Below are positions 1 to 64,000 of a stretch of DNA of 64,000 nt, in pieces. The DNA is from Seongchinamella unica. Its GTDB lineage: Bacteria; Pseudomonadota; Gammaproteobacteria; Pseudomonadales; Halieaceae. Under the pieces are notes generated by a model that saw only the letters and a program-made list of their open reading frames with translations, did not search any database and was not told the origin of the DNA. The translations under genes and the position numbers were made by a program. Positions within the stretch are counted from its first letter, which is position 1. Every line of letters begins with the position of its first letter. The stretch is from the NCBI RefSeq assembly GCF_004354085.1, contig NZ_SMSE01000004.1, forward strand, positions 372,001 through 436,000, given 5' to 3'.

Positions 1-790
1 CTTCGCGGGTATAGAAGCGGCCGCGAATCAGGGTCCTGCCGCCGCTATTGCGTTCCAGGTCGGCGCTGTGGAGCAACCACTGGTCGGCGCGGAAGTCGGC
101 ATGAAACCAGATGGCGTGGTCCAGGCTGGCCGTCTGCAGTTCCCTGTCCCAGTAGGATCGTCCGTGCTGGACCAAACCCGCGTCAAGCAACATCGTGTCC
201 GAAAAGTAGGTGAGCAGGCTGCGGTGCAATGCCGGATCGTCGGCGAGCGCGTCAGTGGTTTTCATCCAGCTGAAAAGCGTTCCCGATCGCGGCTCCGGGT
301 TCCGCCAGTCGACAGGAACCACCATGCGCACGTCCAGGTCTTCCCCGGTGGTGATCATGAAGTCCTCGTTCAGGCGCCCACTCGCCAGGGCGCGTTCACG
401 TTCTGAGAGCAGCTCTTCCGGACCACGGACCCCCGGAAGCGGCTCCTGGAAGTCAAAACTGTCGTCCGGTAACTGAAAGGAGAGAGAGCACACCAAAATG
501 GGCCTGTTATCCTGCGAGGCGACCACCCGCCGCGAACTGAAGCTGCCCCCATCCCGGGCGCGCTCAACCTGGTACTGTATGGGCCGGTCGGTCTTGCCCT
601 CGCGAAGAAAATAGGCGTGCTGGGAGTGCACCGCCCGTTCGGAATCAACGGTGTACTGAGCCGCTGCCAGGGCCTGGGCAAGCACCTGTCCCCCGTAGAC
701 CCTGAATCCCTGCGGGTGCATGTTATGCCCCAGGAAGCCATCGTTGCCTGTATCTTCCAGGGTGAGCACGTCCAGTAACTGTTGCAACAT
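1..790 (-). CDS. tesB: Acyl-CoA thioesterase II (TesB), 3' end cut by window edge
   Basis: Hydrolyses acyl-CoA to free fatty acid and CoA in the cytoplasm. Reading the minus strand from the ATG at 790 gives at least 263 open codons running off the left edge, so the C-terminus is missing. Translation shows the double hot-dog TesB signatures: GFRVYGGQVLAQAL near residue 28, then AVHSQHAYFLREG and later LDHAIWFHADFR. The usual length is about 285 residues, so only some 20 are lost. A 516-base open frame overlapping this gene in another register has no recognisable protein. It is divergent from the D-glutamate operon, with 97 bp between the two starts. Family assignment is firm; the physiological substrate is not visible. 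Confidence 0.93.
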   Translation of the reverse strand, partial: MLQQLLDVLTLEDTGNDGFLGHNMHPQGFRVYGGQVLAQALAAAQYTVDSERAVHSQHAYFLREGKTDRPIQYQVERARDGGSFSSRRVVASQDNRPILVCSLSFQLPDDSFDFQEPLPGVRGPEELLSERERALASGRLNEDFMITTGEDLDVRMVVPVDWRNPEPRSGTLFSWMKTTDALADDPALHRSLLTYFSDTMLLDAGLVQHGRSYWDRELQTASLDHAIWFHADFRADQWLLHSADLERNSGGRTLIRGRFYTRE

Positions 791-887
791 AATACGGGTC
801 CAAAGCGAAAATTTGGTGAGCGGCCATTATCCAGAAATCTGATTCTGTGCCAAACTTGACAAGCAAACATTTTCAGCAGGATCACTC

Positions 888-1673
888 ATGGACAAACACA
901 TCACCCCGGCGGCCTTGCGCAGGGCTATTCGCAGCGGAGAATTCAGCGGCAACACCTCCGGCTACTCGCCGGGCTTTGTCCAGTGCAACCTGACCATACT
1001 CCCCGCTGACTGGGCCAGTGATTTCCTGCGCTTCTGCCAGTCCAACCCCCGGCCCTGCCCGCTCATCGCCAGTTCGAACAAACCGGGTGACACTGGCTTA
1101 CCACTTTTGGGGGATATTGACATCAGAACCGATGTGCCAAGCTACAGAGTGTTCCGCGACGGTGTATTCGTCGAGGAGGTCGCTGATATCCGCAGCCACT
1201 GGCGTGATGACCTTGTGGTATTCGCCCTGGGGTGTTCCTTCTCGTTCGAAGAAGCGCTGCTGGCCGACGGCCTCGACGTGCGCAACATCAGCGAGGGAGT
1301 GAATGTCCCCATGTACCGCACCAACATTGATTGTGCGGCGGCAGGCCCTTTCCAGGGCAAGATGGTGGTCAGCATGCGGCCGTTCAAGGCTGCTGACGCA
1401 ATACGCGCTGTGCAGATCTGCACCCGCTTCCCCTCGGTGCACGGTGCGCCCGTTCACTTGGGCGATCCTGGCCTGATCGGAATCGATAATCTGGATCTAC
1501 CGGATTACGGCGATGCTGTCACCATGGGGGAAAACGAGCTGCCCGTATTCTGGGCCTGCGGGGTCACGCCGCAGGTGGCACTGGAGAAGGCCCGGCCTCC
1601 CTTTGCCATTACCCACAGTCCCGGACACATGCTGGTGACAGATTTGCGCAACAGTCAACTGGCGGTCCTGTAA
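888..1673 (+). CDS. DUF1445 hydro-lyase / D-glutamate cyclase N-half family (YcsI-like)
   Basis: This 261-residue protein matches the PF07286 (DUF1445, YcsI/putative hydro-lyase) family, which forms the N-terminal half of mitochondrial D-glutamate cyclase DGLUCY. Visible family features are [11 protein letters not shown] near residue 26, [13 protein letters not shown] near 112 and the [15 protein letters not shown] tail. Length equals that of stand-alone bacterial members. The start ATG follows an AGGAT ribosome site. It is the first gene of a seven-gene operon, 16 bp before pxpA, the same association as ycsI with pxpABC in Bacillus subtilis. The DGLUCY C-half is encoded separately four genes downstream. 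The role in D-glutamate to 5-oxoproline conversion is inferred from DGLUCY; the activity of the lone domain is not established. Confidence 0.85.
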
Positions 1674-1689
1674 AACAGGTGAGACAAGC

Positions 1690-2421
1690 ATGCTTTTGAA
1701 TTGTGATCTGGGCGAGAGCTACGGTAGCTGGGCCATGGGTCTGGACGCCGAGGTGATGCCCCATATCGACCAGGCCAATATTGCCTGCGGCTTCCACGGT
1801 GGCGACCCTTTGACCATAGGCAACACCCTGGCCATGGCAGCCGAACACGGTGTCCAGGTGGGCGCTCATCCAGCCTACCCGGACCTGGTCGGATTCGGCC
1901 GCCGCTCAATGGCACTGAGCGCGGAAGAAATCATCTCCAGCATGCACTACCAGATTGCAGCCCTGGAGGGCATGGCCCGCACGGCAGGACTGACCCTGGC
2001 CTACGTCAAGCCTCACGGCGCGCTGTACAACGACATGATGGCCAGGGAAGAGGTTCGCCACGCCATCATGCGGGCGATGGCGGCGTATCATAGCGAACTG
2101 CTGCTGATGCTGCAGGCGACACCGGAAGCCGACACCCACCGGGCCGAAGCCGCGGATTTCGGCCTTGAACTGCTGTTTGAGGCGTTTGCCGACCGCTGTT
2201 ACGACGACGATGGCAGACTCCTGTCCAGACGTAGGCCGGGTGCGGTGCACAACCGCGAGAACATGCTGGCCCAGGTCGCCCAGCTTAAGGCACAGGGCAC
2301 GGTAACCACCGTCAGTGGAAAGACGCTGGAACTGTCGGTCGACACTCTGTGCGTGCACGGCGACAACCCGGAAGGGGTTCAGGCTATCCGCGAAATTCGC
2401 GCACTGATCCAGGGGAGCTGA
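1690..2421 (+). CDS. pxpA: 5-oxoprolinase subunit A (LamB/YcsF family)
   Basis: One of three subunits of the prokaryotic ATP-dependent 5-oxoprolinase, which opens 5-oxo-L-proline to L-glutamate in the cytoplasm. The 243-residue protein begins with the hallmark LLNCDLGESYGSW, followed by HIDQANIACGFHGGDP (residues 27-42) and YVKPHGALYNDM near 110. DTLCVHGDNPEG near 220 closes the fold. Length is typical (about 245-255). The start ATG is preceded by GGTGAGA. It is in operon with the upstream DUF1445 gene and with pxpB 6 bp downstream. The family identification is secure; whether this enzyme takes the D or L isomer cannot be told from sequence. Confidence 0.96.
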   Translation: MLLNCDLGESYGSWAMGLDAEVMPHIDQANIACGFHGGDPLTIGNTLAMAAEHGVQVGAHPAYPDLVGFGRRSMALSAEEIISSMHYQIAALEGMARTAGLTLAYVKPHGALYNDMMAREEVRHAIMRAMAAYHSELLLMLQATPEADTHRAEAADFGLELLFEAFADRCYDDDGRLLSRRRPGAVHNRENMLAQVAQLKAQGTVTTVSGKTLELSVDTLCVHGDNPEGVQAIREIRALIQGS

Positions 2422-2427
2422 GCAATC

Positions 2428-3105
2428 GTGGAACTGCACTTCGCCGGCGAGAACGCCATGATGCTGTACCTTGGCGAGACAACATCCCCGGAAATAGCTG
2501 CCCGCGTACAGTCTGCGGGCCTGGCGGTGGAGGCCTGCCTCGGAGACGATCTACTCGACCTGGTGCCCTCCTACGCTTCGCTGCTGATTATTTACAACCC
2601 GATGACGACTGACCATCTTTCCGTGGCTCACCGGATTCGCCAGAGCCTGGACCAGATTGACGGGACCATGGCCGATGACGGCAATGAGGTGGTGCTACCG
2701 GTGTATTATCACCCGGAGGCCGGCGAGGACCTGGAAGCGCTGGCAGACAGGGCGTCGATGAGTGTCGACGAGGTCATTTCTCTGCATAGCGGCGGCGAAT
2801 ATCGCGTCTATGCTATCGGCTTTGCTCCCGGTTTTGCCTATCTCGGGCAGGTGGACGAACAAATTGCTGCACCTCGTCTCGCCACACCACGGCAGAAGGT
2901 ACCCCGCGGCGCCGTGGCCATCGCCGATCGCCAGACCGCCGTTTATCCGGCGGAATCGCCGGGCGGCTGGAACCTGATCGGGCGTTGCCCGGTGCGTATG
3001 TTTGACCCGCAAGCCACGCCCACCATGCCGGTGAGTGTGGGCGATCGGGTGCGCTTTGAGCCCATTGACCGCAGCCGTTTCCTGGCACTGGGCGGTGAAC
3101 TGTGA
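2428..3105 (+). CDS. pxpB: 5-oxoprolinase subunit B (KipI-like, AHS1)
   Basis: Partner of PxpC in the ATP-dependent 5-oxoprolinase complex; in Bacillus the homologue KipI also inhibits kinase KinA. The 225-residue protein carries family motifs IGFAPGFAYLG near residue 131, APRLATPRQKVPRGAVAIA near 149 and the GGWNLIGRCPVRMFDP block near 180. It begins with GTG at 2428, six bases after the pxpA stop; no ATG lies near the family's expected N-terminus. Its last four bases overlap the start of pxpC, which suggests coupled translation. Length matches the family (about 220-240). Confidence 0.95.
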   Translation: MELHFAGENAMMLYLGETTSPEIAARVQSAGLAVEACLGDDLLDLVPSYASLLIIYNPMTTDHLSVAHRIRQSLDQIDGTMADDGNEVVLPVYYHPEAGEDLEALADRASMSVDEVISLHSGGEYRVYAIGFAPGFAYLGQVDEQIAAPRLATPRQKVPRGAVAIADRQTAVYPAESPGGWNLIGRCPVRMFDPQATPTMPVSVGDRVRFEPIDRSRFLALGGEL

Positions 3106-4040
3106 GCCTCAAGGTCATACAGCCCGGTATTCTCAGCCTGCTGCAGGACAGTGGCCGCATGGGACAGCATCGCATTGGCCTCACCAATGGCGGCCCCCTG
3201 GATCCGGAGGCGTTCAACTACTGCAATCGACTGCTGCAGAACGCGCCAGGCAGTACCGCGGTGGAGATCAGTTTCGGTGGCCTGCTGCTGGAAGCCACTG
3301 TCGACACTTTTATCTGCCTGACCGGGGCCGTAATGCCTCTGCGCATCAACAACAAGGTGCAACCCCAGTGGGAAGTGCTGCCGGTCAGCGCGGGCGACCG
3401 GATTTCGGTGGACTTCGCGGAACAAGGCTGTCGCGCCTACCTCGGGGTGGCGGACGGCTTCGACATAGCGCCCTCCTTCGGCAGCACTGCCACGGTGGTC
3501 AGGGAAAAGATCGGCGGCCTGGCCGGTGACAAACTGCACGTAAATGACGAGTTGTCATGCGCCAGGGTAGCTTCACGCAAGCGACTCTATCTGCGTGAGG
3601 ATCATCGACCCCGCTACCAGAATGAAGTCACAGTTAGAGTTATTCCCGGTTACCAGCAAAAGCACTTCAGCCGTTACCAGCAGCGGCGCTTTTTCAGCCA
3701 CGCCTACACCGTGTCCGATCGCTGTGACCGCATGGGTTACCGGTTGGAAGGTCCTGCCATCGAATGCGACATCGAAGGCATTCTGTCCGAGGGAATCTGC
3801 TTTGGCGCCATCCAGGTGCCCGCCGATGGCCAGCCCATCGTCTTGCTGAATGACCGGCAGACCATTGGCGGCTATCCCAAAATTGGTTCTGCCCTCTCGC
3901 TGGACTGCGCACACCTGGCGCAGTTACGTCCCGGCGGCAAGGTGCACTTTGCGCCAATCAGCCCCCACGGCGCCCACAACGCACTGCACCTGGCAGACAG
4001 TTTTGTGCGGCGACGGCCACTCATGGAGCGAACCAATTGA
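3102..4040 (+). CDS. pxpC: 5-oxoprolinase subunit C (AHS2, biotin-dependent carboxyltransferase-like)
   Basis: Third 5-oxoprolinase subunit. The 312-residue protein starts LKVIQPGILSLLQDSGRMG, a diagnostic PxpC/AHS2 opening, continues with GLTNGGPLDPEAFNYCNRLL near residue 26 and VEISFGGLLLE near 54, and ends with the ILLNDRQTIGGYPKIG-type block near 248. The start is GTG at 3102 inside the pxpB stop region (GTGA overlap). The stop overlaps the next gene by four bases (TTGA). The domain resembles one half of urea amidolyase, which often misleads automatic naming; the pxpA-pxpB context fixes it as oxoprolinase. Confidence 0.95.
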   Translation: MSLKVIQPGILSLLQDSGRMGQHRIGLTNGGPLDPEAFNYCNRLLQNAPGSTAVEISFGGLLLEATVDTFICLTGAVMPLRINNKVQPQWEVLPVSAGDRISVDFAEQGCRAYLGVADGFDIAPSFGSTATVVREKIGGLAGDKLHVNDELSCARVASRKRLYLREDHRPRYQNEVTVRVIPGYQQKHFSRYQQRRFFSHAYTVSDRCDRMGYRLEGPAIECDIEGILSEGICFGAIQVPADGQPIVLLNDRQTIGGYPKIGSALSLDCAHLAQLRPGGKVHFAPISPHGAHNALHLADSFVRRRPLMERTN

Positions 4041-4891
4041 ACGAGATGGCACTCAGTGCTGCAATTGAAGCTGCCCTTGTCGCCCGCAACCTGCGAAACA
4101 TGCAGGTTGCCCGGGACGCGCTGGCACCTGGCTACTACCTGCGCGCGGCGCAAATGCTCCGGGACATCAGGGGGCCGGTCATCATCGGTACCGGCTTTCC
4201 CGTCAACGGCACCTTTGAAACCGATGGCCCGGTGGGAGCAATCGCCCTCTATGACGCACTGGAAAAACTCGGTGCAGAACCCTGGCTGGCCTGTGGTCCC
4301 CCACTGTCCCAATGCCTGCTGGACGATTATCGCCTGATTGAACTGCGCGCCCGCTCCATGGAGGCTGCCGCTGTGGAGGCAACGAACAGGCTGGAACAGT
4401 TACAGCCCTCGGCGGTGATTTCGATCGAGCGGCCGGGACTTAGCGCCGATGGCTGCTACTACAATATGCGCGGCGAGGATATCAGCTCCCGCAGCGCCAT
4501 TTTTGACCCTTACATCACAGCCGCCGAGTGCCCCACCATCGCTATTGGGGACGGTGGTAACGAAATTGGCATGGGCAATATTCGCGCGGCGATAGCGAGC
4601 CTGGATATCAATGTCGCTGAGACCGGCTGCGACGAATTACTGGTAGCCGACGTTTCCAATTGGGGCGCCTACGGCCTCATCGCTCTTCTCGGCTTGTGGC
4701 GACAGCGCGACCTGCTGGCGGAAGTTTTTCCGCTGGAGATTCTCCACTATCTTTCCGCACACGGTAGCGTGGATGGCGTCACCCGCGAAAACACCCTGAC
4801 CGAAGACGGCCTGGACGCCGCCGAAGGTCAGCAGGTCATCGATGAGCTGCGGATACTCACCGGGTTTCTGCAATCTGGGATCAATCAGTGA
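4037..4891 (+). CDS. DUF4392 protein, D-glutamate cyclase C-half
   Basis: This 284-residue protein corresponds to PF14336 (DUF4392), the C-terminal domain of eukaryotic D-glutamate cyclase DGLUCY, which turns D-glutamate into 5-oxo-D-proline. Hallmarks are IIGTGFPV near residue 49 with ETDGPVGA just after, ISIERPGLSADGCYYNMRG at about 132-150 and the glycine-rich AIGDGGNEIGMGNI at about 171-184. The start is TTG at 4037, chosen because GGAG lies eight bases before it and it overlaps the pxpC stop; an in-frame ATG sits at 4046. Having this domain free-standing, separated from its DUF1445 partner by pxpABC, is the notable point of the operon. Catalysis by the separate half is inference. Confidence 0.85.
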   Translation: MNEMALSAAIEAALVARNLRNMQVARDALAPGYYLRAAQMLRDIRGPVIIGTGFPVNGTFETDGPVGAIALYDALEKLGAEPWLACGPPLSQCLLDDYRLIELRARSMEAAAVEATNRLEQLQPSAVISIERPGLSADGCYYNMRGEDISSRSAIFDPYITAAECPTIAIGDGGNEIGMGNIRAAIASLDINVAETGCDELLVADVSNWGAYGLIALLGLWRQRDLLAEVFPLEILHYLSAHGSVDGVTRENTLTEDGLDAAEGQQVIDELRILTGFLQSGINQ

Positions 4892-4928
4892 CTGCCCGTC
4901 GGAGAGGGCCAACTCAAAGGTAACCAAG

Positions 4929-5786
4929 ATGAGCATTGTGTATTTGAACGGCGACTACATGCCGATGGCGGAGGCGCGGATTTCCCCCATGGACCGGGGT
5001 TTCCTGTTCGGCGACGGGATCTATGAAGTGGTCCCGTCCTACGACGGGAAACTGGTGGGGTTTACACCCCACCTGGAGCGCATGCAGGACGGCCTGGACG
5101 CCATCGAGATCGATCTCAAGGTGGAGCATACGGCCTGGCGCAACATCGCCGAGCAATTGATCGAGCGCAACGGTGGCGGCAACCTGGGCATTTACTTCCA
5201 TGTCAGCCGTGGGGCGGACAGCAAGCGGCATCACGCCTATCCATTAAATATCACGCCGACGCTCTACGCCTTTGCCTTCGAGATCCCGCCGGCTCCCAGA
5301 CCTGATAAAAGTGCGGCTACACCCTACACCGTATCGACGGCGGAAGACCTGCGTTGGCGGCGTTGCAACATCAAGTCGACGGCCCTGCTGGGCAATGTCA
5401 TGCACTACCAGCACGGCCACTCCCGGGGACATTCCGAGACCATTCTGTACAACCAGGAGGGGGAGATTACCGAAGCTGCCGCCTGTAACGTCTTCGTGAT
5501 CAAGAACGGCATTGTTGCCACCCCCCTGCTGGACCACCAGAAGCTGCCCGGCATCACCCGGCTGATGCTGCTGGAAATCCTGCGCAGGGATGGCAGCATC
5601 CCGGTCCAGGAGCGGGTCGTAAAACTGGCTGAGTTGAACGACGCCGATGAGGTATGGATTACCTCCTCCTCCAAGGAGATTGCGCCGGTAATAGAAATCG
5701 ACGGCAAGCCGGTGGGCGACGGCGGGATTGGCGATATCTGGCTGGCGGCCCAGACCCTCTACACAGAGCACAAGTTCGATTTCTGA
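4929..5786 (+). CDS. Class IV PLP aminotransferase, probable D-amino-acid (D-alanine) transaminase
   Basis: Likely interconverts D-alanine plus 2-oxoglutarate with pyruvate plus D-glutamate. The 285-residue protein has class IV features: YLNGDYMPMAEARISPMDRG at the N-terminus, FLFGDGIYEVVPSYDGK at about 23-39, the PLP-lysine region RCNIKSTALLGNV near 145, and the signature EGEITEAAACNVF near 182. The reading frame extends 29 codons further upstream, but the ATG at 4929 aligns with family starts and follows an AAGG ribosome site. Branched-chain aminotransferases share the fold; the IKS-type lysine motif and the D-glutamate neighbours favour the D-amino-acid type. The stop overlaps the alr start. 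Confidence 0.88.
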   Translation: MSIVYLNGDYMPMAEARISPMDRGFLFGDGIYEVVPSYDGKLVGFTPHLERMQDGLDAIEIDLKVEHTAWRNIAEQLIERNGGGNLGIYFHVSRGADSKRHHAYPLNITPTLYAFAFEIPPAPRPDKSAATPYTVSTAEDLRWRRCNIKSTALLGNVMHYQHGHSRGHSETILYNQEGEITEAAACNVFVIKNGIVATPLLDHQKLPGITRLMLLEILRRDGSIPVQERVVKLAELNDADEVWITSSSKEIAPVIEIDGKPVGDGGIGDIWLAAQTLYTEHKFDF

Positions 5787-6868
5787 TGGCGCGCGCAAAC
5801 CAGGCCCGGCTGAATCTCCAGTCACTTCGTGACAACCTGGCCCTGGCCAGGAGACTGGCCCCCGCGTCCAGGGTGATGTCAGTAGTGAAGGCCAACGGCT
5901 ATGGGCACGGTGCGGTCACCGTAGCGCGCGCGCTGGCGCCGCTGTCAGACGCGCTGGCTGTAGCGTGCATCGAGGAGGCAATGGAACTGCGAGCCGCGGG
6001 GCTGGAAACCCCCGTGCTGCTGCTGGAAGGTGTTTTCGAAGCCAGCGAACTGGCAATCGCAGCCCGGGAAAACTTCTGGGTGACGATAGATAATCGACAG
6101 CATCTCGGTTGGCTGGAAGAGGCACGCCTGCCGGCACCGCTGCGCTGCTGGTTGAAGGTAGACACCGGGATGCACAGGCTTGGTGTGCCCGCCGCGGAAA
6201 CCGCCGACTACCATCAGCGGCTGGCCGTTAGCAATAACTGCCAGGGCGACATCGTCACCTGCACCCACTTTGCCAGTGCCGACGACCTGGGCAGCAACCA
6301 GACCAACGAACAGCTGGCCCTGTTCGAACGGGCGACGGCCGGTCTCAGCGGACTGCGCAGCGCCGCCAACTCCCCCGGAGTACTGGGCTGGCCGGCCTCG
6401 CATTATGACTGGATTCGACCCGGCTATATGCTCTATGGCAACACGCCCTTCCAGGAACCGCACCCGAATACGAACGCGCTGAAACCGGTAATGACGCTTT
6501 GCAGCTCAGTCATATCCCTGCGGGAGGTGGCCGTCGGCGAGACAGTGGGCTATGGCGCAAGCTGGAGTGCGCAGCGGCAGTCCAGAATCGCCACCGTGAG
6601 CATCGGTTACGGCGACGGCTATCCTCGCATGGCCGCCAACGGCACGCCAGTGCTGGTCAATGGTCACCGCGCACCGCTGGCCGGACGCGTCTCCATGGAC
6701 ATGATTACCGTGGATGTCACTGACCTGCCCGAAGTCAACATCGGCGACGAGGTCGTGCTCTGGGGTGAAGACCTCCCCGTCGGCGAGGTTGCGGCACACG
6801 CCAATACCATCGGTTACGAGCTGACCACCCGCATGCCGTCCCGCACTCCTAGGGTCGTAATCGACTGA
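5786..6868 (+). CDS. alr: Alanine racemase
   Basis: PLP enzyme interconverting L- and D-alanine. The 360-residue protein has the PLP-lysine motif VVKANGYGHG (Lys35), a family-typical LKVDTGMHRLG near 128, and the second catalytic region with GYGASW near 253; SIGYGDGYPR and GRVSMDMITVD follow. The start is taken as the ATG at 5786, which shares its A with the stop of the aminotransferase (TGATG) and matches family N-termini; the frame is open for 44 codons before it. The cluster with D-amino-acid genes suggests a catabolic alanine racemase (DadX role) rather than the biosynthetic copy, but sequence alone does not separate them. Confidence 0.95.
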   Translation: MARANQARLNLQSLRDNLALARRLAPASRVMSVVKANGYGHGAVTVARALAPLSDALAVACIEEAMELRAAGLETPVLLLEGVFEASELAIAARENFWVTIDNRQHLGWLEEARLPAPLRCWLKVDTGMHRLGVPAAETADYHQRLAVSNNCQGDIVTCTHFASADDLGSNQTNEQLALFERATAGLSGLRSAANSPGVLGWPASHYDWIRPGYMLYGNTPFQEPHPNTNALKPVMTLCSSVISLREVAVGETVGYGASWSAQRQSRIATVSIGYGDGYPRMAANGTPVLVNGHRAPLAGRVSMDMITVDVTDLPEVNIGDEVVLWGEDLPVGEVAAHANTIGYELTTRMPSRTPRVVID

Positions 6869-6911
6869 GGCCCGGCTTTGCAGCATCGCCAGCCCGTGAT
6901 TAAATCCGGGG

Positions 6912-8960
6912 ATGATAAAAACAAAGCCTGTTCTCAAAGCACTGCTTTACCTGTTCCTGCTGTTGCTGATCTGTTGCCTGATCACCCTGTTCTGGCTACG
7001 CCAGGAATTTTCTCGTATTCGAACCGAAGGCGCAGCTGCCGATTACTGGCAGTCGGTGCCGGTCGCCAGGGCAGACCCGGCGCTGCCTCACCCCCGGGAG
7101 TGTGATCAGCATTATCCCGAAAAGCGCGCATTTTTCGGCGCCCTGCATGTCCACACCGCAGCGTCCTATGACGCCAGCGCTTTCGGCACCACAACCACGG
7201 TGGATGATGCCTACCGCTTCGCCAGGGGCGAATCCCTGCCGCTGCGGCTGCGCGGCGACCCCCCGGGGAGTACTGCGCCGGTCATGCAACTGCCTTCCCC
7301 GCTGGATTTCATCGCTGTCACCGATCACGCGGAGGCGCTGGGAGAAGTCCGCCTGTGCTACGACCCTGGCAGTGCGGCACACGGGACCCTGGTGTGTCGT
7401 CTCTACCGGGGTGACCTGAAAGTCCCGGCCGGGGATGACATGCAAGCTGTCCTGCGCCTGGCGACCCTGGCAATTTTCGGCCAGGATCGCTCACGCCGGG
7501 TCTGTGGCGAGGATGGCAGCCGGTGCCGGAAGCAGGCCGCCCTGGCCTGGCTGGAAAATCAGCGCAGCACCGAACGCTGGCACGACCGCTCCGGTGCTTG
7601 CGACTTCACCACCCTGCATGGCTACGAATACACCCTGGCCGAGGAGTCCGCCAACCTTCACCGCAACGTGATTTTTCGCTCTGCCCGGGTGCCCCAGGCC
7701 GTGCTGAGTGCCAGGGAAGCCCCCTCGCCTGAGTCGCTCTGGCGCTGGCTGGATAGCCGCTGTATCGAAGGTGACCCGGAATGCGACGTGCTGACGATCC
7801 CCCACAACAGCAACTGGAGCAACGGGAGAATGTGGTTTCCGTACAGCAACCGGGCGCTGCCACCCGCTGAACAGGGCGCACAAGCCAAACTCCGGGCAAA
7901 GCTTGAGCCTCTGGCTGAAGTCATGCAAACCAAGGGCGATTCCGAATGCCGCAACGGTATCGCCAGCGTTATCGGCGCTACTGACGAGTTTTGTGACTTC
8001 GAGAAACTGCGCGCGACAGCGGAAGAAATCGAGGATTGCAATGAGACGGTGGGCCGCGGCGGCATGCTGCTCAGCGGCTGCACGTCGCGCTACAGTTTCG
8101 TCCGCTATGCACTGGCAGCAGGTCTCAGGGAGCGATCCAGGCTTGGCGTCAATCCCTTCTCCCTCGGGATTGTGGCCGCAACCGACACCCACAACGGACT
8201 ACCCGCTGCCCAGAGCGAAGTCCGCTACCTGGGTTCCCACGGCACCGACCGGCAGGTGCGCAGACGGCTGGAAGGCCGCACTGAAGTGCCTGGCGGTATC
8301 GGGGCCGGCTCACCGGTACGCTACAATCCCGGCGGCCTGGCGGGCGTCTATGCCAGCCAGAACAGCCGCGGGGCCCTGTTCGATGCGATGAAAAACCGGG
8401 AGACCTTCGGTACCAGCGGCCCCCGTATCGTGCCGCGGATGTTCGCCGGCTGGAACCTCGGGAAACTGGACTGTCAGTCACCCGATGTCATTCGCCAGGC
8501 CTATACCCTCGGTGTTCCAATGGGGGGAGAGCTCACCGGCCCGGGTACCGACAACGGACCGGCATTCCTGGTGAGCGCCAGTGCAGATCCCGGTGCCGGA
8601 CTGCTGCAACGGATCCAGATTATCAAAGTCTGGATTGATGCCGACGGTCACACCCATCAGGCGGTTCATAATGTCGCGGGAGATCCCGACAATGGGGCCA
8701 GCGTTGATCCCGCCACCTGTGCCGTCAGCGGCAGCGGATTCACTCAACTGTGCGCCAACTGGCGCGACCCGCAATTCGATCCGCAAACAGCGGCCGTCTA
8801 CTACAGCCGGGTACTGGAAAATCCCGCTTGCCGCTGGAGTCAATGGGACTGCATTCGCATGGCGGAAGAAGAGCGGCCCGCCAGTTGCACGGATCCCGGC
8901 TTGCCCTGGAAGATCCAGGAGCGCGCCTGGACCTCGCCCATCTGGTACTACCCCCGGTAG
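6912..8960 (+). CDS. DUF3604 protein, membrane-anchored PHP-like
   Basis: A 682-residue protein of the DUF3604 family (PF12228). Residues 8-30 form one hydrophobic segment (LKALLYLFLLLLICCLITLF), so the bulk is likely anchored on the periplasmic side. After it come YPEKRAFFGALHVHTAASYDA (about 70-90) with an HxH pair and DFIAVTDHAEAL near 133, which resemble PHP-domain metal ligands, and GIVAATDTHNGLPA near 417. Function of the family is not established; a metal-dependent hydrolase is plausible from the HxH/DH pattern. It is 43 bp after alr and may belong to the same transcript, though nothing ties it to D-amino acids. Length is typical of DUF3604 proteins. Confidence 0.85.
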   Translation: MIKTKPVLKALLYLFLLLLICCLITLFWLRQEFSRIRTEGAAADYWQSVPVARADPALPHPRECDQHYPEKRAFFGALHVHTAASYDASAFGTTTTVDDAYRFARGESLPLRLRGDPPGSTAPVMQLPSPLDFIAVTDHAEALGEVRLCYDPGSAAHGTLVCRLYRGDLKVPAGDDMQAVLRLATLAIFGQDRSRRVCGEDGSRCRKQAALAWLENQRSTERWHDRSGACDFTTLHGYEYTLAEESANLHRNVIFRSARVPQAVLSAREAPSPESLWRWLDSRCIEGDPECDVLTIPHNSNWSNGRMWFPYSNRALPPAEQGAQAKLRAKLEPLAEVMQTKGDSECRNGIASVIGATDEFCDFEKLRATAEEIEDCNETVGRGGMLLSGCTSRYSFVRYALAAGLRERSRLGVNPFSLGIVAATDTHNGLPAAQSEVRYLGSHGTDRQVRRRLEGRTEVPGGIGAGSPVRYNPGGLAGVYASQNSRGALFDAMKNRETFGTSGPRIVPRMFAGWNLGKLDCQSPDVIRQAYTLGVPMGGELTGPGTDNGPAFLVSASADPGAGLLQRIQIIKVWIDADGHTHQAVHNVAGDPDNGASVDPATCAVSGSGFTQLCANWRDPQFDPQTAAVYYSRVLENPACRWSQWDCIRMAEEERPASCTDPGLPWKIQERAWTSPIWYYPR

Positions 8961-9037
8961 TACTGTGGCCAAATGCACGCCGGGACGGAATCAATTACCA
9001 TAGCGACTTGCACCGCTGGACATGGACCCCAACGACC

Positions 9038-10546
9038 TTGGATGCCGAACAACAAGATCCTCTTCCCGATGGCAGCCTGCTGGCGGCTATCGATCTGGGC
9101 AGCAACTCCTTTCACCTCATTATTGCCAAGACCGAGCACGGAGAAATGCGCCCGGTGGAAGTACTGGCGGAAAAAGTTCAGCTCGGCGCCGGACTGATAG
9201 ACGATCGGCTGACTCAGGAAGCCATTGACCGCGGCCTGGACTGTCTTTCGCGGTTCGCCCAATTGCTGGGTAGCGTTGAACCGCAGAGAATACGCGTGGT
9301 GGGCACCAATGCCCTGCGCCAGGCGGAAAACCGACTCGACTTCACCCTGCCTGCCAGGGAGATCCTCGGCACAAGAGTCGATGTGATTTATGGACGGGAG
9401 GAAGCCCGCCTGGTGTACCTCGGCGTGGCGCACACCCTGGCGGACGACGCCAACTCCCGGCTGGTTATCGATATCGGCGGCGGCAGTACAGAATTCATCA
9501 TTGGCCAGCGCTTTGAACCGCAGAAACTGGAAAGCCTGCAAATAGGCTGCGTGTCCTTCAGCAGCGACTGTTTCGCCAACGGCGTCATCAGCGCCGGTAA
9601 CTACCAGCGGGCCTATAACCGGGCCCGGCTGGAAACCTCGCAGATTCGCTATCGATACGGTGCCGAACACTGGGCTGAATGTGTCGGCTCTTCCGGCACC
9701 CTGAACGCTATTGAGTCGATCGTCGTGGTAAACGGCTGGAGCGAAACCGGCATCACCCGCAAGGCGCTGGTCAAGCTGGAGAAAAAGCTGCTCAAATTCG
9801 GCCACTTCGACGAGATAAAGCTGAATGGCCTGAACGAGAGCCGGCGCAACGTCATTGTCGCCGGTGTTGCCATCACCAGTGCCCTGTTCGACATTCTCGG
9901 TATTGAGCAGATGCGCACTTCCAAGGGCGCTCTGCGGGAAGGCGTCATCTACGACCTGATGGGCAGGCTGAGTCATGAGGACGTACGCGAACGCACGGTC
10001 AACGCTTTGGTACAACGCTATGCTGCCGATGAGCCCACGGCGGCCATCGTCGAGCGGCGCTGCGCCACGTTTTTCTCCGCGACCCGCGGCAGTTGGGAGC
10101 TGGAAAACGAAGACTGGGAACTACTGCACTGGGCGGCGCGCACCCACGAGATCGGCATGGCAATCTCCCACAAGCACTTTAACCGTCACACGGCCTACCT
10201 GCTGCGCAATGCCGACCTGCCGGGCTTCTCCCAGGAGGAACAGGAACAACTGGCTATCCTGACCGAGGGCCTGCGTGGCAAGATCACCCCTGAGCTGCTC
10301 GTCGGGCTGCCCAAGAGTACTCGCGGTCGCCTGCGCTACCTGCTCACGATCATCCGCCTGGCGGTCTGTTTCAAGCACGTCGAAACGCTGGAGCAACTGC
10401 CCGAGTTTGGTGTGCAGGCAGAGGATGACGTGCTGTCACTGGGCTTCCCTGAAGACTGGCTGGAAGCCCACCCACTGACCCACAGCGAGTTAATGAACCA
10501 GCAGGAATACCTTGGCCGGATCGGCATTGAACTCAATGTCTCCTGA
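9038..10546 (+). CDS. ppx: Ppx/GppA family exopolyphosphatase
   Basis: Processive removal of phosphate from polyphosphate, or hydrolysis of pppGpp in GppA members. The protein has the ASKHA fold opening AAIDLGSNSFHLIIAK, a second phosphate loop VIDIGGGSTEFI near 145 and an HD-like C-terminal region. The frame is open far upstream into the previous gene, with no good ATG. I chose TTG at 9038 because it gives 502 residues and an N-terminal extension of about 14 residues before AAIDLGSNS, as in E. coli Ppx and GppA. The start is therefore uncertain. Ppx versus GppA cannot be settled; ppk is not next to it. It ends three bases from the convergent hydrolase gene. Confidence 0.9.
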   Translation: MDAEQQDPLPDGSLLAAIDLGSNSFHLIIAKTEHGEMRPVEVLAEKVQLGAGLIDDRLTQEAIDRGLDCLSRFAQLLGSVEPQRIRVVGTNALRQAENRLDFTLPAREILGTRVDVIYGREEARLVYLGVAHTLADDANSRLVIDIGGGSTEFIIGQRFEPQKLESLQIGCVSFSSDCFANGVISAGNYQRAYNRARLETSQIRYRYGAEHWAECVGSSGTLNAIESIVVVNGWSETGITRKALVKLEKKLLKFGHFDEIKLNGLNESRRNVIVAGVAITSALFDILGIEQMRTSKGALREGVIYDLMGRLSHEDVRERTVNALVQRYAADEPTAAIVERRCATFFSATRGSWELENEDWELLHWAARTHEIGMAISHKHFNRHTAYLLRNADLPGFSQEEQEQLAILTEGLRGKITPELLVGLPKSTRGRLRYLLTIIRLAVCFKHVETLEQLPEFGVQAEDDVLSLGFPEDWLEAHPLTHSELMNQQEYLGRIGIELNVS

Positions 10547-10548
10547 TC

Positions 10549-11526
10549 TCAGGAGCTCAGGCCGGCGATTTCCTCAAGGTACTCCAGCAAAATCCGGTTA
10601 ACCGCATCAGAGGCTTCCAGTTGCACCATGTGGCCGGCACCGGGAATCATCCGCACCTGCCTCAGGTCGGGGAAAATCGCCCGCATCTGGCTGATGGGGT
10701 CGTCGCCGTGAAAGCCTTCGAGGTCCACATCATGCTCGCTCCCCAGGAAATAGGCCGGCACTTCGCTTTGCACGACCTCGTAGGGTTTGCGCTGGGCCCA
10801 TTTGATATCCATGGATCGATACCAGTTGAGACCGCCGGTAAAACCACTGCGACTGTATTCGCTGACAAAGAACTCCAGTTCCAACTCGGATAGCCAGGGC
10901 CAGGGCAGCGCAGGGGGCTCTTCCATGGCGTCGATATAGGAGGTACCGGGAGGGTGCTTGAAACAGTCGAAGTAGTTGCCGGCACCGCTCAGGGTATGAA
11001 ACACCTTGTGCAGGAAACGCCGTGGCTCGGCCGCCAGTTCCCGGTCCGCCCGCGGCGGCACCCGAAAATATTCGATGTGCAGAAAGTGTTGCTCTCCCAT
11101 TCGCCGGTATTCAGTCAGCGGTGACTCCCCGGGATTGTGGGGCGCCGCCGGGTTTTCAAGACCGATAACAGCACGCACCCGCTGTGGATGCCTGAGGGCC
11201 AGGTCATAAATGGCAAAGGCGCCAAAATCCAGCCCGGCGAACACCGCCCGTTCAATCTTCAGGTGGTCAAGAAGCCCGAGCAAATCACCGGTGATGTGGT
11301 CTATGTCGTAGGCCTCGGGCTCCCCGGGCGCGTCAGTCTGCCCCATGCCACGCATGTCCGGGGCTATCACCCGATAGCCGGCACTGGCCAGCGCGCTAAT
11401 CTGGCGATGCCAGCTGAACCAGAGATGGGGAAAGCCATGGCACAGAACCACCGGCATACCACTACCCTGCTCCACGTAGTGCACGCGGATACCATTGATG
11501 GCAGCCGTATGATGCGTCCAGTTCAT
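10549..11526 (-). CDS. Alpha/beta hydrolase, epoxide-hydrolase-like
   Basis: Cytoplasmic alpha/beta hydrolase of 325 residues. Visible are the oxyanion motif HGFPHLWFSWHRQI near 30-43, RVIAPDMRGMGQTDAP near 53, the nucleophile elbow AGLDFGAFAIYDLALRHP near 96-113 where Asp takes the nucleophile place as in epoxide hydrolases, an acid region around SEHDVDLEGF and the catalytic His in GAGHMVQLEASD near 300. Aspartate as nucleophile argues against an esterase; haloalkane dehalogenase remains an alternative. It stands alone on the minus strand between ppx and the amtB-glnK pair. Confidence 0.85.
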   Translation of the reverse strand: MNWTHHTAAINGIRVHYVEQGSGMPVVLCHGFPHLWFSWHRQISALASAGYRVIAPDMRGMGQTDAPGEPEAYDIDHITGDLLGLLDHLKIERAVFAGLDFGAFAIYDLALRHPQRVRAVIGLENPAAPHNPGESPLTEYRRMGEQHFLHIEYFRVPPRADRELAAEPRRFLHKVFHTLSGAGNYFDCFKHPPGTSYIDAMEEPPALPWPWLSELELEFFVSEYSRSGFTGGLNWYRSMDIKWAQRKPYEVVQSEVPAYFLGSEHDVDLEGFHGDDPISQMRAIFPDLRQVRMIPGAGHMVQLEASDAVNRILLEYLEEIAGLSS

Positions 11527-11631
11527 CCCGCCATGATCACAGGCAGGCTCGATTGCTCACCCCGTCGCCACTCTCGGCCACAGCGGCGCAAGCCGGGGTC
11601 CACATCGAGGGAGACAGGGGCGCGACCGGGC

Positions 11632-12936
11632 TCACAAATCGTAGCCGCGCTCGTCGTGCAGCACCAGGTCCAGACCCTGGGTCTCTTCATCTGCATCGAC
11701 CCGCAGGCCAACCAGCAAATCCACGACCTTGAGGATGGCCCAGGTCACGACCGCCGTATAAGCGAACGTGGATGCAACCCCTGTCGCCTGGACCAGCAAC
11801 TGCCCGCCAATGCTGTCGATACCGTCGGAGAACCCGTTGCCGCTGAATATCCCCAACTGGGTCGAACAGAAGATACCCGCCAACAGCGTTCCGAGAATGC
11901 CACCCACACCGTGCACGGGAAACACGTCCAGGCTGTCATCGATCTTGAGGGTGTTCTTGATCCAGTTGGTCGCGAAGTAACAGACCACACCCGCGCTCAG
12001 GCCGATGACCACCGCCGCCGCCGGACCCACTGAACCGGATGCCGGGGTTATCGTTCCCAGGCCGGCCACCATGCCGGTGACGATACCCAGTACCGAGGGC
12101 TTGCCGTGACGAATCCACTCCATCGTCATCCACGCCAGGGAACCGGCAGAGGCTGACAGGTGGGTGACCAGCATGGCCATGGCGGCACTGTTGTCTGCCG
12201 CCACCGCAGAGCCGGCATTGAAGCCAAACCATCCCACCCACAGCATGCCAGCACCGGCAACAGTGAGGGTAAGATTGTGCGGAGGCATGGCGACAGTGCC
12301 AAAGCCTCGACGGGGCCCCATAAACATCGCCGCGACCAGCGCAGCGACGGCGGCTGTAATATGCACCACGGTGCCACCGGCGAAATCCTGCAATCCCATC
12401 GCGCCAAGCCAGCCGCCACCCCAGACCCAGTGGCAGACAGGCGCGTAGACAAGCAGCAGCCACACAGCACTGAATAACAGCATGGCCGAGAAGCGCATAC
12501 GCTCGGCGAAAGCGCCGACGATCAGCGCGGGCGTGATAATGGCAAAGGTCATCTGGAAAATGGCAAATAACGTCGAGGGAATGCTGCCGTTGAGGCTATC
12601 CATGGTCATCGAGGCAAAAAATACGTTGCCAAAGTCACCAATAAAGGGGCCCTGGGTCACGCCGTCAGAACCAAACGCGATGGTATAGCCCAGCGCAAAC
12701 CACAGCAGCGACATCAGGCAAGTCAGGGCAAAACATTGCATCAGCACCGACAGTACGTTCTTGGCTCTGACCAGCCCGCTGTAAAACAGCGACAGGCCCG
12801 GTATCGTCATAAACAGCACCAGAGCCGTGGCTGTCAGGATCCAGGCAGTATCAGCCTGATTCAGTTCCTGGGCACTTGCCTGGGTCGATACCAGGCTGGC
12901 AACCGCCAGCAGGCCCGCTCGTTGAAGGTTTTTCAT
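11632..12936 (-). CDS. amtB: Ammonium transporter
   Basis: Inner-membrane ammonium channel of 434 residues with a signal-peptide-like N-terminus ending ASAQELNQADTAW and eleven predicted membrane segments. Family marks are FYSGLVRAKNVLSV near 52, the twin-histidine positions in GGTVVHITAAVAAL (about 174) and FPVHGVGGILGTLLAG (about 326), and the conserved PHNLTLTVAGAGMLWVGWFGFN stretch. The gene lies 13 bp after glnK on the same strand, the near-universal pairing by which GlnK plugs the channel when nitrogen is sufficient. The C-terminal tail RVDADEETQGLDLVLHDERG is the usual GlnK-contact region. Confidence 0.97.
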   Translation of the reverse strand: MKNLQRAGLLAVASLVSTQASAQELNQADTAWILTATALVLFMTIPGLSLFYSGLVRAKNVLSVLMQCFALTCLMSLLWFALGYTIAFGSDGVTQGPFIGDFGNVFFASMTMDSLNGSIPSTLFAIFQMTFAIITPALIVGAFAERMRFSAMLLFSAVWLLLVYAPVCHWVWGGGWLGAMGLQDFAGGTVVHITAAVAALVAAMFMGPRRGFGTVAMPPHNLTLTVAGAGMLWVGWFGFNAGSAVAADNSAAMAMLVTHLSASAGSLAWMTMEWIRHGKPSVLGIVTGMVAGLGTITPASGSVGPAAAVVIGLSAGVVCYFATNWIKNTLKIDDSLDVFPVHGVGGILGTLLAGIFCSTQLGIFSGNGFSDGIDSIGGQLLVQATGVASTFAYTAVVTWAILKVVDLLVGLRVDADEETQGLDLVLHDERGYDL

Positions 12937-12949
12937 TATTCTGCCTCTT

Positions 12950-13288
12950 CTAAAGTGCGTCTTCCCCGGTTTCGCCGGTACGAATCCTGATCCCCTCCTG
13001 CAGGGGGGTCACAAATATTTTGCCATCGCCGATCTTGCCGGTGCTGGCGGCCCTGCACACCGCATCTATGGCGTCGTCAAGTTCCCCATCACTCAGGGCA
13101 ATCTGGATTTTGATCTTTGGCTGGAACTCAACCCGGTATTCGGCCCCCCGATAAAGCTCGGTGTGACCTTTCTGGCGCCCGTATCCCTTGACTTCGTCCA
13201 CAGTCATACCGGCAATGCCCATCTCCTGCAGGGCCTCCCGGACATCGTCCAGTTTGAAGGGCTTGATGATCGCGGTCATCATCTTCAT
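12950..13288 (-). CDS. glnK: Nitrogen regulatory PII protein
   Basis: Trimeric PII signal protein that senses 2-oxoglutarate and ATP/ADP and controls AmtB. Starting at the ATG at 13288 gives 112 residues, the exact length of E. coli GlnB, and puts the T-loop tyrosine of GHTELYRGAEY at position 51, the uridylylation site. This ATG is preceded by GAGGTG six bases away; an upstream in-frame GTG at 13297 is less likely. TGKIGDGKIFV near 82 is the B-loop nucleotide site. By sequence it is close to GlnB, but the linked amtB supports calling it glnK. A sigma-54-like promoter lies just upstream. Confidence 0.96.
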   Translation of the reverse strand: MKMMTAIIKPFKLDDVREALQEMGIAGMTVDEVKGYGRQKGHTELYRGAEYRVEFQPKIKIQIALSDGELDDAIDAVCRAASTGKIGDGKIFVTPLQEGIRIRTGETGEDAL

Positions 13289-13323
13289 CGGTTTCACCTC
13301 GTTTTATTATTGTCCGTTCGTGG

Positions 13324-13337
13324 GCAAGCACGTTGCC
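13324..13337 (-). promoter_or_regulatory. Sigma-54-type promoter for glnK-amtB
   Basis: On the minus strand the bases GGCAACGTGCTTGC have GG and GC separated by exactly ten bases and carry the TTGC element of the -12 box. The site ends 35 bases before the glnK ATG, leaving room for a start site and a short leader. NtrC-activated sigma-54 control of glnK-amtB is well established in gammaproteobacteria; I did not identify clear NtrC enhancer sites. Confidence 0.55.
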
Positions 13338-13565
13338 GCGCTCATCGATATCGGCGCAGGCCGAACACGAAGGCCAAATCCTGCCACAAGATGAAGCAGA
13401 TTTTAAGATAACCCGTCCCCTTTTCTTGCGCGGGCAAGCACCGGAGCACCATGCGGGTTTCGCGGTAGGCCATTTCAGACCCGGTGCCGGCCAGCAGCGC
13501 CAGCACGTGCATCCCTCGGCACATCGTGGTATCACTAGCGCCCTGTATCAACTCCGGGTCACCTC

Positions 13566-14981
13566 ATGAAGCCGTTTTTTCACCTGCTGATTGCCTGTTC
13601 ACTGCTGATTGCCGGCATTGCGCGTTCCCAGGTGCCGGGCACCCTGTCAGGAACCCCCGCCGATGACCAGCGCAGGAACGTCATTCTCATCATCGGAGAC
13701 GGCATGGACGAGCACCAGATCACCATTGCCCGCAACTACCTGAAAGGCGCCACCGGGAAGCTGACACTGGACAAACTGCCACTGCGCAGTGTTTCGCAGG
13801 TACTGAGCATTGAGGACCAGATCAACGGCAACCCGATCTATGTGGCCGATTCTGCCAACACCGCGACCAGCATGGCCACGGGTGTCGTCACCAGCCGGGG
13901 CAGACTGGCGACAACTGCCGGCAGCGACCAGGACATTCCGACGATAGCCGAACTGGCAATTCGCGCTGGCTACCGCGCCGGTATGGTCACTTCCGCCAGT
14001 GTTACCGACGCCACAACGGCTGCCTTCGCCACCCATATCAGCTATCGCATGTGCGAAAACCCTGAGCTTGTCGAGCGTATCGAGTACAACGGAATATATC
14101 TGGGAGGCTGCCCACAGGATGCGCGCAAGAACGGCGGTCCGGGTGCTATCTCGGAGCAGTTGGCCGATTCCCCCCTGCATGTCATTCTCGGCGGCGGCAG
14201 CAAACATTTCACAGTGATGGCGGAAGGGCAGGACAAAACCGTGCTGGACCTGGCTCAAGACAACGGTTTCCAGATTGTGAGAACGCCTGCCGAGCTGGCA
14301 ACGGCGACCTCCGGCGGGCGACTGTTGGGACTATTCTCCGACAGTACGATGCCGGTGCGCTTGCAGGGAGAAAACGGCCGGACCGCGGAACAGCCGGAGC
14401 CCAGTCTGCTCAACAGGGTGCACGAGTACCTTGGGGAGGTTGCCCTGCCCGACATCATGACCTGCGAGCCCAACCCCGAATTTTCCGCCATGCCGACACT
14501 CAGGGAAATGACCGACGCCGCGCTGGAGCACCTGTCCACTGACAATCGCCGGGGCTTTTTCCTGATGGTGGAATCAGCGTCGATCGACAAGCAGTCCCAC
14601 GAGCGTAAGCCCTGTGGATCCATTGGCGAAGTGGAGCAACTCGATGAAGCCCTGGACAGTGCCCTTGCCTTCGCCCGTAGACACCGGAACACGCTGATTC
14701 TGGTCACCGCGGACCACTCCCAGGCGGCCCAGTTAATTCCCCACGTCAGCCTGTTTGCCCGCTACCCGATCCCCATTTACACCCCTGGTTACCTGGCACG
14801 CATCGCCACCCCTGAAGGCGGTGTGATGGATGTTAACTACGCCACCAGCACTTTCATGATGGAAGAACATACGGGGGCCGCGGTCCCCCTGTTCGCAAAT
14901 TCAGCGGGCAAGGGCAAAGTGCCGAGCTATGTCACCCAGCCGGAAATCTTCAACATCATGAAAGCGTACCTGAAACTGTAG
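13566..14981 (+). CDS. Alkaline phosphatase, exported
   Basis: Periplasmic phosphomonoesterase of the alkaline phosphatase (PF00245) superfamily, 471 residues. An N-terminal signal peptide of about 21 residues ends near GIARSQ. The metal site NVILIIGDGMDEHQ lies near 38-51, the nucleophile Ser sits in VADSANTATSMATG near 98-108, and the C-terminal metal ligands appear in VESASIDKQSH (about 337) and LVTADHSQA (about 379). Length is close to E. coli PhoA (471). Stand-alone gene convergent with gspB, only three bases between the ends. I see no clear Pho box in the preceding 260 bases. Confidence 0.92.
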   Translation: MKPFFHLLIACSLLIAGIARSQVPGTLSGTPADDQRRNVILIIGDGMDEHQITIARNYLKGATGKLTLDKLPLRSVSQVLSIEDQINGNPIYVADSANTATSMATGVVTSRGRLATTAGSDQDIPTIAELAIRAGYRAGMVTSASVTDATTAAFATHISYRMCENPELVERIEYNGIYLGGCPQDARKNGGPGAISEQLADSPLHVILGGGSKHFTVMAEGQDKTVLDLAQDNGFQIVRTPAELATATSGGRLLGLFSDSTMPVRLQGENGRTAEQPEPSLLNRVHEYLGEVALPDIMTCEPNPEFSAMPTLREMTDAALEHLSTDNRRGFFLMVESASIDKQSHERKPCGSIGEVEQLDEALDSALAFARRHRNTLILVTADHSQAAQLIPHVSLFARYPIPIYTPGYLARIATPEGGVMDVNYATSTFMMEEHTGAAVPLFANSAGKGKVPSYVTQPEIFNIMKAYLKL

Positions 14982-14984
14982 GGA

Positions 14985-15806
14985 CTACAGGTTGACCCAG
15001 CTGTTGAGGGCGCGCAATCGAAACTCAGTGCCGCGGTAATCGAGGACCACCGAATCGGGCAGGATTTCCTCCACCTTGACACCGGAGGCGGGGCTGCCTC
15101 CCACCTTTAATTCCTTGCCATTGAGCACCACGACGGACTGGCCCGGCCGGCCTGAAAAGTCGTGCCGCTGGTAGAATATGCTGGGAATGGCGTCCTTGGT
15201 CTGCTGCGACAGTTCGGTAATAAACGGCGCCGGATGCTCCGCCAGTCTCGCGTTCTCCAGTTCATCCTCCGCCCGGTGCACCAGCGTCCCGATATCCACG
15301 CCGGTCTCTTCGACTATCGTTCCACTCTCGGCCGCCGCCGCTGGGGACGGGGCCGCTGGCTCCGCCTGCACCGATGCATCCGGTGGCTGGCGATAGAGGG
15401 AGGACACGTCCTCACTGCTGTTGCCACGGGCCGCAGGCCGGATCTCCGCAGGGGCCTCAGCCGGCAGTTTTTCCCCGGGGCTGGCCTCCGGCGCCACCGG
15501 TGCAGGTACAGGTTTTGCCATGGCGGCCTCAGGCACAGGCAGAGCCCGTGTTACAGCCGGTTGCGTAGCCTCGACGCCGGCGGCAACCACCGGTTCATCA
15601 ACCGGGGCGACCGCGGCAGGGTCAGAAAGTCCGACACGATCCCACAGCAACCAGGCAATGACCGACAGGGCCAGCAGCAGGGCCACAACCAGCCCCGGAG
15701 AGCGGCCGGGACGACCGCCGTCGGCGTACTCATGTCGAGTCACCAGGGTCGGCACCTCATCCTGCTCGGTCCGTGACCGATTCAGCGCATCCAGAATCAA
15801 CGACAC
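14985..15806 (-). CDS. gspB: Type II secretion accessory protein GspB
   Basis: Inner-membrane partner of GspA that helps move the GspD secretin to the outer membrane. The start is taken as GTG at 15806, because SLILDALNRSRTEQ right after it matches the canonical GspB N-terminus and GGGGA precedes it; the frame is open 23 codons further. One membrane segment (VVALLLALSVIAWLLW) follows about residue 40, then a long Pro/Ala-rich periplasmic linker and a C-terminal T2SSB domain with SIFYQRHDFSGRPGQSVVVLNG. Predicted length is 273 residues. It sits 13 bases after gspA on the same strand. Confidence 0.88.
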   Translation of the reverse strand: MSLILDALNRSRTEQDEVPTLVTRHEYADGGRPGRSPGLVVALLLALSVIAWLLWDRVGLSDPAAVAPVDEPVVAAGVEATQPAVTRALPVPEAAMAKPVPAPVAPEASPGEKLPAEAPAEIRPAARGNSSEDVSSLYRQPPDASVQAEPAAPSPAAAAESGTIVEETGVDIGTLVHRAEDELENARLAEHPAPFITELSQQTKDAIPSIFYQRHDFSGRPGQSVVVLNGKELKVGGSPASGVKVEEILPDSVVLDYRGTEFRLRALNSWVNL

Positions 15807-15819
15807 TTGCAAGTCCCCA

Positions 15820-17502
15820 TTATCCTTCGCCCCCCCTTGCCTGCAACGCGGCGCGGGCATCGCTGGCGGACACATCGATGCCCAGCTCGCTGTTCAGTTT
15901 CAGCAGTGTTTGCACGCCAACCACACCGTCTGCCTCCAGGCCACTATCACGCTGAAAAATCATGACCCGTTGTTTCAGTGCCTGGTTAAAGCGATCGCCT
16001 GCGAGCGCCTGTGGCTGTCCGTCCAGTTGCGCAAAGAGCCGGGCTACCTCGGCGACAGCGGCACTCCGGTCGCCCAGGGACAGCGGGCGATCAAAATCAG
16101 CGGGCGGCTGCCAGAGCAGCCGGTAGCCACCCGTCCACAGGGGGCCAAGCGCTGACAGCGGAACCGCAACCGCCCCCGCTTCCCAACCCACCCAGGCGTG
16201 ATTACCCTCAATGCCCAGCAAAATCACCCCGGCGGCAAAGCGCTCGGGCGTTACCACATCCAGCAGCAAGGGGCGCGCCTGCGAGACAAGCTCGTCCCAG
16301 GTCCTTGCCTCAGACTGCACGCAGGCGAGTTCGCCAGCGGGATCCTGGCAAATCTTTTCCGGCAGCGGGCGGTCACTGTGCAGAGACCAGAACAGCGAAG
16401 CCCCCTCCTGCGGCGGCAGTAACCAGTCTGCGCTGGCAGGCGCTTCTGCTGCCCCTGCAACCACACTGGCCGCTGCAGATGGCACAGGACCGGGCGCCAC
16501 CGTTGCCGTCCCGGTCGATGGTTCAGCGGGGGTGGGAGCTGCCGCCAGTCGTGCCATCGACGAAGTGCCAGGCTCTGCGAAGGTGTTAATCTGCTGCTCA
16601 GGCTGCAGGCCCCACCAGGCGGCCAGGGCGCCCATTAACACCAGGGCAGCGAGGGCCCAGGGCCAGCGCGAAGCCTGCTTGATTCCCTCCTCCCCCAGTA
16701 CCTCCCGGGCGGCAATGCGCAGGGTAGCCCTGTCGGCCCGGTGCTTGTTCCGCCCGTAGGCGCCCAGCATTACCCGGTCGCACAGCACATTGATCAGCCG
16801 CGGTATACCGCGAGTACGCCGGTAGATACCCCGTACTACCGATGGTGGGAAAATAACCCTGTCCGCCGGCATGCCGGCGACCTGCAGGCGATGATTGATG
16901 TAGGCCGCGGTCTCCGCCTGATTGAGCGGCCCGAGGTTGTAACGTGCGGTGATCCGCTGGTTGAGCTGGCGCAGCTCCGGGCGGGCCAGCAACTGGGCCA
17001 GTTCGGGCTGGCCGATCAGGATGATCTGCAACAGTTTTTCACTGTTGGTCTCCAGGTTGGTCAACAGGCGAATCTGCTCCAGCACCTCGAAATCCAGGTG
17101 CTGGGCCTCGTCAATCATCAACACGGTTTTACGGCCGCGGGCATGGTTGTCCAGCAGGTAGCTGTGCAGGGCGTCGGTCAGCGTCTTCAGGGTCTGTCGA
17201 TCTTCGTCGTATTCGATACCCAGTTCATCACAGGCAGTGGCCAGCAATTCCACCGCATTCAGGGCCGGGTTCAGGATAATTGCGATGTCGGTGTCGTGGG
17301 GAAGTTGTTCCAGCAGACAGCGATTGATGGTCGTCTTGCCGGTGCCCACCTCGCCGGTCAGCAGTATGAAGCCGCCGCCTGCCCCAACGCCGTAAAGCAG
17401 GTGTGCAAGCGCATCCCGGTGCCGTGCGCTCATAAACAGGTAGCGCGGATTGACGGCAATCGAGAACGGTGCTTCGTTAAGGCCAAAGTACTGGTGGTAC
17501 AT
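15820..17502 (-). CDS. gspA: GspA/ExeA-type ATPase with peptidoglycan-binding domain
   Basis: Cytoplasmic AAA+ ATPase joined by one membrane segment to a periplasmic region; acts with GspB in secretin assembly across peptidoglycan. The chosen ATG at 17502 begins MYHQYFGLNEAPFSIAVNPR, as in ExeA; the frame is open 12 more codons. Walker A GEVGTGKTT lies near 46-54 and Walker B TVLMIDEAQHLD near 126. A membrane segment (WALAALVLMGALAAWW) is near 283, and a C-terminal peptidoglycan-binding domain includes FQRDSGLEADGVVGVQTLLKL. Total 560 residues. The other T2SS genes are not in the window, as is common for this pair. Confidence 0.93.
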   Translation of the reverse strand: MYHQYFGLNEAPFSIAVNPRYLFMSARHRDALAHLLYGVGAGGGFILLTGEVGTGKTTINRCLLEQLPHDTDIAIILNPALNAVELLATACDELGIEYDEDRQTLKTLTDALHSYLLDNHARGRKTVLMIDEAQHLDFEVLEQIRLLTNLETNSEKLLQIILIGQPELAQLLARPELRQLNQRITARYNLGPLNQAETAAYINHRLQVAGMPADRVIFPPSVVRGIYRRTRGIPRLINVLCDRVMLGAYGRNKHRADRATLRIAAREVLGEEGIKQASRWPWALAALVLMGALAAWWGLQPEQQINTFAEPGTSSMARLAAAPTPAEPSTGTATVAPGPVPSAAASVVAGAAEAPASADWLLPPQEGASLFWSLHSDRPLPEKICQDPAGELACVQSEARTWDELVSQARPLLLDVVTPERFAAGVILLGIEGNHAWVGWEAGAVAVPLSALGPLWTGGYRLLWQPPADFDRPLSLGDRSAAVAEVARLFAQLDGQPQALAGDRFNQALKQRVMIFQRDSGLEADGVVGVQTLLKLNSELGIDVSASDARAALQARGGEG

Positions 17503-17569
17503 GGGCGCCATTATGCACCAAGGACCGGTGGAATACATTGTTCACAAGCTGTCTATACGCTAACTTGCC

Positions 17570-17749
17570 ATGTCCAATATCAGCGCAGGCTGTCTGATGC
17601 CTCAGTACAGACGCCATGTTTACCTGACGGTGGATTCCCCGGTGGGACCCCTGTATCTTGCCTATGATCGTAGCGAGAATTCACAGGGCGCTGTGTACCT
17701 GTCCCTGAGTTGGTCGTTCCTGAACAATCCGTTGCGGATGAAACGCTGA
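17570..17749 (+). pseudogene. 59-codon ORF resembling C-terminal beta-strand of a patatin/BamA-type outer membrane protein
   Basis: A short open frame starting at ATG 17570. Its middle, DSPVGPLYLAYDRSENSQGA followed by VYLSLSWSF, looks like the last two beta-strands of the barrel domain found at the end of patatin-like and BamA-superfamily proteins (pattern S-P-x-G-P-x-x-L-x-x-x, then a final strand ending in aromatic F). No upstream remainder of such a gene is present; the preceding sequence is the gspA promoter region. It may be a gene remnant or a real small protein. Recognition is from pattern only. Confidence 0.35.
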
Positions 17750-17801
17750 AACGGACCATACCCGACGATCCGGCACCCGACAGACGTAAAAGCAGGCAAG
17801 C

Positions 17802-19286
17802 ATGTTTCTCAGCAAATATCAGTTATCCCAGTCAAAAGGAGGCAGGCCACATTTACCCCGGCTGACAGTTGCCGCCGCAGTACTTTCGTTATCGGCCTGC
17901 GTGACCTCGGTTGTCACCCCGGAACAGGAAACCCGGGCGGGCAGCTCGATTTCCCAACAGGTCGCGGACCAGATAGGCCTGTACATGGACCCGGAACTGG
18001 AGCGCTATCTGGACACGGTGGGCCAGCGCCTGGTGGATTCGCTGGAGCAGACGCCCTATCAGTTTCAGTTTGCCCTGGTCGACCAGGCGGAGCCCAACGC
18101 CTTTGCCACCCCCGGTGGGTTCATCTATGTTTCCCGGGGACTGATGGCGCAGATAAACGACGAGGCTGAACTGGCTGGCGTACTGGCCCACGAGATCAGC
18201 CACGTCACCCGCAGGCACCATGTTCGCCAGGCTGGTCGCAGCCTCGGCACCGGCCTGCTCACCCTGCCGGGGCGCGCGGTGGGTGTCGTCAGCAAGGACC
18301 TGGGCAACATGATCAACGCTCCCATCGAACACGCGGGCAGGCTCTACCTGTCCTCCTACTCCCGCAGCCAGGAAAGCGAGGCCGATGCCTATGGAATGCG
18401 CCTGGCAAGTACGGCGGGCTACGATCCACTGGCCCTCGCAGACGCGCTGGAGGGCATTGAGAAGGGTCTCTTGCTGCTCACGGGAGAACAGCACGAGGCA
18501 ACCTATCTGGACACCCACCCGACCACACCACAACGCGTTGCGGATATTGGCAGGCTGGCCCGGGCGCTGGATACAGCGCCAACCGAGCCCATCGCCGACA
18601 GGGACCAGTTATACGCTTACCTGGATGGCCTCTGGTGGGGCCCCCAGAACCCGCAACAGGGCATTTTTAATGACAACCTGTTCCTCAGTGCCGACCTCGG
18701 ACTGTCGGTTACCTTCCCCGCGGGCTGGGACACCGTCAATACACCGCGTTTTGTCGGCGCCATGGAACCGGCGGGGGAAGCCTACCTGGCGCTGGGCCTC
18801 AATAAAGGTGAGTTCAGCCCCGAGGCCTATGCCGCCGCCCTGATCACCCGCATGCGCGACAGCACCGGCCTGCAACCCAGCGACAGTAAGGGTTTCCGGA
18901 TTGGCCAGTGGCCGGCGCACGTGGTGCGATACGATGACGCCAACGATGCGCAACGGGTCAGCCTGTACTACGTGTTCCTTGATTCCGGCAGCCACAGCTT
19001 CACGTTTATGGCCATGGGCAAGGCGGCGTTTCAGGGACTCCTGCGCAACTCGGTCATGAGCATCGCGCCCCTGACCCCGGAACAGGCCGGCGATATCCGC
19101 GGCCTGCGCCTGAGAATTGCCACCATCAACCAGGGCGAATCACTTGCTGACTGGTCGCGTCGGGTTAACAGCAGTTGGTCAACCGCATTCACCGCGGCAA
19201 TCAACGGGCTTGAGGAAACAACCGCCGGGCACCAGCCGCGACAACTCAAGTACGTCCGCAGCGAGCGCTACCCATCACCCCGATGA
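17802..19286 (+). CDS. M48 family metalloprotease lipoprotein (BepA/LoiP-like)
   Basis: Zinc protease of the cell envelope, 494 residues. The N-terminus has a hydrophobic segment with lipobox LSAC (about residue 32), so the mature protein is probably lipid-anchored. The core holds AFATPGGFIYVSRGLM, the zinc motif HEISH near 130 and the third ligand region SRSQESEADAYG near 187. The C-terminal 240 residues are not TPR-like as in BepA and I cannot name them. Such proteases degrade misassembled outer-membrane proteins. The stop overlaps the next gene by four bases, so the two may be co-translated. Confidence 0.9.
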   Translation: MFLSKYQLSQSKGGRPHLPRLTVAAAVLSLSACVTSVVTPEQETRAGSSISQQVADQIGLYMDPELERYLDTVGQRLVDSLEQTPYQFQFALVDQAEPNAFATPGGFIYVSRGLMAQINDEAELAGVLAHEISHVTRRHHVRQAGRSLGTGLLTLPGRAVGVVSKDLGNMINAPIEHAGRLYLSSYSRSQESEADAYGMRLASTAGYDPLALADALEGIEKGLLLLTGEQHEATYLDTHPTTPQRVADIGRLARALDTAPTEPIADRDQLYAYLDGLWWGPQNPQQGIFNDNLFLSADLGLSVTFPAGWDTVNTPRFVGAMEPAGEAYLALGLNKGEFSPEAYAAALITRMRDSTGLQPSDSKGFRIGQWPAHVVRYDDANDAQRVSLYYVFLDSGSHSFTFMAMGKAAFQGLLRNSVMSIAPLTPEQAGDIRGLRLRIATINQGESLADWSRRVNSSWSTAFTAAINGLEETTAGHQPRQLKYVRSERYPSPR

Positions 19287-20188
19287 CCGCGGCCGCCAGA
19301 ACGCGCCAGGCGCTGTGGCTCTCACTGCTGATGGTGGTCATAGCCAGCACTGCCGCAGTGGCCACGCGTTTCGCCTCGGCCCGGGTCAGCATCGAAGCCA
19401 TCGTCACCGTGCAATACCTGATCTGCCTGCTGTTGTGCCTGCCCATCACCCTGCGCCGGGGATTCGGCAATCTGAAAACACGCCGCATCGGCCTGCATTT
19501 TTTTCGCGGCGGCGCAGGCGTGCTGGGCTTTTACCTGTTCTACGGAGCGCTGGCGCGGATTCCCATGGTGGATGCCGTGCTGCTCCGCCAGAGTGCGCCG
19601 CTGACGGTTCCTCTGGTCGCCTGGGCCTGGAGCAGCGAGCGCATTCCACTCAATGCCTGGGGGCCACTCGCTATCGGCTTTGCCGGCATCCTCATGATCC
19701 TGAGACCGAGTCCGGAGGGACTCAGTTGGTGGCACGCAGCGGGATTTGTATCGGCGCTGTGTTTGTCCATTTCCATGGTGGCGACACATAAGCTGGCAAC
19801 GACAGAACCGGCCTCGCGAATTCTTTTCTACTACTTTCTCCTGTCACTCATCTGTGTTGCCCCTTTCAGTGCCGCCGACTTCGGCGGTCTGTACTGGCAG
19901 GACTGGGCGGCCATGCTCTACACCGGCGTTGCCATCTACCTCACCCTGGGTCTATACACCCGCGCCTACGCAATCGCGCCGGCGCATGCCATTGCTCCGG
20001 TCAATTACCTGGCAGTGGTGCTGGGGGCATTCTGGGGCTGGCTGCTATGGGGACAGGTGCCCGACGGCTGGTCTGCAGCCGGCAGCGCGATGGTCGTCGT
20101 GGGTGGAATACTCACAGTCTACCTGGCCAAGGGCCCCGCCAGGGGACGGCGTGCTCACGCGGCAGCGGACAGCAAAACTGTGAAATAA
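19283..20188 (+). CDS. DMT superfamily transporter, EamA family
   Basis: Inner-membrane protein of 301 residues with ten predicted membrane segments arranged as two EamA repeats. Recognisable stretches are FFRGGAGVLGFYLFYGALARIP near 72-93 with VLLRQSAPLTVPLVAWAW, the end of the first repeat AIGFAGILMILRP, and in the second repeat GLYTRAYAIAPAHAIAPVNYLAVV near 225. Start ATG at 19283 lies in the stop of the protease gene. Members export small metabolites or amino acids; no substrate can be assigned. Confidence 0.9.
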   Translation: MTAAARTRQALWLSLLMVVIASTAAVATRFASARVSIEAIVTVQYLICLLLCLPITLRRGFGNLKTRRIGLHFFRGGAGVLGFYLFYGALARIPMVDAVLLRQSAPLTVPLVAWAWSSERIPLNAWGPLAIGFAGILMILRPSPEGLSWWHAAGFVSALCLSISMVATHKLATTEPASRILFYYFLLSLICVAPFSAADFGGLYWQDWAAMLYTGVAIYLTLGLYTRAYAIAPAHAIAPVNYLAVVLGAFWGWLLWGQVPDGWSAAGSAMVVVGGILTVYLAKGPARGRRAHAAADSKTVK

Positions 20189-20294
20189 GTCTCAATCTGG
20201 AAAATCTCACTAAAAGTTCAGTTTTTTGCAGCAGTTGACTGGGCATTAGAGTATTTTTCTGAGTAGAGGTAGTCACACAATCAGGGGGAGCTGT

Positions 20295-21527
20295 ATGCTC
20301 CAGACAGTGAAGGTCCCGACTACGGACCTCGCCAAGGGGATGTTCATCAGCGGCCTGGACCGGGACTGGCTGGGTACACCGTTCGTTACCCAGGGTTTCC
20401 TGCTGGAGAGCGACGAGGACATCCAGCGCGTTCGCGACTACTGTGAGCATGTCTGGGTTGATGTCCATAAATGCGTTTACATCAGCGCTAAACTCGCGCG
20501 CCATGCCAATGGTGAGCGGGCGCGCATCCCGCTGCCCGAAATATTTCGGGGCCGTGAGCTCAACACCTACTCGGATGAAGCGGAGTGGAAGGAAGAACAT
20601 CCCCGGGCGAGCCGCGCCCTGGATACCCTGCTTGACGACATCACCGATATTTTTGACCGGGTCGCCGACTCCGGCAAGTTGGACGCGGTGCGCCTGAAAA
20701 CCGCCGCTGATCCCATCATCGGCAGTATCAGCCGTAATCCCGATGCCTGCCTCTGGCTGGGACGCCTCAAGCAGCACGACGCCTACAGTTACCAGCACTC
20801 CCTGAGCGTGGCGATCTGGGGTGTCGCGCTGGGCCGGCAAATCGGTCTGCACAAACGCGACCTGCGCTCACTGGCCATTGGCGGGATGCTGATGGACGTG
20901 GGCAAAATCCTGGTGGACCCGGAACTGCTGCGAGCCAATCGGGAATTGACCGAGGAGGAGACCCGGGAAATGCGCCACCACGTGGCCCATGGCGTCCACC
21001 TGGTGAAAAAAAGCGGCATCATCAACCAGGACGTACTGGACATGGTGGCCTTTCACCACGAACGCTATGACGGAAGCGGCTACCCCCGGGGCCTGCGCGG
21101 TGATGAAATTCCTGCCTTCGCCCGTATCGCTGCCATTGTCGATACTTACGATGCCATCACCTCGCAGCGCTCCTACGCCGACGCCAAGGCGCCCGCGGAT
21201 GCGATCAAGGTACTCTATGAGGCCCGTGACAAGGAATTCCAGGCAGAACTGGTCGAAGCCTTTATCCAGGCCGTGGGCATATATCCTGCCGGAACCATTG
21301 TCGAACTGACCTCCGGGGAGGTAGGGATCGTGGTCGCGGAAAGCCGCACCCGTCGCCTGCTGCCCAAGGTGATTCTGGTGCTCAATCGCCGCAAGGAAGC
21401 CTACCCCAAACCCAAGCTGGTCGACCTGCAGGACACCCAGGGCCGCTACCAGGACAAGCCCATTTCCATTGCCAAAAGCCTGGAGCCCGGTGCTTTCGGC
21501 ATTGATATAGGCCGTTACAAGTTCTAG
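20295..21527 (+). CDS. DUF3391 plus HD-GYP domain protein with altered HD motif
   Basis: A 410-residue cytoplasmic protein of the type that breaks down cyclic-di-GMP. An N-terminal DUF3391 domain covers about 1-130 and an HD-GYP domain about 145-340. The GYP part is intact: MVAFHHERYDGSGYPRGLRGDEIP near 252-275, and H positions in YQHS and RHHVAHG are kept. However the residue before the core Asp is Met200 instead of His (GGMLMDVGK; canonical LLHDIGK), so a metal ligand is missing. The ATG is preceded by GGGGGAGCTGT. This may leave the enzyme weakly active or make it a c-di-GMP sensor. It is a single gene. Confidence 0.92.
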   Translation: MLQTVKVPTTDLAKGMFISGLDRDWLGTPFVTQGFLLESDEDIQRVRDYCEHVWVDVHKCVYISAKLARHANGERARIPLPEIFRGRELNTYSDEAEWKEEHPRASRALDTLLDDITDIFDRVADSGKLDAVRLKTAADPIIGSISRNPDACLWLGRLKQHDAYSYQHSLSVAIWGVALGRQIGLHKRDLRSLAIGGMLMDVGKILVDPELLRANRELTEEETREMRHHVAHGVHLVKKSGIINQDVLDMVAFHHERYDGSGYPRGLRGDEIPAFARIAAIVDTYDAITSQRSYADAKAPADAIKVLYEARDKEFQAELVEAFIQAVGIYPAGTIVELTSGEVGIVVAESRTRRLLPKVILVLNRRKEAYPKPKLVDLQDTQGRYQDKPISIAKSLEPGAFGIDIGRYKF

Positions 21528-21626
21528 CGGCCGCTACCCGCACCAGCGTCCAAATGTTACCATCGTCGTAACACAGGAGAAGTTGCGCCCCGCTTCATCA
21601 GCCAGCGGGGCTGTTGGATCAGGCGC

Positions 21627-22730
21627 GTGCTGCATTTATTTACCCGAATCTTTGTCCTTGTCGCCTTCGGCCTGGCAACTCTCGACGCACGCGCTGAGGT
21701 CTGGCCAGCGGGGCTTGCGAAACCGCTTATGGGCACGGCGACGCCCCAGGGAGAAGGCATTATCCTGCAGCCGAATGCAGCCGGTCAGGTGCTGCTGGAG
21801 TTCCCAGTCGAACAGCTGTCGTTGGCAGCAAACCCCCGGGTGCGACTGCGTTTCGATGGTCCTCCCCCGCTGCAGGTCTACCTGCTGTGGCGCAACAGCA
21901 TCGACGGTGCCCCCTTACACCAGTTCAAATACCTGCCGAGGGATAACCCGACCCCCATCATCGATATGGCCGACCACGCGAACTGGCAGGGCGAGGCGCA
22001 ATTGTTGCAACTGGGGTTCCGCGGACCCCCGGGGCAGAAAATTCATTTTATCGACATGGCGATTTACCAGCCAGGACTCGCCGACCACCTGCGGGATTTA
22101 TGGCAGAACTGGGGTGCCTTCAGCGGCTGGAAACCCGCAGACATCAATGTCTATACCGGCACACGTGATTTCAGTTCCGGCCCCTTCCCTACTCCCGTTT
22201 TCGCCACCCTGGTTTTCGCCGCAGTGGCGGTTTACCTGCTGCTGGCCCGGCGCAATGCCAGCTGGACCGGCGTCGGGCTGATTGTATTCTGCGGTTGGCT
22301 GATGCTTGACGGCCTTTGGCAGGTTCGCCTCTGGCAACAGGTTGAGCTCACGTGGTCAACCTTCTCCGGCGCGTCCAATGATGAAAAACTGGCACGCGCG
22401 GATGATGCCGCTTTCAGCAACCTGGCCAGGAAGGCAAGCGAGTTCATCGGAAATCCGCAGGCACAGGTGTTCATTGCCACCCGCTCCGATTCAGCAGGCA
22501 TGAAAACTGCCTATTACCTGGCCCCCCTGAACGTCTACTGGCATCGCCACGGCCCGGAACTGCCCGACCTTGACACGCTGGCGGCGGGCAACTTTATTCT
22601 CCTGCTTCGACCTTCAGCCCTGCGCCTGGACGTCGAAAAAAACCTGCTTATTGACGGCCGTGGCAACCCGTTGCCGATCGCCATTCGCTACCAGGACCGC
22701 ACGGGTCTGTTGCTGGAGGTGATGCGGTGA
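21627..22730 (+). CDS. Exported/membrane protein of unknown function, first gene of envelope operon
   Basis: A 367-residue protein I do not recognise. It has a signal-peptide-like N-terminus (FTRIFVLVAFGLATLDARAE), a beta-rich-looking region of about 165 residues, two or three hydrophobic segments near 190-240 (PVFATLVFAAVAVYLLLAR and GLIVFCGWLMLDGLWQ) and a further C-terminal soluble region containing FIATRSDSAGMKTAYYLAP. The GTG start at 21627 follows AGGCG. The stop overlaps the next gene (GTGA), so it is translationally coupled to a polytopic membrane protein. A role in surface polysaccharide assembly is a guess from that neighbour. Confidence 0.75.
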   Translation: MLHLFTRIFVLVAFGLATLDARAEVWPAGLAKPLMGTATPQGEGIILQPNAAGQVLLEFPVEQLSLAANPRVRLRFDGPPPLQVYLLWRNSIDGAPLHQFKYLPRDNPTPIIDMADHANWQGEAQLLQLGFRGPPGQKIHFIDMAIYQPGLADHLRDLWQNWGAFSGWKPADINVYTGTRDFSSGPFPTPVFATLVFAAVAVYLLLARRNASWTGVGLIVFCGWLMLDGLWQVRLWQQVELTWSTFSGASNDEKLARADDAAFSNLARKASEFIGNPQAQVFIATRSDSAGMKTAYYLAPLNVYWHRHGPELPDLDTLAAGNFILLLRPSALRLDVEKNLLIDGRGNPLPIAIRYQDRTGLLLEVMR

Positions 22731-24100
22731 ACCTGGTGTTGCTCGCGCTCGCCCTGGCTATCAGCTGGCTGCCTGCGGCCGCCTGGCTGTGGCGAATAAT
22801 TCCCGCCGGGATTCCCGCCCGAGTCCCGCTGGTCAGCGGATACGCCTGCCTGCTCGGCTTACTGGGAACCACGCTGATCATGCGCGTGTTCAGCCTGCTC
22901 GGCGTCTCCTGGTCGCTCCCGGGAATGGCTCTGGTCAGCCTGGTTATCGCGCTACTCGCTTTTGTCTGTCCCGCCAGCGGGGATGGGGTTGGCGATCCCG
23001 TGCCAGGCCGGGTCAGGCGACAACTGTCACGCCCGCAACAGGTTTTGGTTGCCCTGTGCCTGGCACTGCTGGCCAGTCGCCTTATCGCCCTGGGCCTGGA
23101 ACTCGGAACCCGGCCGATCACGGCCTGGGACGCCAAGCAGCACTGGGCCAGGCAGGCCAAGGTATTCTTCGACCTGAAAAGCACGGCGCCTTTTGTCAGT
23201 CTCGAACAATGGCTGGCACTGGGAGGCGACGGTGTTTACACCAACCTGCACCCGGACTACCCCATTGCCACTCCCCTGCTACAGGCCTGGATTGCCGTTG
23301 CCCTGGGATACTGGGACAACAGCCTGGTCAATGCCCCCTGGCTGCTGATGTGGCTGGGGATAGGGCTGGTGTTTTTTGCCCAGGCGCGACTCGCCGGTGC
23401 CAGCATCATTGTGGCACTGGCCGCCTGTTACATGGTGTTGTCTCTGCCCTACCTCAACATACACGTGGCCCTGGCCGGCTATGCCGACCTGTTGCTGGCC
23501 CTGAGCTACCTCGGAGCAGTGGCTGCCTTGGGTAACTGGCTGCAGTCAAGGGCGAGCTGGCAGATGATACTGGCGCTGGCCAGCGGCGCCGGCTGCCTGC
23601 TGGTCAAGAACGAGGGCTTTTACTGGCTGCTGAGCCTGGGCCCCGGTCTGCTGCTGGCGGTTGCCGGGCTGCGCAGGGGCCTCACGGTACTGGCAGCAGC
23701 GGCGCTTGCCCTGCTGTTAACGCTTTACTGGCTACCGGGAGATTTTGCCATTGCCGGACACAGCCTGGCATCGATGGAATTCGGCTACCGGCCCGAGAGC
23801 TGGCTATCGATCTACCTCAGCACCCTGGTCCACGCCAACTGGCACCTGCTTGTTTACCTGTTGCTGATCGCCCTGCTGCTGGTGCCGATGAAAGCGAGGG
23901 CAATGATCCCGCTGGCGGCGGTGGTGATCGCGGCGATATGCCTTTACCTCACCCTGTATCTCGTTACCGACAATGCCCACGGTGCCGTCCGCTTCACCTC
24001 GCTGAACCGGGTAGCATTGCAGTTGATGCCGGCGGCAGCATTCTTCACACTGTCGGTATTCCTGATCGCATCAGGCACTGCCCCGGGAGAAAAGCAATGA
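22727..24100 (+). CDS. Polytopic membrane protein, GT-C glycosyltransferase-like
   Basis: A 457-residue protein with about eleven to thirteen hydrophobic segments. The first large loop holds ITAWDAKQHWARQAKVFFD near 129 and DGVYTNLHPDYPIATPLLQA near 168; an Asp in the first periplasmic loop and a W-D-x-x-x-x-W motif are typical of GT-C glycosyltransferases that use polyprenyl-phosphate sugars (ArnT/GT39/GT83-like). I judge glycosyltransferase likely but unproven. The GTG start overlaps the previous stop by four bases, and its own stop overlaps the next gene (ATGA), so three genes form one operon. Confidence 0.7.
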   Translation: MNLVLLALALAISWLPAAAWLWRIIPAGIPARVPLVSGYACLLGLLGTTLIMRVFSLLGVSWSLPGMALVSLVIALLAFVCPASGDGVGDPVPGRVRRQLSRPQQVLVALCLALLASRLIALGLELGTRPITAWDAKQHWARQAKVFFDLKSTAPFVSLEQWLALGGDGVYTNLHPDYPIATPLLQAWIAVALGYWDNSLVNAPWLLMWLGIGLVFFAQARLAGASIIVALAACYMVLSLPYLNIHVALAGYADLLLALSYLGAVAALGNWLQSRASWQMILALASGAGCLLVKNEGFYWLLSLGPGLLLAVAGLRRGLTVLAAAALALLLTLYWLPGDFAIAGHSLASMEFGYRPESWLSIYLSTLVHANWHLLVYLLLIALLLVPMKARAMIPLAAVVIAAICLYLTLYLVTDNAHGAVRFTSLNRVALQLMPAAAFFTLSVFLIASGTAPGEKQ

Positions 24101-25395
24101 TCGTACGCATGGTTCGCAACAGGGTCGATAACAAACTCAACCGAATAGCGATCCCGCGGGACCTGGACAGGATTATCCACATCGATCCTGCCGAAGTGTC
24201 ACCCGGGGACCTCGGACTGACCGAGCGCTCTGTAGACGCCATCTGGGGCGCCACTCTCGATCTCTACCGCACGGGTATGCACCCCATGCTAGGTCTCTGC
24301 ATCAGGCGGGGTGGACAGCTGCTGCTCAATCGCACGATAGGCTACCAGCACGGCGATGCCGCCAGTGAGCAGGCCGTTGTTGCTGACCTGAACACGCCGG
24401 TCTGCCTGTTTTCTGCCTCCAAGGCGATCAGCGCCATGCTGGTTCACTTGCTGGCCGAACAGGGAAAAATTCACCTGATGGATCCGCTGAGCTATTACAT
24501 TCCCGAGTTTGCCGCCCACGGCAAAGGCTATATCACTATTTACCAGTTGCTCGCTCACCGGGCTGGTGTTCCCGGGCTGGGCGACGACGTGGATCCGAAG
24601 GTGCTCTTCGACCGCGAACAGGCAGTCGCACGAATCTGCGCGGCCAAACCCATCGATCGCCTGGGCCGCACCTCCGCCTATCACGCCATCACCGGTGGCT
24701 TTCTTATCGACGAGCTGATACGCCGCACCACGGGCCTCACCGTCCAGCAGTTCCTCGATCGACATATTCGCAAGCCCATGGGCATGCGCTACTTTCGCTA
24801 TGGCCTTGGCAAAAGGGACATGAAGCGAGCAGCGGTTAACCGTTTCACTGGTCTGGTTCCGGGGAAAGTTGTGGGTGCCACACTGAAAAACGCGCTGGGG
24901 ATCGATTACATGGCGGTGATGGATATCACCAACAGCGATGACTTCAAGCAGGCCATCCTGCCGGCGGGTAATATTTACGCGACTGCGGAAGAAGCGGGCA
25001 GATTCTTTCAGATGCTGCTGGATTATGGTCGCTATAAAGACGCGCGTATTATGCAACCGCTGACTGTTCATCGGGCCATTCAGGAAGCGGGCAAGGCGAG
25101 CATTGATGCGTCGCTCAAAATTCCGATGCGTTACAGCCCGGGGTTTATGCTCGGCGGCAGCCCCGCGGGCATCTACGGCAGCGACAGTCATTACGCCTAC
25201 GGCCACATCGGGTTATCGAATGTGTTTGTCTGGGCAGATCCGCAGCGGGATATTTCGGTGGCCATTCTCAACAGCGGCAAGCCGGTGCTCGGTAACCACC
25301 TGGCCGCAATGGCGCGGTTGCTATTCGGCATCCCACGCCACTGTGCGCCGGTGCGGAATATGGAGGAGGAAGCGCTGGAGTTTCTGGCCACCTGA
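24097..25395 (+). CDS. Serine hydrolase, beta-lactamase/esterase (class C) family
   Basis: A 432-residue beta-lactamase-related hydrolase (PF00144). The nucleophile Ser lies in the SxxK motif SASKAISAM near 108, and Tyr of the second motif is probably in TSAYHAITGGFLIDEL near 192. No signal peptide is seen, so a cytoplasmic esterase rather than a penicillin-binding protein is more likely. The frame is open 53 codons upstream, but ATG 24097 follows GGGAGA and overlaps the membrane-protein stop, so it is the start. Substrate unknown. Ends seven bases before the convergent padR gene. Confidence 0.87.
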   Translation: MIVRMVRNRVDNKLNRIAIPRDLDRIIHIDPAEVSPGDLGLTERSVDAIWGATLDLYRTGMHPMLGLCIRRGGQLLLNRTIGYQHGDAASEQAVVADLNTPVCLFSASKAISAMLVHLLAEQGKIHLMDPLSYYIPEFAAHGKGYITIYQLLAHRAGVPGLGDDVDPKVLFDREQAVARICAAKPIDRLGRTSAYHAITGGFLIDELIRRTTGLTVQQFLDRHIRKPMGMRYFRYGLGKRDMKRAAVNRFTGLVPGKVVGATLKNALGIDYMAVMDITNSDDFKQAILPAGNIYATAEEAGRFFQMLLDYGRYKDARIMQPLTVHRAIQEAGKASIDASLKIPMRYSPGFMLGGSPAGIYGSDSHYAYGHIGLSNVFVWADPQRDISVAILNSGKPVLGNHLAAMARLLFGIPRHCAPVRNMEEEALEFLAT

Positions 25396-25401
25396 TCCGC
25401 C

Positions 25402-25953
25402 TCAGGCTTTCCGTTTCTCCACAGAAGCCAACAGGGACAGCGCCTCATCACACCAGGCCAGGAACTGTTCACCCTGGTGTATGCCGGATTCAAGGGCAAG
25501 GTATACCCCCTTGTGGCGCACCGGCAGGGACGCCGGGTCGTCATAGTGCCGACGGCGGACGGCCTCGTAGAGATACAGGCGCTTCATCACCTCTTCCCGA
25601 CGGGCCGTGATCTCGCCAACGATGTGCTCCACATTGTCTTCGTTCAGGTTGTAAAGCTTGAGGAGCAATTCGTCCTTGGTGGGCTGCACCCGGGTCGGGC
25701 CGTACACCCATTCGGCGAGAGACTCCCGGCCCGCCAGGGTGAGGCCGTACACAATCTTGTTGGGCTTACCCGACTGGTTGACCTCGCGCTTGTTGAGCCA
25801 GCCCTTCGCCGCCAGCTTGCGCAGTTCCTGGTAGATCTGCTGGTGTGAGGCCTGCCAGAAGAAGCCCATGGACTTTTCGAAATCACGTGCCAGCTCTGAG
25901 CCGGAAAGGTCGGCGTCGAGCAGCGACGTCATGATTGCCTGGGCAAGTGCCAT
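25402..25953 (-). CDS. PadR family transcriptional regulator
   Basis: Winged-helix repressor. Starting at the ATG at 25953 gives 183 residues: MALAQAIMTSLLDADLSGSE opens the DNA-binding domain, and HQQIYQELRKLAAKGWL near 36-52 is the recognition helix with wing. The C-terminal half is the helical PadR dimerisation domain (VYLALESGIHQGEQFLAWCDEAL). The frame is open 19 codons upstream. PadR proteins often respond to phenolic or lipophilic effectors. Target unknown; the gene lies downstream of, and co-directional with, the fadH-like gene with an intervening gap of 94 bp. Confidence 0.9.
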   Translation of the reverse strand: MALAQAIMTSLLDADLSGSELARDFEKSMGFFWQASHQQIYQELRKLAAKGWLNKREVNQSGKPNKIVYGLTLAGRESLAEWVYGPTRVQPTKDELLLKLYNLNEDNVEHIVGEITARREEVMKRLYLYEAVRRRHYDDPASLPVRHKGVYLALESGIHQGEQFLAWCDEALSLLASVEKRKA

Positions 25954-26047
25954 GGCCTGTTCCAGTGTTATCAAGTCATAACAGCATAGACCCTGTCGCC
26001 GTTGTTGCAAAAAGTTGCATCACGGCACAGGCAGGAGCGGCCTGCTG

Positions 26048-28087
<2,040 letters not shown>

Positions 28088-28088
28088 C

Positions 28089-28142
28089 TAGACGGTGTCA
28101 AGTTAGAAGGGGAATGTACAGATGTATTTTGACAGTGTCAAG
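28089..28142. promoter_or_regulatory. Candidate TetR operators between fadH and tetR
   Basis: A direct repeat GAC(G/A)GTGTCAAG occurs at 28091-28102 and 28131-28142, 40 bp apart, about four helical turns. The right copy sits in a 13-bp palindrome TTGACAGTGTCAA (28129-28141) with 6-bp arms TTGACA/TGTCAA; the left copy is a weaker form. They lie in the 94-bp gap between the divergent fadH-like and TetR genes, the expected place for autoregulation and control of the reductase. Which protein binds is inference. Confidence 0.5.
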
Positions 28143-28163
28143 ATACCTTGCTAGCTTGCGGTC

Positions 28164-28769
28164 ATGAACTCAAGAAACAGCTATCACCACGGCGACCTGC
28201 GCCGTGCGCTGCTGGATGAAGCGGCATTGCTGCTGCGCGAAGAAGGTGAACAGGGGCTGTCCATGCGCCGCCTGGCGGCAAGAGCCGGGGTCTCCCGCAC
28301 AGCGCCCTACCACCACTTCAAGGACAAGCAGGACCTGCTCTGCGCCATCGCCGAGGAGGGCTTTCGTCGCTTCGTGGGTGTCCTGACCCTCGACGGCAGG
28401 GAGCTGTCCAGGGACAGGCTGGCACGGTTTATCCGCGACTACCTGCAATTTGCGATTGAGAATACCGAGTATTATGACCTGATGTTCGGCAGCCACCTGT
28501 GGAAATCATCACACATCACCGGGACCCTGCAAAAGGAGGCCCATGGCGCCTTTCGCTTTTATCTCGACCAGGCCCGGGGATGGCTGGGCCAGGACTTTGT
28601 CAATCCCGATCTGGACCCGCTGCGTTACGCCCAGGTGACCTGGAGCACGCTGCACGGCCTCAGCCGGCTGCTGATAGACGGCATCTATCTTGAGTCGGGG
28701 GCAATGGATCCCGTCTGTGAACAGGCGGCGAGCATGTTCTGGCGGGAGCTGACCGCCCAGCCCGCATGA
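28164..28769 (+). CDS. TetR/AcrR family transcriptional regulator
   Basis: Dimeric repressor of 201 residues. The N-terminal helix-turn-helix is clear: YHHGDLRRALLDEAALLLRE (residues 6-25), then MRRLAARAGVSRTAPYHHF near 33-51, with KDKQDLLCAIAEEGF after it. The C-terminal domain (TetR_C WHG type, LMFGSHLWKSSH near 106) probably binds a lipophilic ligand such as an acyl-CoA. Divergent from the dienoyl-CoA-reductase gene, which it probably controls. Its stop overlaps the next gene by four bases (ATGA). Confidence 0.93.
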   Translation: MNSRNSYHHGDLRRALLDEAALLLREEGEQGLSMRRLAARAGVSRTAPYHHFKDKQDLLCAIAEEGFRRFVGVLTLDGRELSRDRLARFIRDYLQFAIENTEYYDLMFGSHLWKSSHITGTLQKEAHGAFRFYLDQARGWLGQDFVNPDLDPLRYAQVTWSTLHGLSRLLIDGIYLESGAMDPVCEQAASMFWRELTAQPA

Positions 28770-29524
28770 AAAAGCGGCTACAACGGGCCGCGGCCTTCCT
28801 GCTAATCCTGCAGCTGCTTGCCTGCAGCAGTCAGCAAAAGCTTGCACCGGAGCAAATCGCCAGCGGGCTTGCACCCGTTTCGCAACCCACCACGATCGCC
28901 CTGCTGGGTGGCACGGGTATGGTCGGTGGCCACATTCTTCAGCGGGCGATAGCGCGGGGATATCCCCTGCGTGTCCTGTCACGCTCGCCGGAAAAGCTCG
29001 ACTACCTGAATAACAGGATTACCGTTGTTGTGGGCGACGCCAGGGATCCGCAAGTCATCAATACCCTGCTGCGGGGAAGCGATGTGGTCATCAGCGCCAT
29101 CGGGCCTGGCGCCAACGCGCCGGCGGACCTGACCACTTCGGTCAGCCGTAACGTGGTGGCGGCAATGCATGATCAGGGAATACAGCGCTATCTGGTGGTC
29201 TCTGGTGCCGGCGTGGTGACGCCGCAGGACCGGAGAAATGTCGTCGGCTGGGCCACTCGGCAACTGGCGCGACTGCGTTATCCAACCTTGCTGCGGGACC
29301 GGCAGAAAGAATATTCGCTACTTGCAGCGACTGGGATCGACTGGACCGTCGTGCGTTGTCCGCTCATCGGGTCGGGGTTTGCGGGCGGAAAAGCCCGGTC
29401 ATCGCTGCAGACGCCGGCAAGGTTTAGCCTGAATGCCGGAGAGCTGGCGGATTTCCTCTTAGACCAGGTAGCAGATCCCACCTATATCCAGCAGGCGCCT
29501 TTTGTCTATAGCGTGTCGCGCTAG
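28766..29524 (+). CDS. NAD(P)-binding SDR/NmrA-like protein with lipoprotein signal
   Basis: A 252-residue Rossmann protein. The N-terminus is a lipoprotein signal: hydrophobic FLLILQLLAC with Cys20 as lipobox cysteine followed by SSQQ. After about 45 residues the NAD(P)-binding motif ALLGGTGMVGGHILQRAIARG appears in full, then VVVGDARDPQ and VVSGAGVVTP. Nucleotide-binding enzymes are rarely exported as lipoproteins, so either the start is wrong or the fold serves another purpose. It is coupled to tetR, and its stop codon shares CTAG with that of the convergent VOC gene. Confidence 0.82.
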   Translation: MKKRLQRAAAFLLILQLLACSSQQKLAPEQIASGLAPVSQPTTIALLGGTGMVGGHILQRAIARGYPLRVLSRSPEKLDYLNNRITVVVGDARDPQVINTLLRGSDVVISAIGPGANAPADLTTSVSRNVVAAMHDQGIQRYLVVSGAGVVTPQDRRNVVGWATRQLARLRYPTLLRDRQKEYSLLAATGIDWTVVRCPLIGSGFAGGKARSSLQTPARFSLNAGELADFLLDQVADPTYIQQAPFVYSVSR

Positions 29525-29952
29525 CGCGCGAACAGTTGTGCAGCGATGTTACGAAAAGCCTTGAATTCCAGGGCATTTCCCGAAGGGTCGGCAAAGAACA
29601 TGGTGCCCTGCTCACCCGGTTGTCCTTCGAAGCGGATGTAGGGCTCGATAATAAACTCGCTGATTACACCCCGCACCCGCTCGGCGAACGCCAGCCAGGG
29701 CTCGAATTCCAGGACCACGCCACAATGTGGCACCGGTACGCCATGCCCGTCTACCGCATTGGAAATGGATGCGACCGAGCCTCGTGCGCCCAACCGGGGA
29801 TTCAGGTGAGTCACAAACTGGTGTCCGAACATGTTGAAGTCAATCCACTGCTCACTACTGCGGCCCTCGGCGAACCCCAGCCCCGCCCCGTAAAATGCCC
29901 TGGCTTCCTCGATGTCACGCACCGCTACGGCTATGTGGAATGGGGTCAACAT
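29521..29952 (-). CDS. VOC family protein (glyoxalase-like)
   Basis: Small metal-dependent protein of the vicinal oxygen chelate superfamily, 143 residues. FHIAVAVRDIEEARAFYGAGLGF at the N-terminus, HQFVTHLN near 49, and GEQGTMFFADPSGNALEFKAF near 111-131 are typical; His6, the ligand around His49 and Glu near 128 are probable metal ligands. It overlaps the end of the RND gene by seven bases on the same strand, so it is probably the last gene of that operon. Could be a resistance-type or ring-cleavage enzyme; no substrate can be read. Confidence 0.9.
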   Translation of the reverse strand: MLTPFHIAVAVRDIEEARAFYGAGLGFAEGRSSEQWIDFNMFGHQFVTHLNPRLGARGSVASISNAVDGHGVPVPHCGVVLEFEPWLAFAERVRGVISEFIIEPYIRFEGQPGEQGTMFFADPSGNALEFKAFRNIAAQLFAR

Positions 29953-32900
29953 GCTGGAGCCTCCCTGACGAACAAAGCTTTGATATCACGTCCGACAAAA
30001 TACAACACCGGCACCAGGACCAGGGTGACGAAGGTGGCGAACAGGACGCCAAAGGCCACGGAAATTGCCATCGGCTTGACGAACTGGGCCTGGATCGCCG
30101 TCTCCAGCTGAATTGGCACCAGGCCTATGAATGTCGTGATAGAGGTGAGCACAACCGGCCTGAATCGCCTTGCCGCGCCATTGACCACCGCCTGCTGCCA
30201 GGCTTCGCGCCCTTTCTCCAGGCGATGGTTAATGTGATCTACCAGCACCAGGCTGTCATTTACCACAATACCGGTCAATCCAATCATCCCGATCATCGAC
30301 AGAATACTCACATCATTGCCCATGATGAAATGCCCCATTACCGCCCCCGTGAGACCAAAGGGTATCACCGACATAATGATTATCGGTTGCCCATAGCTGC
30401 GCAGCGGCACTGCCAGCGCTGCGTAAATCATCACCAGGATCCCGACGAACCCCAGGCCCAGGGCACTGGTCGACTCAGCCTGCTGTTCTGCCTGGCCACT
30501 GAGCCGGTGGCTGACCGCAGGATACTTTTGCAGAATCGGCGGCAACACCTCTCGCACAATCTGGGCGTTGACCTCCCCCGGCTCCAGCCGGGTTTTATCC
30601 AGGTCGGACAATACGTTCACGACCCGTTGGCGATTGAAGCGATTGATCACACTGACACCCGAGCGCTCCTCGGCGGTGCCCACCACATCAAAGGGCACCT
30701 TGCCCCTGCCCGGCACATCGATCCACAGGGAATGCAGGGCGTTCAGCGACCTGCGATGCTCCGCCGGGAGGCGGACGTACACCCGTACCTCGTGACGACC
30801 CCGCTGCACTCGTTGTACTTCCGCACCAAAAAACGCCTGTCGCACCTGCCGCGCGAGCTCGACCTGTCCCAGCCCCAGTGCTTCGCCCTCAGCCGTCACC
30901 TGGATATCCAGTTCCGGACCGCCCGCGTCAAAGGTATCGCGAATATCGGAAAGGCCGTCAAAGCGAGTGAGCGCCAGCTTCAATTCCCGGGCTGCCGCTC
31001 GCAACTGTTCGAGATCGTCACCGGACAACTCGACGTCAACGGGTGCCCCCGAAGGACCCGCGTTGGCGTCAACAATCAGTGACTGGATGCCTGAAAGCTC
31101 CCCCAGCGCCTCGCGCAACCAGCCAGCCATCGTCACCGACGACACCGTTCGCTGCTCGCTGGGCAGCAGGTCCAACCAAAGCTCTGACTCGGTATCATTG
31201 GTCGAGAGAGTGAGCATTTCCCGTATGACATCCTGCTCACTGCCGGTCTCGGCGAGATAGCGCTCATTCATGACCCTGGCCGCCTGTTCGATACGCAGGG
31301 CGTATTCGTGGGTTTTCTGCCAGGAGGTGCCGTTGGGCATTTTCAGGTCAATCTGGATGGAGTCGGAGGGGACAGAGGGGAAAAACACAAAGCGAACAAT
31401 TCCGGCGGGCACCAACGCAAGACACAGCATCAGCCCCGCAAAAAAAACCGCCAGGCTGAAGTAGCGGTACTCTACCGCCCGGACGAGCAAGGGCTTGTAA
31501 ATCTCTTCGCTGAATCGCAATAGCCCCCCCGAACAGGCTTGCTGGACACTTTTCAGGAAGCCCAGTGGCGTTCTGCGATCAGGCCGGCTGTGGTCAATAC
31601 GGATGTGGCGCAAATGGGCCGGCAATATCAACTTGGTCTCGATCAGTGAAAACAACAGGCTCAGGACTACCACCGGGACAAGCACCGACACCAGCCGGCC
31701 TATACCCTCTGTCAGCAGAGCCGCGGGCGCGAAAGCGATCATCGTCGTCAGCGCACCGAAAATGGTTGCCACGGCAACCCTGCGCACGCCGCGAACCACG
31801 CTGTCCACGCCGTTCTGTTCGTCCTCCAGTTGCGCATAGGCGCTCTCGGCGGTAACGATTCCATCGTCCACCAACATCCCCAGCACCAGGATGAAGCCGA
31901 ACACAGAAAACACATTAATGCTCGCTCCCAGACTGAATACGTCCATCACCAGCAGCGCACCCAGGAATGAAAACGGGACGCCAAGAATGACCCAGAAGGC
32001 GAGCGATGTATTCAGGAACAGGGCGAGAAATATCATCACCAGCACCGCCCCCTGGGCCGCACTCTTGAGCATGAGGTTGATGCGTCCCTTGAGGATAACG
32101 CTGCGATCAGCCCAGGCGGTCAGTTCCACACCCGGGGGCAGGTTTGCCCGCTTCTTCGCGACGTAGGCCTTGATGTTGTCGGTCATCGCCAGCACATCCT
32201 GCTCGCCCACCCGGTCAACCACCAGGGTGACGGAGGGCTTGCCATTGAGGCGAGTCAGCACGGGTTGATCCTCGAACCCGTCGCGCACAGTGGCGATATC
32301 CCCCAGTTTCAGCGAAGTGCCGTCGCTGCGAGTCACCAGGTTGAGTTCGGAGAACTCCGCTGCGGTGTAAGCCTGGCCCATGGAACGCAGGGTGATGGAT
32401 CCGTCGCTGGTGCGAAGCTTGCCGCCGGGCAGGTCCCGGGAACGCAACTGAATCGCAGCGACCACCTGGTCAAAGCTCAGGCCATAGCGTTGCAAAGCGG
32501 CGTCGGAAAGCTCGATGGAAATCTCGTAATCGCGCACACCGCGGGTCGCAACCTGGGTAATTCCCGGGATCATCAATAACTCATCGCGCACGGTGTCGGC
32601 CAATTCCTTCAGCTGGAACTCATCGAGGTCACCATAGGCACTGACGTTCATGGCCCGGGTGCGGTAGAGGACCTCATCGACAATGGGCTCCTCCGCGTTG
32701 GCGGGGAAGGAGGCAATGCCGTCTACCCGGGTCTTGATTTGCACCAGCGCCCGTGACATCGGCGTGCCGGCCTCCATCTGCACCGTGACTGTGCCCGAGC
32801 CTTCTGTGGACACCGATGAAATTTCCTTCACGCCCACAAGGTCCAGCAGTTCTTCTTCGATAATGCGCACAATGCCGGCCTCAACTTCCTCCGGTGAACT

Positions 32901-33071
32901 GCCGGGATAGGGCACGGTGATCGTGACCATTTCCGTGGGAAAACTGGGAAACACTTCCTTGGTGAGATCATTGATCGCGGCCAGGCCGCCTATCATCACC
33001 ACGATCATTAACAGATTGGCCGCGACCGGGTTGTTGGCCATCCATGCGATTATGCCTTTCTCCTGTCCCAT
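29946..33071 (-). CDS. RND family efflux transporter, inner-membrane permease
   Basis: Proton-driven efflux pump of about 1041 residues. The ATG at 33071 begins MGQEKGIIAWMANNPVAANL, as in related permeases, and lies one base after the stop of the adaptor gene; the frame continues 11 codons upstream. There are twelve predicted membrane segments and two large periplasmic loops. ISSVSTEGSGTVTVQME near 86, VSVLVPVVVLSLLFSLIET near 455 and the segment ILGMLVDDGIVTAE-type motif near 400 (VLGMLVDDGIVTAES) mark the family; VLLTSITTFIGLVPI is near 990. With the adaptor upstream it makes a MFP-RND pair; no TolC-like gene is present. Confidence 0.94.
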   Translation of the reverse strand: MGQEKGIIAWMANNPVAANLLMIVVMIGGLAAINDLTKEVFPSFPTEMVTITVPYPGSSPEEVEAGIVRIIEEELLDLVGVKEISSVSTEGSGTVTVQMEAGTPMSRALVQIKTRVDGIASFPANAEEPIVDEVLYRTRAMNVSAYGDLDEFQLKELADTVRDELLMIPGITQVATRGVRDYEISIELSDAALQRYGLSFDQVVAAIQLRSRDLPGGKLRTSDGSITLRSMGQAYTAAEFSELNLVTRSDGTSLKLGDIATVRDGFEDQPVLTRLNGKPSVTLVVDRVGEQDVLAMTDNIKAYVAKKRANLPPGVELTAWADRSVILKGRINLMLKSAAQGAVLVMIFLALFLNTSLAFWVILGVPFSFLGALLVMDVFSLGASINVFSVFGFILVLGMLVDDGIVTAESAYAQLEDEQNGVDSVVRGVRRVAVATIFGALTTMIAFAPAALLTEGIGRLVSVLVPVVVLSLLFSLIETKLILPAHLRHIRIDHSRPDRRTPLGFLKSVQQACSGGLLRFSEEIYKPLLVRAVEYRYFSLAVFFAGLMLCLALVPAGIVRFVFFPSVPSDSIQIDLKMPNGTSWQKTHEYALRIEQAARVMNERYLAETGSEQDVIREMLTLSTNDTESELWLDLLPSEQRTVSSVTMAGWLREALGELSGIQSLIVDANAGPSGAPVDVELSGDDLEQLRAAARELKLALTRFDGLSDIRDTFDAGGPELDIQVTAEGEALGLGQVELARQVRQAFFGAEVQRVQRGRHEVRVYVRLPAEHRRSLNALHSLWIDVPGRGKVPFDVVGTAEERSGVSVINRFNRQRVVNVLSDLDKTRLEPGEVNAQIVREVLPPILQKYPAVSHRLSGQAEQQAESTSALGLGFVGILVMIYAALAVPLRSYGQPIIIMSVIPFGLTGAVMGHFIMGNDVSILSMIGMIGLTGIVVNDSLVLVDHINHRLEKGREAWQQAVVNGAARRFRPVVLTSITTFIGLVPIQLETAIQAQFVKPMAISVAFGVLFATFVTLVLVPVLYFVGRDIKALFVREAPAC

Positions 33072-33072
33072 G

Positions 33073-34149
33073 TCAGTCGAGCATCCTGACCGGCATTCCA
33101 TCAACCATCAGATCCAGGCGGGTAAGCACCAGTAGATCGCCGGCTTCGAGGCCGGAAACAATCACGCTGTCACTTTCGCGCCGCCTCAGCGTGACTTCCC
33201 GACGCTGCAGGCTGCCGTTTTCCACCAGGTAGACGTAACTTGACTGGTGCAACGCGGAGCGCGGTATCTTCACCGCATCGTCGATGGCTATGCCGGCGAA
33301 ACTGGCTTCCACAAACAGGCCCAGGGCCAGAATATGGCTGTGCAGTGACCGGCTGTAAGGCTCATCAACCTGTGCGACCACGAAGAACACGCGGGTCTCC
33401 TCGTCCACCCGTCGCTCCAGGCGGGCCAACCGGGCCCGCCAGCTGTGCTTGATATTGCCAAAGCTTGCGGTCAGCATGATTTGAGGCCAGGTACCGTCGT
33501 CATACTGTCCGTAGTCAACGTAGGGCACGTCGGATGCCAGCAGCGGCAGACGAACCTCAGCCACGTCAGTACTGAGTAATTTCATCAGCGAGGAGCCCGC
33601 CGTCACATATTGCCCCACATCTACCTGTTTGATATCCACCACCGCGTTGAAAGGCGCCCTTATCTCGGTGTTGGCCAGGTCGACCTTCGCCTGCCGCAGC
33701 CTGTCACGCGCGGCGGTAACTCCCGCCTGCGCCTCGGCGATCGCGGCCTTTTTGACCAGCGCCTTGACCTCCGCCAGGGCCAACTCAGCACTGGCCAGCG
33801 ACGCTTCAGCGGTAGAAAGAGCCACCTCATAATCGATAGGATCTATACGCAGGAGTAATTGGCCTTCGCTGACCGCCTCACCCTGGAGAAAACCCGAATC
33901 CACCCAGTCCACCCGGCCAGAAACCTCGCTGACAAGGTCAATGGATCGCCGGGGAGTCACGATGCCACGGGACTCAATAGTGACTGCCACTGGACCGGGT
34001 TGCACAGTCACCACCTCGACCAGGGGCACAACTTCAATGCTTTCACGCCTGGGAAGTTCTGGTCGGGAGGAGATGATAGCCAGCGAGACAGCTGCCGCGA
34101 TCGCCACCACTGCCAGTGGAAGCACTACATTTTTGAACAACCGGGTCAT
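33073..34149 (-). CDS. RND efflux periplasmic adaptor (HlyD/MFP family)
   Basis: Periplasmic membrane-fusion protein of 358 residues linking the permease to an outer-membrane channel. One N-terminal membrane anchor (NVVLPLAVVAIAAAVSLAII), then the lipoyl-type half VVTVQPGPVAVTIESRGIVTP, a coiled-coil hairpin near 105-160 (ALSTAEASLASAELALAEVK, ARDRLRQAKVDLANTE) and IRAPFNAVVDIKQVDVGQYV. The ATG at 34149 is preceded by AGGTGG. First gene of the adaptor-permease-VOC operon. Confidence 0.93.
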   Translation of the reverse strand: MTRLFKNVVLPLAVVAIAAAVSLAIISSRPELPRRESIEVVPLVEVVTVQPGPVAVTIESRGIVTPRRSIDLVSEVSGRVDWVDSGFLQGEAVSEGQLLLRIDPIDYEVALSTAEASLASAELALAEVKALVKKAAIAEAQAGVTAARDRLRQAKVDLANTEIRAPFNAVVDIKQVDVGQYVTAGSSLMKLLSTDVAEVRLPLLASDVPYVDYGQYDDGTWPQIMLTASFGNIKHSWRARLARLERRVDEETRVFFVVAQVDEPYSRSLHSHILALGLFVEASFAGIAIDDAVKIPRSALHQSSYVYLVENGSLQRREVTLRRRESDSVIVSGLEAGDLLVLTRLDLMVDGMPVRMLD

Positions 34150-34252
34150 AACCACCTGTGAAGATCGAGAGAAATCTGGGGGATGACTATGGTACGCAAG
34201 AACGACCCGATTGGGTGAGTAAACCGCGCAAAGTTTTGTTAATTCTTGCCGA

Positions 34253-34921
34253 TTACAGCAACTGCCTGAGGGGCAGTTGCTTGCCGGCGGCCCGATGTGA
34301 GGCCATCGCTATCAGCAATTCTGCAGTGGCCAGGGCGTCGAGCAGAGCGTTGTGCCCATGAAAACGCGGGAGATTATAGCGATCGCGGCAAGCCTGCAGG
34401 CGCAGTTCACCGGTCTTGATCGCCTGTTCGCGACGTCGCAGCAGAGATTCTTCCTGCAACAGGGTATCCACCACCGGCATCAGCAAGGGGGCGTGAAAAT
34501 AGCGACGACAGATCTTGTTCAGAAACGCCAGGTCCAGTACCGCATTATGAAACACCAGTACCTTGCCCGCAGCCACCTCGAGAAAGTGTTCCAGCACCTG
34601 CTCCCGCTCGCGGGCATCCACCAGGTCGTGGTCGCGGAGGTTGTGGATAGTGGCGCTCTGGCCAACGGAGTTCTCCGCCCTGATCAGGTGATGCTCGGCG
34701 CTTGCCAGTGAGATTGATCCCTGCTGCACCACAACCCAGCCGACACTGAGTAATTCACCGGTGCTGGCGTCCAGTGACGACATCTCCGCGTCCACCACCA
34801 GGAAAGATACTTCCCGCCAGTCGCTCGAAGTGGACGGCAAGGGCGCGTGCCAGCAGGCCTGCAGCGCTGTGCCCGCTATCCGTTTCCGATAAGGGAGTCG
34901 GCGCAGCTGAAGCCGCCACAT
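34253..34921 (-). CDS. 3'-5' exonuclease, DnaQ/DEDDh family
   Basis: Exonuclease of 222 residues. ExoI motif FLVVDAEMSSLDASTGELLSVG near 39-60 gives the DxE pair; AGKVLVFHNAVLDLAFLNK near 120 is ExoII; HNALLDALATAELL near 191 is ExoIII with the catalytic His. The start is ATG 34921, sharing its A with the DUF294 stop (TGATG), although the frame is open 51 codons further. Such an exonuclease regularly follows a CBS/DUF294 protein next to VC_2705-type symporters, for example in Pseudomonas. Whether it acts on DNA or on a nucleotide signal is unknown. Confidence 0.9.
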   Translation of the reverse strand: MWRLQLRRLPYRKRIAGTALQACWHAPLPSTSSDWREVSFLVVDAEMSSLDASTGELLSVGWVVVQQGSISLASAEHHLIRAENSVGQSATIHNLRDHDLVDAREREQVLEHFLEVAAGKVLVFHNAVLDLAFLNKICRRYFHAPLLMPVVDTLLQEESLLRRREQAIKTGELRLQACRDRYNLPRFHGHNALLDALATAELLIAMASHRAAGKQLPLRQLL

Positions 34922-36825
34922 CACCCCATTCCCGCCCGGTAGGTCTGGCGAACTGAGGACTGGGCTTCGTCGATAATGGTAAAGGCATCGCGTAATTGCT
35001 CCTTGGCCATCTTTGGCAGGTCCCGCGGATTCAGGAAGTTGGATACTTTTTCGCCCTTTACGATCTGATCGCATTGGTGCTTGATGCGCAATTGCTGGAC
35101 GAAATGCAGTGCATCGGCCAGGTTACGGCTGCCGGCAATGGTCAGGTGTTTTCCAGCCGCCAGCGCTTTCAATCGCTCGTCGGTATTTACGGCTCTGATC
35201 TTGTGGGCAAGGGCATGCAGGCGGACGATTTCGGTGACCGGCAGTACACCCCGCTTTTTCAGGTCGAGTTCCGAGCGGTGTTCGCCATCCCGGTCCACCA
35301 CAAAACGGCGGAAAATACCCAGCGGCGGCTTGCTGTCCAGGGCGTTGGCGGCCAGCGCCGCGAGGAAAATCGAATTTCGCGAGGTCTGGTCAAGCATTGT
35401 CTCCTGCAAGGCTTCGGCGAGCTTGCAGTCACCATAAATGCAGCGAATATCAAAAAATATACTGACCCGCATCACCGCATCCGGCGTGGGCGAACGGGCC
35501 CACTTGCGCACCGTCTCCTGCCAGATGGACAGCGGTTGCCGCCACTCATCGGTTTTGGCCATGATCCCGCCGGGGCAATAGACATACCCCACTTCATCGA
35601 GGCCATCACAGACAAAGTCGGCTAGCTGTGCAAACCAGGGCAACTGTTCAGGCGTCACCTCGTCCGCAATCACCAGCCCGTTATCCTGATCGGCACCCAG
35701 CAACTGTTCGCCGCGGGCCTGGGAACCAAAACCGGTCCAGCACCAGGACACGGGGGCCGGCCCCAGTTGTTCTTCGGCAAGCTGAATCAACCGAACGGTA
35801 ATGGCATCGGAGATCGCGGTCAGCACCTGGCTGACCTGCTGCGCCCGCATGCCGGCGTTGACCCACTGCACCATCAGGTTGGCCATACCGGAAACCAGTT
35901 CCTTGATGCTGTTTACATCCTGTTGCCGGGAGATATGCTGCACCAGGTACACCGGATCGTCCTGTTTCGCCAGGATGAGATCAGATGTGGTAACAATGCC
36001 GCGGGTCTCACCATTTATCTTTACCGGCAGGTGGTGAAACCGGCGCTGGGTCATCAGCAACGTGGTGGCGAACAGGGTCGCGGAGCCATCTACAGACACG
36101 ATATCCGCGGTCATGACCTCACTCACCAGGGTATCCGGGGGCAGGCCGGCAGCGACAAACCGCACCCGCAAATCACGATCAGTGACAATTCCCAGCAATT
36201 GATCGTTCTCCACCACAAACGCGGATGAAACCCTGCGCGCGGACATGGCCTGAGCCACCGATTGAACCGTGTCACCGGGTTTTACCGTCAGCAGGTCGGT
36301 ACTCATCACCGTGCGCACTTCCTGCATCATGGTATTAGGCTCGGGCTGGTAACGAGCGGCACGGCGCAAGCGACGATTACGTTGCCCGGAAAAATAGCGA
36401 TCGAAATGCCGATCCTGCTCGCGCAGTGACCGGTAAACGTCATCGGGAACGAAATAAATCAGGGCGTCTTCAATCACCGTGGCGATTACCTCGCCCCGCT
36501 CCGCGTTCAGCCCGGCGATGTGAAAGTTCTCGCCTTCACCCAGGCGATCAAGCAGTTTGTTATCGCTATCGCGAAGCTCTACCGCCCCGCTGCGCAGGAT
36601 TCGCAACCCCCTGGCCTCGGTCGTGGCGTCAAAACTTTCTCCCTTGCAGTGGTACTGCACCAGTATTTTTGCGACCACCGGGCACAGCAGCTCCGCTGCA
36701 AGATCATTGAATGGCAGGGTCTGGCGAATAAATTCGGCGATGGTTACCAGTTCGGGTGTATCCAGCCCCGGAAATGGCTCTCGGGAATTTTCAGACTGCG
36801 CTGTTGCGGTTTGCTCGGCACTCAT
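34921..36825 (-). CDS. Cyclic-nucleotide-like / CBS / DUF294 nucleotidyltransferase signalling protein
   Basis: A 634-residue cytoplasmic protein. An N-terminal cNMP-binding-like domain spans about 25-150, a CBS pair about 165-290 (MSTDLLTVKPGDTVQSVA, GIVTDRDLRVRFVAAG, MTADIVSVDGSATLF), then a DUF294 nucleotidyltransferase-like domain with GFGSQARGEQLLGADQDNG near 367-385 (the G-S and D-x-D signature), and a C-terminal output domain. By similarity to GlnD-type domains it may modify a protein or respond to adenylate charge. It is genetically linked with the symporter and exonuclease, which suggests a role in controlling carboxylate uptake. Confidence 0.9.
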   Translation of the reverse strand: MSAEQTATAQSENSREPFPGLDTPELVTIAEFIRQTLPFNDLAAELLCPVVAKILVQYHCKGESFDATTEARGLRILRSGAVELRDSDNKLLDRLGEGENFHIAGLNAERGEVIATVIEDALIYFVPDDVYRSLREQDRHFDRYFSGQRNRRLRRAARYQPEPNTMMQEVRTVMSTDLLTVKPGDTVQSVAQAMSARRVSSAFVVENDQLLGIVTDRDLRVRFVAAGLPPDTLVSEVMTADIVSVDGSATLFATTLLMTQRRFHHLPVKINGETRGIVTTSDLILAKQDDPVYLVQHISRQQDVNSIKELVSGMANLMVQWVNAGMRAQQVSQVLTAISDAITVRLIQLAEEQLGPAPVSWCWTGFGSQARGEQLLGADQDNGLVIADEVTPEQLPWFAQLADFVCDGLDEVGYVYCPGGIMAKTDEWRQPLSIWQETVRKWARSPTPDAVMRVSIFFDIRCIYGDCKLAEALQETMLDQTSRNSIFLAALAANALDSKPPLGIFRRFVVDRDGEHRSELDLKKRGVLPVTEIVRLHALAHKIRAVNTDERLKALAAGKHLTIAGSRNLADALHFVQQLRIKHQCDQIVKGEKVSNFLNPRDLPKMAKEQLRDAFTIIDEAQSSVRQTYRAGMG

Positions 36826-36830
36826 TGCGC

Positions 36831-37298
36831 TTAACCATCAGCTGGCTGCAGAAACGTGGTCGCCGCATCTGCGAAATAGCTGCTGCCGCCCGCCTGGGCC
36901 ACCAAACGAATTCGCTGCCCTGGGGCGGGTACTTCCGCCAGAACAATGCGCCATTCGAGGCCCTGGCCATCGGTCGCTCGCATGGCAGCGGGCGCAGGCG
37001 CCGAGCCGGCGTCACCGACTGCCAGCACTGCTCCCTCCAGGGCATGGGAAGAACTCAACAGGAACTCGGGGCCCGTCACGCCCTGCTGCAGGGTCAGTCT
37101 CAACCTGAAGTCCTCGTTCTCCAGGTCGCAGGAACCGCTGTTATAGCGACAATTACTCTTTTCAACCAGTGGATAGGTTTCACCGGGTTTCGCCGGCTGG
37201 GGTTGCTCGCCAGTAAACTGGCCAACCGCAATCCAGGCGAGAATTGACAGAATGGGTGCCACTATCATGGCGATGATCACGTGTTTATTCTTGAACAT
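36831..37298 (-). CDS. Small membrane-anchored protein of unknown function
   Basis: A 155-residue protein with one N-terminal membrane segment (VIIAMIVAPILSILAWIAVG) and a soluble periplasmic domain of about 120 residues. NCRYNSGSCDLENEDFRLRL near 49-68 holds two cysteines that could form a disulfide. I recognise no named family, though such a small protein often precedes the CBS/DUF294 gene in related gammaproteobacteria. It ends six bases before that gene, so the three (this, CBS/DUF294, exonuclease) are probably one transcript. Confidence 0.78.
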   Translation of the reverse strand: MFKNKHVIIAMIVAPILSILAWIAVGQFTGEQPQPAKPGETYPLVEKSNCRYNSGSCDLENEDFRLRLTLQQGVTGPEFLLSSSHALEGAVLAVGDAGSAPAPAAMRATDGQGLEWRIVLAEVPAPGQRIRLVAQAGGSSYFADAATTFLQPADG

Positions 37299-37474
37299 AA
37301 TGCTCCACTACCCCCGGTATACGCCCCAGGCACTGTCCCTGCCCTTTGCGCTCAGAACACCCACAAGCCAGCGTTGGCTCAGCGGGATGCCACGACCGCA
37401 TTGGCGTAATGACTGTTGCACAATCTGCACGCAGCGAAAAGACCACAGAATACAGATTGGGTAAAAGTCACAAC

Positions 37475-37506
37475 GAAAAAAGGAGGTGCCGCAACGCGGC
37501 ACCCCC
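37475..37506 (-). terminator. Intrinsic terminator after the symporter
   Basis: On the minus strand a hairpin with 8-bp arms GGTGCCGC/GCGGCACC (37485-37492 and 37496-37503, loop of 3) is followed by TCCTTTTTT. It lies 20 bases beyond the symporter stop, in the expected place and orientation. Confidence 0.8.
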
Positions 37507-37525
37507 CATGAACAACCCGGATGTG

Positions 37526-39262
37526 TCAGTGGCCAGTGGCCTCTCCTGACCCCACCGGGATCCGGATATGCTCCACCATTTCCTGCACATGCTCGGGAGG
37601 CGCCGCAGTCACCTTGGAAACGGCAAAGGCGACAGCGAAGTTCACCACTGCACCGACCACACCGAAGGCGTTGGGCTCAATACCCATGAACCAGTTGGCC
37701 GGCGTGTCGCCCAGGAACGCGGTTCCCGGGATAAACATGATGCCCTTGTGCTGGAACACGTAGAACAGGGTAACGCTGATACCGGCAACCATACCAGCAA
37801 TCGCGCCTTCCTTGGTGATACCCTTGGAGAAGATACCCATCATCAATGCCGGGAATATCGAGGACGCCGCCAGACCAAAGGCCAGGGCCACCGTCCCCGC
37901 CGCGAATCCGGGCGGATTCAATCCCAGATAGCCGGCTCCGGCAATCGCTACCGCCATGGCGATACGGGATGCGTTCAGCTCTGCCTTTTCACTGATATCC
38001 GGTGCAATCATGCCCTTGAGCAAGTCGTGGGAAATTGCCGAGGATATCGCCAGCAGCAGACCGGCAGCTGTCGACAATGCCGCCGCCAGACCGCCCGCTG
38101 CCACCAGGGCAATAACCCAGTTGGGCAGTTTGGCGATTTCGGGGTTGGCCAGCACCATGATGTCGTTGTCGATTTTCACCATCTCGTTGGTGGCCGTGTC
38201 GGCAGAGTACTGGATCAAACCGTCGCCGTTCTTGTCCTCGAACTGGAGCAGACCCGTCTTCTCCCAGTTCTTGAACCACTCGGGGCGCTCTTCATAGGCC
38301 AGGTAGTTACCGGGTTCCGGCTCGATGGTTTGCATCAGGTTCAGGCGAGCCATGCCAGCAACCGCAGGTGCGGTGGTGTAAAGAATCGCGATGAACACCA
38401 GCGCCCAGCCAGCCGAGGACCGTGCATCCTTGACCTTGGGTACGGTGAAGAAGCGGATGATGACGTGCGGCAGGCCCGCAGTACCGATCATCAGCGACAT
38501 GGTGTAGGCGAACATATTGATGCCACTCAGGCGCACGTTGGTCGTGTACTCCTTGAAGCCCAGGTCCGTCACCACCATATCCAGCTTGTCCAGCAGATAC
38601 ACGTCTGTACCCACCAGAGTACTACCCAGGCCCAACTGGGGAATGGGATTACCGGTGAGTTGCAGGCTGATGAAGATAGCGGGAATGGTATAGGCCAGAA
38701 TCAACACACAGTACTGGGCGATCTGGGTATAGGTAATGCCTTTCATGCCACCCAGTACCGCATAGAAGAACACGATGGTCATACCCACATACAGTCCGGT
38801 GTCGTAGTCCACTTCCAGGAAGCGGGAAAAAGCGACACCCACACCTTTCATCTGGCCGATGACGTATGTCACTGAACAGATAATCAGGCAGACTACCGCC
38901 ACCGCCCGCGCCGACTTGGAGTAGAAGCGGTCACCGATAAACTCGGGCACGGTGAACTTGCCGTACTTGCGCAGATAGGGCGCCAGCAACATGGCGAGAA
39001 TCACATAACCGCCGGTCCAGCCCATCAGGAACACCGAACCGCCATAGCCGCCGTAGCTGAGTGCAATCAGGCCGGCCATGGATATAAACGATGCCGCAGA
39101 CATCCAGTCCGCCGCGGTCGCCATACCATTCTGTACCGGATGAATACCACCACCAGCGACGTAGAAATCCTTGGTGGTTCCCGCCCTGGCCCAGATGGCA
39201 ATGCCAATGTAGAGGGAGAACGTCAGCCCCACTACGATATACGTTAAAGTTTGAAGTTCCAT
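37526..39262 (-). CDS. Sodium/solute symporter, VC_2705 subfamily (acetate-permease-like)
   Basis: Inner-membrane symporter of 578 residues, SSS family, close to acetate permease ActP but of the subfamily paired with a small DUF4212 subunit. Features include DFYVAGGGIHPVQNGMATAADWMSAASFISMAG near 32-64, RKYGKFTVPEFIGDRFYS and GGLAAALSTAAGLLLAISSAISHDLL near 395-420. A loop at 343-354 reads DKNGDGLIQYSA, an EF-hand-like calcium loop. The small-subunit gene lies 11 bp upstream. Likely substrate is acetate or another short carboxylate, inferred from family and from the neighbouring regulatory genes. Confidence 0.92.
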   Translation of the reverse strand: MELQTLTYIVVGLTFSLYIGIAIWARAGTTKDFYVAGGGIHPVQNGMATAADWMSAASFISMAGLIALSYGGYGGSVFLMGWTGGYVILAMLLAPYLRKYGKFTVPEFIGDRFYSKSARAVAVVCLIICSVTYVIGQMKGVGVAFSRFLEVDYDTGLYVGMTIVFFYAVLGGMKGITYTQIAQYCVLILAYTIPAIFISLQLTGNPIPQLGLGSTLVGTDVYLLDKLDMVVTDLGFKEYTTNVRLSGINMFAYTMSLMIGTAGLPHVIIRFFTVPKVKDARSSAGWALVFIAILYTTAPAVAGMARLNLMQTIEPEPGNYLAYEERPEWFKNWEKTGLLQFEDKNGDGLIQYSADTATNEMVKIDNDIMVLANPEIAKLPNWVIALVAAGGLAAALSTAAGLLLAISSAISHDLLKGMIAPDISEKAELNASRIAMAVAIAGAGYLGLNPPGFAAGTVALAFGLAASSIFPALMMGIFSKGITKEGAIAGMVAGISVTLFYVFQHKGIMFIPGTAFLGDTPANWFMGIEPNAFGVVGAVVNFAVAFAVSKVTAAPPEHVQEMVEHIRIPVGSGEATGH

Positions 39263-39273
39263 GTCGGGCTCTC

Positions 39274-39543
39274 CTATTCGTCTTCTTCCACGCCGAACTC
39301 ACGGTCCAGCGCAGACATTTTTTTCGCGTAGTAGAAAATCAATCCTACGAACACGTAGATGGAGCCCTGTTGGGCAAACCAGAAGCCAAGCTTGTAGCCG
39401 CCGATCTGGATCTGGTTGAGGACATCAAAAAGGATTATGCCGAAACCGTAGCTGACGACGAACCAGATCACCATCAACTTGACCATAAGGGACAAGTTGC
39501 GGCGCCAGTACTCCTTCGCCTGATCTTCGTTTAATGGGGACAT
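39274..39543 (-). CDS. DUF4212 symporter small subunit
   Basis: An 89-residue membrane protein with two hydrophobic segments (LMVIWFVVSYGFGIILFDVL and QGSIYVFVGLIFYYAKKM). EYWRRNLSLMVKLM at the N-terminus and the GFWFAQQGSIYVFV stretch are the family signature. The ATG at 39543 follows GGAGGTG and is preferred over an earlier in-frame start. It is the first gene of the symporter operon and lies divergent from the porin gene, with the operator-rich region between. Confidence 0.93.
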   Translation of the reverse strand: MSPLNEDQAKEYWRRNLSLMVKLMVIWFVVSYGFGIILFDVLNQIQIGGYKLGFWFAQQGSIYVFVGLIFYYAKKMSALDREFGVEEDE

Positions 39544-39616
39544 CACACACCTCCTGTCGGTGTTGTTATCGTTACATGCCACCCGGATGGTACTCCGGGA
39601 CGGGTGTAGTTACTCT

Positions 39617-39630
39617 TAGACCTTGGTCTA
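39617..39630. promoter_or_regulatory. Operator A (14-bp imperfect palindrome), symporter side
   Basis: TAGACCTTGGTCTA, with perfect 6-bp arms TAGACC/GGTCTA around TT. On the minus strand a -10-like TACCAT (39592-39587) lies 24 bases downstream, and the small-subunit ATG another 43 bases on. This is the geometry of an activator bound over a poor -35 box. It is one of six related sites in the symporter-porin-regulator region. Confidence 0.65.
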
Positions 39631-39689
39631 TCGAGACCACGGACGACTTACCCTGCCTATAGTCACACTTTGCTAGCAAACCGATAAAT

Positions 39690-39743
39690 TAGACCTTGGT
39701 CGACGGCTTTCCCTGCCGACCAAGGTCGATCGACCAAAGTCCA
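39690..39743. promoter_or_regulatory. Operators B, C and D upstream of the porin
   Basis: Three more copies of the 14-bp palindrome: B TAGACCTTGGTCGA (39690-39703), C CCGACCAAGGTCGA (39716-39729) and D TCGACCAAAGTCCA (39730-39743). C and D abut directly. B and C are themselves inverted with respect to each other and can fold as one hairpin. D ends 22 bases before a -10-like CAGACT (39766-39771), about 35 bases before the porin ATG at 39807. A separate near-palindrome TTGGTTTTAAACCAA lies at 39745-39759. Confidence 0.65.
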
Positions 39744-39806
39744 ATTGGTTTTAAACCAAAATCGGCAGACTCTGTCCGGGTCAATCGACCACACACGGAG
39801 AAGGTT

Positions 39807-40907
39807 ATGTCTCACATAAAAATCAAGACTCTCACCGCTGCTGTCGCACTGTGCTCGGCACCGCACGCTTTTTCAGGCTATACATTCGATCTGGGCGACG
39901 GCAACCAACTCACCTTCGGCGGCTACCTCAAGGCCGATGTGCGCTACGTAGACGGTGATATCGGCTACCAGGATTACTGGCGCGGCAATAACCCGGGGTT
40001 TGAAGACACCTCCAAGACCCATTTCAACGTCAAGGAAACTCGCTTCAACACCAAGTACACCCACGGTGACGTCACCGCATTCATCGAGATGGACTTTTAC
40101 GGTGGCGACGGTAACGAGGTCGCCACCAACGGCACCAATCCCCGCCTGCGCCATGCGTTTATCGATTACAAGGGCTGGCGGGCAGGGCAGTTCTGGTCCA
40201 CCTTCACCCCGCTCAAGGCCTTCCCGGACGCCCTGGATTTCGGCGGCCCGATTGTCGGTGAGGTGTTTATCCGCCAGCCGATGATTCGCTATTCCACCGG
40301 CGGTTTCAGCATTGCGCTGGAAAACCCGGAGACCTGGGGTGGCGATACGCCCACCGGTGTTAACTCCAACGGCGGCGGCTCCACCGGCATCGATAACGAT
40401 GAGGATATCCCAGACCTGGTCGCCACCTACGCCTTCAAAGGTGACTGGGGTGAAGTACAGGCCGGCGTACTCGCGCGCAAGCTCGAACAGGGCGGTGTCG
40501 ATAAGAGTGCAATTGCAGGTAACATCGGCGGCAAGATAAATATCGGCAAAGACGATATTCGCTTCCAGGTCAACGTGGGCGAGTCCGGCCGCTACATTGG
40601 TGCAGGAATGGTAAGGGACATTGTTCTCGATCCCGACAGCGGCAGAAAGAAGGTCGAAGACACCACCGCCTTTACAATCGCCTACCGTCACCTGTGGAGC
40701 GACAAGTGGCGCAGTACTCTCTACTACGGCGAAGCCACCACCGATGTACTGGAGCTCGATCGCTCCCACTGGGGTGTCAACCTGATCCGCCAGCTGACAC
40801 CGGCCCTGTCGGTGGGCGGCGAGTTGGGCCAGTTCTCGGTCGATGACGATCTGGGTGAGACCGGCGACTCCAACTACTTCCAGGTCTCCTTCAAGTTCGG
40901 TATCTAG
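39807..40907 (+). CDS. Outer-membrane porin, DcaP-like
   Basis: A 366-residue trimeric-type porin. The signal peptide ends near HAFSG; the mature start YTFDLGDGNQLTFGGYLKAD is typical of DcaP-like porins. TRFNTKYTHGDVTAFIEMDF near 85 and RAGQFWSTFTPL near 128 are barrel strands, and the last strand ends YFQVSFKFGI with aromatic preterminal residue expected for BAM recognition. The ATG at 39807 follows GAGAAGG. It probably admits dicarboxylates or small organic acids, inferred from family and from shared operators with the symporter. Confidence 0.9.
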   Translation: MSHIKIKTLTAAVALCSAPHAFSGYTFDLGDGNQLTFGGYLKADVRYVDGDIGYQDYWRGNNPGFEDTSKTHFNVKETRFNTKYTHGDVTAFIEMDFYGGDGNEVATNGTNPRLRHAFIDYKGWRAGQFWSTFTPLKAFPDALDFGGPIVGEVFIRQPMIRYSTGGFSIALENPETWGGDTPTGVNSNGGGSTGIDNDEDIPDLVATYAFKGDWGEVQAGVLARKLEQGGVDKSAIAGNIGGKINIGKDDIRFQVNVGESGRYIGAGMVRDIVLDPDSGRKKVEDTTAFTIAYRHLWSDKWRSTLYYGEATTDVLELDRSHWGVNLIRQLTPALSVGGELGQFSVDDDLGETGDSNYFQVSFKFGI

Positions 40908-40920
40908 GCCCTCGGACTGA

Positions 40921-40954
40921 AAAAAGGCTGGCCCGACGGGGCCAGCCTTTTTTT
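40921..40954 (+). terminator. Intrinsic terminator after the porin
   Basis: A 14-bp perfect stem (40921-40934 and 40939-40952, core AGGCTGGCCC) with loop GACG and a run of seven T ending at 40954, beginning 14 bases after the porin stop. The A-run on the left lets it also act for leftward transcripts. Confidence 0.92.
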
Positions 40955-40971
40955 GGTTCCTCGTACATAAG

Positions 40972-41113
40972 CGGGGAGGGTCAGCTGGCCAGACTCTCTG
41001 GCTAAGCGGCCACTGCAGTCGTGGTATACCCCCTGCGTTCGAACCCCCTTTAACTCACTTCGGGGGTATACCACGACTGCGGTGTCCGATCAGTCAGCAA
41101 GGCACCCTCCCCG
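40972..41113. repeat. 142-bp element with nested terminal and internal inverted repeats
   Basis: Outer arms CGGGGAGGGT (40972-40981) and ACCCTCCCCG (41104-41113) are perfect 10-bp inverted repeats. Inside, arms at 41011-41033 and 41062-41084 match at 22 of 23 bases (core GTCGTGGTATACCCCC) around a 28-base centre containing TTCGAA. No open frame is supported. It sits between the porin terminator and the convergent DUF2057 gene. The nested structure resembles a miniature inverted-repeat element or extragenic palindrome; copy number is unknown. Confidence 0.6.
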
Positions 41114-41183
41114 GAAATGCGCGATGAGCCTTTTTTTTGCCTGTCTCTCCACGTTGGCCTGACAACCCGCCATGACGTACTAC

Positions 41184-41846
41184 TCAGAGCTGGTCGATCG
41201 CCCAGCCAAGAAATTCCTTGCGCGTTTTCTCATCAGCACGCCGCCACCATAGCTGCAACATGTCCGCCGGTGACGCGCCGGCGGTATCGATGGGCAGCGG
41301 CGCCGCGGCAGGAGCCTTGCCGAATACGTTCTCAACCACGTCGGCAGAGGCTGACGGGGCCGGCGCTGGAGGGGATTCATCGCTCCCCACCCGGGTTTCG
41401 TTTCCGTAAAGGCTGGCAGCGAAATCACGGGTCACGTCGGTCCGGGTCAAGGTAAACTTCGCCGCGGCGCCATCCTCATCGGTGATAACGACCTCGGGGG
41501 CTGCGGCGAATTCCCTCGGATTCCGGATGACCTCGCCGCCCGCGGGCACCAGCACATAGTCGCCGTCATCGGATGCATCGAGGGTGATGATAAAAGCGGC
41601 CGACCTGATCGACTCCGGGGTGTCGTTGAAGTCAGATTCGATCATGTCTGAATAGCGCAGGGCAATCTCGTGGTGACCGGGGGCAAACTGCAGTTCGTCC
41701 TTGCGCATAACCAGGCTGCGCTCAATCATCTGGCCATTCAGGGCGATGAATTCAAAGGCCATGGGTATCGTCAGGCTGGCCGCGGACAGTGGCGAAGATG
41801 TCAGGGCTGCGCCGATCGCCACTGCCGCAGAAACAGATGTTTTCAT
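41184..41846 (-). CDS. DUF2057 (YccT/CsgI-like) exported protein
   Basis: A 220-residue secreted protein with a signal peptide ending near PLSAAS. LTIPMAFEFIALNGQMIERS near 25 and the C-terminal MLQLWWRRADEKTRKEFLGW agree with the DUF2057 family, whose E. coli member YccT (CsgI) is a periplasmic inhibitor of curli subunit polymerisation. A Pro/Ala-rich insert lies near 160-190. It faces the response-regulator gene, with operator E between, so it may be a member of the same regulon. Function here is unknown. Confidence 0.82.
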   Translation of the reverse strand: MKTSVSAAVAIGAALTSSPLSAASLTIPMAFEFIALNGQMIERSLVMRKDELQFAPGHHEIALRYSDMIESDFNDTPESIRSAAFIITLDASDDGDYVLVPAGGEVIRNPREFAAAPEVVITDEDGAAAKFTLTRTDVTRDFAASLYGNETRVGSDESPPAPAPSASADVVENVFGKAPAAAPLPIDTAGASPADMLQLWWRRADEKTRKEFLGWAIDQL

Positions 41847-41906
41847 TTTCTTATCCTTTTACCGGGTGTGTCTGCCCATAATGTACTTTGTCCGGGGGAA
41901 TATTAT

Positions 41907-41949
41907 TAGACATTAGTCCAAGCAACTGCATTTTCTCGACCAAAGTCGA
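41907..41949. promoter_or_regulatory. Operators E and F between DUF2057 gene and response regulator
   Basis: E is TAGACATTAGTCCA (41907-41920) and F TCGACCAAAGTCGA (41936-41949), both versions of the 14-bp palindrome seen before the symporter and porin. E lies 23 bases before a -10-like CATTAT (41883-41878, minus strand) of the DUF2057 gene. F lies 23 bases before TACACT (41973-41978, plus strand). Both distances equal those at the symporter and porin promoters, which supports one shared activator. Confidence 0.65.
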
Positions 41950-41984
41950 ATGCCGATTTTTCCAGCCGCCCCTACACTGTAGTC

Positions 41985-42055
41985 GGTTAACTCTCACCCC
42001 CACAGAAGACCGTTACCGGTCTCTGCCTTCGCCGGGCCCCGTGCCCGGTTTTTTT
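41985..42055 (+). ncRNA. Candidate small RNA or attenuated leader upstream of the response regulator
   Basis: A start near 41985 is predicted from the TACACT -10 box and operator F. The segment then holds an unpaired CTCTCACCCCC stretch, a hairpin with arms AGACCG/CGGTCT (42007-42012, 42017-42022, loop TTAC) and a strong terminator CCGGGC-CCCGT-GCCCGG (42032-42048) followed by seven T (42049-42055). The product would be about 70 nt. There is no open frame of note. The terminator stands 65 bases before the regulator start on the same strand, so it ends a separate RNA or regulates read-through into the regulator. Bounds are estimates. Confidence 0.5.
42032..42055 (+). terminator. Intrinsic terminator ahead of the response-regulator gene
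   Basis: Stem CCGGGC/GCCCGG, loop of five bases, then TTTTTTT. The strand is the same as that of the gene starting at 42121, and no gene ends just before it, which is the reason to suspect a small RNA or attenuator. Confidence 0.8.
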
Positions 42056-42120
42056 ATGGCGCTTTACAGGCCACCCGCGCTTCGCGACAATAGCCGCATA
42101 ATAACAGCGGACTAACTCTC

Positions 42121-42798
42121 TTGAGCTTGCAAACTCGTTCCATCCTGGTTGCCGACGATCATCCACTTTTTCGCGCCGCACTGAAGCAGGTTCTCGGACA
42201 GATTTATCCCGATGCCGAACTCCAGCAGGCGGCCAGTGTCGGCGAATTGCAGCGACAGGTCGAGCGACAACCCGGGCTGTCACTGCTGCTGCTGGATCTG
42301 CACATGCCGGGTGCCCTCGGCTTTTCCGCCCTGTCATGGTTTATCGGCCAGCGCCCGCACACACCGGTGATTATGGTGTCCGCCAATTCTCACCCGGAGA
42401 CAGTTCGCCGTGCCATCGATCATGGCGCAGCGGGCTTTCTGTCCAAATCCACGGGCGTTGAGGCGATGGAGGACTGTATCAGCCGGGTGATGGCGGGGGA
42501 GCGAGGGCTGCACCCCGGACTGGATGCTACCGCTGCCGGTGCCAGCCTGCAGTCACTGGACGTGGCGGAAGCCCTGGCCAGCCTCACCCCACAACAATTC
42601 CGGGTAGCTTCCATGCTGGTCGAGGGCTTGCTGAACAAGCAGATAGCCTACGAACTGGATGTCAAGGAAGCCACCATCAAAGCCCACATGACAGAGATTT
42701 TTCGCAAGTTGGGCGTGCACTCCCGCACCCAGGCGGTGCTGGCGTTGGGCAGTCTCTCAGTTGATCCCCCCGAGGACCTGACTACCCCACCCTGCTGA
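42121..42798 (+). CDS. LuxR/NarL-family response regulator (CrbR/ErdR-like)
   Basis: A 225-residue response regulator. The receiver domain opens SILVADDHPLFRAALKQVL; phospho-acceptor Asp is in LLLLDLHMPG near 59, and the Lys in FLSKSTGVEAM near 107. The C-terminal HTH is LTPQQFRVASMLVEGLLNKQIAYEL-type (about 155-180), then KAHMTEIFRKLGV. The start is TTG at 42121; a second TTG at 42127 is possible and no ATG fits. It resembles the regulators (CrbR, ErdR) that control acetate metabolism in Vibrio and Pseudomonas. Linkage to the symporter operators makes it the best candidate for their activator; no sensor kinase is adjacent. Confidence 0.88.
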   Translation: MSLQTRSILVADDHPLFRAALKQVLGQIYPDAELQQAASVGELQRQVERQPGLSLLLLDLHMPGALGFSALSWFIGQRPHTPVIMVSANSHPETVRRAIDHGAAGFLSKSTGVEAMEDCISRVMAGERGLHPGLDATAAGASLQSLDVAEALASLTPQQFRVASMLVEGLLNKQIAYELDVKEATIKAHMTEIFRKLGVHSRTQAVLALGSLSVDPPEDLTTPPC

Positions 42799-42932
42799 AC
42801 AGGCTGGTTCTCTACCGGCCGCCAGGGGAGCCGCCGCACTGTTCCCTGAGTTTCACCCCCGGGCGCAGATGCCCTCCCCCTTCTGCTTCGTGATGCCGCG
42901 CTGCGCTGGATCATGGGTTATACTCGCCGACC

Positions 42933-44747
42933 ATGACCAGCGCCCTGAACATCCTCCGCAACACCTTTGGCTACGACAGCTTTCGCCCGCCCCAGGGTGA
43001 TATCATCGACACCGTGATCGCTGGTGGCGATGCGCTGGTGCTGATGCCCACGGGTGGTGGCAAGTCCCTCTGCTACCAGATTCCGGCACTTGCCCGGCCC
43101 GGTTGTGGCGTGGTGATATCACCGCTCATCGCCCTGATGCAGGACCAGGTCAGCGCCCTGCAGCAGGTGGGCGTGCGGGCTGCATTTCTCAATTCCACTC
43201 TGGATTCGGGGCGGGCCCGGGAGGTCGAGGAGGACCTGTTGCAGGGACAACTGGACCTGCTTTATATCGCACCGGAACGCTTGACCCAGGAACGTACCCA
43301 CGCCCTGTTGCAGCAGGCTCCCCTCGCCTTGTTCGCGATTGATGAAGCCCACTGCGTGTCCCAGTGGGGGCACGATTTCCGGGCTGATTACCTGCAACTG
43401 AGCCTGCTGCACGAGCAATTTCCGGATGTGCCCCGCATCGCCCTCACTGCAACGGCGGACAAGCGCACCCGGAAAGAAATTATCCAGCGGCTGGACCTGG
43501 GGGCAGCCAGGCAGTTTATCGCCGGCTTTGACCGCCCCAACATTCGCTACCGGATCGGGCTCAAGCAGAACGCCAAACAGCAACTACTGCGGTTTCTACA
43601 GGACGAACACCCCCGGGATGCGGGCATCGTCTATTGTCTCTCGCGCAAGAAAACCGAGGACATCGCCTTCTGGCTGCAGGATCAGGGCTTCAATGCATTG
43701 CCCTATCACGCCGGACTGGATGCCGCCATCAGGGCGGATTACCAGTCCCGGTTCCTGCGCGAAGACGCCGTCATCATGGTGGCCACGGTGGCCTTTGGAA
43801 TGGGTATCGACAAACCTGACGTCCGCTTTGTCGCCCACCTGGATATGCCCAAAACCGTGGAAGCTTACTACCAGGAAACAGGCCGCGCCGGTCGCGATGG
43901 AGCGCCGGCTGACGCCTGGATGGTTTACGGCCTCCAGGATGTGATCAAACTCAGGCAGATGCTTGCAGGCTCCGAGGGCAGTGAAGAGCACAAGCGCGCC
44001 GAGCAGCACCGGCTCAACGCCATGCTGGGCCTGTGTGAAATAACCTCCTGCCGGCGGCAAAGCCTGCTCAAGTATTTCGGCGAGCATCTGCAACACGCCT
44101 GTGGCAACTGCGACAGCTGCCTCGACCCGGTGGCCACCTGGGACGGTACCGAGGCGGCTCGCAAGGCCCTGTCGGTGGTCTACCGCACCGGCCAGCGCTT
44201 CGGGGTCAATCACCTGGTGGATGTGTTGCGCGGCAGTGAAGCGGAAAGAATCCACCAGTTCGACCACCAGTTGCTGCCGACCTATGGCGTCGGCAAGGAC
44301 CTGGACGCCAATCAGTGGCGGTCCGTGTTCCGTCAGCTGGTGGCCCGGGGTTACCTGCGGGTCGACATGGATCGCTTTGGCGCCCTGTGCCTCGAAGAGC
44401 AGTGCCGACCCCTGCTCCGGGGGGAAGAGAACATCCAGTTACGGCGCGACGCCGCAAAAGGACAGGGCAAACAACGCACCCGGACCGCACTGCCGGAAAA
44501 TATCGACGTCGAACTGTGGGAAGCGCTGAGGGACAGGCGCCGCGAACTCGCCGAGGACCAGGGCGTCCCGCCCTATGTTATCTTCCACGACCGAACGCTG
44601 CAGGAGATATGCCTGATACGGCCGCGAAATCTCGCCCAGTTCGGCCGCCTGTCGGGCGTCGGCGAACGCAAGCTGGACAAGTACGGGGAGTCCTTCATCC
44701 AGGTTGTTGAACACCACCTCGCAGCTGAAAGCGCGGCGCTCGGCTAG
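42933..44747 (+). CDS. recQ: ATP-dependent DNA helicase RecQ
   Basis: 3'-5' helicase of the RecF recombination pathway, 604 residues (E. coli 609). N-terminal [15 protein letters not shown], Walker [17 protein letters not shown] near 38-53, DEAH box [16 protein letters not shown] near 136, and motif [14 protein letters not shown] near 314. The RQC zinc cysteines appear in [15 protein letters not shown] and ACGNCDSC near 370-395, and a C-terminal HRDC domain follows about residue 525. Stand-alone upstream of arfB. Complete in all domains. Confidence 0.97.
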
Positions 44748-44766
44748 CGTTACTACAGGATTACCC

Positions 44767-45186
44767 ATGAGTGGACTGGAGATATCAAGCAATGTCACCC
44801 TGCCGCTGGAGGAGATTGAGATTCAGGCTATTCGCGCGCAGGGCGCCGGCGGGCAGAACGTCAACAAGGTCTCCTCCGCCATCCACCTGCGCTTTGACAT
44901 TGGGGCCTCATCGCTACCGGATTTTTACAAACAACGGTTGGCGCAGAAGCGGGACAGCCGCATCACCGGCGATGGCGTTATCGTCATCAAGGCCCAGCGC
45001 TTCCGCAGCCAGGACCGCAACCGGGAGGACGCCCTGGACAGGTTGCGGGACATCATCCGCAGTGTCGCGGTTACCGCAAAAAAACGCCGAGCCACCCGGC
45101 CCACGCGCAGTTCCCAGAAGAAACGCATGGACAGCAAGACCAAGCGCGGCCAGCTCAAATCCACGCGTGGAAAGGTTGATTACTAG
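44767..45186 (+). CDS. arfB: Ribosome rescue peptidyl-tRNA hydrolase ArfB (YaeJ)
   Basis: Releases stalled peptides from ribosomes lacking a stop codon. The 139-residue protein has the catalytic GGQ (28-30) in RAQGAGGQNVNKVSSAIHLR and the lysine/arginine-rich C-terminal tail (RSSQKKRMDSKTKRGQLKS) that lies in the mRNA channel. Both length and motif match E. coli YaeJ (140). The ATG at 44767 lies 19 bases after recQ. Its stop codon shares CTAG with that of the convergent ThuA-like gene. Confidence 0.95.
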   Translation: MSGLEISSNVTLPLEEIEIQAIRAQGAGGQNVNKVSSAIHLRFDIGASSLPDFYKQRLAQKRDSRITGDGVIVIKAQRFRSQDRNREDALDRLRDIIRSVAVTAKKRRATRPTRSSQKKRMDSKTKRGQLKSTRGKVDY

Positions 45187-46049
45187 CGACAGTCAGCGCT
45201 CCTGTCGATCAGCCAGGCCAGGCCATTTTCCAGCAGCCGCAGGTGCTGGGGCTGGGCGAATGCAGAGCCCCAGTGTCCCATGGCGCTGTAGAGGGTCTTA
45301 CCCTCCCCGACGCAGTTGCTCCAGACGACCGGGTGATCGCCCATGCGCAGGTCATATTCTTTCCACAGGAGTTTCTGCACCGGCGTATAACTGCTCTCAT
45401 CGACGACCGCCAGCACATCAAAGCCATTCCCGCGGGGCGACTGTTCCCAGGAATACCACTCCTCTTCGTGCTGCCATTGCGGGGGCAGTCCTGCCAGCAG
45501 CGGGGATTCGGGCTGTTCGCTCACGACCGTGGCCTGCTGGGTCTGCGGTCCGAGGATATGGGCAGTAAAGCGGGCGCCGATCAGCTTTTCCAGGTACCAA
45601 TCCCAGTCACTATGAGAACCGTCGCCTGCCGCATGAATGCCCAGCCAGCCGCCGCCGGACTCCAGCCAGACCTGGAAGGCCTGTTCCTGTTCTGCGTTCA
45701 GCGTATCCCCGGTGGTGTTTAGAAAGACCACGGCGGCAAATCGGGACAACTGCTCGCGGTTAAATACTGCGCCATTTTCCGTGGCATACAGCGACCAGTC
45801 GCGCTTGCCCGCTATCTGCCGCAGCGCCACCAGGCCACCGGCAATACCATCCTTGTGCCGAAAGCCGTTGGTTTTGGTGAATACCAGAATGGCCGGCTCG
45901 CTGACTTCCCCGGGGATGACCGGCGCCGCCGTGTCGTGGGAGTGATTGGGCACAATCAGGTTCCAGGCGCCGATGTACCAGACACCCGCCAGGACCAGCG
46001 CCAGCAGCAGGACCAGTACCAGCAACAGTCTGGAAATGATTTTCACCAT
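45183..46049 (-). CDS. ThuA-domain protein, membrane-anchored
   Basis: A 288-residue protein of the ThuA-like glutamine-amidotransferase fold. An N-terminal membrane segment (LLLVLVLLLALVLAGVWYIG) anchors it. ILVFTKTNGFRHKDGIAGG near 54-72, FLNTTGDTLNAEQEQAFQ near 112-129, the WLGIHAAGDGSHSDWDWY block near 137-154 and DHPVVWSNCVGEGKTLYSAMGHW near 236 are family marks. The ATG at 46049 overlaps the stop of the upstream gene (TGATG); a GTG one codon earlier is possible. ThuA proteins act on sugars or secondary metabolites; the substrate here is unknown. Confidence 0.88.
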   Translation of the reverse strand: MVKIISRLLLVLVLLLALVLAGVWYIGAWNLIVPNHSHDTAAPVIPGEVSEPAILVFTKTNGFRHKDGIAGGLVALRQIAGKRDWSLYATENGAVFNREQLSRFAAVVFLNTTGDTLNAEQEQAFQVWLESGGGWLGIHAAGDGSHSDWDWYLEKLIGARFTAHILGPQTQQATVVSEQPESPLLAGLPPQWQHEEEWYSWEQSPRGNGFDVLAVVDESSYTPVQKLLWKEYDLRMGDHPVVWSNCVGEGKTLYSAMGHWGSAFAQPQHLRLLENGLAWLIDRSADCR

Positions 46050-47179
46050 CACGCTTTGGCGCCATCGAACCAGTCGCTGAAACCATGGCTGGCGGAAGGA
46101 CCGATGTGCATTTGTTCCAGCACGCCGTGACCCACCCGGTCACCACAGCGGGCCACCACGACCTGCTGTATGTGCAGGTTCTCCAGGGCCAGTGGGTCCA
46201 GGTCGGCATCTGTCCAGCTCTCGGCGGCGATTTTCAGCTCACCGTGCCACTTGCCGTGCCCCCACTCGGGATGCTGGTAACCCAACCCCTTCATGCGGTG
46301 CCACATGACAGGCTCGAGGGTGATTTCCAGCGACTCCCCTGACCTGTCGTTCATGGTAATCACCCCCGAACCGGCTCGCCGGGTACCCGGAATCATCGTC
46401 AAGCGGTGATCGACCCTGCCCTTCCAGACCCGGGTTGCCGGATCATTGGTGCCCGGTATGGCGTCCACGCTGGCGTAGTGGGGCAGGAAGGCCTGGTCGG
46501 TGTGCCACTGCTCCCCGGCCGCATCCTCAAACCAGCCGGCCAGGCTGCATTCATCCTCCCAGTGAATCGGCACCCAGTTGAAGTGCAGTGCCTGGAATTC
46601 CGCCAGTGGCGCCCCTCCGGTGTAGGCATCGCCCACCGGGCGGATGCCCCAGGAACGATCCTTGAGACCGAAGGTGGTCTCGCCATCGACCTTCAGTTCC
46701 CTGCCGTCGTAGCGGATCCAGCCGGCCCAGAAACCGAACTGGTCCAGGCGGGTGGCGTCCATGACCAGGTGACGCTCATTGCGCAGGGTTTGCCTGCCCT
46801 CTTCGATACAGGCGGTACGGGGCGTGAACACCAGGTCGCAGGATATACCGGTTTCATTTTCGGCGATAAGCAGGCGGTGGCGGCCCATAGGCTCCAGTAT
46901 CTGCAATTCCATGGGACCAATGGTCAGGTCCGTGGGTTCGTGGGGAGCCCGGCAGGAGCCGTGAAAGGCATATTGCCTGCCGTCAATCGCCAGGCTCAGG
47001 GAGCCGTCCAGTATGCCCAGGTTGGGGTAGCGGCACAGGCCGACGCCGAAGTAGAAGCTGCCGTCGCGGGCATGGCCGTTGTACCAGTAACGGTCATAGT
47101 GAAATCGATCACTGGAGGCGGTGTGGAACACCGGTTCCGCGGTCTGGTGAATCGGATAATCATCGAATTTTGACAGCAT
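46049..47179 (-). CDS. Uncharacterised protein (hydroxyneurosporene-synthase-like/DUF7064 type)
   Basis: A 376-residue soluble protein. It begins FDDYPIHQTAEPVFHTASSD, has FHYDRYWYNGHARDGSFYFG near 26 and a GLKDRSWGIRPVGD motif near 171. The DRSWG element and the beta-rich two-domain look recall proteins of the carotenoid-hydratase/AttH (lipocalin-like) fold, but I am not sure of the family. No signal peptide. The stop overlaps the ThuA-like gene, so the two are co-translated. Related genes are frequent in Halieaceae and mycobacteria next to lipid or steroid genes (recollection, not checked). Confidence 0.7.
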   Translation of the reverse strand: MLSKFDDYPIHQTAEPVFHTASSDRFHYDRYWYNGHARDGSFYFGVGLCRYPNLGILDGSLSLAIDGRQYAFHGSCRAPHEPTDLTIGPMELQILEPMGRHRLLIAENETGISCDLVFTPRTACIEEGRQTLRNERHLVMDATRLDQFGFWAGWIRYDGRELKVDGETTFGLKDRSWGIRPVGDAYTGGAPLAEFQALHFNWVPIHWEDECSLAGWFEDAAGEQWHTDQAFLPHYASVDAIPGTNDPATRVWKGRVDHRLTMIPGTRRAGSGVITMNDRSGESLEITLEPVMWHRMKGLGYQHPEWGHGKWHGELKIAAESWTDADLDPLALENLHIQQVVVARCGDRVGHGVLEQMHIGPSASHGFSDWFDGAKA

Positions 47180-47320
47180 GACAGGCCTCGTTATATTTAA
47201 CTGTACAGTCGTATAGTAAATACTTCGGCCAGGTCTGGCCAGCCATCTATTTGTACCGTCAGCGACAGAATGGCGCCCCCGGAAATCCCGGGAGCGCCTG
47301 CCAGGTCTGGGCCCTGTCCG

Positions 47321-48841
47321 CTAGAAGAAGCCGAGGGGGTTGATATCGTGGCTGACCAGCATGTTCTTGGTTTGCTGGTAGTGCTCCAGTGCCATTTTGT
47401 GGGTTTCCCTGCCGATGCCGGATTTCTTGTAACCGCCAAAGGCAGCGTGGGCCGGATAGGCGTGGTAGCAGTTCATCCACACCCTGCCCGCCTTGATTCC
47501 GCGGGCCATGCGGAAGGCCAGATTGCTGTCCCGCGTCCAGACACCGGAACCCAGGCCGTACTCGGTGGCGTTGGCAATGGCCAGGGCCTCCTCTTCGTCC
47601 TTGAAACTGGTGAGGCCGAGGGTCGGGCCGAAAATTTCCTCCTGGAAGACCCGCATATCGTTGGTACCCTGCAGCAGGGTGGGCTGCACATAATACCCGC
47701 CGGCGATATCACTGCCGACCACCGCCTTGTCGCCACCCAGGAGAATCCGGGCGCCATCCTGTCGGGCCACCTCCATATAGCTCATGATCTTGTCAAATTG
47801 CTCCCGTGAGGCCTGGGCCCCCACCATGGTTTCGGTATCCAGCGGATTGCCCTGCTTGATGTGTTTCGCCCGCTCCAGTACCCTCTCCACGAACTCGGGG
47901 TAGATGCTCTCCTGTATCAACGCTCGTGAGGGGCAGGTGCACACCTCGCCCTGGTTGAAAAAGCCCAGCAGAACCCCTTCCACGCATTTGCTGATGAAGT
48001 CGTCCTCCTGTTGCATCACGTCCTCGAAATAGATATTGGGCGACTTGCCGCCCAGCTCGACGGTAGAGGGAATCAGGGTTTTGGCCGCATTGGCGAGAAT
48101 CTTGTGGCCTACCGCGGTCGACCCGGTAAAGGCGATCTTGGCGATACGGTCGGAGCTTGCCAGTGCCTGCCCGACTTCCTCACCATAGCCGTTCACAATG
48201 TTCAGTACCCCCGCGGGCAGCAGGTCGCCAATCATCTCTGCCAGCACCAGAATAGACACCGGCGTCTGCTCTGCGGGCTTCAACACCACACAGTTGCCCG
48301 CTGCCAGCGCCGGGCCCAGTTTCCATCCCGCCATCAGCAGGGGGAAATTCCAGGGGATGATTTGCCCGACCACGCCCAGGGGTTCGTAAAAGTGATAGCT
48401 CACCGTGGTGGCATCGATTTCCGCCGCACTGCCCTGCTGGGCGCGGATACAGCCGGCAAAATAGCGGAAATGATCGACCAACAAGGGGATATCCGCGTTA
48501 AGGGTTTCGCGAATACCCTTGCCGTTCTCCCAGGTTTCCACGTAGGCCAGGGTTTCGAGGTTGGCTTCAATGCGATCGGCGATCTTGAGCAATATATTGG
48601 AACGCTCTGCCGCCGAGGTCCTGCCCCAGGCATCGGCCGCGGCATGGGCCGCGTCCAGGGCTTTTGCCAGGTCGGCGTCACCGGACCGCGGTACCTCACA
48701 AAAAGCGGCACCGGTGACCGGGGTAATATTTTCAAAATACCGACCCTCTACCGGTGCGACCCAGTCACCACCGATAAAGTTTTCATATCGGGGCTTGAAG
48801 TCGAACAGGGCATCTTCGCTGCCAGGCATTGCATACAACAT
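47321..48841 (-). CDS. NAD-dependent aldehyde dehydrogenase (ExaC/AcoD type)
   Basis: Oxidises acetaldehyde or a similar short aldehyde to the acid. Using ATG 48841 the protein has 506 residues, as in ExaC; the frame is open 27 codons further. Features: [20 protein letters not shown] near 146, [13 protein letters not shown] near 222, [15 protein letters not shown] with the general-base Glu near 255, and the catalytic Cys region [18 protein letters not shown] near 289. The C-terminus ends NPLGFF. In pseudomonads this enzyme type is induced with ethanol and acetate genes. Confidence 0.93.
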
Positions 48842-49035
48842 GGTCTTGCTCCTTGTTATTGATAAACCACGCTTTTCACTATAGACCAATTCTCTCCGCC
48901 TGCCCGCGCGTCGCCCCGTCACCCAGCTCCGTTGGTATCCTCGCTCACGCTTGCATAATCACTGCCTGAAAGCACTGTAATGAGCGCTCCGAAACCTGGC
49001 GATTACGCCTCTCTGACCACCTCTGAACCGATGAC

Positions 49036-49806
49036 TCAGGAGCAGGGCATGCCCGGGCGACGCATACCGGCAAACCAGCCGCCGTCGGCGACAAATTCGG
49101 AACCGGTACTGTAGCTGGCCTCGTCGGTGGCCAGGAACAGGGTGACGTAGGCCACCTCTTCCGGCTGCCCTGTGCGAGGTATGGGGAAGTCCTTGTACAG
49201 CGAGTTGTTGAGGTCTTCCTCCGAGACAACGCCCCTGCCACCCATCTCGGTGAAAATGCCACCGGGGTGCACACTGTTGACCCGAATGCCGTACTGGCCC
49301 AGTTCGATGGCGGCGGCCTTGGTAAAGCCGCGAACCGCCCATTTACTGGCGGAGTAGGCCCCGAGCCCGGCGCAGGAATGCAGGCCGTCGATGGACGAAA
49401 TATTGATAATGGAACCACCGCCCGCCGCTTTCATCGGGTTGATCACGGCCTTTACCCCGAGGAATGTACTCAGCTGGTTCACTTCAACCACGCGCATAAA
49501 GTCCTCGCGGCTGGTATCGAGAATAGACGCCATGTGGACAATACCGGCGTTATTGACCAGTACGTTCAGCGGCCCCATCGCCTGGGCTGCAGCCACGGCC
49601 GCCTCCCAGTCGGCTTCACGGGTCACATCCATCGGGCAGAACACCGCCGCGTCGCCCAGTTCATCGGCCAGCGCCGTTCCCGCGTCTTCGGCGATGTCAC
49701 CGATGACCACCCGGGCGCCGTGCTCGACAAACAGCCGCACAGTGGACTCACCCATCCCCCTGGCCCCGCCCGTGACAATCGCCACCTTACCTTCCAGTCG
49801 TTGCAT
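49036..49806 (-). CDS. Short-chain dehydrogenase, 3-alpha/20-beta-hydroxysteroid type
   Basis: A 256-residue NAD(P)-dependent oxidoreductase. Cofactor motif VTGGARGMGESTVRLF (residues 11-26), NNAG at about 85-88, catalytic Ser in IINISSIDG near 133, and Tyr/Lys in AYSASKWAVRGFTKAA near 148-163. It follows the classical SDR layout and resembles 3-alpha,20-beta-hydroxysteroid dehydrogenase and FabG-like enzymes. Substrate not certain. It is divergent from the D-aminoacylase-like gene, 181 bp apart. Confidence 0.93.
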   Translation of the reverse strand: MQRLEGKVAIVTGGARGMGESTVRLFVEHGARVVIGDIAEDAGTALADELGDAAVFCPMDVTREADWEAAVAAAQAMGPLNVLVNNAGIVHMASILDTSREDFMRVVEVNQLSTFLGVKAVINPMKAAGGGSIINISSIDGLHSCAGLGAYSASKWAVRGFTKAAAIELGQYGIRVNSVHPGGIFTEMGGRGVVSEEDLNNSLYKDFPIPRTGQPEEVAYVTLFLATDEASYSTGSEFVADGGWFAGMRRPGMPCS

Positions 49807-49987
49807 TCACCTGCCTCCCTGTTTCAGCGCCGGATTATACGCGGGGGCCGGGGCCGGTCCGGTCCAACAGATTACACCAGCCCTGTCCCGCGTGTTGCCG
49901 GGCAGCCCGCGCACGGGCAAAAGCGTGTACATCCTTGCCCAGAGCGTTATCTTTGGACGCTGTCACGGCCAATAAGAGATAACAAGC

Positions 49988-51724
49988 ATGTATGACCTGA
50001 TGATACGCAATGCCAGGATCGTCGACGGCACAGGCGCTCCCGCATTCAATGGTGACCTGGCAATTGCCGGCGGCCGGATCGCGGCAGTGGGCAAGAGAGT
50101 TGATGGCGAGGCGAAGCGGGAAATTGATGCGCAAGGGAAGTTACTGACTCCCGGTTGGGTGGATGTTCACTCCCACATGGACGGCCAGGCCACCTGGGAC
50201 CCCCTGTGTAGCCCTGCGGCCAATCACGGCATTACCACCCTCATCATGGGCAACTGTGGTGTCGGCTTCGCGCCCTGTGAGCCGACCGCTGACGCCCACG
50301 ACCGCTTGATCTCGGTCATGGAAGACGTGGAAGATATTCCAGGATCGGCCCTGCACGAGGGCGTAAAATGGAACTGGGAAAGTTTTCCCGAGTACCTTGA
50401 CGCGGTTGAGGCCTTTCCCCGGGCCATCGACGTGGGCGCTCAGGTACCGCACTGTGCGGTTCGCACCTACGTGATGGGCGACCGCGGCACCAACAACGAA
50501 AAAGCCACAGCGGAAGACATCGGCAGAATGGCCACCATCGTCAGGGAAGGGATATCGGCGGGGGCCATTGGTTTCACCACTTCACGCACCGAACTGCACA
50601 CCACCCGGGACGACCAGGTCATGCCCGGCACTTACGCCGATGAAGAAGAACTGCTGGGCATCGGCAAGGCCATTGGCGAACTGGGGGGAAACGCGATATT
50701 CGGACTGGTATCAGACTTCAATAACTGGCAACAGGAAATGGACTGGATGAAGCGCCTGTCCATCGACAACAACTGCCAGATCAATTTCGTCCTGTTTTTC
50801 CGGGAAGAGGCCGACTGGCCGCGGGTCAAGGCGCAGCTGGATTACGTGCGCGAGGCGGCGAAGGAAGGCGCACGGCTGATTCCCCACGTGGGCGCGCGAC
50901 CGGTCAACCTGCTGTTGTCCTGGGACGGCACCGTCAACCCCTTCAGTTTCCACGCCAACTACGCCCCCCTGTCGATACTCTCCCACCAGGAGCGACTGGC
51001 ACAATTGCGCAAACCGGAAATCCGCGCAGCCATTCTCGCCGAGGACCTGCCGCTGATGGGTGACGAGTTTATGGACACCATCATCGGCGGCTACGACAAG
51101 CTCTACGAGCTGGGGGACCCGCCCAATTACGAGCCCGGCCCTGAAGACAGCATTGCCGCCAGGGCCGCCAAAGCCGGCGTACCGCCGCAGGAACTGTGCT
51201 ACGACCTGATGCTGGAACGCGATGGCAAGAACGTCATCTACTTCCCCTGTTTCGGCTACGGTGCCAACGACCTCAGTCGTCAGGTTGAACTGCTGGAAGA
51301 CGACTGCACCGTCCTGTCGCTGGCCGACACCGGTGCTCACTGCGGCGTGTTGTGCGACGCCAGCGTACCCACCCAGATGATCAGCTATTACGCCCGGGAC
51401 CGGCAGCGCGGCCACCGCTTCAGCCTGGAGCAATCGGTCAAAATGCAAACCATGGATACCGCCCGCTGCGTTGGGCTCGACGACCGCGGCACCCTGGAGG
51501 TCGGCATGAAGGCGGATCTGAACATCATCGATTTCAACGCGCTGCAGCTGGAGGCACCGGAAATCATTTTCGACCTCCCTGCCGGTGGTCGGCGCATGTT
51601 CCAGGGCGCCAGGGGCTATGTCGCCACTATCGTCAGCGGCGAGATCATTATGCAGGATGGCCAGTACACCGGAGCAGTTCCCGGCAGGTTGATTCGCGGA
51701 GCGCAGGCCGCGCCCTCCCCCTGA
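49988..51724 (+). CDS. N-acyl-D-amino-acid deacylase family amidohydrolase
   Basis: Zinc amidohydrolase of 578 residues, D-aminoacylase family. It has MIRNARIVDGTGAP at the N-terminus, the HxH motif TPGWVDVHSHMDGQATWDP near 53-71, a conserved Cys region TLIMGNCGVGFAPCEPT near 84 and the C-terminal GTLEVGMKADLNIIDFN. No signal peptide, so cytoplasmic. D-aminoacylases free D-amino acids from N-acyl derivatives, but many relatives of this size act on other N-acyl compounds. It may feed the D-amino-acid operon at the left of the window; that is inference. Confidence 0.85.
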   Translation: MYDLMIRNARIVDGTGAPAFNGDLAIAGGRIAAVGKRVDGEAKREIDAQGKLLTPGWVDVHSHMDGQATWDPLCSPAANHGITTLIMGNCGVGFAPCEPTADAHDRLISVMEDVEDIPGSALHEGVKWNWESFPEYLDAVEAFPRAIDVGAQVPHCAVRTYVMGDRGTNNEKATAEDIGRMATIVREGISAGAIGFTTSRTELHTTRDDQVMPGTYADEEELLGIGKAIGELGGNAIFGLVSDFNNWQQEMDWMKRLSIDNNCQINFVLFFREEADWPRVKAQLDYVREAAKEGARLIPHVGARPVNLLLSWDGTVNPFSFHANYAPLSILSHQERLAQLRKPEIRAAILAEDLPLMGDEFMDTIIGGYDKLYELGDPPNYEPGPEDSIAARAAKAGVPPQELCYDLMLERDGKNVIYFPCFGYGANDLSRQVELLEDDCTVLSLADTGAHCGVLCDASVPTQMISYYARDRQRGHRFSLEQSVKMQTMDTARCVGLDDRGTLEVGMKADLNIIDFNALQLEAPEIIFDLPAGGRRMFQGARGYVATIVSGEIIMQDGQYTGAVPGRLIRGAQAAPSP

Positions 51725-51741
51725 CCCGCCGGCAAACCAAA

Positions 51742-51771
51742 AAGGGCCCGCCAGGAGTCTGGCGGGCCCTT
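51742..51771. terminator. Bidirectional intrinsic terminator
   Basis: Perfect 13-bp arms (51742-51754 and 51759-51771, core GGGCCCGCCAG) with loop GAGT between convergent genes. On the left it is flanked by AAAAA, which gives a T-run for leftward transcripts; the rightward T-run is short (TTGT). Confidence 0.8.
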
Positions 51772-51786
51772 GTCCAAGCCGGAGGT

Positions 51787-52950
51787 CTAGTCCTGTACCG
51801 AGACCCAGTCGGCCGAGTCGTCCAGCATATCCTTTATCCACTGCATCAAAACAACGCCCCCGGCGGTGGCGTCTGGCGCTGACTGTACAAAGGTGTGGCC
51901 GGCACCCACCGGAATCCAGGATTTGCTGCGCTCGGGATGGGCGTCTTCCAGTTGTTGCATTTCCGGGTACAGGGCCTCTTCCCAGGCCTGCTGGCCGATC
52001 ATCAGGAAGACGTCGGCGAACACCGTGTCGTAACTGTAGCTGAGCATGCCGCGGCGCACGTCCGGATCCTCATTCATCTGCCAGACGTGGTAATCACTGA
52101 GGTGGCCGTCGTCGCCAATGCACTGGGGACAACTTTCCGGGATGAACGCCCTGGCGTTCCAGTCCTCGAACAGGAGCTCCAGGAAGGCCGGCTGCTCCGG
52201 TCGACCAATGCCCAGGCCTGAATCATTGATGACGTCGATCCGGATGTCGGGATAGTGATGACGCACCAGAGGAAGCGCGAACGATGTGCCCAGGCCACCG
52301 GCACTCTGTCCCATTAACACAATCCGCCGGGGTTCGGGAAATGCGGCGAGCGCCACGTCCAGTCCCGCTGACAGGTTGTGCAAGCCGCGATGAAAACGAT
52401 CAGCATCCCCGTCGCCATCGGTGTCGACATCGCGGTCGCTGCCATGCAGCCCGCCATCGCAGTAAGGGAAGTAGGCCACGTTGTAATCAGCCACCGGGTT
52501 GTCCTCGCGATTCGGGTCGAGGATACCCGCCTGGGGAATACCGGGGCCGGCGTTTGGGGTGGCGGCACAGAATTCGGACCAGCAGGCACCGCCACCCTGA
52601 AGGAAAATCAGCAGGTCTTCAGAGCCGGCGTCCAGGGTCGCCATGCGATACTCCGAGCCATCCAGGCACAAGGGGCCGTCACCGCTACCGAAGGTATGGG
52701 TGACAATGCCGTCGCTCTCTTCGGACAGCATGGGGGTGTACTCACCAAAATAGCGGTCTATGCCCTGGTCGAACAATTCCTGGAAGGGGGCGACCTCGGG
52801 TTCGGGCACCTCCGGCTCCATGGGCCGATCGCTGCTGCCGCCATCGGAACAGGCGGCCAAGGAGGTGGCCAGCAGCAGGCCCCCAAGGACTCTCCAGGGC
52901 CGGCCGGGTATAACGGTTACGGGGCTTTCTGTATCCAGCTTGTTATCCAT
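51787..52950 (-). CDS. Pectinacetylesterase-family lipoprotein
   Basis: A 387-residue exported serine hydrolase. The N-terminal segment ends with lipobox SLAAC (Cys about 34) after a long n-region. The alpha/beta hydrolase parts are DLLIFLQGGGACWSEF near 113-128, the nucleophile elbow RRIVLMGQSAGGLGTSFAL near 208, an Asp near DSG (INDSGLGIG) and a His in GAGHTFVQ near 350, which matches the pectinacetylesterase/NOTUM family. Cysteines in CPQCIGDDG may form disulfides. Acts probably on acetyl or acyl esters at the cell surface; pectin itself is not implied. Nothing else is visible in the 246-bp gap upstream. Confidence 0.85.
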   Translation of the reverse strand: MDNKLDTESPVTVIPGRPWRVLGGLLLATSLAACSDGGSSDRPMEPEVPEPEVAPFQELFDQGIDRYFGEYTPMLSEESDGIVTHTFGSGDGPLCLDGSEYRMATLDAGSEDLLIFLQGGGACWSEFCAATPNAGPGIPQAGILDPNREDNPVADYNVAYFPYCDGGLHGSDRDVDTDGDGDADRFHRGLHNLSAGLDVALAAFPEPRRIVLMGQSAGGLGTSFALPLVRHHYPDIRIDVINDSGLGIGRPEQPAFLELLFEDWNARAFIPESCPQCIGDDGHLSDYHVWQMNEDPDVRRGMLSYSYDTVFADVFLMIGQQAWEEALYPEMQQLEDAHPERSKSWIPVGAGHTFVQSAPDATAGGVVLMQWIKDMLDDSADWVSVQD

Positions 52951-53196
52951 ATTTTGTCTGGCCGGGGGCCGTCTCCTCCAATGTTTACAGCAGGCACATT
53001 TCTGCCACTTTGCCTGTCATGATCCTGAAACTCAAGCGGAATCTGTTCGATTTTCGAGCAACAACTGCGACAGCCACCAACCCCTGTGGGCTGCGCCGGT
53101 GGGATGGCAGGAAGCCAGTCGCACACGCAACGAGTAGCGGCTATACCCTGCCCCCAGAGCCGGCAACCGGACGGGAAGATGTCCCCGGGCGAGAGA

Positions 53197-54600
53197 CTAA
53201 AAGCGGATGTGTTCACCGCGGCCAGGGATTTCGGCAGCCAGCCCCTGCTGTTGCTGCAATTGTTCCTGCAGGGCCTGCTGGGCGCTGGCCTCCCCGTGCA
53301 CGAGCAGGGTTCGCGGCTGCGGCTTGAAATTGGCTATCCATTTGAGCAGTCCGGATTGGCCGGCATGGGCGGAGAGCCCACCCAGGGTCTCTATCTGTGC
53401 CTTGATCACGTACTCCTCATTGAACAACTTCACCTTGCGGGCGCCGTCCACCAGTATCCGCCCCAGGGTCCCGCGGGCCTGGTAGCCCGTGAATATCACC
53501 GTGTTACGATCATCCCAGATACGCTGTTTGAAATGGTGGCGAATACGCCCGCCAGTACACATGCCGCTGCCGGCAATAATGATCGCGCCGCCCTTGATAC
53601 GATTGATCGCCATTGAATCCTCGGTATCGATGGCGAGCTTCAGGGTGGGCAGAAAGGTCTCCAGGGACGTCCGCTGAGCCTCGCTGAGTTGGCGCACCTC
53701 ATCCCCATCCAGTAAGTCCAGCCAGCGATCGTAGACACGGGTCACGGCAATGGCCATGGGACTATCGAGAAAGACTTCCCAGTTGTCGAGTTCGCCCGCC
53801 TGGTAAAGGCAGCCCAGGTGAAACAGGATATCCTGGGTCCTGCCAACGGCAAACGCGGGAATCATGACACTGCCACCACGGTCCCAGGTGGATTGCAGAA
53901 TTTCACTCAGTTGGGACTGGGAATCCTCCTCCGGGCGATGCTCACGGTCGCCATAGGTGCTTTCCATCAGCACGATGTCCGCATGTTCCAGCAGCGCGGG
54001 TTCATTCATCAGCACCGAATCGCTCTTCCCCAGGTCGCCGGAAAACACCAGGGTTTTCAACTTTCCCTTTTCCCGCAGGCGCACTTCCACGATGGAGGAG
54101 CCAAGGATGTGACCCGCATCGTGAAAAATGACCACGCCGTCTTCGCCCACCGCACGTGACTCACCGTAATTACAGGGCGAACACAGCGCGATCACTCCCT
54201 CGACGTCTTCCTGGCTGAATACCGCCTCGACAGGCTCCTGTCCGCGCCGGGCGCGACGCAGATTGCTGCGCTCCAGGTCACGGAGGTAAAGCCCCACTGA
54301 ATCGTGAAGCATGACGTCGAGCAGTTCGGCCGTTGCCCGGGTGCAGATGACTTCACCGCGAAACCCTTCGTGATACAGGCGGGGTAACAGGCCCGAATGG
54401 TCCAGATGTGCGTGGGAGAGCAAAACCGCATCGATGGCCTGCGGGTCAAAGGCAAATTGCTCGTCCTGAATCCGCTCCACCGCGTCACCGCCCTGGTGCA
54501 TTCCGCAGTCCAGCAGCACTCTTCCCAGCGCAGGTGACTCCAGCAGATGACAGGAACCCGTCACCTCACGGGCCGCCCCTAAAAAAGTAAGGTCAGCCAT
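53197..54600 (-). CDS. MBL-fold RNA-processing-type hydrolase (beta-CASP/RMMBL)
   Basis: A 467-residue metallo-beta-lactamase nuclease of the CPSF73/YSH1-like group. LTFLGAAREVTGSCHLLE at the N-terminus, the zinc motif LLSHAHLDHSGLLPRLY near 60-76, YGDREHRPEED near 215 (beta-CASP entry), MIPAFAVGRTQDILFHL near 246 and the RMMBL region GGLSAHAGQSGLLKWI near 415. Typical of bacterial RNA or DNA nucleases of the family; RNA target is not known. Single gene. The 177-bp region upstream holds its promoter but I see no strong box. Confidence 0.92.
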   Translation of the reverse strand: MADLTFLGAAREVTGSCHLLESPALGRVLLDCGMHQGGDAVERIQDEQFAFDPQAIDAVLLSHAHLDHSGLLPRLYHEGFRGEVICTRATAELLDVMLHDSVGLYLRDLERSNLRRARRGQEPVEAVFSQEDVEGVIALCSPCNYGESRAVGEDGVVIFHDAGHILGSSIVEVRLREKGKLKTLVFSGDLGKSDSVLMNEPALLEHADIVLMESTYGDREHRPEEDSQSQLSEILQSTWDRGGSVMIPAFAVGRTQDILFHLGCLYQAGELDNWEVFLDSPMAIAVTRVYDRWLDLLDGDEVRQLSEAQRTSLETFLPTLKLAIDTEDSMAINRIKGGAIIIAGSGMCTGGRIRHHFKQRIWDDRNTVIFTGYQARGTLGRILVDGARKVKLFNEEYVIKAQIETLGGLSAHAGQSGLLKWIANFKPQPRTLLVHGEASAQQALQEQLQQQQGLAAEIPGRGEHIRF

Positions 54601-54777
54601 TGCTCACACTACCGCAAGACTTTCCGCACGATGCTCTTTTGAGCACGCGCGAAATACATGGATAAAACGACACATGGATTGATGGGGCGCTCCTTGATAC
54701 AGGTTACGGTAGCACCAGTATGCCCCAATTAGGTGGCCGGCCGCACTATGCAGAACGCAACGGGGCCGGCGTTTTTT

Positions 54778-56442
54778 TCAGTTGCCCTGGTTGGGACTGC
54801 TCAACGCACCGGCGTCGATGGTGAAGCCGCGAATAGTGTGCTTGCGGTCCCAATTCTCGACGGTGATGGGCTTGAAGCGGCCCTTGGGCTCGACCGGGAA
54901 ACGAATCGATTTTCCCGGACGGACATCCAGTTGAAACTCACTTTCGCGGACCACCGGCACACCACTGACGATGACATAGGGAATACCGGTAGTGGGCAGA
55001 CCCTGCTCACCCGACTTGTAGGTGGCGTTGTCCTTCACGGTTTCAGGGTCGAAAATTGTGATGTCGGCGACCATACCTTCCTGGAGTCGGCCTCGCTCCT
55101 GCATTCCCTCAAGGCCGGTCAGGCCCATGTGATAGGCGGGCCAATAGGCCATCTGTGCGATGCTGAACATCAGCGGCACGCCGTTCTCGCGACCCGCGCT
55201 GAGTGTTTTCCCCCGGGTACCTGCCGTCCGCGGATGACCGACGTAATCCTCGGGCGGTAAATCCCAGGAATCGATCCCCTTACCGGACCACATCGCATCG
55301 GAAGCCACGATCATATGCGGCGTACGCAGCCAGTAGGGCAGCCACTCATCCCGTTTCGGGTTGAAGGCAAAAATGGTGCGCCCGGGATCCGCCTTGGAGG
55401 TTTCTTCCCACTCTTCCTGGGTCAGGAACTTGTCCTGCACAGGGTCGTAAATGGTTTCTTCATAGGGTCTGCCGCCAGCGAGGATCTTGAATTTCTCGGG
55501 GGAGAAAAAATCAGCCGAGATCGCCGTCGAAGCTGCGGAATAGGGATAGTGTTCTGACCATACGTTGTAGCCCTGGGCACGCGCTTTCTGCAGCTTTTCC
55601 TCGTTCTCCCACCAGCCGTATTCATTGTTGTGGTTAAGTGAAAACGGCGCGTTCAGGGCCATGGCGTTGGCGAGGAGCTCGCTGGTTCCCAGCGGACCTT
55701 CCGGATTGCTGGGGTTGCCGTGGAAGCGCACATGAGCGCCGAGCAGGCGCCCGTAGTTTGCGGCGACCTCCTGCGTTTTGAACATCTCGAAGGTGGTCAC
55801 ACCCTCACTCATGTAGCCAATGGTGGAGGCAATGCTGAGTGCGCCCTGGCGCAACTCCTCATCCAGGTACCCCAGAATCTGGTTGAGTTGCTCCAGGCTG
55901 CTGCGCGAGACCGACCAGCCGGGCACATTGTCTTTCTCCACGGCCTTGGCGCGCAATTCGAAAACGGAAGTCGCGTCATGCCATCCGCTGGTGTCCACCT
56001 CCGGATCGTGAATTCGCGTCCGGGTCATTTCCTGGCTCACGCCAGTGCCGTAGTTCAGCGGCCAGCCCGACTTGTCCTTCGCCGCGTACCACTCGGCGAC
56101 GTTGATTGCGCCGGCCTCCAGGTCCATCCCCGTGGTCACCCCATCCAGCGCGGCGAGCTTCAGCGAAAGGCCGTCCAGCGCATGGAAGTGCAGGTCGATG
56201 AAGCCGGGCGCCACCACGTGGCCGGTGGCGTCAATGGTATCGTCACCGGTGATTTTCGCGGGGGTAATGATCTCAATCCGGCCGTCCGTGACACCCACGT
56301 TGAACTGGCCGTCGAGCATTGTTTCTGGGTCCATCACCCTACCGTTCAGGATCACGAGGTCATAAGTCTGTGCATATGACGTCACCGCTCCGCCCAATAA
56401 AATCCCCGATATGGCGGCGGTCATACTCTTTAACAACTTCAT
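54778..56442 (-). CDS. Exported D-glutamate-deacylase-family amidohydrolase 1
   Basis: A 554-residue amidohydrolase like D-glutamate deacylases, which cleave N-acyl-D-glutamate to D-glutamate. Starting at ATG 56442, a signal peptide ends near TSYAQTYD, so the enzyme should be periplasmic, unusual for this family. Features: YDLVILNGRVMDPETMLDG, VAPGFIDLHFHALDGLSLKL near 80 (HxH), AALDGVTTGMDLEAGAINVAEWYAA near 98 and GMVADITIFDPETV near 480. It lies 102 bp after its paralogue on the same strand, and the N-terminal cores of the two are very similar. A D-glutamate specificity is inferred from family similarity only. Confidence 0.82.
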   Translation of the reverse strand: MKLLKSMTAAISGILLGGAVTSYAQTYDLVILNGRVMDPETMLDGQFNVGVTDGRIEIITPAKITGDDTIDATGHVVAPGFIDLHFHALDGLSLKLAALDGVTTGMDLEAGAINVAEWYAAKDKSGWPLNYGTGVSQEMTRTRIHDPEVDTSGWHDATSVFELRAKAVEKDNVPGWSVSRSSLEQLNQILGYLDEELRQGALSIASTIGYMSEGVTTFEMFKTQEVAANYGRLLGAHVRFHGNPSNPEGPLGTSELLANAMALNAPFSLNHNNEYGWWENEEKLQKARAQGYNVWSEHYPYSAASTAISADFFSPEKFKILAGGRPYEETIYDPVQDKFLTQEEWEETSKADPGRTIFAFNPKRDEWLPYWLRTPHMIVASDAMWSGKGIDSWDLPPEDYVGHPRTAGTRGKTLSAGRENGVPLMFSIAQMAYWPAYHMGLTGLEGMQERGRLQEGMVADITIFDPETVKDNATYKSGEQGLPTTGIPYVIVSGVPVVRESEFQLDVRPGKSIRFPVEPKGRFKPITVENWDRKHTIRGFTIDAGALSSPNQGN

Positions 56443-56544
56443 TCCTCTGCTCCTTTTTTGCCGGTAGGCGTTGCATTCACTTCTCATTTACCGTGGGGCG
56501 TAGCAAACATAGTTTCCCCGCCCGAACCTCTACTCAAACCAACA

Positions 56545-58188
56545 TCAGTCTTGGGGGGGCTTCGCGCCACCGTCGTCGATGGTGTAGGTCGGGATCACAA
56601 ATTGCCGGGACCAGCTCTCGACGTCGACCGGTTCAAATTTCCCCACTCCCTCAACCGGAAAACGGATCGGCTGGCCGGCCCAGACCTTCTGGAACTTTGA
56701 ATTCTTGACCACAATTTGTCCGTTGACGATGACGTAGGGAATACCGCGTGTCGGACTCCCCTGCTCTCCGGCCTTGTAGGTGGCGGTATCGGTCACCTTT
56801 TTCGGATCGAAAATGGTGATGTCGGCGATCATGCCTTCCTGCATGCGGCCGCGCTCCTGCATCGCCCTCAACCCGGTGTCGCCGAGATGCTTGGCAGGCC
56901 AGTAACTCATCTGGGCCAGGGCAAACATCAGCGGCACGCCCTGCTCACGGCCCATGCGCAGCACCTTGCCCCGCGTGCCCGCCGTACGGGGATGGCCCCG
57001 ATACTCGGTATCCGGCAAGTCCCACGAGTCAATACCTTTGCCGGAGTAGATCGAATCCGAGGCGACTATCATATGGGGCATGCGCAGGAAATAGGGCATC
57101 CACGCCTCGCGGCTGGGATCGAAAGCAAACACTATGCGACCCGGGTCCTCGGTCTTGGTCTTTTCGTACTCCTCCTGGGTCAGGTACTTGTCAGCGATCG
57201 GGTCGTACATGATCTCTTCGTAGGGTCGACCACCACCGAGCAGCGCGATCTTGTCCGGTTGGAAGAACTCCGACGAGATCGAGGTCGAGGCAGCGGTATA
57301 GGGATAGTATTCGGACCACACGTTGTAGCCCTGGGAGCGGGCCTCCTGGAGTTTCTGCTCGTTTTCCCACCAGCCATAGGCATTGTTATGCAACAGGCTC
57401 AGCGGGGCATCGAGGGCGAGGGCATTGGCCAGGATTTCGCTGAAGCCCAGCGTGCCTTCAGGTGTTGCCGGGTTGCCATGAAAACGGACGTGGGCTCCCA
57501 TCGAGCGACCATACCTGGCGCCGAGTTCCTGCGACTTGAACATCTCGAATGTGCTGAGCCCAGGCGCCATGTAGCCGACGGTAGAAGAGATGTTGACCGC
57601 GCCCTGGCGCAGCTCCTCATCCATGATTTTCAGAATCTGGTTGAGTTCCTCCAGGTTGCTCACGCTGTCCTGCCAGCCGCAGGTGCCGTCCGCACAGCCT
57701 TGCGCGCGCAGGGAGCCGAGGATCTTCGGTGCGTCGTACCAGTCATTGATTTCGACTTCCGGATCATGCACGCGCAGCCGGACCCCCTCCTGGCTGACCC
57801 CGGTGCCATAATTAAGCGGCCAGGCGCCATTTTTGGCGTCATACCAGTCAGCGACGTTGATGGCCCCGATCTCCAGATCCATGCCCGTGGTCACGCCATC
57901 CAGCGCCGCCATCTTCAAAGACAGTCCATCGAGGGCGTGGAAGTGAAAGTCGATAAACCCGGGTGCCACGACATGACCCTTGGCGTTTATGGTTTCCTTA
58001 CCCTTGATGGCGTCAGGCGTGATAATCGCGATCCGGCCGTCCTCGACCCCGACATTGAGGGTTGCGTCGAGCATGGATTCAGGGTCCATTACCCGGCCAT
58101 TCAGGATGACCAGGTCATAGGTCTGCGCGAAGGACGGCACCGCACAGCAAGCTATGGCGGTTAATAGGGCTGTTATGACTAACTTCAT
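56545..58188 (-). CDS. Exported D-glutamate-deacylase-family amidohydrolase 2
   Basis: Paralogue of the preceding entry, 547 residues, signal peptide cut near PSFAQTYD. Shared motifs are VAPGFIDFHFHALDGLS, ALDGVTTGMDLEIGAINVADWYDA, LLHNNAYGWWENEQKLQEA near 270 and GMIADITIFDPKKV. It has an extra Cys pair around AQGCADGTCGWQD near 155-167, absent in the other copy, which could form a disulfide, fitting a periplasmic location. Located between the OprB-like porin (51 bp upstream) and paralogue 1, so the three probably form one transcript. Confidence 0.82.
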   Translation of the reverse strand: MKLVITALLTAIACCAVPSFAQTYDLVILNGRVMDPESMLDATLNVGVEDGRIAIITPDAIKGKETINAKGHVVAPGFIDFHFHALDGLSLKMAALDGVTTGMDLEIGAINVADWYDAKNGAWPLNYGTGVSQEGVRLRVHDPEVEINDWYDAPKILGSLRAQGCADGTCGWQDSVSNLEELNQILKIMDEELRQGAVNISSTVGYMAPGLSTFEMFKSQELGARYGRSMGAHVRFHGNPATPEGTLGFSEILANALALDAPLSLLHNNAYGWWENEQKLQEARSQGYNVWSEYYPYTAASTSISSEFFQPDKIALLGGGRPYEEIMYDPIADKYLTQEEYEKTKTEDPGRIVFAFDPSREAWMPYFLRMPHMIVASDSIYSGKGIDSWDLPDTEYRGHPRTAGTRGKVLRMGREQGVPLMFALAQMSYWPAKHLGDTGLRAMQERGRMQEGMIADITIFDPKKVTDTATYKAGEQGSPTRGIPYVIVNGQIVVKNSKFQKVWAGQPIRFPVEGVGKFEPVDVESWSRQFVIPTYTIDDGGAKPPQD

Positions 58189-58239
58189 GCTTCCTTCCTC
58201 TTAAATGAACCAGGATTGCTTTCCCGGAGTGCTTTTTAC

Positions 58240-59583
58240 CTAGAAGACGACGCGTGCCCGCAGGCCAACCACCGTGATCAAATCCTCATCCGGGTTCAAT
58301 GCCGGATCCACCAGTAATTGGATGCTGGGGGTGAGTTCCAGGTCCTGCAGGATCTGCCAGCGGTAGAACACTTCGGCCGTGTACTGGTCGTCGAGTTCGA
58401 CGCCAAATGTATCCTCGTTGGGGCGTCCCCAGTTCAAGCCTATGCCGAGTAATCCAGCACCGCTAACGTCCTGGTCCTGGTAGCCGAAACCGACACTCAG
58501 GGACGCCTCCAGAATGCTGCCGCCATCCTTGGACCAGCCGCCGCGAATAAAGGGCAGGAATTTGTTGTCGGCTGCCCGGGTGAAAGACACGGCCACGCCA
58601 TAACCGGAATCGGTTCCAGCCTCCTCGGCCTCGTCTATCTGCCAGAAGGTGATATGCGTGTTATTGAAGAACAGGTCTTCCCTTTTCGGCGTCCAGTGTA
58701 TGTCTATGTTTTTGATGGTTTCAAAATCATTGAAAAAGGTATCGAAGCCCCTGAAAAAATCGGTCTGGTCAACGTTGGCGTCCGTAATACCGCCAATGAC
58801 ATAGACCGAGTCAGTCACCCAGACGGCGGCCATGGCGCCCATAGCGCCGTCAGGCAAACCGCCGATAGAAGCTGAGCCGGTGGCGAAAACCAGGTTGGAG
58901 AAGCCCGTCCATGGACTGGCCAGAGGATAAGCGTCTATAAACTCCGTGGAGTCGATGAAACCGGCGTAAGTGACCACACGCTGGTCGTTAAAACTCTGTC
59001 GCCAGTATAGGTTGCTGCCCCGTGTGCCCTGGTCGCTGTAACAGCAGTTCATCACCCCCACATAGCCCAATTCAAACCCGTATTCACGGGGTGCGAGATC
59101 ACCATAGGCATGTCGGTTTTCCACTTTGAAGATAAGGCTGCCGGTATCGTTGGTGTCGCCACCGGTCAACAGCCACTTGCCATAGAAACGCAACACCCCG
59201 CCTGCGGCAGAGTCGTCGCCCAGGCTGTCACTCGCTTTAAAACCCAGTGAGTTGTAGTCAATATTGAATTGAATGCCGGTGTTCTGGTGAACCTTTTCCT
59301 TCCACTCTCGCCACGGCTCAAATGGCCTGAGCCCATAAAACGCCGATTTCTCTTCCCTGTTGGAACTCAGCAGGTTGCCAACCGAATCCGGACTGGTGAA
59401 AGCGCCTTCGCGCTGGCTGGAGTCAATTGCCTGTTGATCTTCACCTGACTCAGCGAGCGACAACCCGGGCTGTAGCGTTATCAGTGCCGCTGTCAGGAAC
59501 ACTGCAAACCATCTTGCAGCGCAGCGGCAAAGACCTTCGATTCTGTCCGTAACCGCCAACGGTTCCTCTTTTAACGTGAACAT
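58240..59583 (-). CDS. Outer-membrane porin, OprB family
   Basis: A 447-residue carbohydrate-selective-type porin. The signal sequence lies within a long n-region and ends near SLAESG. GIQFNIDYNSLGFKASDSLG near 104, RQSFNDQRVVTYAGFIDSTEF near 195 and the final strand ending LRARVVF mark it. The ATG at 59583 is preferred to an in-frame TTG three codons earlier. First gene of the putative porin-deacylase operon; it would let the deacylase substrate into the periplasm. Confidence 0.85.
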   Translation of the reverse strand: MFTLKEEPLAVTDRIEGLCRCAARWFAVFLTAALITLQPGLSLAESGEDQQAIDSSQREGAFTSPDSVGNLLSSNREEKSAFYGLRPFEPWREWKEKVHQNTGIQFNIDYNSLGFKASDSLGDDSAAGGVLRFYGKWLLTGGDTNDTGSLIFKVENRHAYGDLAPREYGFELGYVGVMNCCYSDQGTRGSNLYWRQSFNDQRVVTYAGFIDSTEFIDAYPLASPWTGFSNLVFATGSASIGGLPDGAMGAMAAVWVTDSVYVIGGITDANVDQTDFFRGFDTFFNDFETIKNIDIHWTPKREDLFFNNTHITFWQIDEAEEAGTDSGYGVAVSFTRAADNKFLPFIRGGWSKDGGSILEASLSVGFGYQDQDVSGAGLLGIGLNWGRPNEDTFGVELDDQYTAEVFYRWQILQDLELTPSIQLLVDPALNPDEDLITVVGLRARVVF

Positions 59584-59764
59584 AATAGGCAAAGCACTCC
59601 GTTTTCTCGTGCAGATGGATTAGGGGAAACATTATAGGCGCCGCGCGGACAAAGCAAGAGAAGCTCTCGGCTCACTGGCGGGCATTGCTGGTCCTCTCGT
59701 GGACTGTAAAAAACTAGTACTGTGTCGTTTTTTTTTAAGAAGACGATAGAGAGGCGGTCCCACC

Positions 59765-59792
59765 ATCTAGACACCTTAACTACAGTCTAGAT
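59765..59792. promoter_or_regulatory. 8-bp inverted repeat in the OprB-AraC intergenic region
   Basis: Arms ATCTAGAC (59765-59772) and GTCTAGAT (59785-59792) are perfect with a 12-base spacer. It lies in the 360-bp gap between the divergent porin and AraC genes, the expected place for an operator. The same gap also has a T-rich run near 59730 and a 14-base direct repeat (TATGCAMATCTTCC at 59828-59841 and 59892-59905). No factor can be named. Confidence 0.4.
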
Positions 59793-59943
59793 ATAGCAAA
59801 TAGTTTTGCAGGGCGCGCAACATTAAGTATGCACATCTTCCAGCCCGCGAGGTGACTGTTGGCCTGGTGAACGTCGATGGGCTATCTTTACTATGCAAAT
59901 CTTCCGGGTTTGCCATGACACTCAAAGCCCTGGGGGCACAGAG

Positions 59944-60900
59944 ATGACAGAGCACCCGAAAATAATAAACACCTGGCGCAGTGACCATTGCCCGCTATAT
60001 TCACCCAAGGACCTTGGCCTGAATGTGCGTGAAGAAGCCATCGTGCAGTTGCGGCCGGGGGATTTCACAGTGGATGTGTCGGTCGCCAGCTCGGAAAACG
60101 TGAGCCTGGTATCGGTCGCGACCGCTGTGGATTCAGTCGGCGTCACGGTGCTTGACCCGGGCTACACGGCCTTCGCGCTCCCGGTGTCCTGGTCCGGCGA
60201 ATACCTCGTCAACGGCGAGTCGGCCAGTGCGTCCAACCTTTACATGCCCGGCGAGCACGACAGCTTTCACCTGCGCTCCAAAAGCCGCCTGACACAGGGT
60301 GTGATTGTTCCGCGACTGGCCTTCACCTCGACGGTCGCCGCGCTGCGCGGCGTAGACCTCGAGGACGTCGAGCTGAGCGCAAGGGTATTGCGCATGCACC
60401 CCAAGGCGGGAGCAATGATCAGGGCGCGAATCGCAGCAATCCTCAACGAAGTGATGGGCAGCAAACGCCCGCGCCGGACAGCCCTGGAGCTAGAAGAAGA
60501 GATCCTGGGGTTGATGGCCGAGGCCTATGTTGGCGCTCGACAAAGCCCGAGGGGGCGGGTCAGGAGGACAGATCGTATCGTCCGGCTGGCTGAAGAACGG
60601 TTCATGGCCGCCGAGGGTGGGCCGCTATCCCTGGCCGACATCTGCATGGCCGCCGGCGTCAGCAAAAGCGCCGTGTACACGGCGTTTGATCGCGTCTGTG
60701 GTGTGTCGCCATTGGCCTACTTTCACAAACGCCGACTGACCGATGTGCGATCGAAACTTGTCAACGGCGCGCCCAGGCGCGGTTTGGTCAAGCAGACCGC
60801 ACTGGAGGCGGGATTGTCGGAACTCGGCCGCTTCGCGGGGGAATACCGCGAGCTGTTTGGCGAGCTGCCTTCGACAACCCTTAACCGCCAGCCTCCCTAG
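59944..60900 (+). CDS. AraC-family transcriptional regulator
   Basis: A 318-residue regulator. The first ~180 residues form an AraC-binding-like domain (FTVDVSVASSENVSLVSVAT near 42). Two C-terminal helix-turn-helix motifs follow: PLSLADICMAAGVSKSAVYTAFDRVCGVSPLAYFHKRRL near 220-260 and a second around ALEAGLSELGRFAGEYRELFG. ATG 59944 is chosen; the frame is open from 59893. It is divergent from the OprB-deacylase operon and convergent with the TonB receptor, and most likely controls one or both. Confidence 0.88.
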   Translation: MTEHPKIINTWRSDHCPLYSPKDLGLNVREEAIVQLRPGDFTVDVSVASSENVSLVSVATAVDSVGVTVLDPGYTAFALPVSWSGEYLVNGESASASNLYMPGEHDSFHLRSKSRLTQGVIVPRLAFTSTVAALRGVDLEDVELSARVLRMHPKAGAMIRARIAAILNEVMGSKRPRRTALELEEEILGLMAEAYVGARQSPRGRVRRTDRIVRLAEERFMAAEGGPLSLADICMAAGVSKSAVYTAFDRVCGVSPLAYFHKRRLTDVRSKLVNGAPRRGLVKQTALEAGLSELGRFAGEYRELFGELPSTTLNRQPP

Positions 60901-61050
60901 CCTGCGGGCGAGACTATCGACACAACAACCAGCGCGAACATCTGGCCCGAAAAACCACTTCTGTCGCAGTAGACAGTTGGCCGTCACTATCCGAACGTTG
61001 CATCAGTAACAGCGCTGACAACCAAACCGGGCTACCTTTCGAAAGCGCAA

Positions 61051-61093
61051 ATGCCGCTTGACCAGGAAAATCATTTTCCTGGTCAAGCGGCAT
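61051..61093. repeat. 43-bp near-perfect palindrome between convergent genes
   Basis: Arms 61051-61071 and 61073-61093 match at all 21 positions around a single C at 61072; the centre reads AAAAT-C-ATTTT and each arm contains CCGCTTGACCAGG. It stands 24 bases from the end of the TonB receptor gene and 150 after the araC end. There is no T-run outside the stem. A 1-base loop is not usual for a terminator, although U-rich bases within the stem could let it act as one on either strand. Confidence 0.85.
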
Positions 61094-61117
61094 CCTTACG
61101 CCTTGTTCGGGACCGCC

Positions 61118-63388
61118 CTAGAAGAAGTTGTAGGTGACCTCGAGGCCATAGCGCCGACCGGGATTCAGTGGTGAAAAGCTGCCACCCAGGGGCACCCCGC
61201 CCAGATCTGCCGGCAGCGGTGTTATGCCACCAAAGCTGGCCTCGTCCAAGAGGTTGCGTCCATACAGGGAAAACACCCAGTGTCCATCGTTGGAGTACAG
61301 GTCCAACCCGGCGTCGACCATATCGATGTCCTCGGCATAGCCCAGGTTGTTATCGGTATAGGCGTACTCATCGCGGTAAGACCAGGTGGCACGGGAGGTC
61401 AGGTAACCCCAGTCACCGATCGTCAGGTCGTGTGACAGGCCAAGACTCCAGGTGAGCTCCGGTGCACGGGGCAGTTCGAGGGCTTTGTCCCCTCCGTCCA
61501 CCACGCCGTCGCCGTTCAGGTCGAAGCGTACCTTGTCATAGCTGGCATCGGTGTAACCGATGGAGGCCAACAGGATCAGGTTCTCCGTCAGGCTGAAGGT
61601 GCCATCCACCTCGACGCCCCAGATAGTAGTATCCGCAGTATTCTTGATCAGCTGGAGCACGCCGGAGCTCTCGCTCGGCAGGTTGACCTCACGCTGCTGG
61701 TCATCGATCTGGCTGTAGAAAACGGCGGCGTTGAGACGGCCCCAGTCCTGGGTGGACTTGTAGCCGAACTCATAATTGTTTACTTCCTCCTCATCGAAGG
61801 GCCCCGGTGCTTCGGTGGGGTCGGTATTACGCAGGTTGTAGCCACCGGAGCGGTACCCGCGAGTCCAGTGGGCGTACAACTGGCTGTCGTCGTTGAGCAG
61901 GTAAGACACGCCCAGCTTGGGTGCCCAGTTATCCCAGCTCTCGTCATCGACAAAGTCAAACGGGCAGGAGGGGCCATCGACAATATTGCACGGCGAGTTG
62001 ACGTTCAGGTTCAACGAGGCGATCTTCACGTCTTTTTCTTCGGAGCTGTAGTTCACACCGGCGGTCAGGGTCCAACTCTCGTTCAACTCGTAATCGACCT
62101 GGGCAAACACGGTGTAGCTCTCTACCTGGTAATTGCCGCCGCCGTCCTGGGTCAGCGCCGGCGCGACACCGCCGGTAGCAATGCCCAGCAGGTTTCGACG
62201 TTCGTGGTACAGCAGGTCGTGATCGAAGTAAAACCCGCCCACCGTGACATTGGCTCGTTCCGCGAGGTAGCCGTTATAGCGAAGCTCAAAGGTATTCTGC
62301 TCCGAATCCATCCAGGCCGGCGCATGGAAGAGCCACACGGGCTGTGAGTCGATATCGCTCATGGTTTCCGACTGAAATTCACGGTAACCGTAAATGGCGG
62401 TGATGGTACCGTCGCCAAAGTCCACGTCCCGGTTATATTCCGCGGTAAAGAAGTTGGTTTCATTGATCTGAAACCCTTCCTCATCAATCGAGTAATCGAA
62501 GCTGTCCTTGTCAAAATTTTCGGGGGTCCCGGGCACACCCGTTCCCGTCAGGTGTGTCTGTCCTGCGGGTCCGTCACCATCGGCATCGCTGTATTCGTAG
62601 CGCAGGGTCAGCTCATTTCTGTCACCGGGCGTCCACACCAGGGTTCCCCTGGCCATTTTCTGTTCGATGCCGCCATGATCATTGCCGGTCGCCAGGTTTT
62701 CAAACCGGCCCTCGTCATCGTTGTAATACACCACCAGTCGAGCGGCCAGGTTATCGGAGAGCGGACCACCCACGGCGCCCATGAGGTAGGAGTTGGTGCC
62801 ACCTTCCTCGCCAATGTCTGCGGCAACCCTCACCGAGGCTTCCAGTTCGTCACCCGGCTTCTTGTTGTTGATCAATACCGCGCCGCCGGTCACATTACGG
62901 CCGAACAGCGTGCCCTGTGGGCCCCGCAGCACTTCGACGCTCTCCACGTCGAACATGTCAAAAATAACGCCCCAGTTCATCCCCAGGTAAACGCCGTTAC
63001 TGAATACGCCTACCGTCGGGTCGATAGAAGGTATCGAGCTGGCAATACCCAGACCCCGGATTGAGAAGTTGGCGACACCGCGAACGGTTCCGGAATCTTC
63101 CAGTGACACATTGGGCATGCCAACGGACATATTGCTCAGATCCCGGATTTTCAGCGCCTCGACCTGATCCGAGTTGAATGCGGTGACTGACAACGGCACA
63201 TCCTGGGAGCTCTCTTCCCGTTTGCGCGCTGTGACCGTGACTTCCTCCAGCATGGTCGCAGCACTGCCTCGGGGCTGGTCACCCTGCGCCACGGTCGGCA
63301 AGGCCAACCCGGTCAACAGGGTGGCGCCAATGGCAGCGGCAAGCGGCTTCAGGTTGCGCGGTTGCGCGGTTTTCTCGATACCGGTCAT
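61118..63388 (-). CDS. TonB-dependent outer-membrane receptor
   Basis: A 756-residue receptor. Signal peptide ends near TVAQGD; a TonB-box-like MLEEVTVTARKREE follows about residue 46. The plug domain has SQDVPLSVTAFNSDQVEALK and VEVLRGPQGTLFGRNVTGGAVLI near 147-170; barrel strands follow and the C-terminus ends RRYGLEVTYNFF. It is of the broad CirA/FecA-type used for many organic ligands in sphingomonads and marine gammaproteobacteria; the substrate is not readable. Single gene upstream of the right-edge membrane gene. The 288-bp gap between them shows nothing else I can support. Confidence 0.93.
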   Translation of the reverse strand: MTGIEKTAQPRNLKPLAAAIGATLLTGLALPTVAQGDQPRGSAATMLEEVTVTARKREESSQDVPLSVTAFNSDQVEALKIRDLSNMSVGMPNVSLEDSGTVRGVANFSIRGLGIASSIPSIDPTVGVFSNGVYLGMNWGVIFDMFDVESVEVLRGPQGTLFGRNVTGGAVLINNKKPGDELEASVRVAADIGEEGGTNSYLMGAVGGPLSDNLAARLVVYYNDDEGRFENLATGNDHGGIEQKMARGTLVWTPGDRNELTLRYEYSDADGDGPAGQTHLTGTGVPGTPENFDKDSFDYSIDEEGFQINETNFFTAEYNRDVDFGDGTITAIYGYREFQSETMSDIDSQPVWLFHAPAWMDSEQNTFELRYNGYLAERANVTVGGFYFDHDLLYHERRNLLGIATGGVAPALTQDGGGNYQVESYTVFAQVDYELNESWTLTAGVNYSSEEKDVKIASLNLNVNSPCNIVDGPSCPFDFVDDESWDNWAPKLGVSYLLNDDSQLYAHWTRGYRSGGYNLRNTDPTEAPGPFDEEEVNNYEFGYKSTQDWGRLNAAVFYSQIDDQQREVNLPSESSGVLQLIKNTADTTIWGVEVDGTFSLTENLILLASIGYTDASYDKVRFDLNGDGVVDGGDKALELPRAPELTWSLGLSHDLTIGDWGYLTSRATWSYRDEYAYTDNNLGYAEDIDMVDAGLDLYSNDGHWVFSLYGRNLLDEASFGGITPLPADLGGVPLGGSFSPLNPGRRYGLEVTYNFF

Positions 63389-63676
63389 GTTATTTCTCCC
63401 GTCGATTTATAGTTCTGTATAAGTTCTGTAAAAATTTTGCAGCCACAGGTGAACGATTCACTGGGTCTGCTGTCGAATTAACTGCTAGGCCGCATTCCGT
63501 GCGGAATGGCCGACGTCCTGTCGTTATTTCAAATTTCAACCATGCACGATAGTAATCACGGAGTCACCGCATTAATTGTTATTTTGTGTCAACGTATAGA
63601 CATTGCGTGCCATAGCGACCCTTCCCGGGGCAACCCTATCCGGTACGGCGCGCGAAACCCTGAACGCGAACAAGCA

Positions 63677-64000
63677 TCAAACACCTGCCCGACTGCGGGC
63701 CTGCTTGACCAGCATGCACACAATCAGCAGCAAGCCGAAATAACCCACGGTCGGGTAAATAAGATTCACCAGTTTGTCGAAAGGCAGGAGTTGACAGGCG
63801 AAAAACCCGGACACTGAAAGCGCCAGCGCCAGCCACTTGTAGCGGCGACTGCCATCGGGGGTGAACCGCACCAACACAATCCACAGTACCGGTGCGGTGG
63901 TGGTGAATATGCCGGCCAGCACGACCCAGGCGAATAATGGAGTCAGTGCCGGCAAGGCGCTGTCCACCAGGTACAGCATGGGTATGAGACGACCATTGAT
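63677..64000 (-). CDS. YkvI-like membrane protein, 5' end cut by window edge
   Basis: The minus-strand frame runs from the right edge without a start, so at least 107 C-terminal codons are present. Three hydrophobic segments appear (LTPLFAWVVLAGIFTTTAPV, WLALALSVSGFFACQLLPF, LIYPTVGYFGLLLIVCML) with GRLIPML before them. The pattern of IFTT and YPTVGYFG is that of the C-terminal part of YkvI-like NSS/APC-fold permeases. Substrate unknown; call is moderate because the front part is missing. Confidence 0.6.
   Translation of the reverse strand: MNGRLIPMLYLVDSALPALTPLFAWVVLAGIFTTTAPVLWIVLVRFTPDGSRRYKWLALALSVSGFFACQLLPFDKLVNLIYPTVGYFGLLLIVCMLVKQARSRAGV

What the first reader, a model, noticed from the sequence alone, without database searches (positions are those of the whole stretch)
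888..6868. Seven-gene D-amino-acid operon with split D-glutamate cyclase around 5-oxoprolinase
DUF1445 and DUF4392, fused in eukaryotic DGLUCY, occur here as two genes on either side of pxpABC, followed by a D-amino-acid aminotransferase and alr. All gaps are 37 bp or less, with several overlaps. The order suggests L/D-Ala to D-Ala, D-Ala to D-Glu, D-Glu to 5-oxoproline, then hydrolysis to L-Glu. A stereochemical gap stands out: the known cyclase product is 5-oxo-D-proline, while PxpABC is known for the L isomer. Either this oxoprolinase accepts D, or the two DUF proteins do something else, such as racemise or make the L isomer.
Basis: partly seen in the sequence, partly recalled or inferred. 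Interest (0 to 1): 0.85.

Follow-up and report, generated by a model that had tools for sequence, protein, structure and literature searches.

The report
Operon making and unmaking D-glutamate
Seven neighbouring genes in a marine bacterium look as if they both make the mirror-image amino acid D-glutamate for the cell wall and turn any surplus back into ordinary glutamate, a job that many bacteria give to a single enzyme which this one appears to lack.

Summary
The operon is real and as described: DUF1445, pxpA, pxpB, pxpC, DUF4392, a D-aminotransferase-like gene (dat) and alr, 888-6868, one strand, gaps of 37 bp or less. It recurs well beyond this genome. In a sample of 292 genomes of the order, DUF4392 occurs with DUF1445 in 44 of 45 and beside dat in 43 of 45. 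DUF1445 without DUF4392 (38 genomes) sits near pxpA in 31 and near dat in none. So DUF4392 tracks D-glutamate and DUF1445 tracks 5-oxoproline: they look like two steps, not two halves of one cyclase. Glutamate racemase (murI) is missing in 33 of 45 DUF4392 genomes, this one included, against 41 of 247 others; all 33 carry the operon dat. Best reading: Alr and Dat make wall D-Ala and D-Glu in place of MurI; DUF4392 (invariant Mn site) closes surplus D-Glu to 5-oxo-D-proline; DUF1445 (two invariant cysteines) may invert it; PxpABC returns L-Glu. No activity was tested. Twelve DUF4392 genomes keep murI, and the mammalian fused enzyme is reported to give 5-oxo-D-proline, which speaks against a racemase domain there.

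The parts
888..1673 (+). DUF1445 (PF07286, 'D-Glu_cyclase'; NCBIfam 'putative hydro-lyase'), 261 aa; proposed 5-oxoproline isomer-inverting enzyme
   Evidence: Pfam 217.9 bits, NCBIfam NF003969 402.6 vs cut-off 324; Cys116, Cys224, His243, Asp78 in 159 of 159 aligned sequences, Cys57 in 158; PDB relatives 2pif, 3db9
1690..2421 (+). pxpA, 5-oxoprolinase subunit A
   Evidence: PF03746 300 bits; NF003816 337.4 vs cut-off 213
2428..3105 (+). pxpB, 5-oxoprolinase subunit B
   Evidence: PF02682 231.6 bits; TIGR00370 159.5 vs cut-off 145.55
3102..4040 (+). pxpC, 5-oxoprolinase subunit C
   Evidence: PF02626 275.7 bits; TIGR00724 244.9 vs cut-off 230.2; equivalog NF045499 only 214.6 vs cut-off 500
4037..4891 (+). 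DUF4392 (PF14336); TTG start at 4037 or ATG at 4046; proposed Mn-dependent D-glutamate cyclase
   Evidence: Pfam 216.1 bits; TON_0340 relatives in the PDB; six metal ligands invariant
4929..5786 (+). dat, class IV aminotransferase closest to D-amino-acid aminotransferases
   Evidence: the two best NCBIfam families are D-amino-acid transaminases but below their cut-offs (236.8 vs 320, 217.2 vs 277.45); best PDB hits are D-amino acid aminotransferases, first 4pbc and 4m0j
5786..6868 (+). alr, alanine racemase, the only TIGR00492 match in the genome
   Evidence: TIGR00492 357.2 vs cut-off 168; 1 match in G000

Best explanation
The operon is a D-glutamate supply-and-return module that stands in for glutamate racemase (MurI). 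Supply: Alr makes D-Ala from L-Ala, and Dat moves its amino group to 2-oxoglutarate to give D-Glu for the wall. Return: DUF4392, a Mn-type enzyme, closes surplus D-Glu to 5-oxo-D-proline; DUF1445 converts the 5-oxoproline to the L form, possibly by a two-cysteine proton transfer; PxpABC opens it with ATP to L-Glu. MurI does this in one reversible step; here the forward and backward arms are separate and the backward arm is driven by ATP. Shown: gene content, order, conservation, no murI match by HMM, invariant residues. From established family knowledge: the Alr and PxpABC reactions. Inferred: Dat specificity, the DUF4392 reaction, and above all the DUF1445 reaction.
For: No murI (TIGR00067) match at E<=1e-3 in the own genome; none over cut-off in the 25 family genomes (weak matches in G014, G021, G024). 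In those 25 the operon dat is the only DAT match below 1e-40 in 23; G000 has a second (56% identity) and G011 (88% complete) none. The single alr is in the operon. Order sample of 292: murI missing in 33 of 45 DUF4392+ and 41 of 247 DUF4392- genomes (Fisher 1e-13, not corrected for kinship; genus level 15 of 26 vs 16 of 92, p 1e-4); three of the 33 (G033, G387, G424) have weak matches below cut-off. DUF1445-only genomes keep murI in 38 of 38. In family f197, 4 DUF4392+ members lack murI and 3 DUF4392- members have it (the 7 members that the lists show). All 33 have dat beside DUF4392; the 2 DUF4392 genomes without dat in the stretch held (G365, G468) keep murI. G034 has dat-alr by pxpABC-like genes (36-40% identity), neither DUF gene and no murI match: dat, not the cyclase, goes with murI loss. 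Class sample of 258: DAT at E<=1e-50 in 143 of 176 murI- and 28 of 82 murI+. Reviews name MurI or D-amino acid aminotransferase as the D-Glu sources. Division of labour: the 38 DUF1445-only loci have pxpA in 31, all of pxpABC in 28, a TRAP permease in 27, dat and alr in 0; G394 and G527 have DUF1445-DUF4392-dat without pxp beside them. The six acidic metal ligands of TON_0340 are invariant in 121 DUF4392 sequences, one undetermined letter apart. A Glu cyclase working on the enantiomer that PxpABC opens would only make a futile cycle in the DUF1445-pxpABC operons; an isomer-inverting step would not (inference).
Against: Twelve of the 45 keep murI: six beside a dat+alr operon (G025, G337, G344, G479, G484, G524), four beside dat alone (G394, G401, G521, G527), so the operon does not force murI loss. 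The own genome has a second DAT, by an AraC regulator and an ELFV dehydrogenase. murI absence is common in the class anyway (81 of 258 over cut-off), and 33 of 176 murI- class genomes have no strong DAT, so either the HMM misses some or other sources exist; the HMM itself is over cut-off in 8 of 14 controls. MurL/MurD2 and a racemising DapF were not excluded: my guessed MurL accession was not in the library. Mouse DGLUCY, which holds both domains, was reported to yield 5-oxo-D-proline with both isomers as standards and no L-Glu (PMC5339696); an active racemase domain should give both. TON_0340 is described as a Mn phosphatase, archaea have DUF4392 without DUF1445, and the nearest other fold match is the nuclease RecJ2. 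The DUF1445 model matched no racemase fold, and its internal repeat is not significant (E 0.12). Dat is below the D-AAT cut-offs. By recall, not checked, D-Glu use in Pseudoalteromonas CF6-2, which carries a DUF1445-pxpA-DUF4392-dat cluster, was ascribed to DgcN/DgcA.
Confidence: 0.42

Rival explanations
1. Catabolic operon: D-Ala and other D-amino acids from wall debris or seawater are funnelled by Dat to D-Glu, and the rest turns D-Glu into L-Glu. Wall D-Glu comes from elsewhere or is incidental.
For: LysR-like genes stand between DUF4392 and dat in several Oceanospirillales-type loci (one confirmed by Pfam); dat is beside DUF4392 in 10 of the 12 murI+ DUF4392 genomes; the own genome has a second DAT; Pseudoalteromonas CF6-2, cited for D-Ala use through D-Ala aminotransferase (reference title only; whether that enzyme is this gene was not checked), carries DUF1445-pxpA-DUF4392-dat.
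Against: The single alr is in this operon and no murI was found here, so the genes cannot be purely catabolic unless the second DAT supplies D-Glu; in 23 of 25 family genomes there is no second DAT below 1e-40.
Confidence: 0.25
2. DUF1445 and DUF4392 together form one D-Glu cyclase (split DGLUCY), and PxpABC of this type accepts 5-oxo-D-proline. No racemase is involved.
For: They are fused in vertebrates; DUF4392 occurs with DUF1445 in 44 of 45 order genomes, the exception lying at a contig end; they are adjacent with no pxp beside them in G394 and G527; 88 of 90 DUF1445 copies from DUF4392-bearing loci form one clade, though the printed support of that node is 0.0.
Against: DUF1445 occurs without DUF4392 in 38 of 82 DUF1445 genomes of the order, near pxpA in 31 of them, and with pxp genes on an L. 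plantarum plasmid and in B. subtilis (ycsI in the pxpABC operon; that YcsI is DUF1445 is recalled, B. subtilis rings for PF07286), while PF14336 rings in 0 of 14 controls.
Confidence: 0.2
3. DUF4392 is a phosphatase, as claimed for TON_0340, and the operon serves another small molecule.
For: Weak Mn-dependent phosphatase activity of TON_0340, lost in E59Q and D157L; weak fold match to RecJ2.
Against: kcat/KM on AMP only 190 per M per s, physiological substrate unknown; no phosphorylated substrate fits the dat, alr and pxp neighbours (inference); the DGLUCY knock-out mouse accumulates D-Glu.
Confidence: 0.08

Closest known systems
Vertebrate D-glutamate cyclase DGLUCY (9030617O03Rik/C14orf159, EC 4.2.1.48)
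   Same: Both its domains, DUF1445 and DUF4392, are present
   Different: Two genes separated by pxpABC; linked to dat, alr and 5-oxoprolinase; in this order the two track different partners
PxpABC 5-oxoprolinase operons (B. subtilis ycs/kip operon, C. glutamicum pxpTABC, L. plantarum plasmid copy)
   Same: pxpABC; ycsI also in the B. subtilis operon and DUF1445 in the L. plantarum one
   Different: Those three have an NRAMP/APC-type transporter gene; here none in the operon, and DUF4392, dat and alr are added
Glutamate racemase MurI
   Same: Net interconversion of D- and L-Glu for wall synthesis (proposed)
   Different: Different enzymes for each direction; return arm uses ATP; no murI match in the genome
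DgcN pathway (irreversible D-Glu racemisation in marine bacteria)
   Same: Multi-step, energy-costing D-Glu to L-Glu conversion in marine bacteria (passages of PMC12363236; primary paper not held)
   Different: By recall it runs through N-acetylated intermediates (DgcN/DgcA); here the proposed intermediate is the lactam 5-oxoproline
TON_0340 (Thermococcus, PDB 4dwz, 4fc5, 5gkx, 5gl2-5gl4)
   Same: Same family and fold, same six acidic ligands
   Different: Published as a probable phosphatase; no DUF1445 in archaea according to its authors

Membership tests
D-glutamate cyclase DGLUCY | DUF1445 and DUF4392 domains both present | tested here: met
D-glutamate cyclase DGLUCY | Both domains in one chain | tested here: not met
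   Separate genes 888-1673 and 4037-4891; so a homologue pair, not a DGLUCY
D-glutamate cyclase DGLUCY | D-Glu to 5-oxo-D-proline activity | not testable with these tools
   needs an assay
DUF4392 / TON_0340 family | Six acidic metal ligands (E59, D61, E115, D157, E161, D246 of TON_0340) | tested here: met
   E59, D61, E129, D170, E174, D255 counted from codon 4043; 121 of 121, D255 in 120 plus one undetermined letter
PxpABC 5-oxoprolinase | PxpA, PxpB and PxpC all present and over curated cut-offs | tested here: inconclusive
   PxpA and PxpB over cut-off; PxpC over TIGR00724 but far below equivalog NF045499
PxpABC 5-oxoprolinase | Acts on 5-oxo-L-proline | not testable with these tools
   stereospecificity not readable from sequence
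D-amino-acid aminotransferase (TIGR01121, NF005209) | Score over the curated cut-off | tested here: not met
   217.2 vs 277.45 and 236.8 vs 320, although these are the two best families; called D-AAT-like
D-amino-acid aminotransferase | Active-site Lys and the Tyr/Arg/His carboxylate site (roles recalled) | tested here: met
   Y32, R100, H102, K149, E182 in 121 of 121 aligned sequences
Alanine racemase | TIGR00492 over cut-off | tested here: met
   357.2 vs 168
Two-cysteine, cofactor-free racemases (MurI, DapF, proline racemase; grouping recalled) | Two invariant cysteines | tested here: met
   C116 and C224 in 159 of 159 DUF1445 sequences, each at a strand end before a helix in the model
Two-cysteine, cofactor-free racemases (MurI, DapF, proline racemase; grouping recalled) | Fold of one of these families | tested here: not met
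   Foldseek matches at E<=0.001 are chains of 2pif, 3db9 and the NrpR-like 3nek only; so not a member, at most works like one
Two-cysteine, cofactor-free racemases (MurI, DapF, proline racemase; grouping recalled) | The two thiols face each other across one pocket | not testable with these tools
   model coordinates are not exposed
Glutamate racemase MurI | TIGR00067 match in the genome | tested here: not met
   no match at E<=1e-3 in G000

The most novel reading that the evidence does not exclude
DUF1445 is a 5-oxoproline racemase, an activity for which I found no paper in the held library, and the operon is a complete substitute for MurI split into a Dat supply arm and an ATP-driven lactam return arm, whose spread let many gammaproteobacterial lineages lose murI.
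Probability: 0.27. Interest if true: 0.85.

Novelty: new variant of a known kind. Interest (0 to 1): 0.66.

Why it matters
DUF1445 and DUF4392 are fused in vertebrates including humans, yet no paper that I read here says which domain does what. The genomic split suggests DUF4392 acts on D-Glu and DUF1445 on 5-oxoproline and makes that directly testable with two purified proteins. If right, it adds an enzyme activity, explains how wall D-Glu can return to L-Glu without MurI, and shows a recurrent route by which an enzyme that is essential in other bacteria can be lost.

Tried and rejected
murI absence as a peculiarity of this family: rejected as stated, because only 81 of 258 gammaproteobacterial genomes have murI over cut-off. 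The operon link rests on the order-level and within-group contrasts instead; Dat in place of MurI looks general in the class.

Perfect exclusion of murI by the operon: rejected, 12 of 45 keep murI. I first took G025 as lacking dat because its fetched stretch was short; the longer stretch shows dat and alr.

Internal duplication of DUF1445: the halves align in register around C116/C224 in one of five splits tried, with E 0.12 over 72 columns; the other splits gave only short stretches. Suggestive at most. A metal site made of Cys57/116/224 and His was considered and is not excluded.

MurL as alternative D-Glu source: accession tried from recall, not in the library; not pursued. Papers on D-Glu cyclotransferase (none) and on 5-oxoproline racemase (one unrelated paper) gave nothing usable. 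Combined terms found no paper.

How things were counted: G366 (DUF4392 E 7.6e-4, below cut-off) counted as negative; murI counted as present at E<1e-30 (218 of 292; 217 by cut-off); in the class sample likewise (82 of 258; 81 by cut-off). Genomes without a match are only partly listed, so the family of some murI-negative, DUF4392-negative genomes is unknown to me and within-family contrasts cover listed members only. 28 short DUF1445 loci were dropped before the tree; sequences with stops or low coverage were dropped from alignments. The search for related loci kept the best 80 of 298, so those loci are biased to close kin. Stretches of 12 family genomes were too short to show DUF1445 or pxpA; DUF1445 there comes.
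Full report
What is there. The seven genes lie at 888-6868 on the + strand, in the order DUF1445, pxpA, pxpB, pxpC, DUF4392, dat, alr, with gaps of 16, 6, -4, -4, 37 and -1 bp, taking TTG 4037 as the DUF4392 start; ATG 4046 is an alternative that gives a 5 bp gap. Family assignments are strong, with two reservations: PxpC is over the broad TIGR00724 cut-off but far under the PxpC equivalog, and the aminotransferase scores best against D-amino-acid transaminases but under their cut-offs. Upstream lies a divergent tesB-like thioesterase, downstream a DUF3604 gene and a Ppx/GppA gene.

Host. The closest DUF4392 relatives in named genomes are Seongchinamella sediminis (82%), HTCC2148 (77%) and Pseudohalioglobus sediminis (76%), so the window is from a Halieaceae-like gammaproteobacterium; the genome is 4.19 Mb in 10 contigs, 99.99% complete.

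Conservation. Of the 80 best loci in other genomes, 77 hold dat, 76 pxpABC, 74 DUF1445, 47 alr and 43 all seven genes. The three without dat are L085 and two cut by contig ends (L088, L090); of the six without DUF1445, five are cut by contig ends and L051 is a true local absence. LysR-like genes stand between DUF4392 and dat in several Oceanospirillales-type loci (L062 confirmed by Pfam). Variants: Pseudoalteromonas chromids have DUF1445-pxpA-DUF4392-dat without neighbouring pxpBC; so has G320, plus alr, while G027 has pxpA-DUF4392-dat-alr with DUF1445 on another contig; G394 and G527 have DUF1445-DUF4392-dat only. In a class-level sample the family is rare: DUF4392 in 2 of 258 genomes, the own one included.

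Division of labour. In 292 genomes of the order (at least 95% complete), DUF4392 is over cut-off in 45, DUF1445 in 82, both in 44; the exception, G495, starts at a contig end. dat lies by DUF4392 in 43 of 45 and alr in 36 of 45 (G509 is cut by a contig end). The 38 DUF1445-only genomes were all looked at: pxpA near in 31, all of pxpABC in 28, a TRAP permease in 27, dat 0, alr 0 (stretches of 6.6 to 16 kb). Thus DUF1445 goes with 5-oxoproline hydrolysis whether or not D-Glu genes are there, and DUF4392 goes with the enzyme that makes D-Glu. Rhizobial plasmids hold divergent DUF4392 genes (about 29-34% identity) in other company, such as amino-acid ABC transporters and a PALP-family dehydratase, so the family as a whole is wider.

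murI. No match in the own genome and none over cut-off in the 25 family genomes. At order level murI is missing in 33 of 45 DUF4392+ and 41 of 247 DUF4392- genomes; all 38 DUF1445-only genomes keep it. Three of the 33 have weak matches below cut-off (G033 1.6e-8, G387 2.7e-8, G424 8.5e-15). Kinship inflates the Fisher value, so contrasts within groups matter more: family f197 (4 DUF4392+ without, 3 DUF4392- with murI, among listed members), within it genus g269 (2 and 3), and genus g302 (G424 without over-cut-off murI, G535 with). Other groups are mixed (g19, g251) or keep murI throughout with the operon (g258, g298). Every murI-less DUF4392 genome has dat in the cluster; the two DUF4392 genomes lacking it keep murI. 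G034 has dat-alr beside pxpABC-like genes but neither DUF gene and no murI match. Across the class strong DAT hits fill most murI gaps, 143 of 176, leaving 33 unexplained. The simplest reading is that operon dat made murI dispensable, more than once. Against: ten murI+ genomes also have dat by DUF4392.

Mechanism. DUF4392: the AlphaFold model (pLDDT 91.6) matches TON_0340 structures, and all six acidic ligands are invariant. The TON_0340 authors saw weak Mn phosphatase activity and held the physiological substrate to be an unidentified small molecule. DUF1445: model pLDDT 89.1, nearest folds 2pif and 3db9, then only the NrpR-like 3nek at E<=0.001. C116 and C224 are in 159 of 159 sequences from both genomic settings. 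Each ends a strand before a helix. Two invariant cysteines recall proline racemase and MurI chemistry (recalled), and 5-oxoproline resembles proline; this is a resemblance, and the fold test for those families was negative. The mammalian product being 5-oxo-D-proline speaks against racemisation in that protein.

Why an ATP-using return arm. Without MurI, D-Glu made by Dat has no direct way back. Net, the chain L-Ala + 2-oxoglutarate + ATP gives pyruvate + L-Glu, an irreversible drain that keeps D-Glu low (inference). A known analogue in marine bacteria is the DgcN route, described as an irreversible and energetically costly racemisation.

Prior art. The split human-DGLUCY homologues appear in a table of PMC11580864 (0 full-length, 6 split); the TON_0340 paper already guessed sequentially linked functions for the two domains. 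B. subtilis ycsI lies in the pxpABC operon. In the held library I found no account of a DUF1445-pxp-DUF4392-dat-alr operon or of a 5-oxoproline racemase (searches, of which I saw listings and the passages named below). Niehaus 2017 and Yu 2022 and 2023 are not held, so this is not proof.

Papers seen: PMC5339696 parts 1-2 of 4 and passages; PMC5132392 passages and section 14; PMC8788868 part 1 of 3; PMC5808125, PMC6131576, PMC10448178, PMC11580864, PMC12363236 and PMC13274462 passages; others in search listings only.

Noticed in passing
G000:C5:438157-439005 (about 2.2 kb past the window end; L139): A second D-AAT-like gene (56% identity) between an AraC-type regulator and a Glu/Leu/Phe/Val dehydrogenase; none of the other 24 family genomes searched shows a second DAT below 1e-40.
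   Followed up: partly
L150, L227 (Pseudoalteromonas chromids), L144, L160: pxpA retained beside DUF4392 and dat without neighbouring pxpBC, although PxpA is a subunit of a three-part enzyme.
   Followed up: no
G002:C1:3387585-3388438 (L018): The operon dat is matched in two overlapping pieces, one with an internal stop, in a 99% complete genome that also has no murI match; a sequencing error or a real lesion.
   Followed up: no
L188, L198, L200, L202 and others: DUF1445 with LysR, TRAP transporter, DUF2848 and an amidase: a second recurrent DUF1445 setting (DUF2848 in 11 of 38 loci; gene names), substrate unknown.
   Followed up: partly
model mb7f1d9e4fc88 of window 888-1673 vs PDB 3nek: The only non-family fold match of DUF1445 at E<=0.001 is the NrpR-like MJ0159; NrpR senses 2-oxoglutarate (recalled), which may hint at a shared ligand type.
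   Followed up: no
L151, L153 (Sinorhizobium and Bradyrhizobium plasmids): Two divergent DUF4392 genes a few kb apart with amino-acid ABC transporter and aldehyde dehydrogenase genes on conjugative plasmids.
   Followed up: no
window 6912-8960: DUF3604 gene directly downstream of alr (43 bp gap), of unknown function; present downstream in some relatives only.
   Followed up: no
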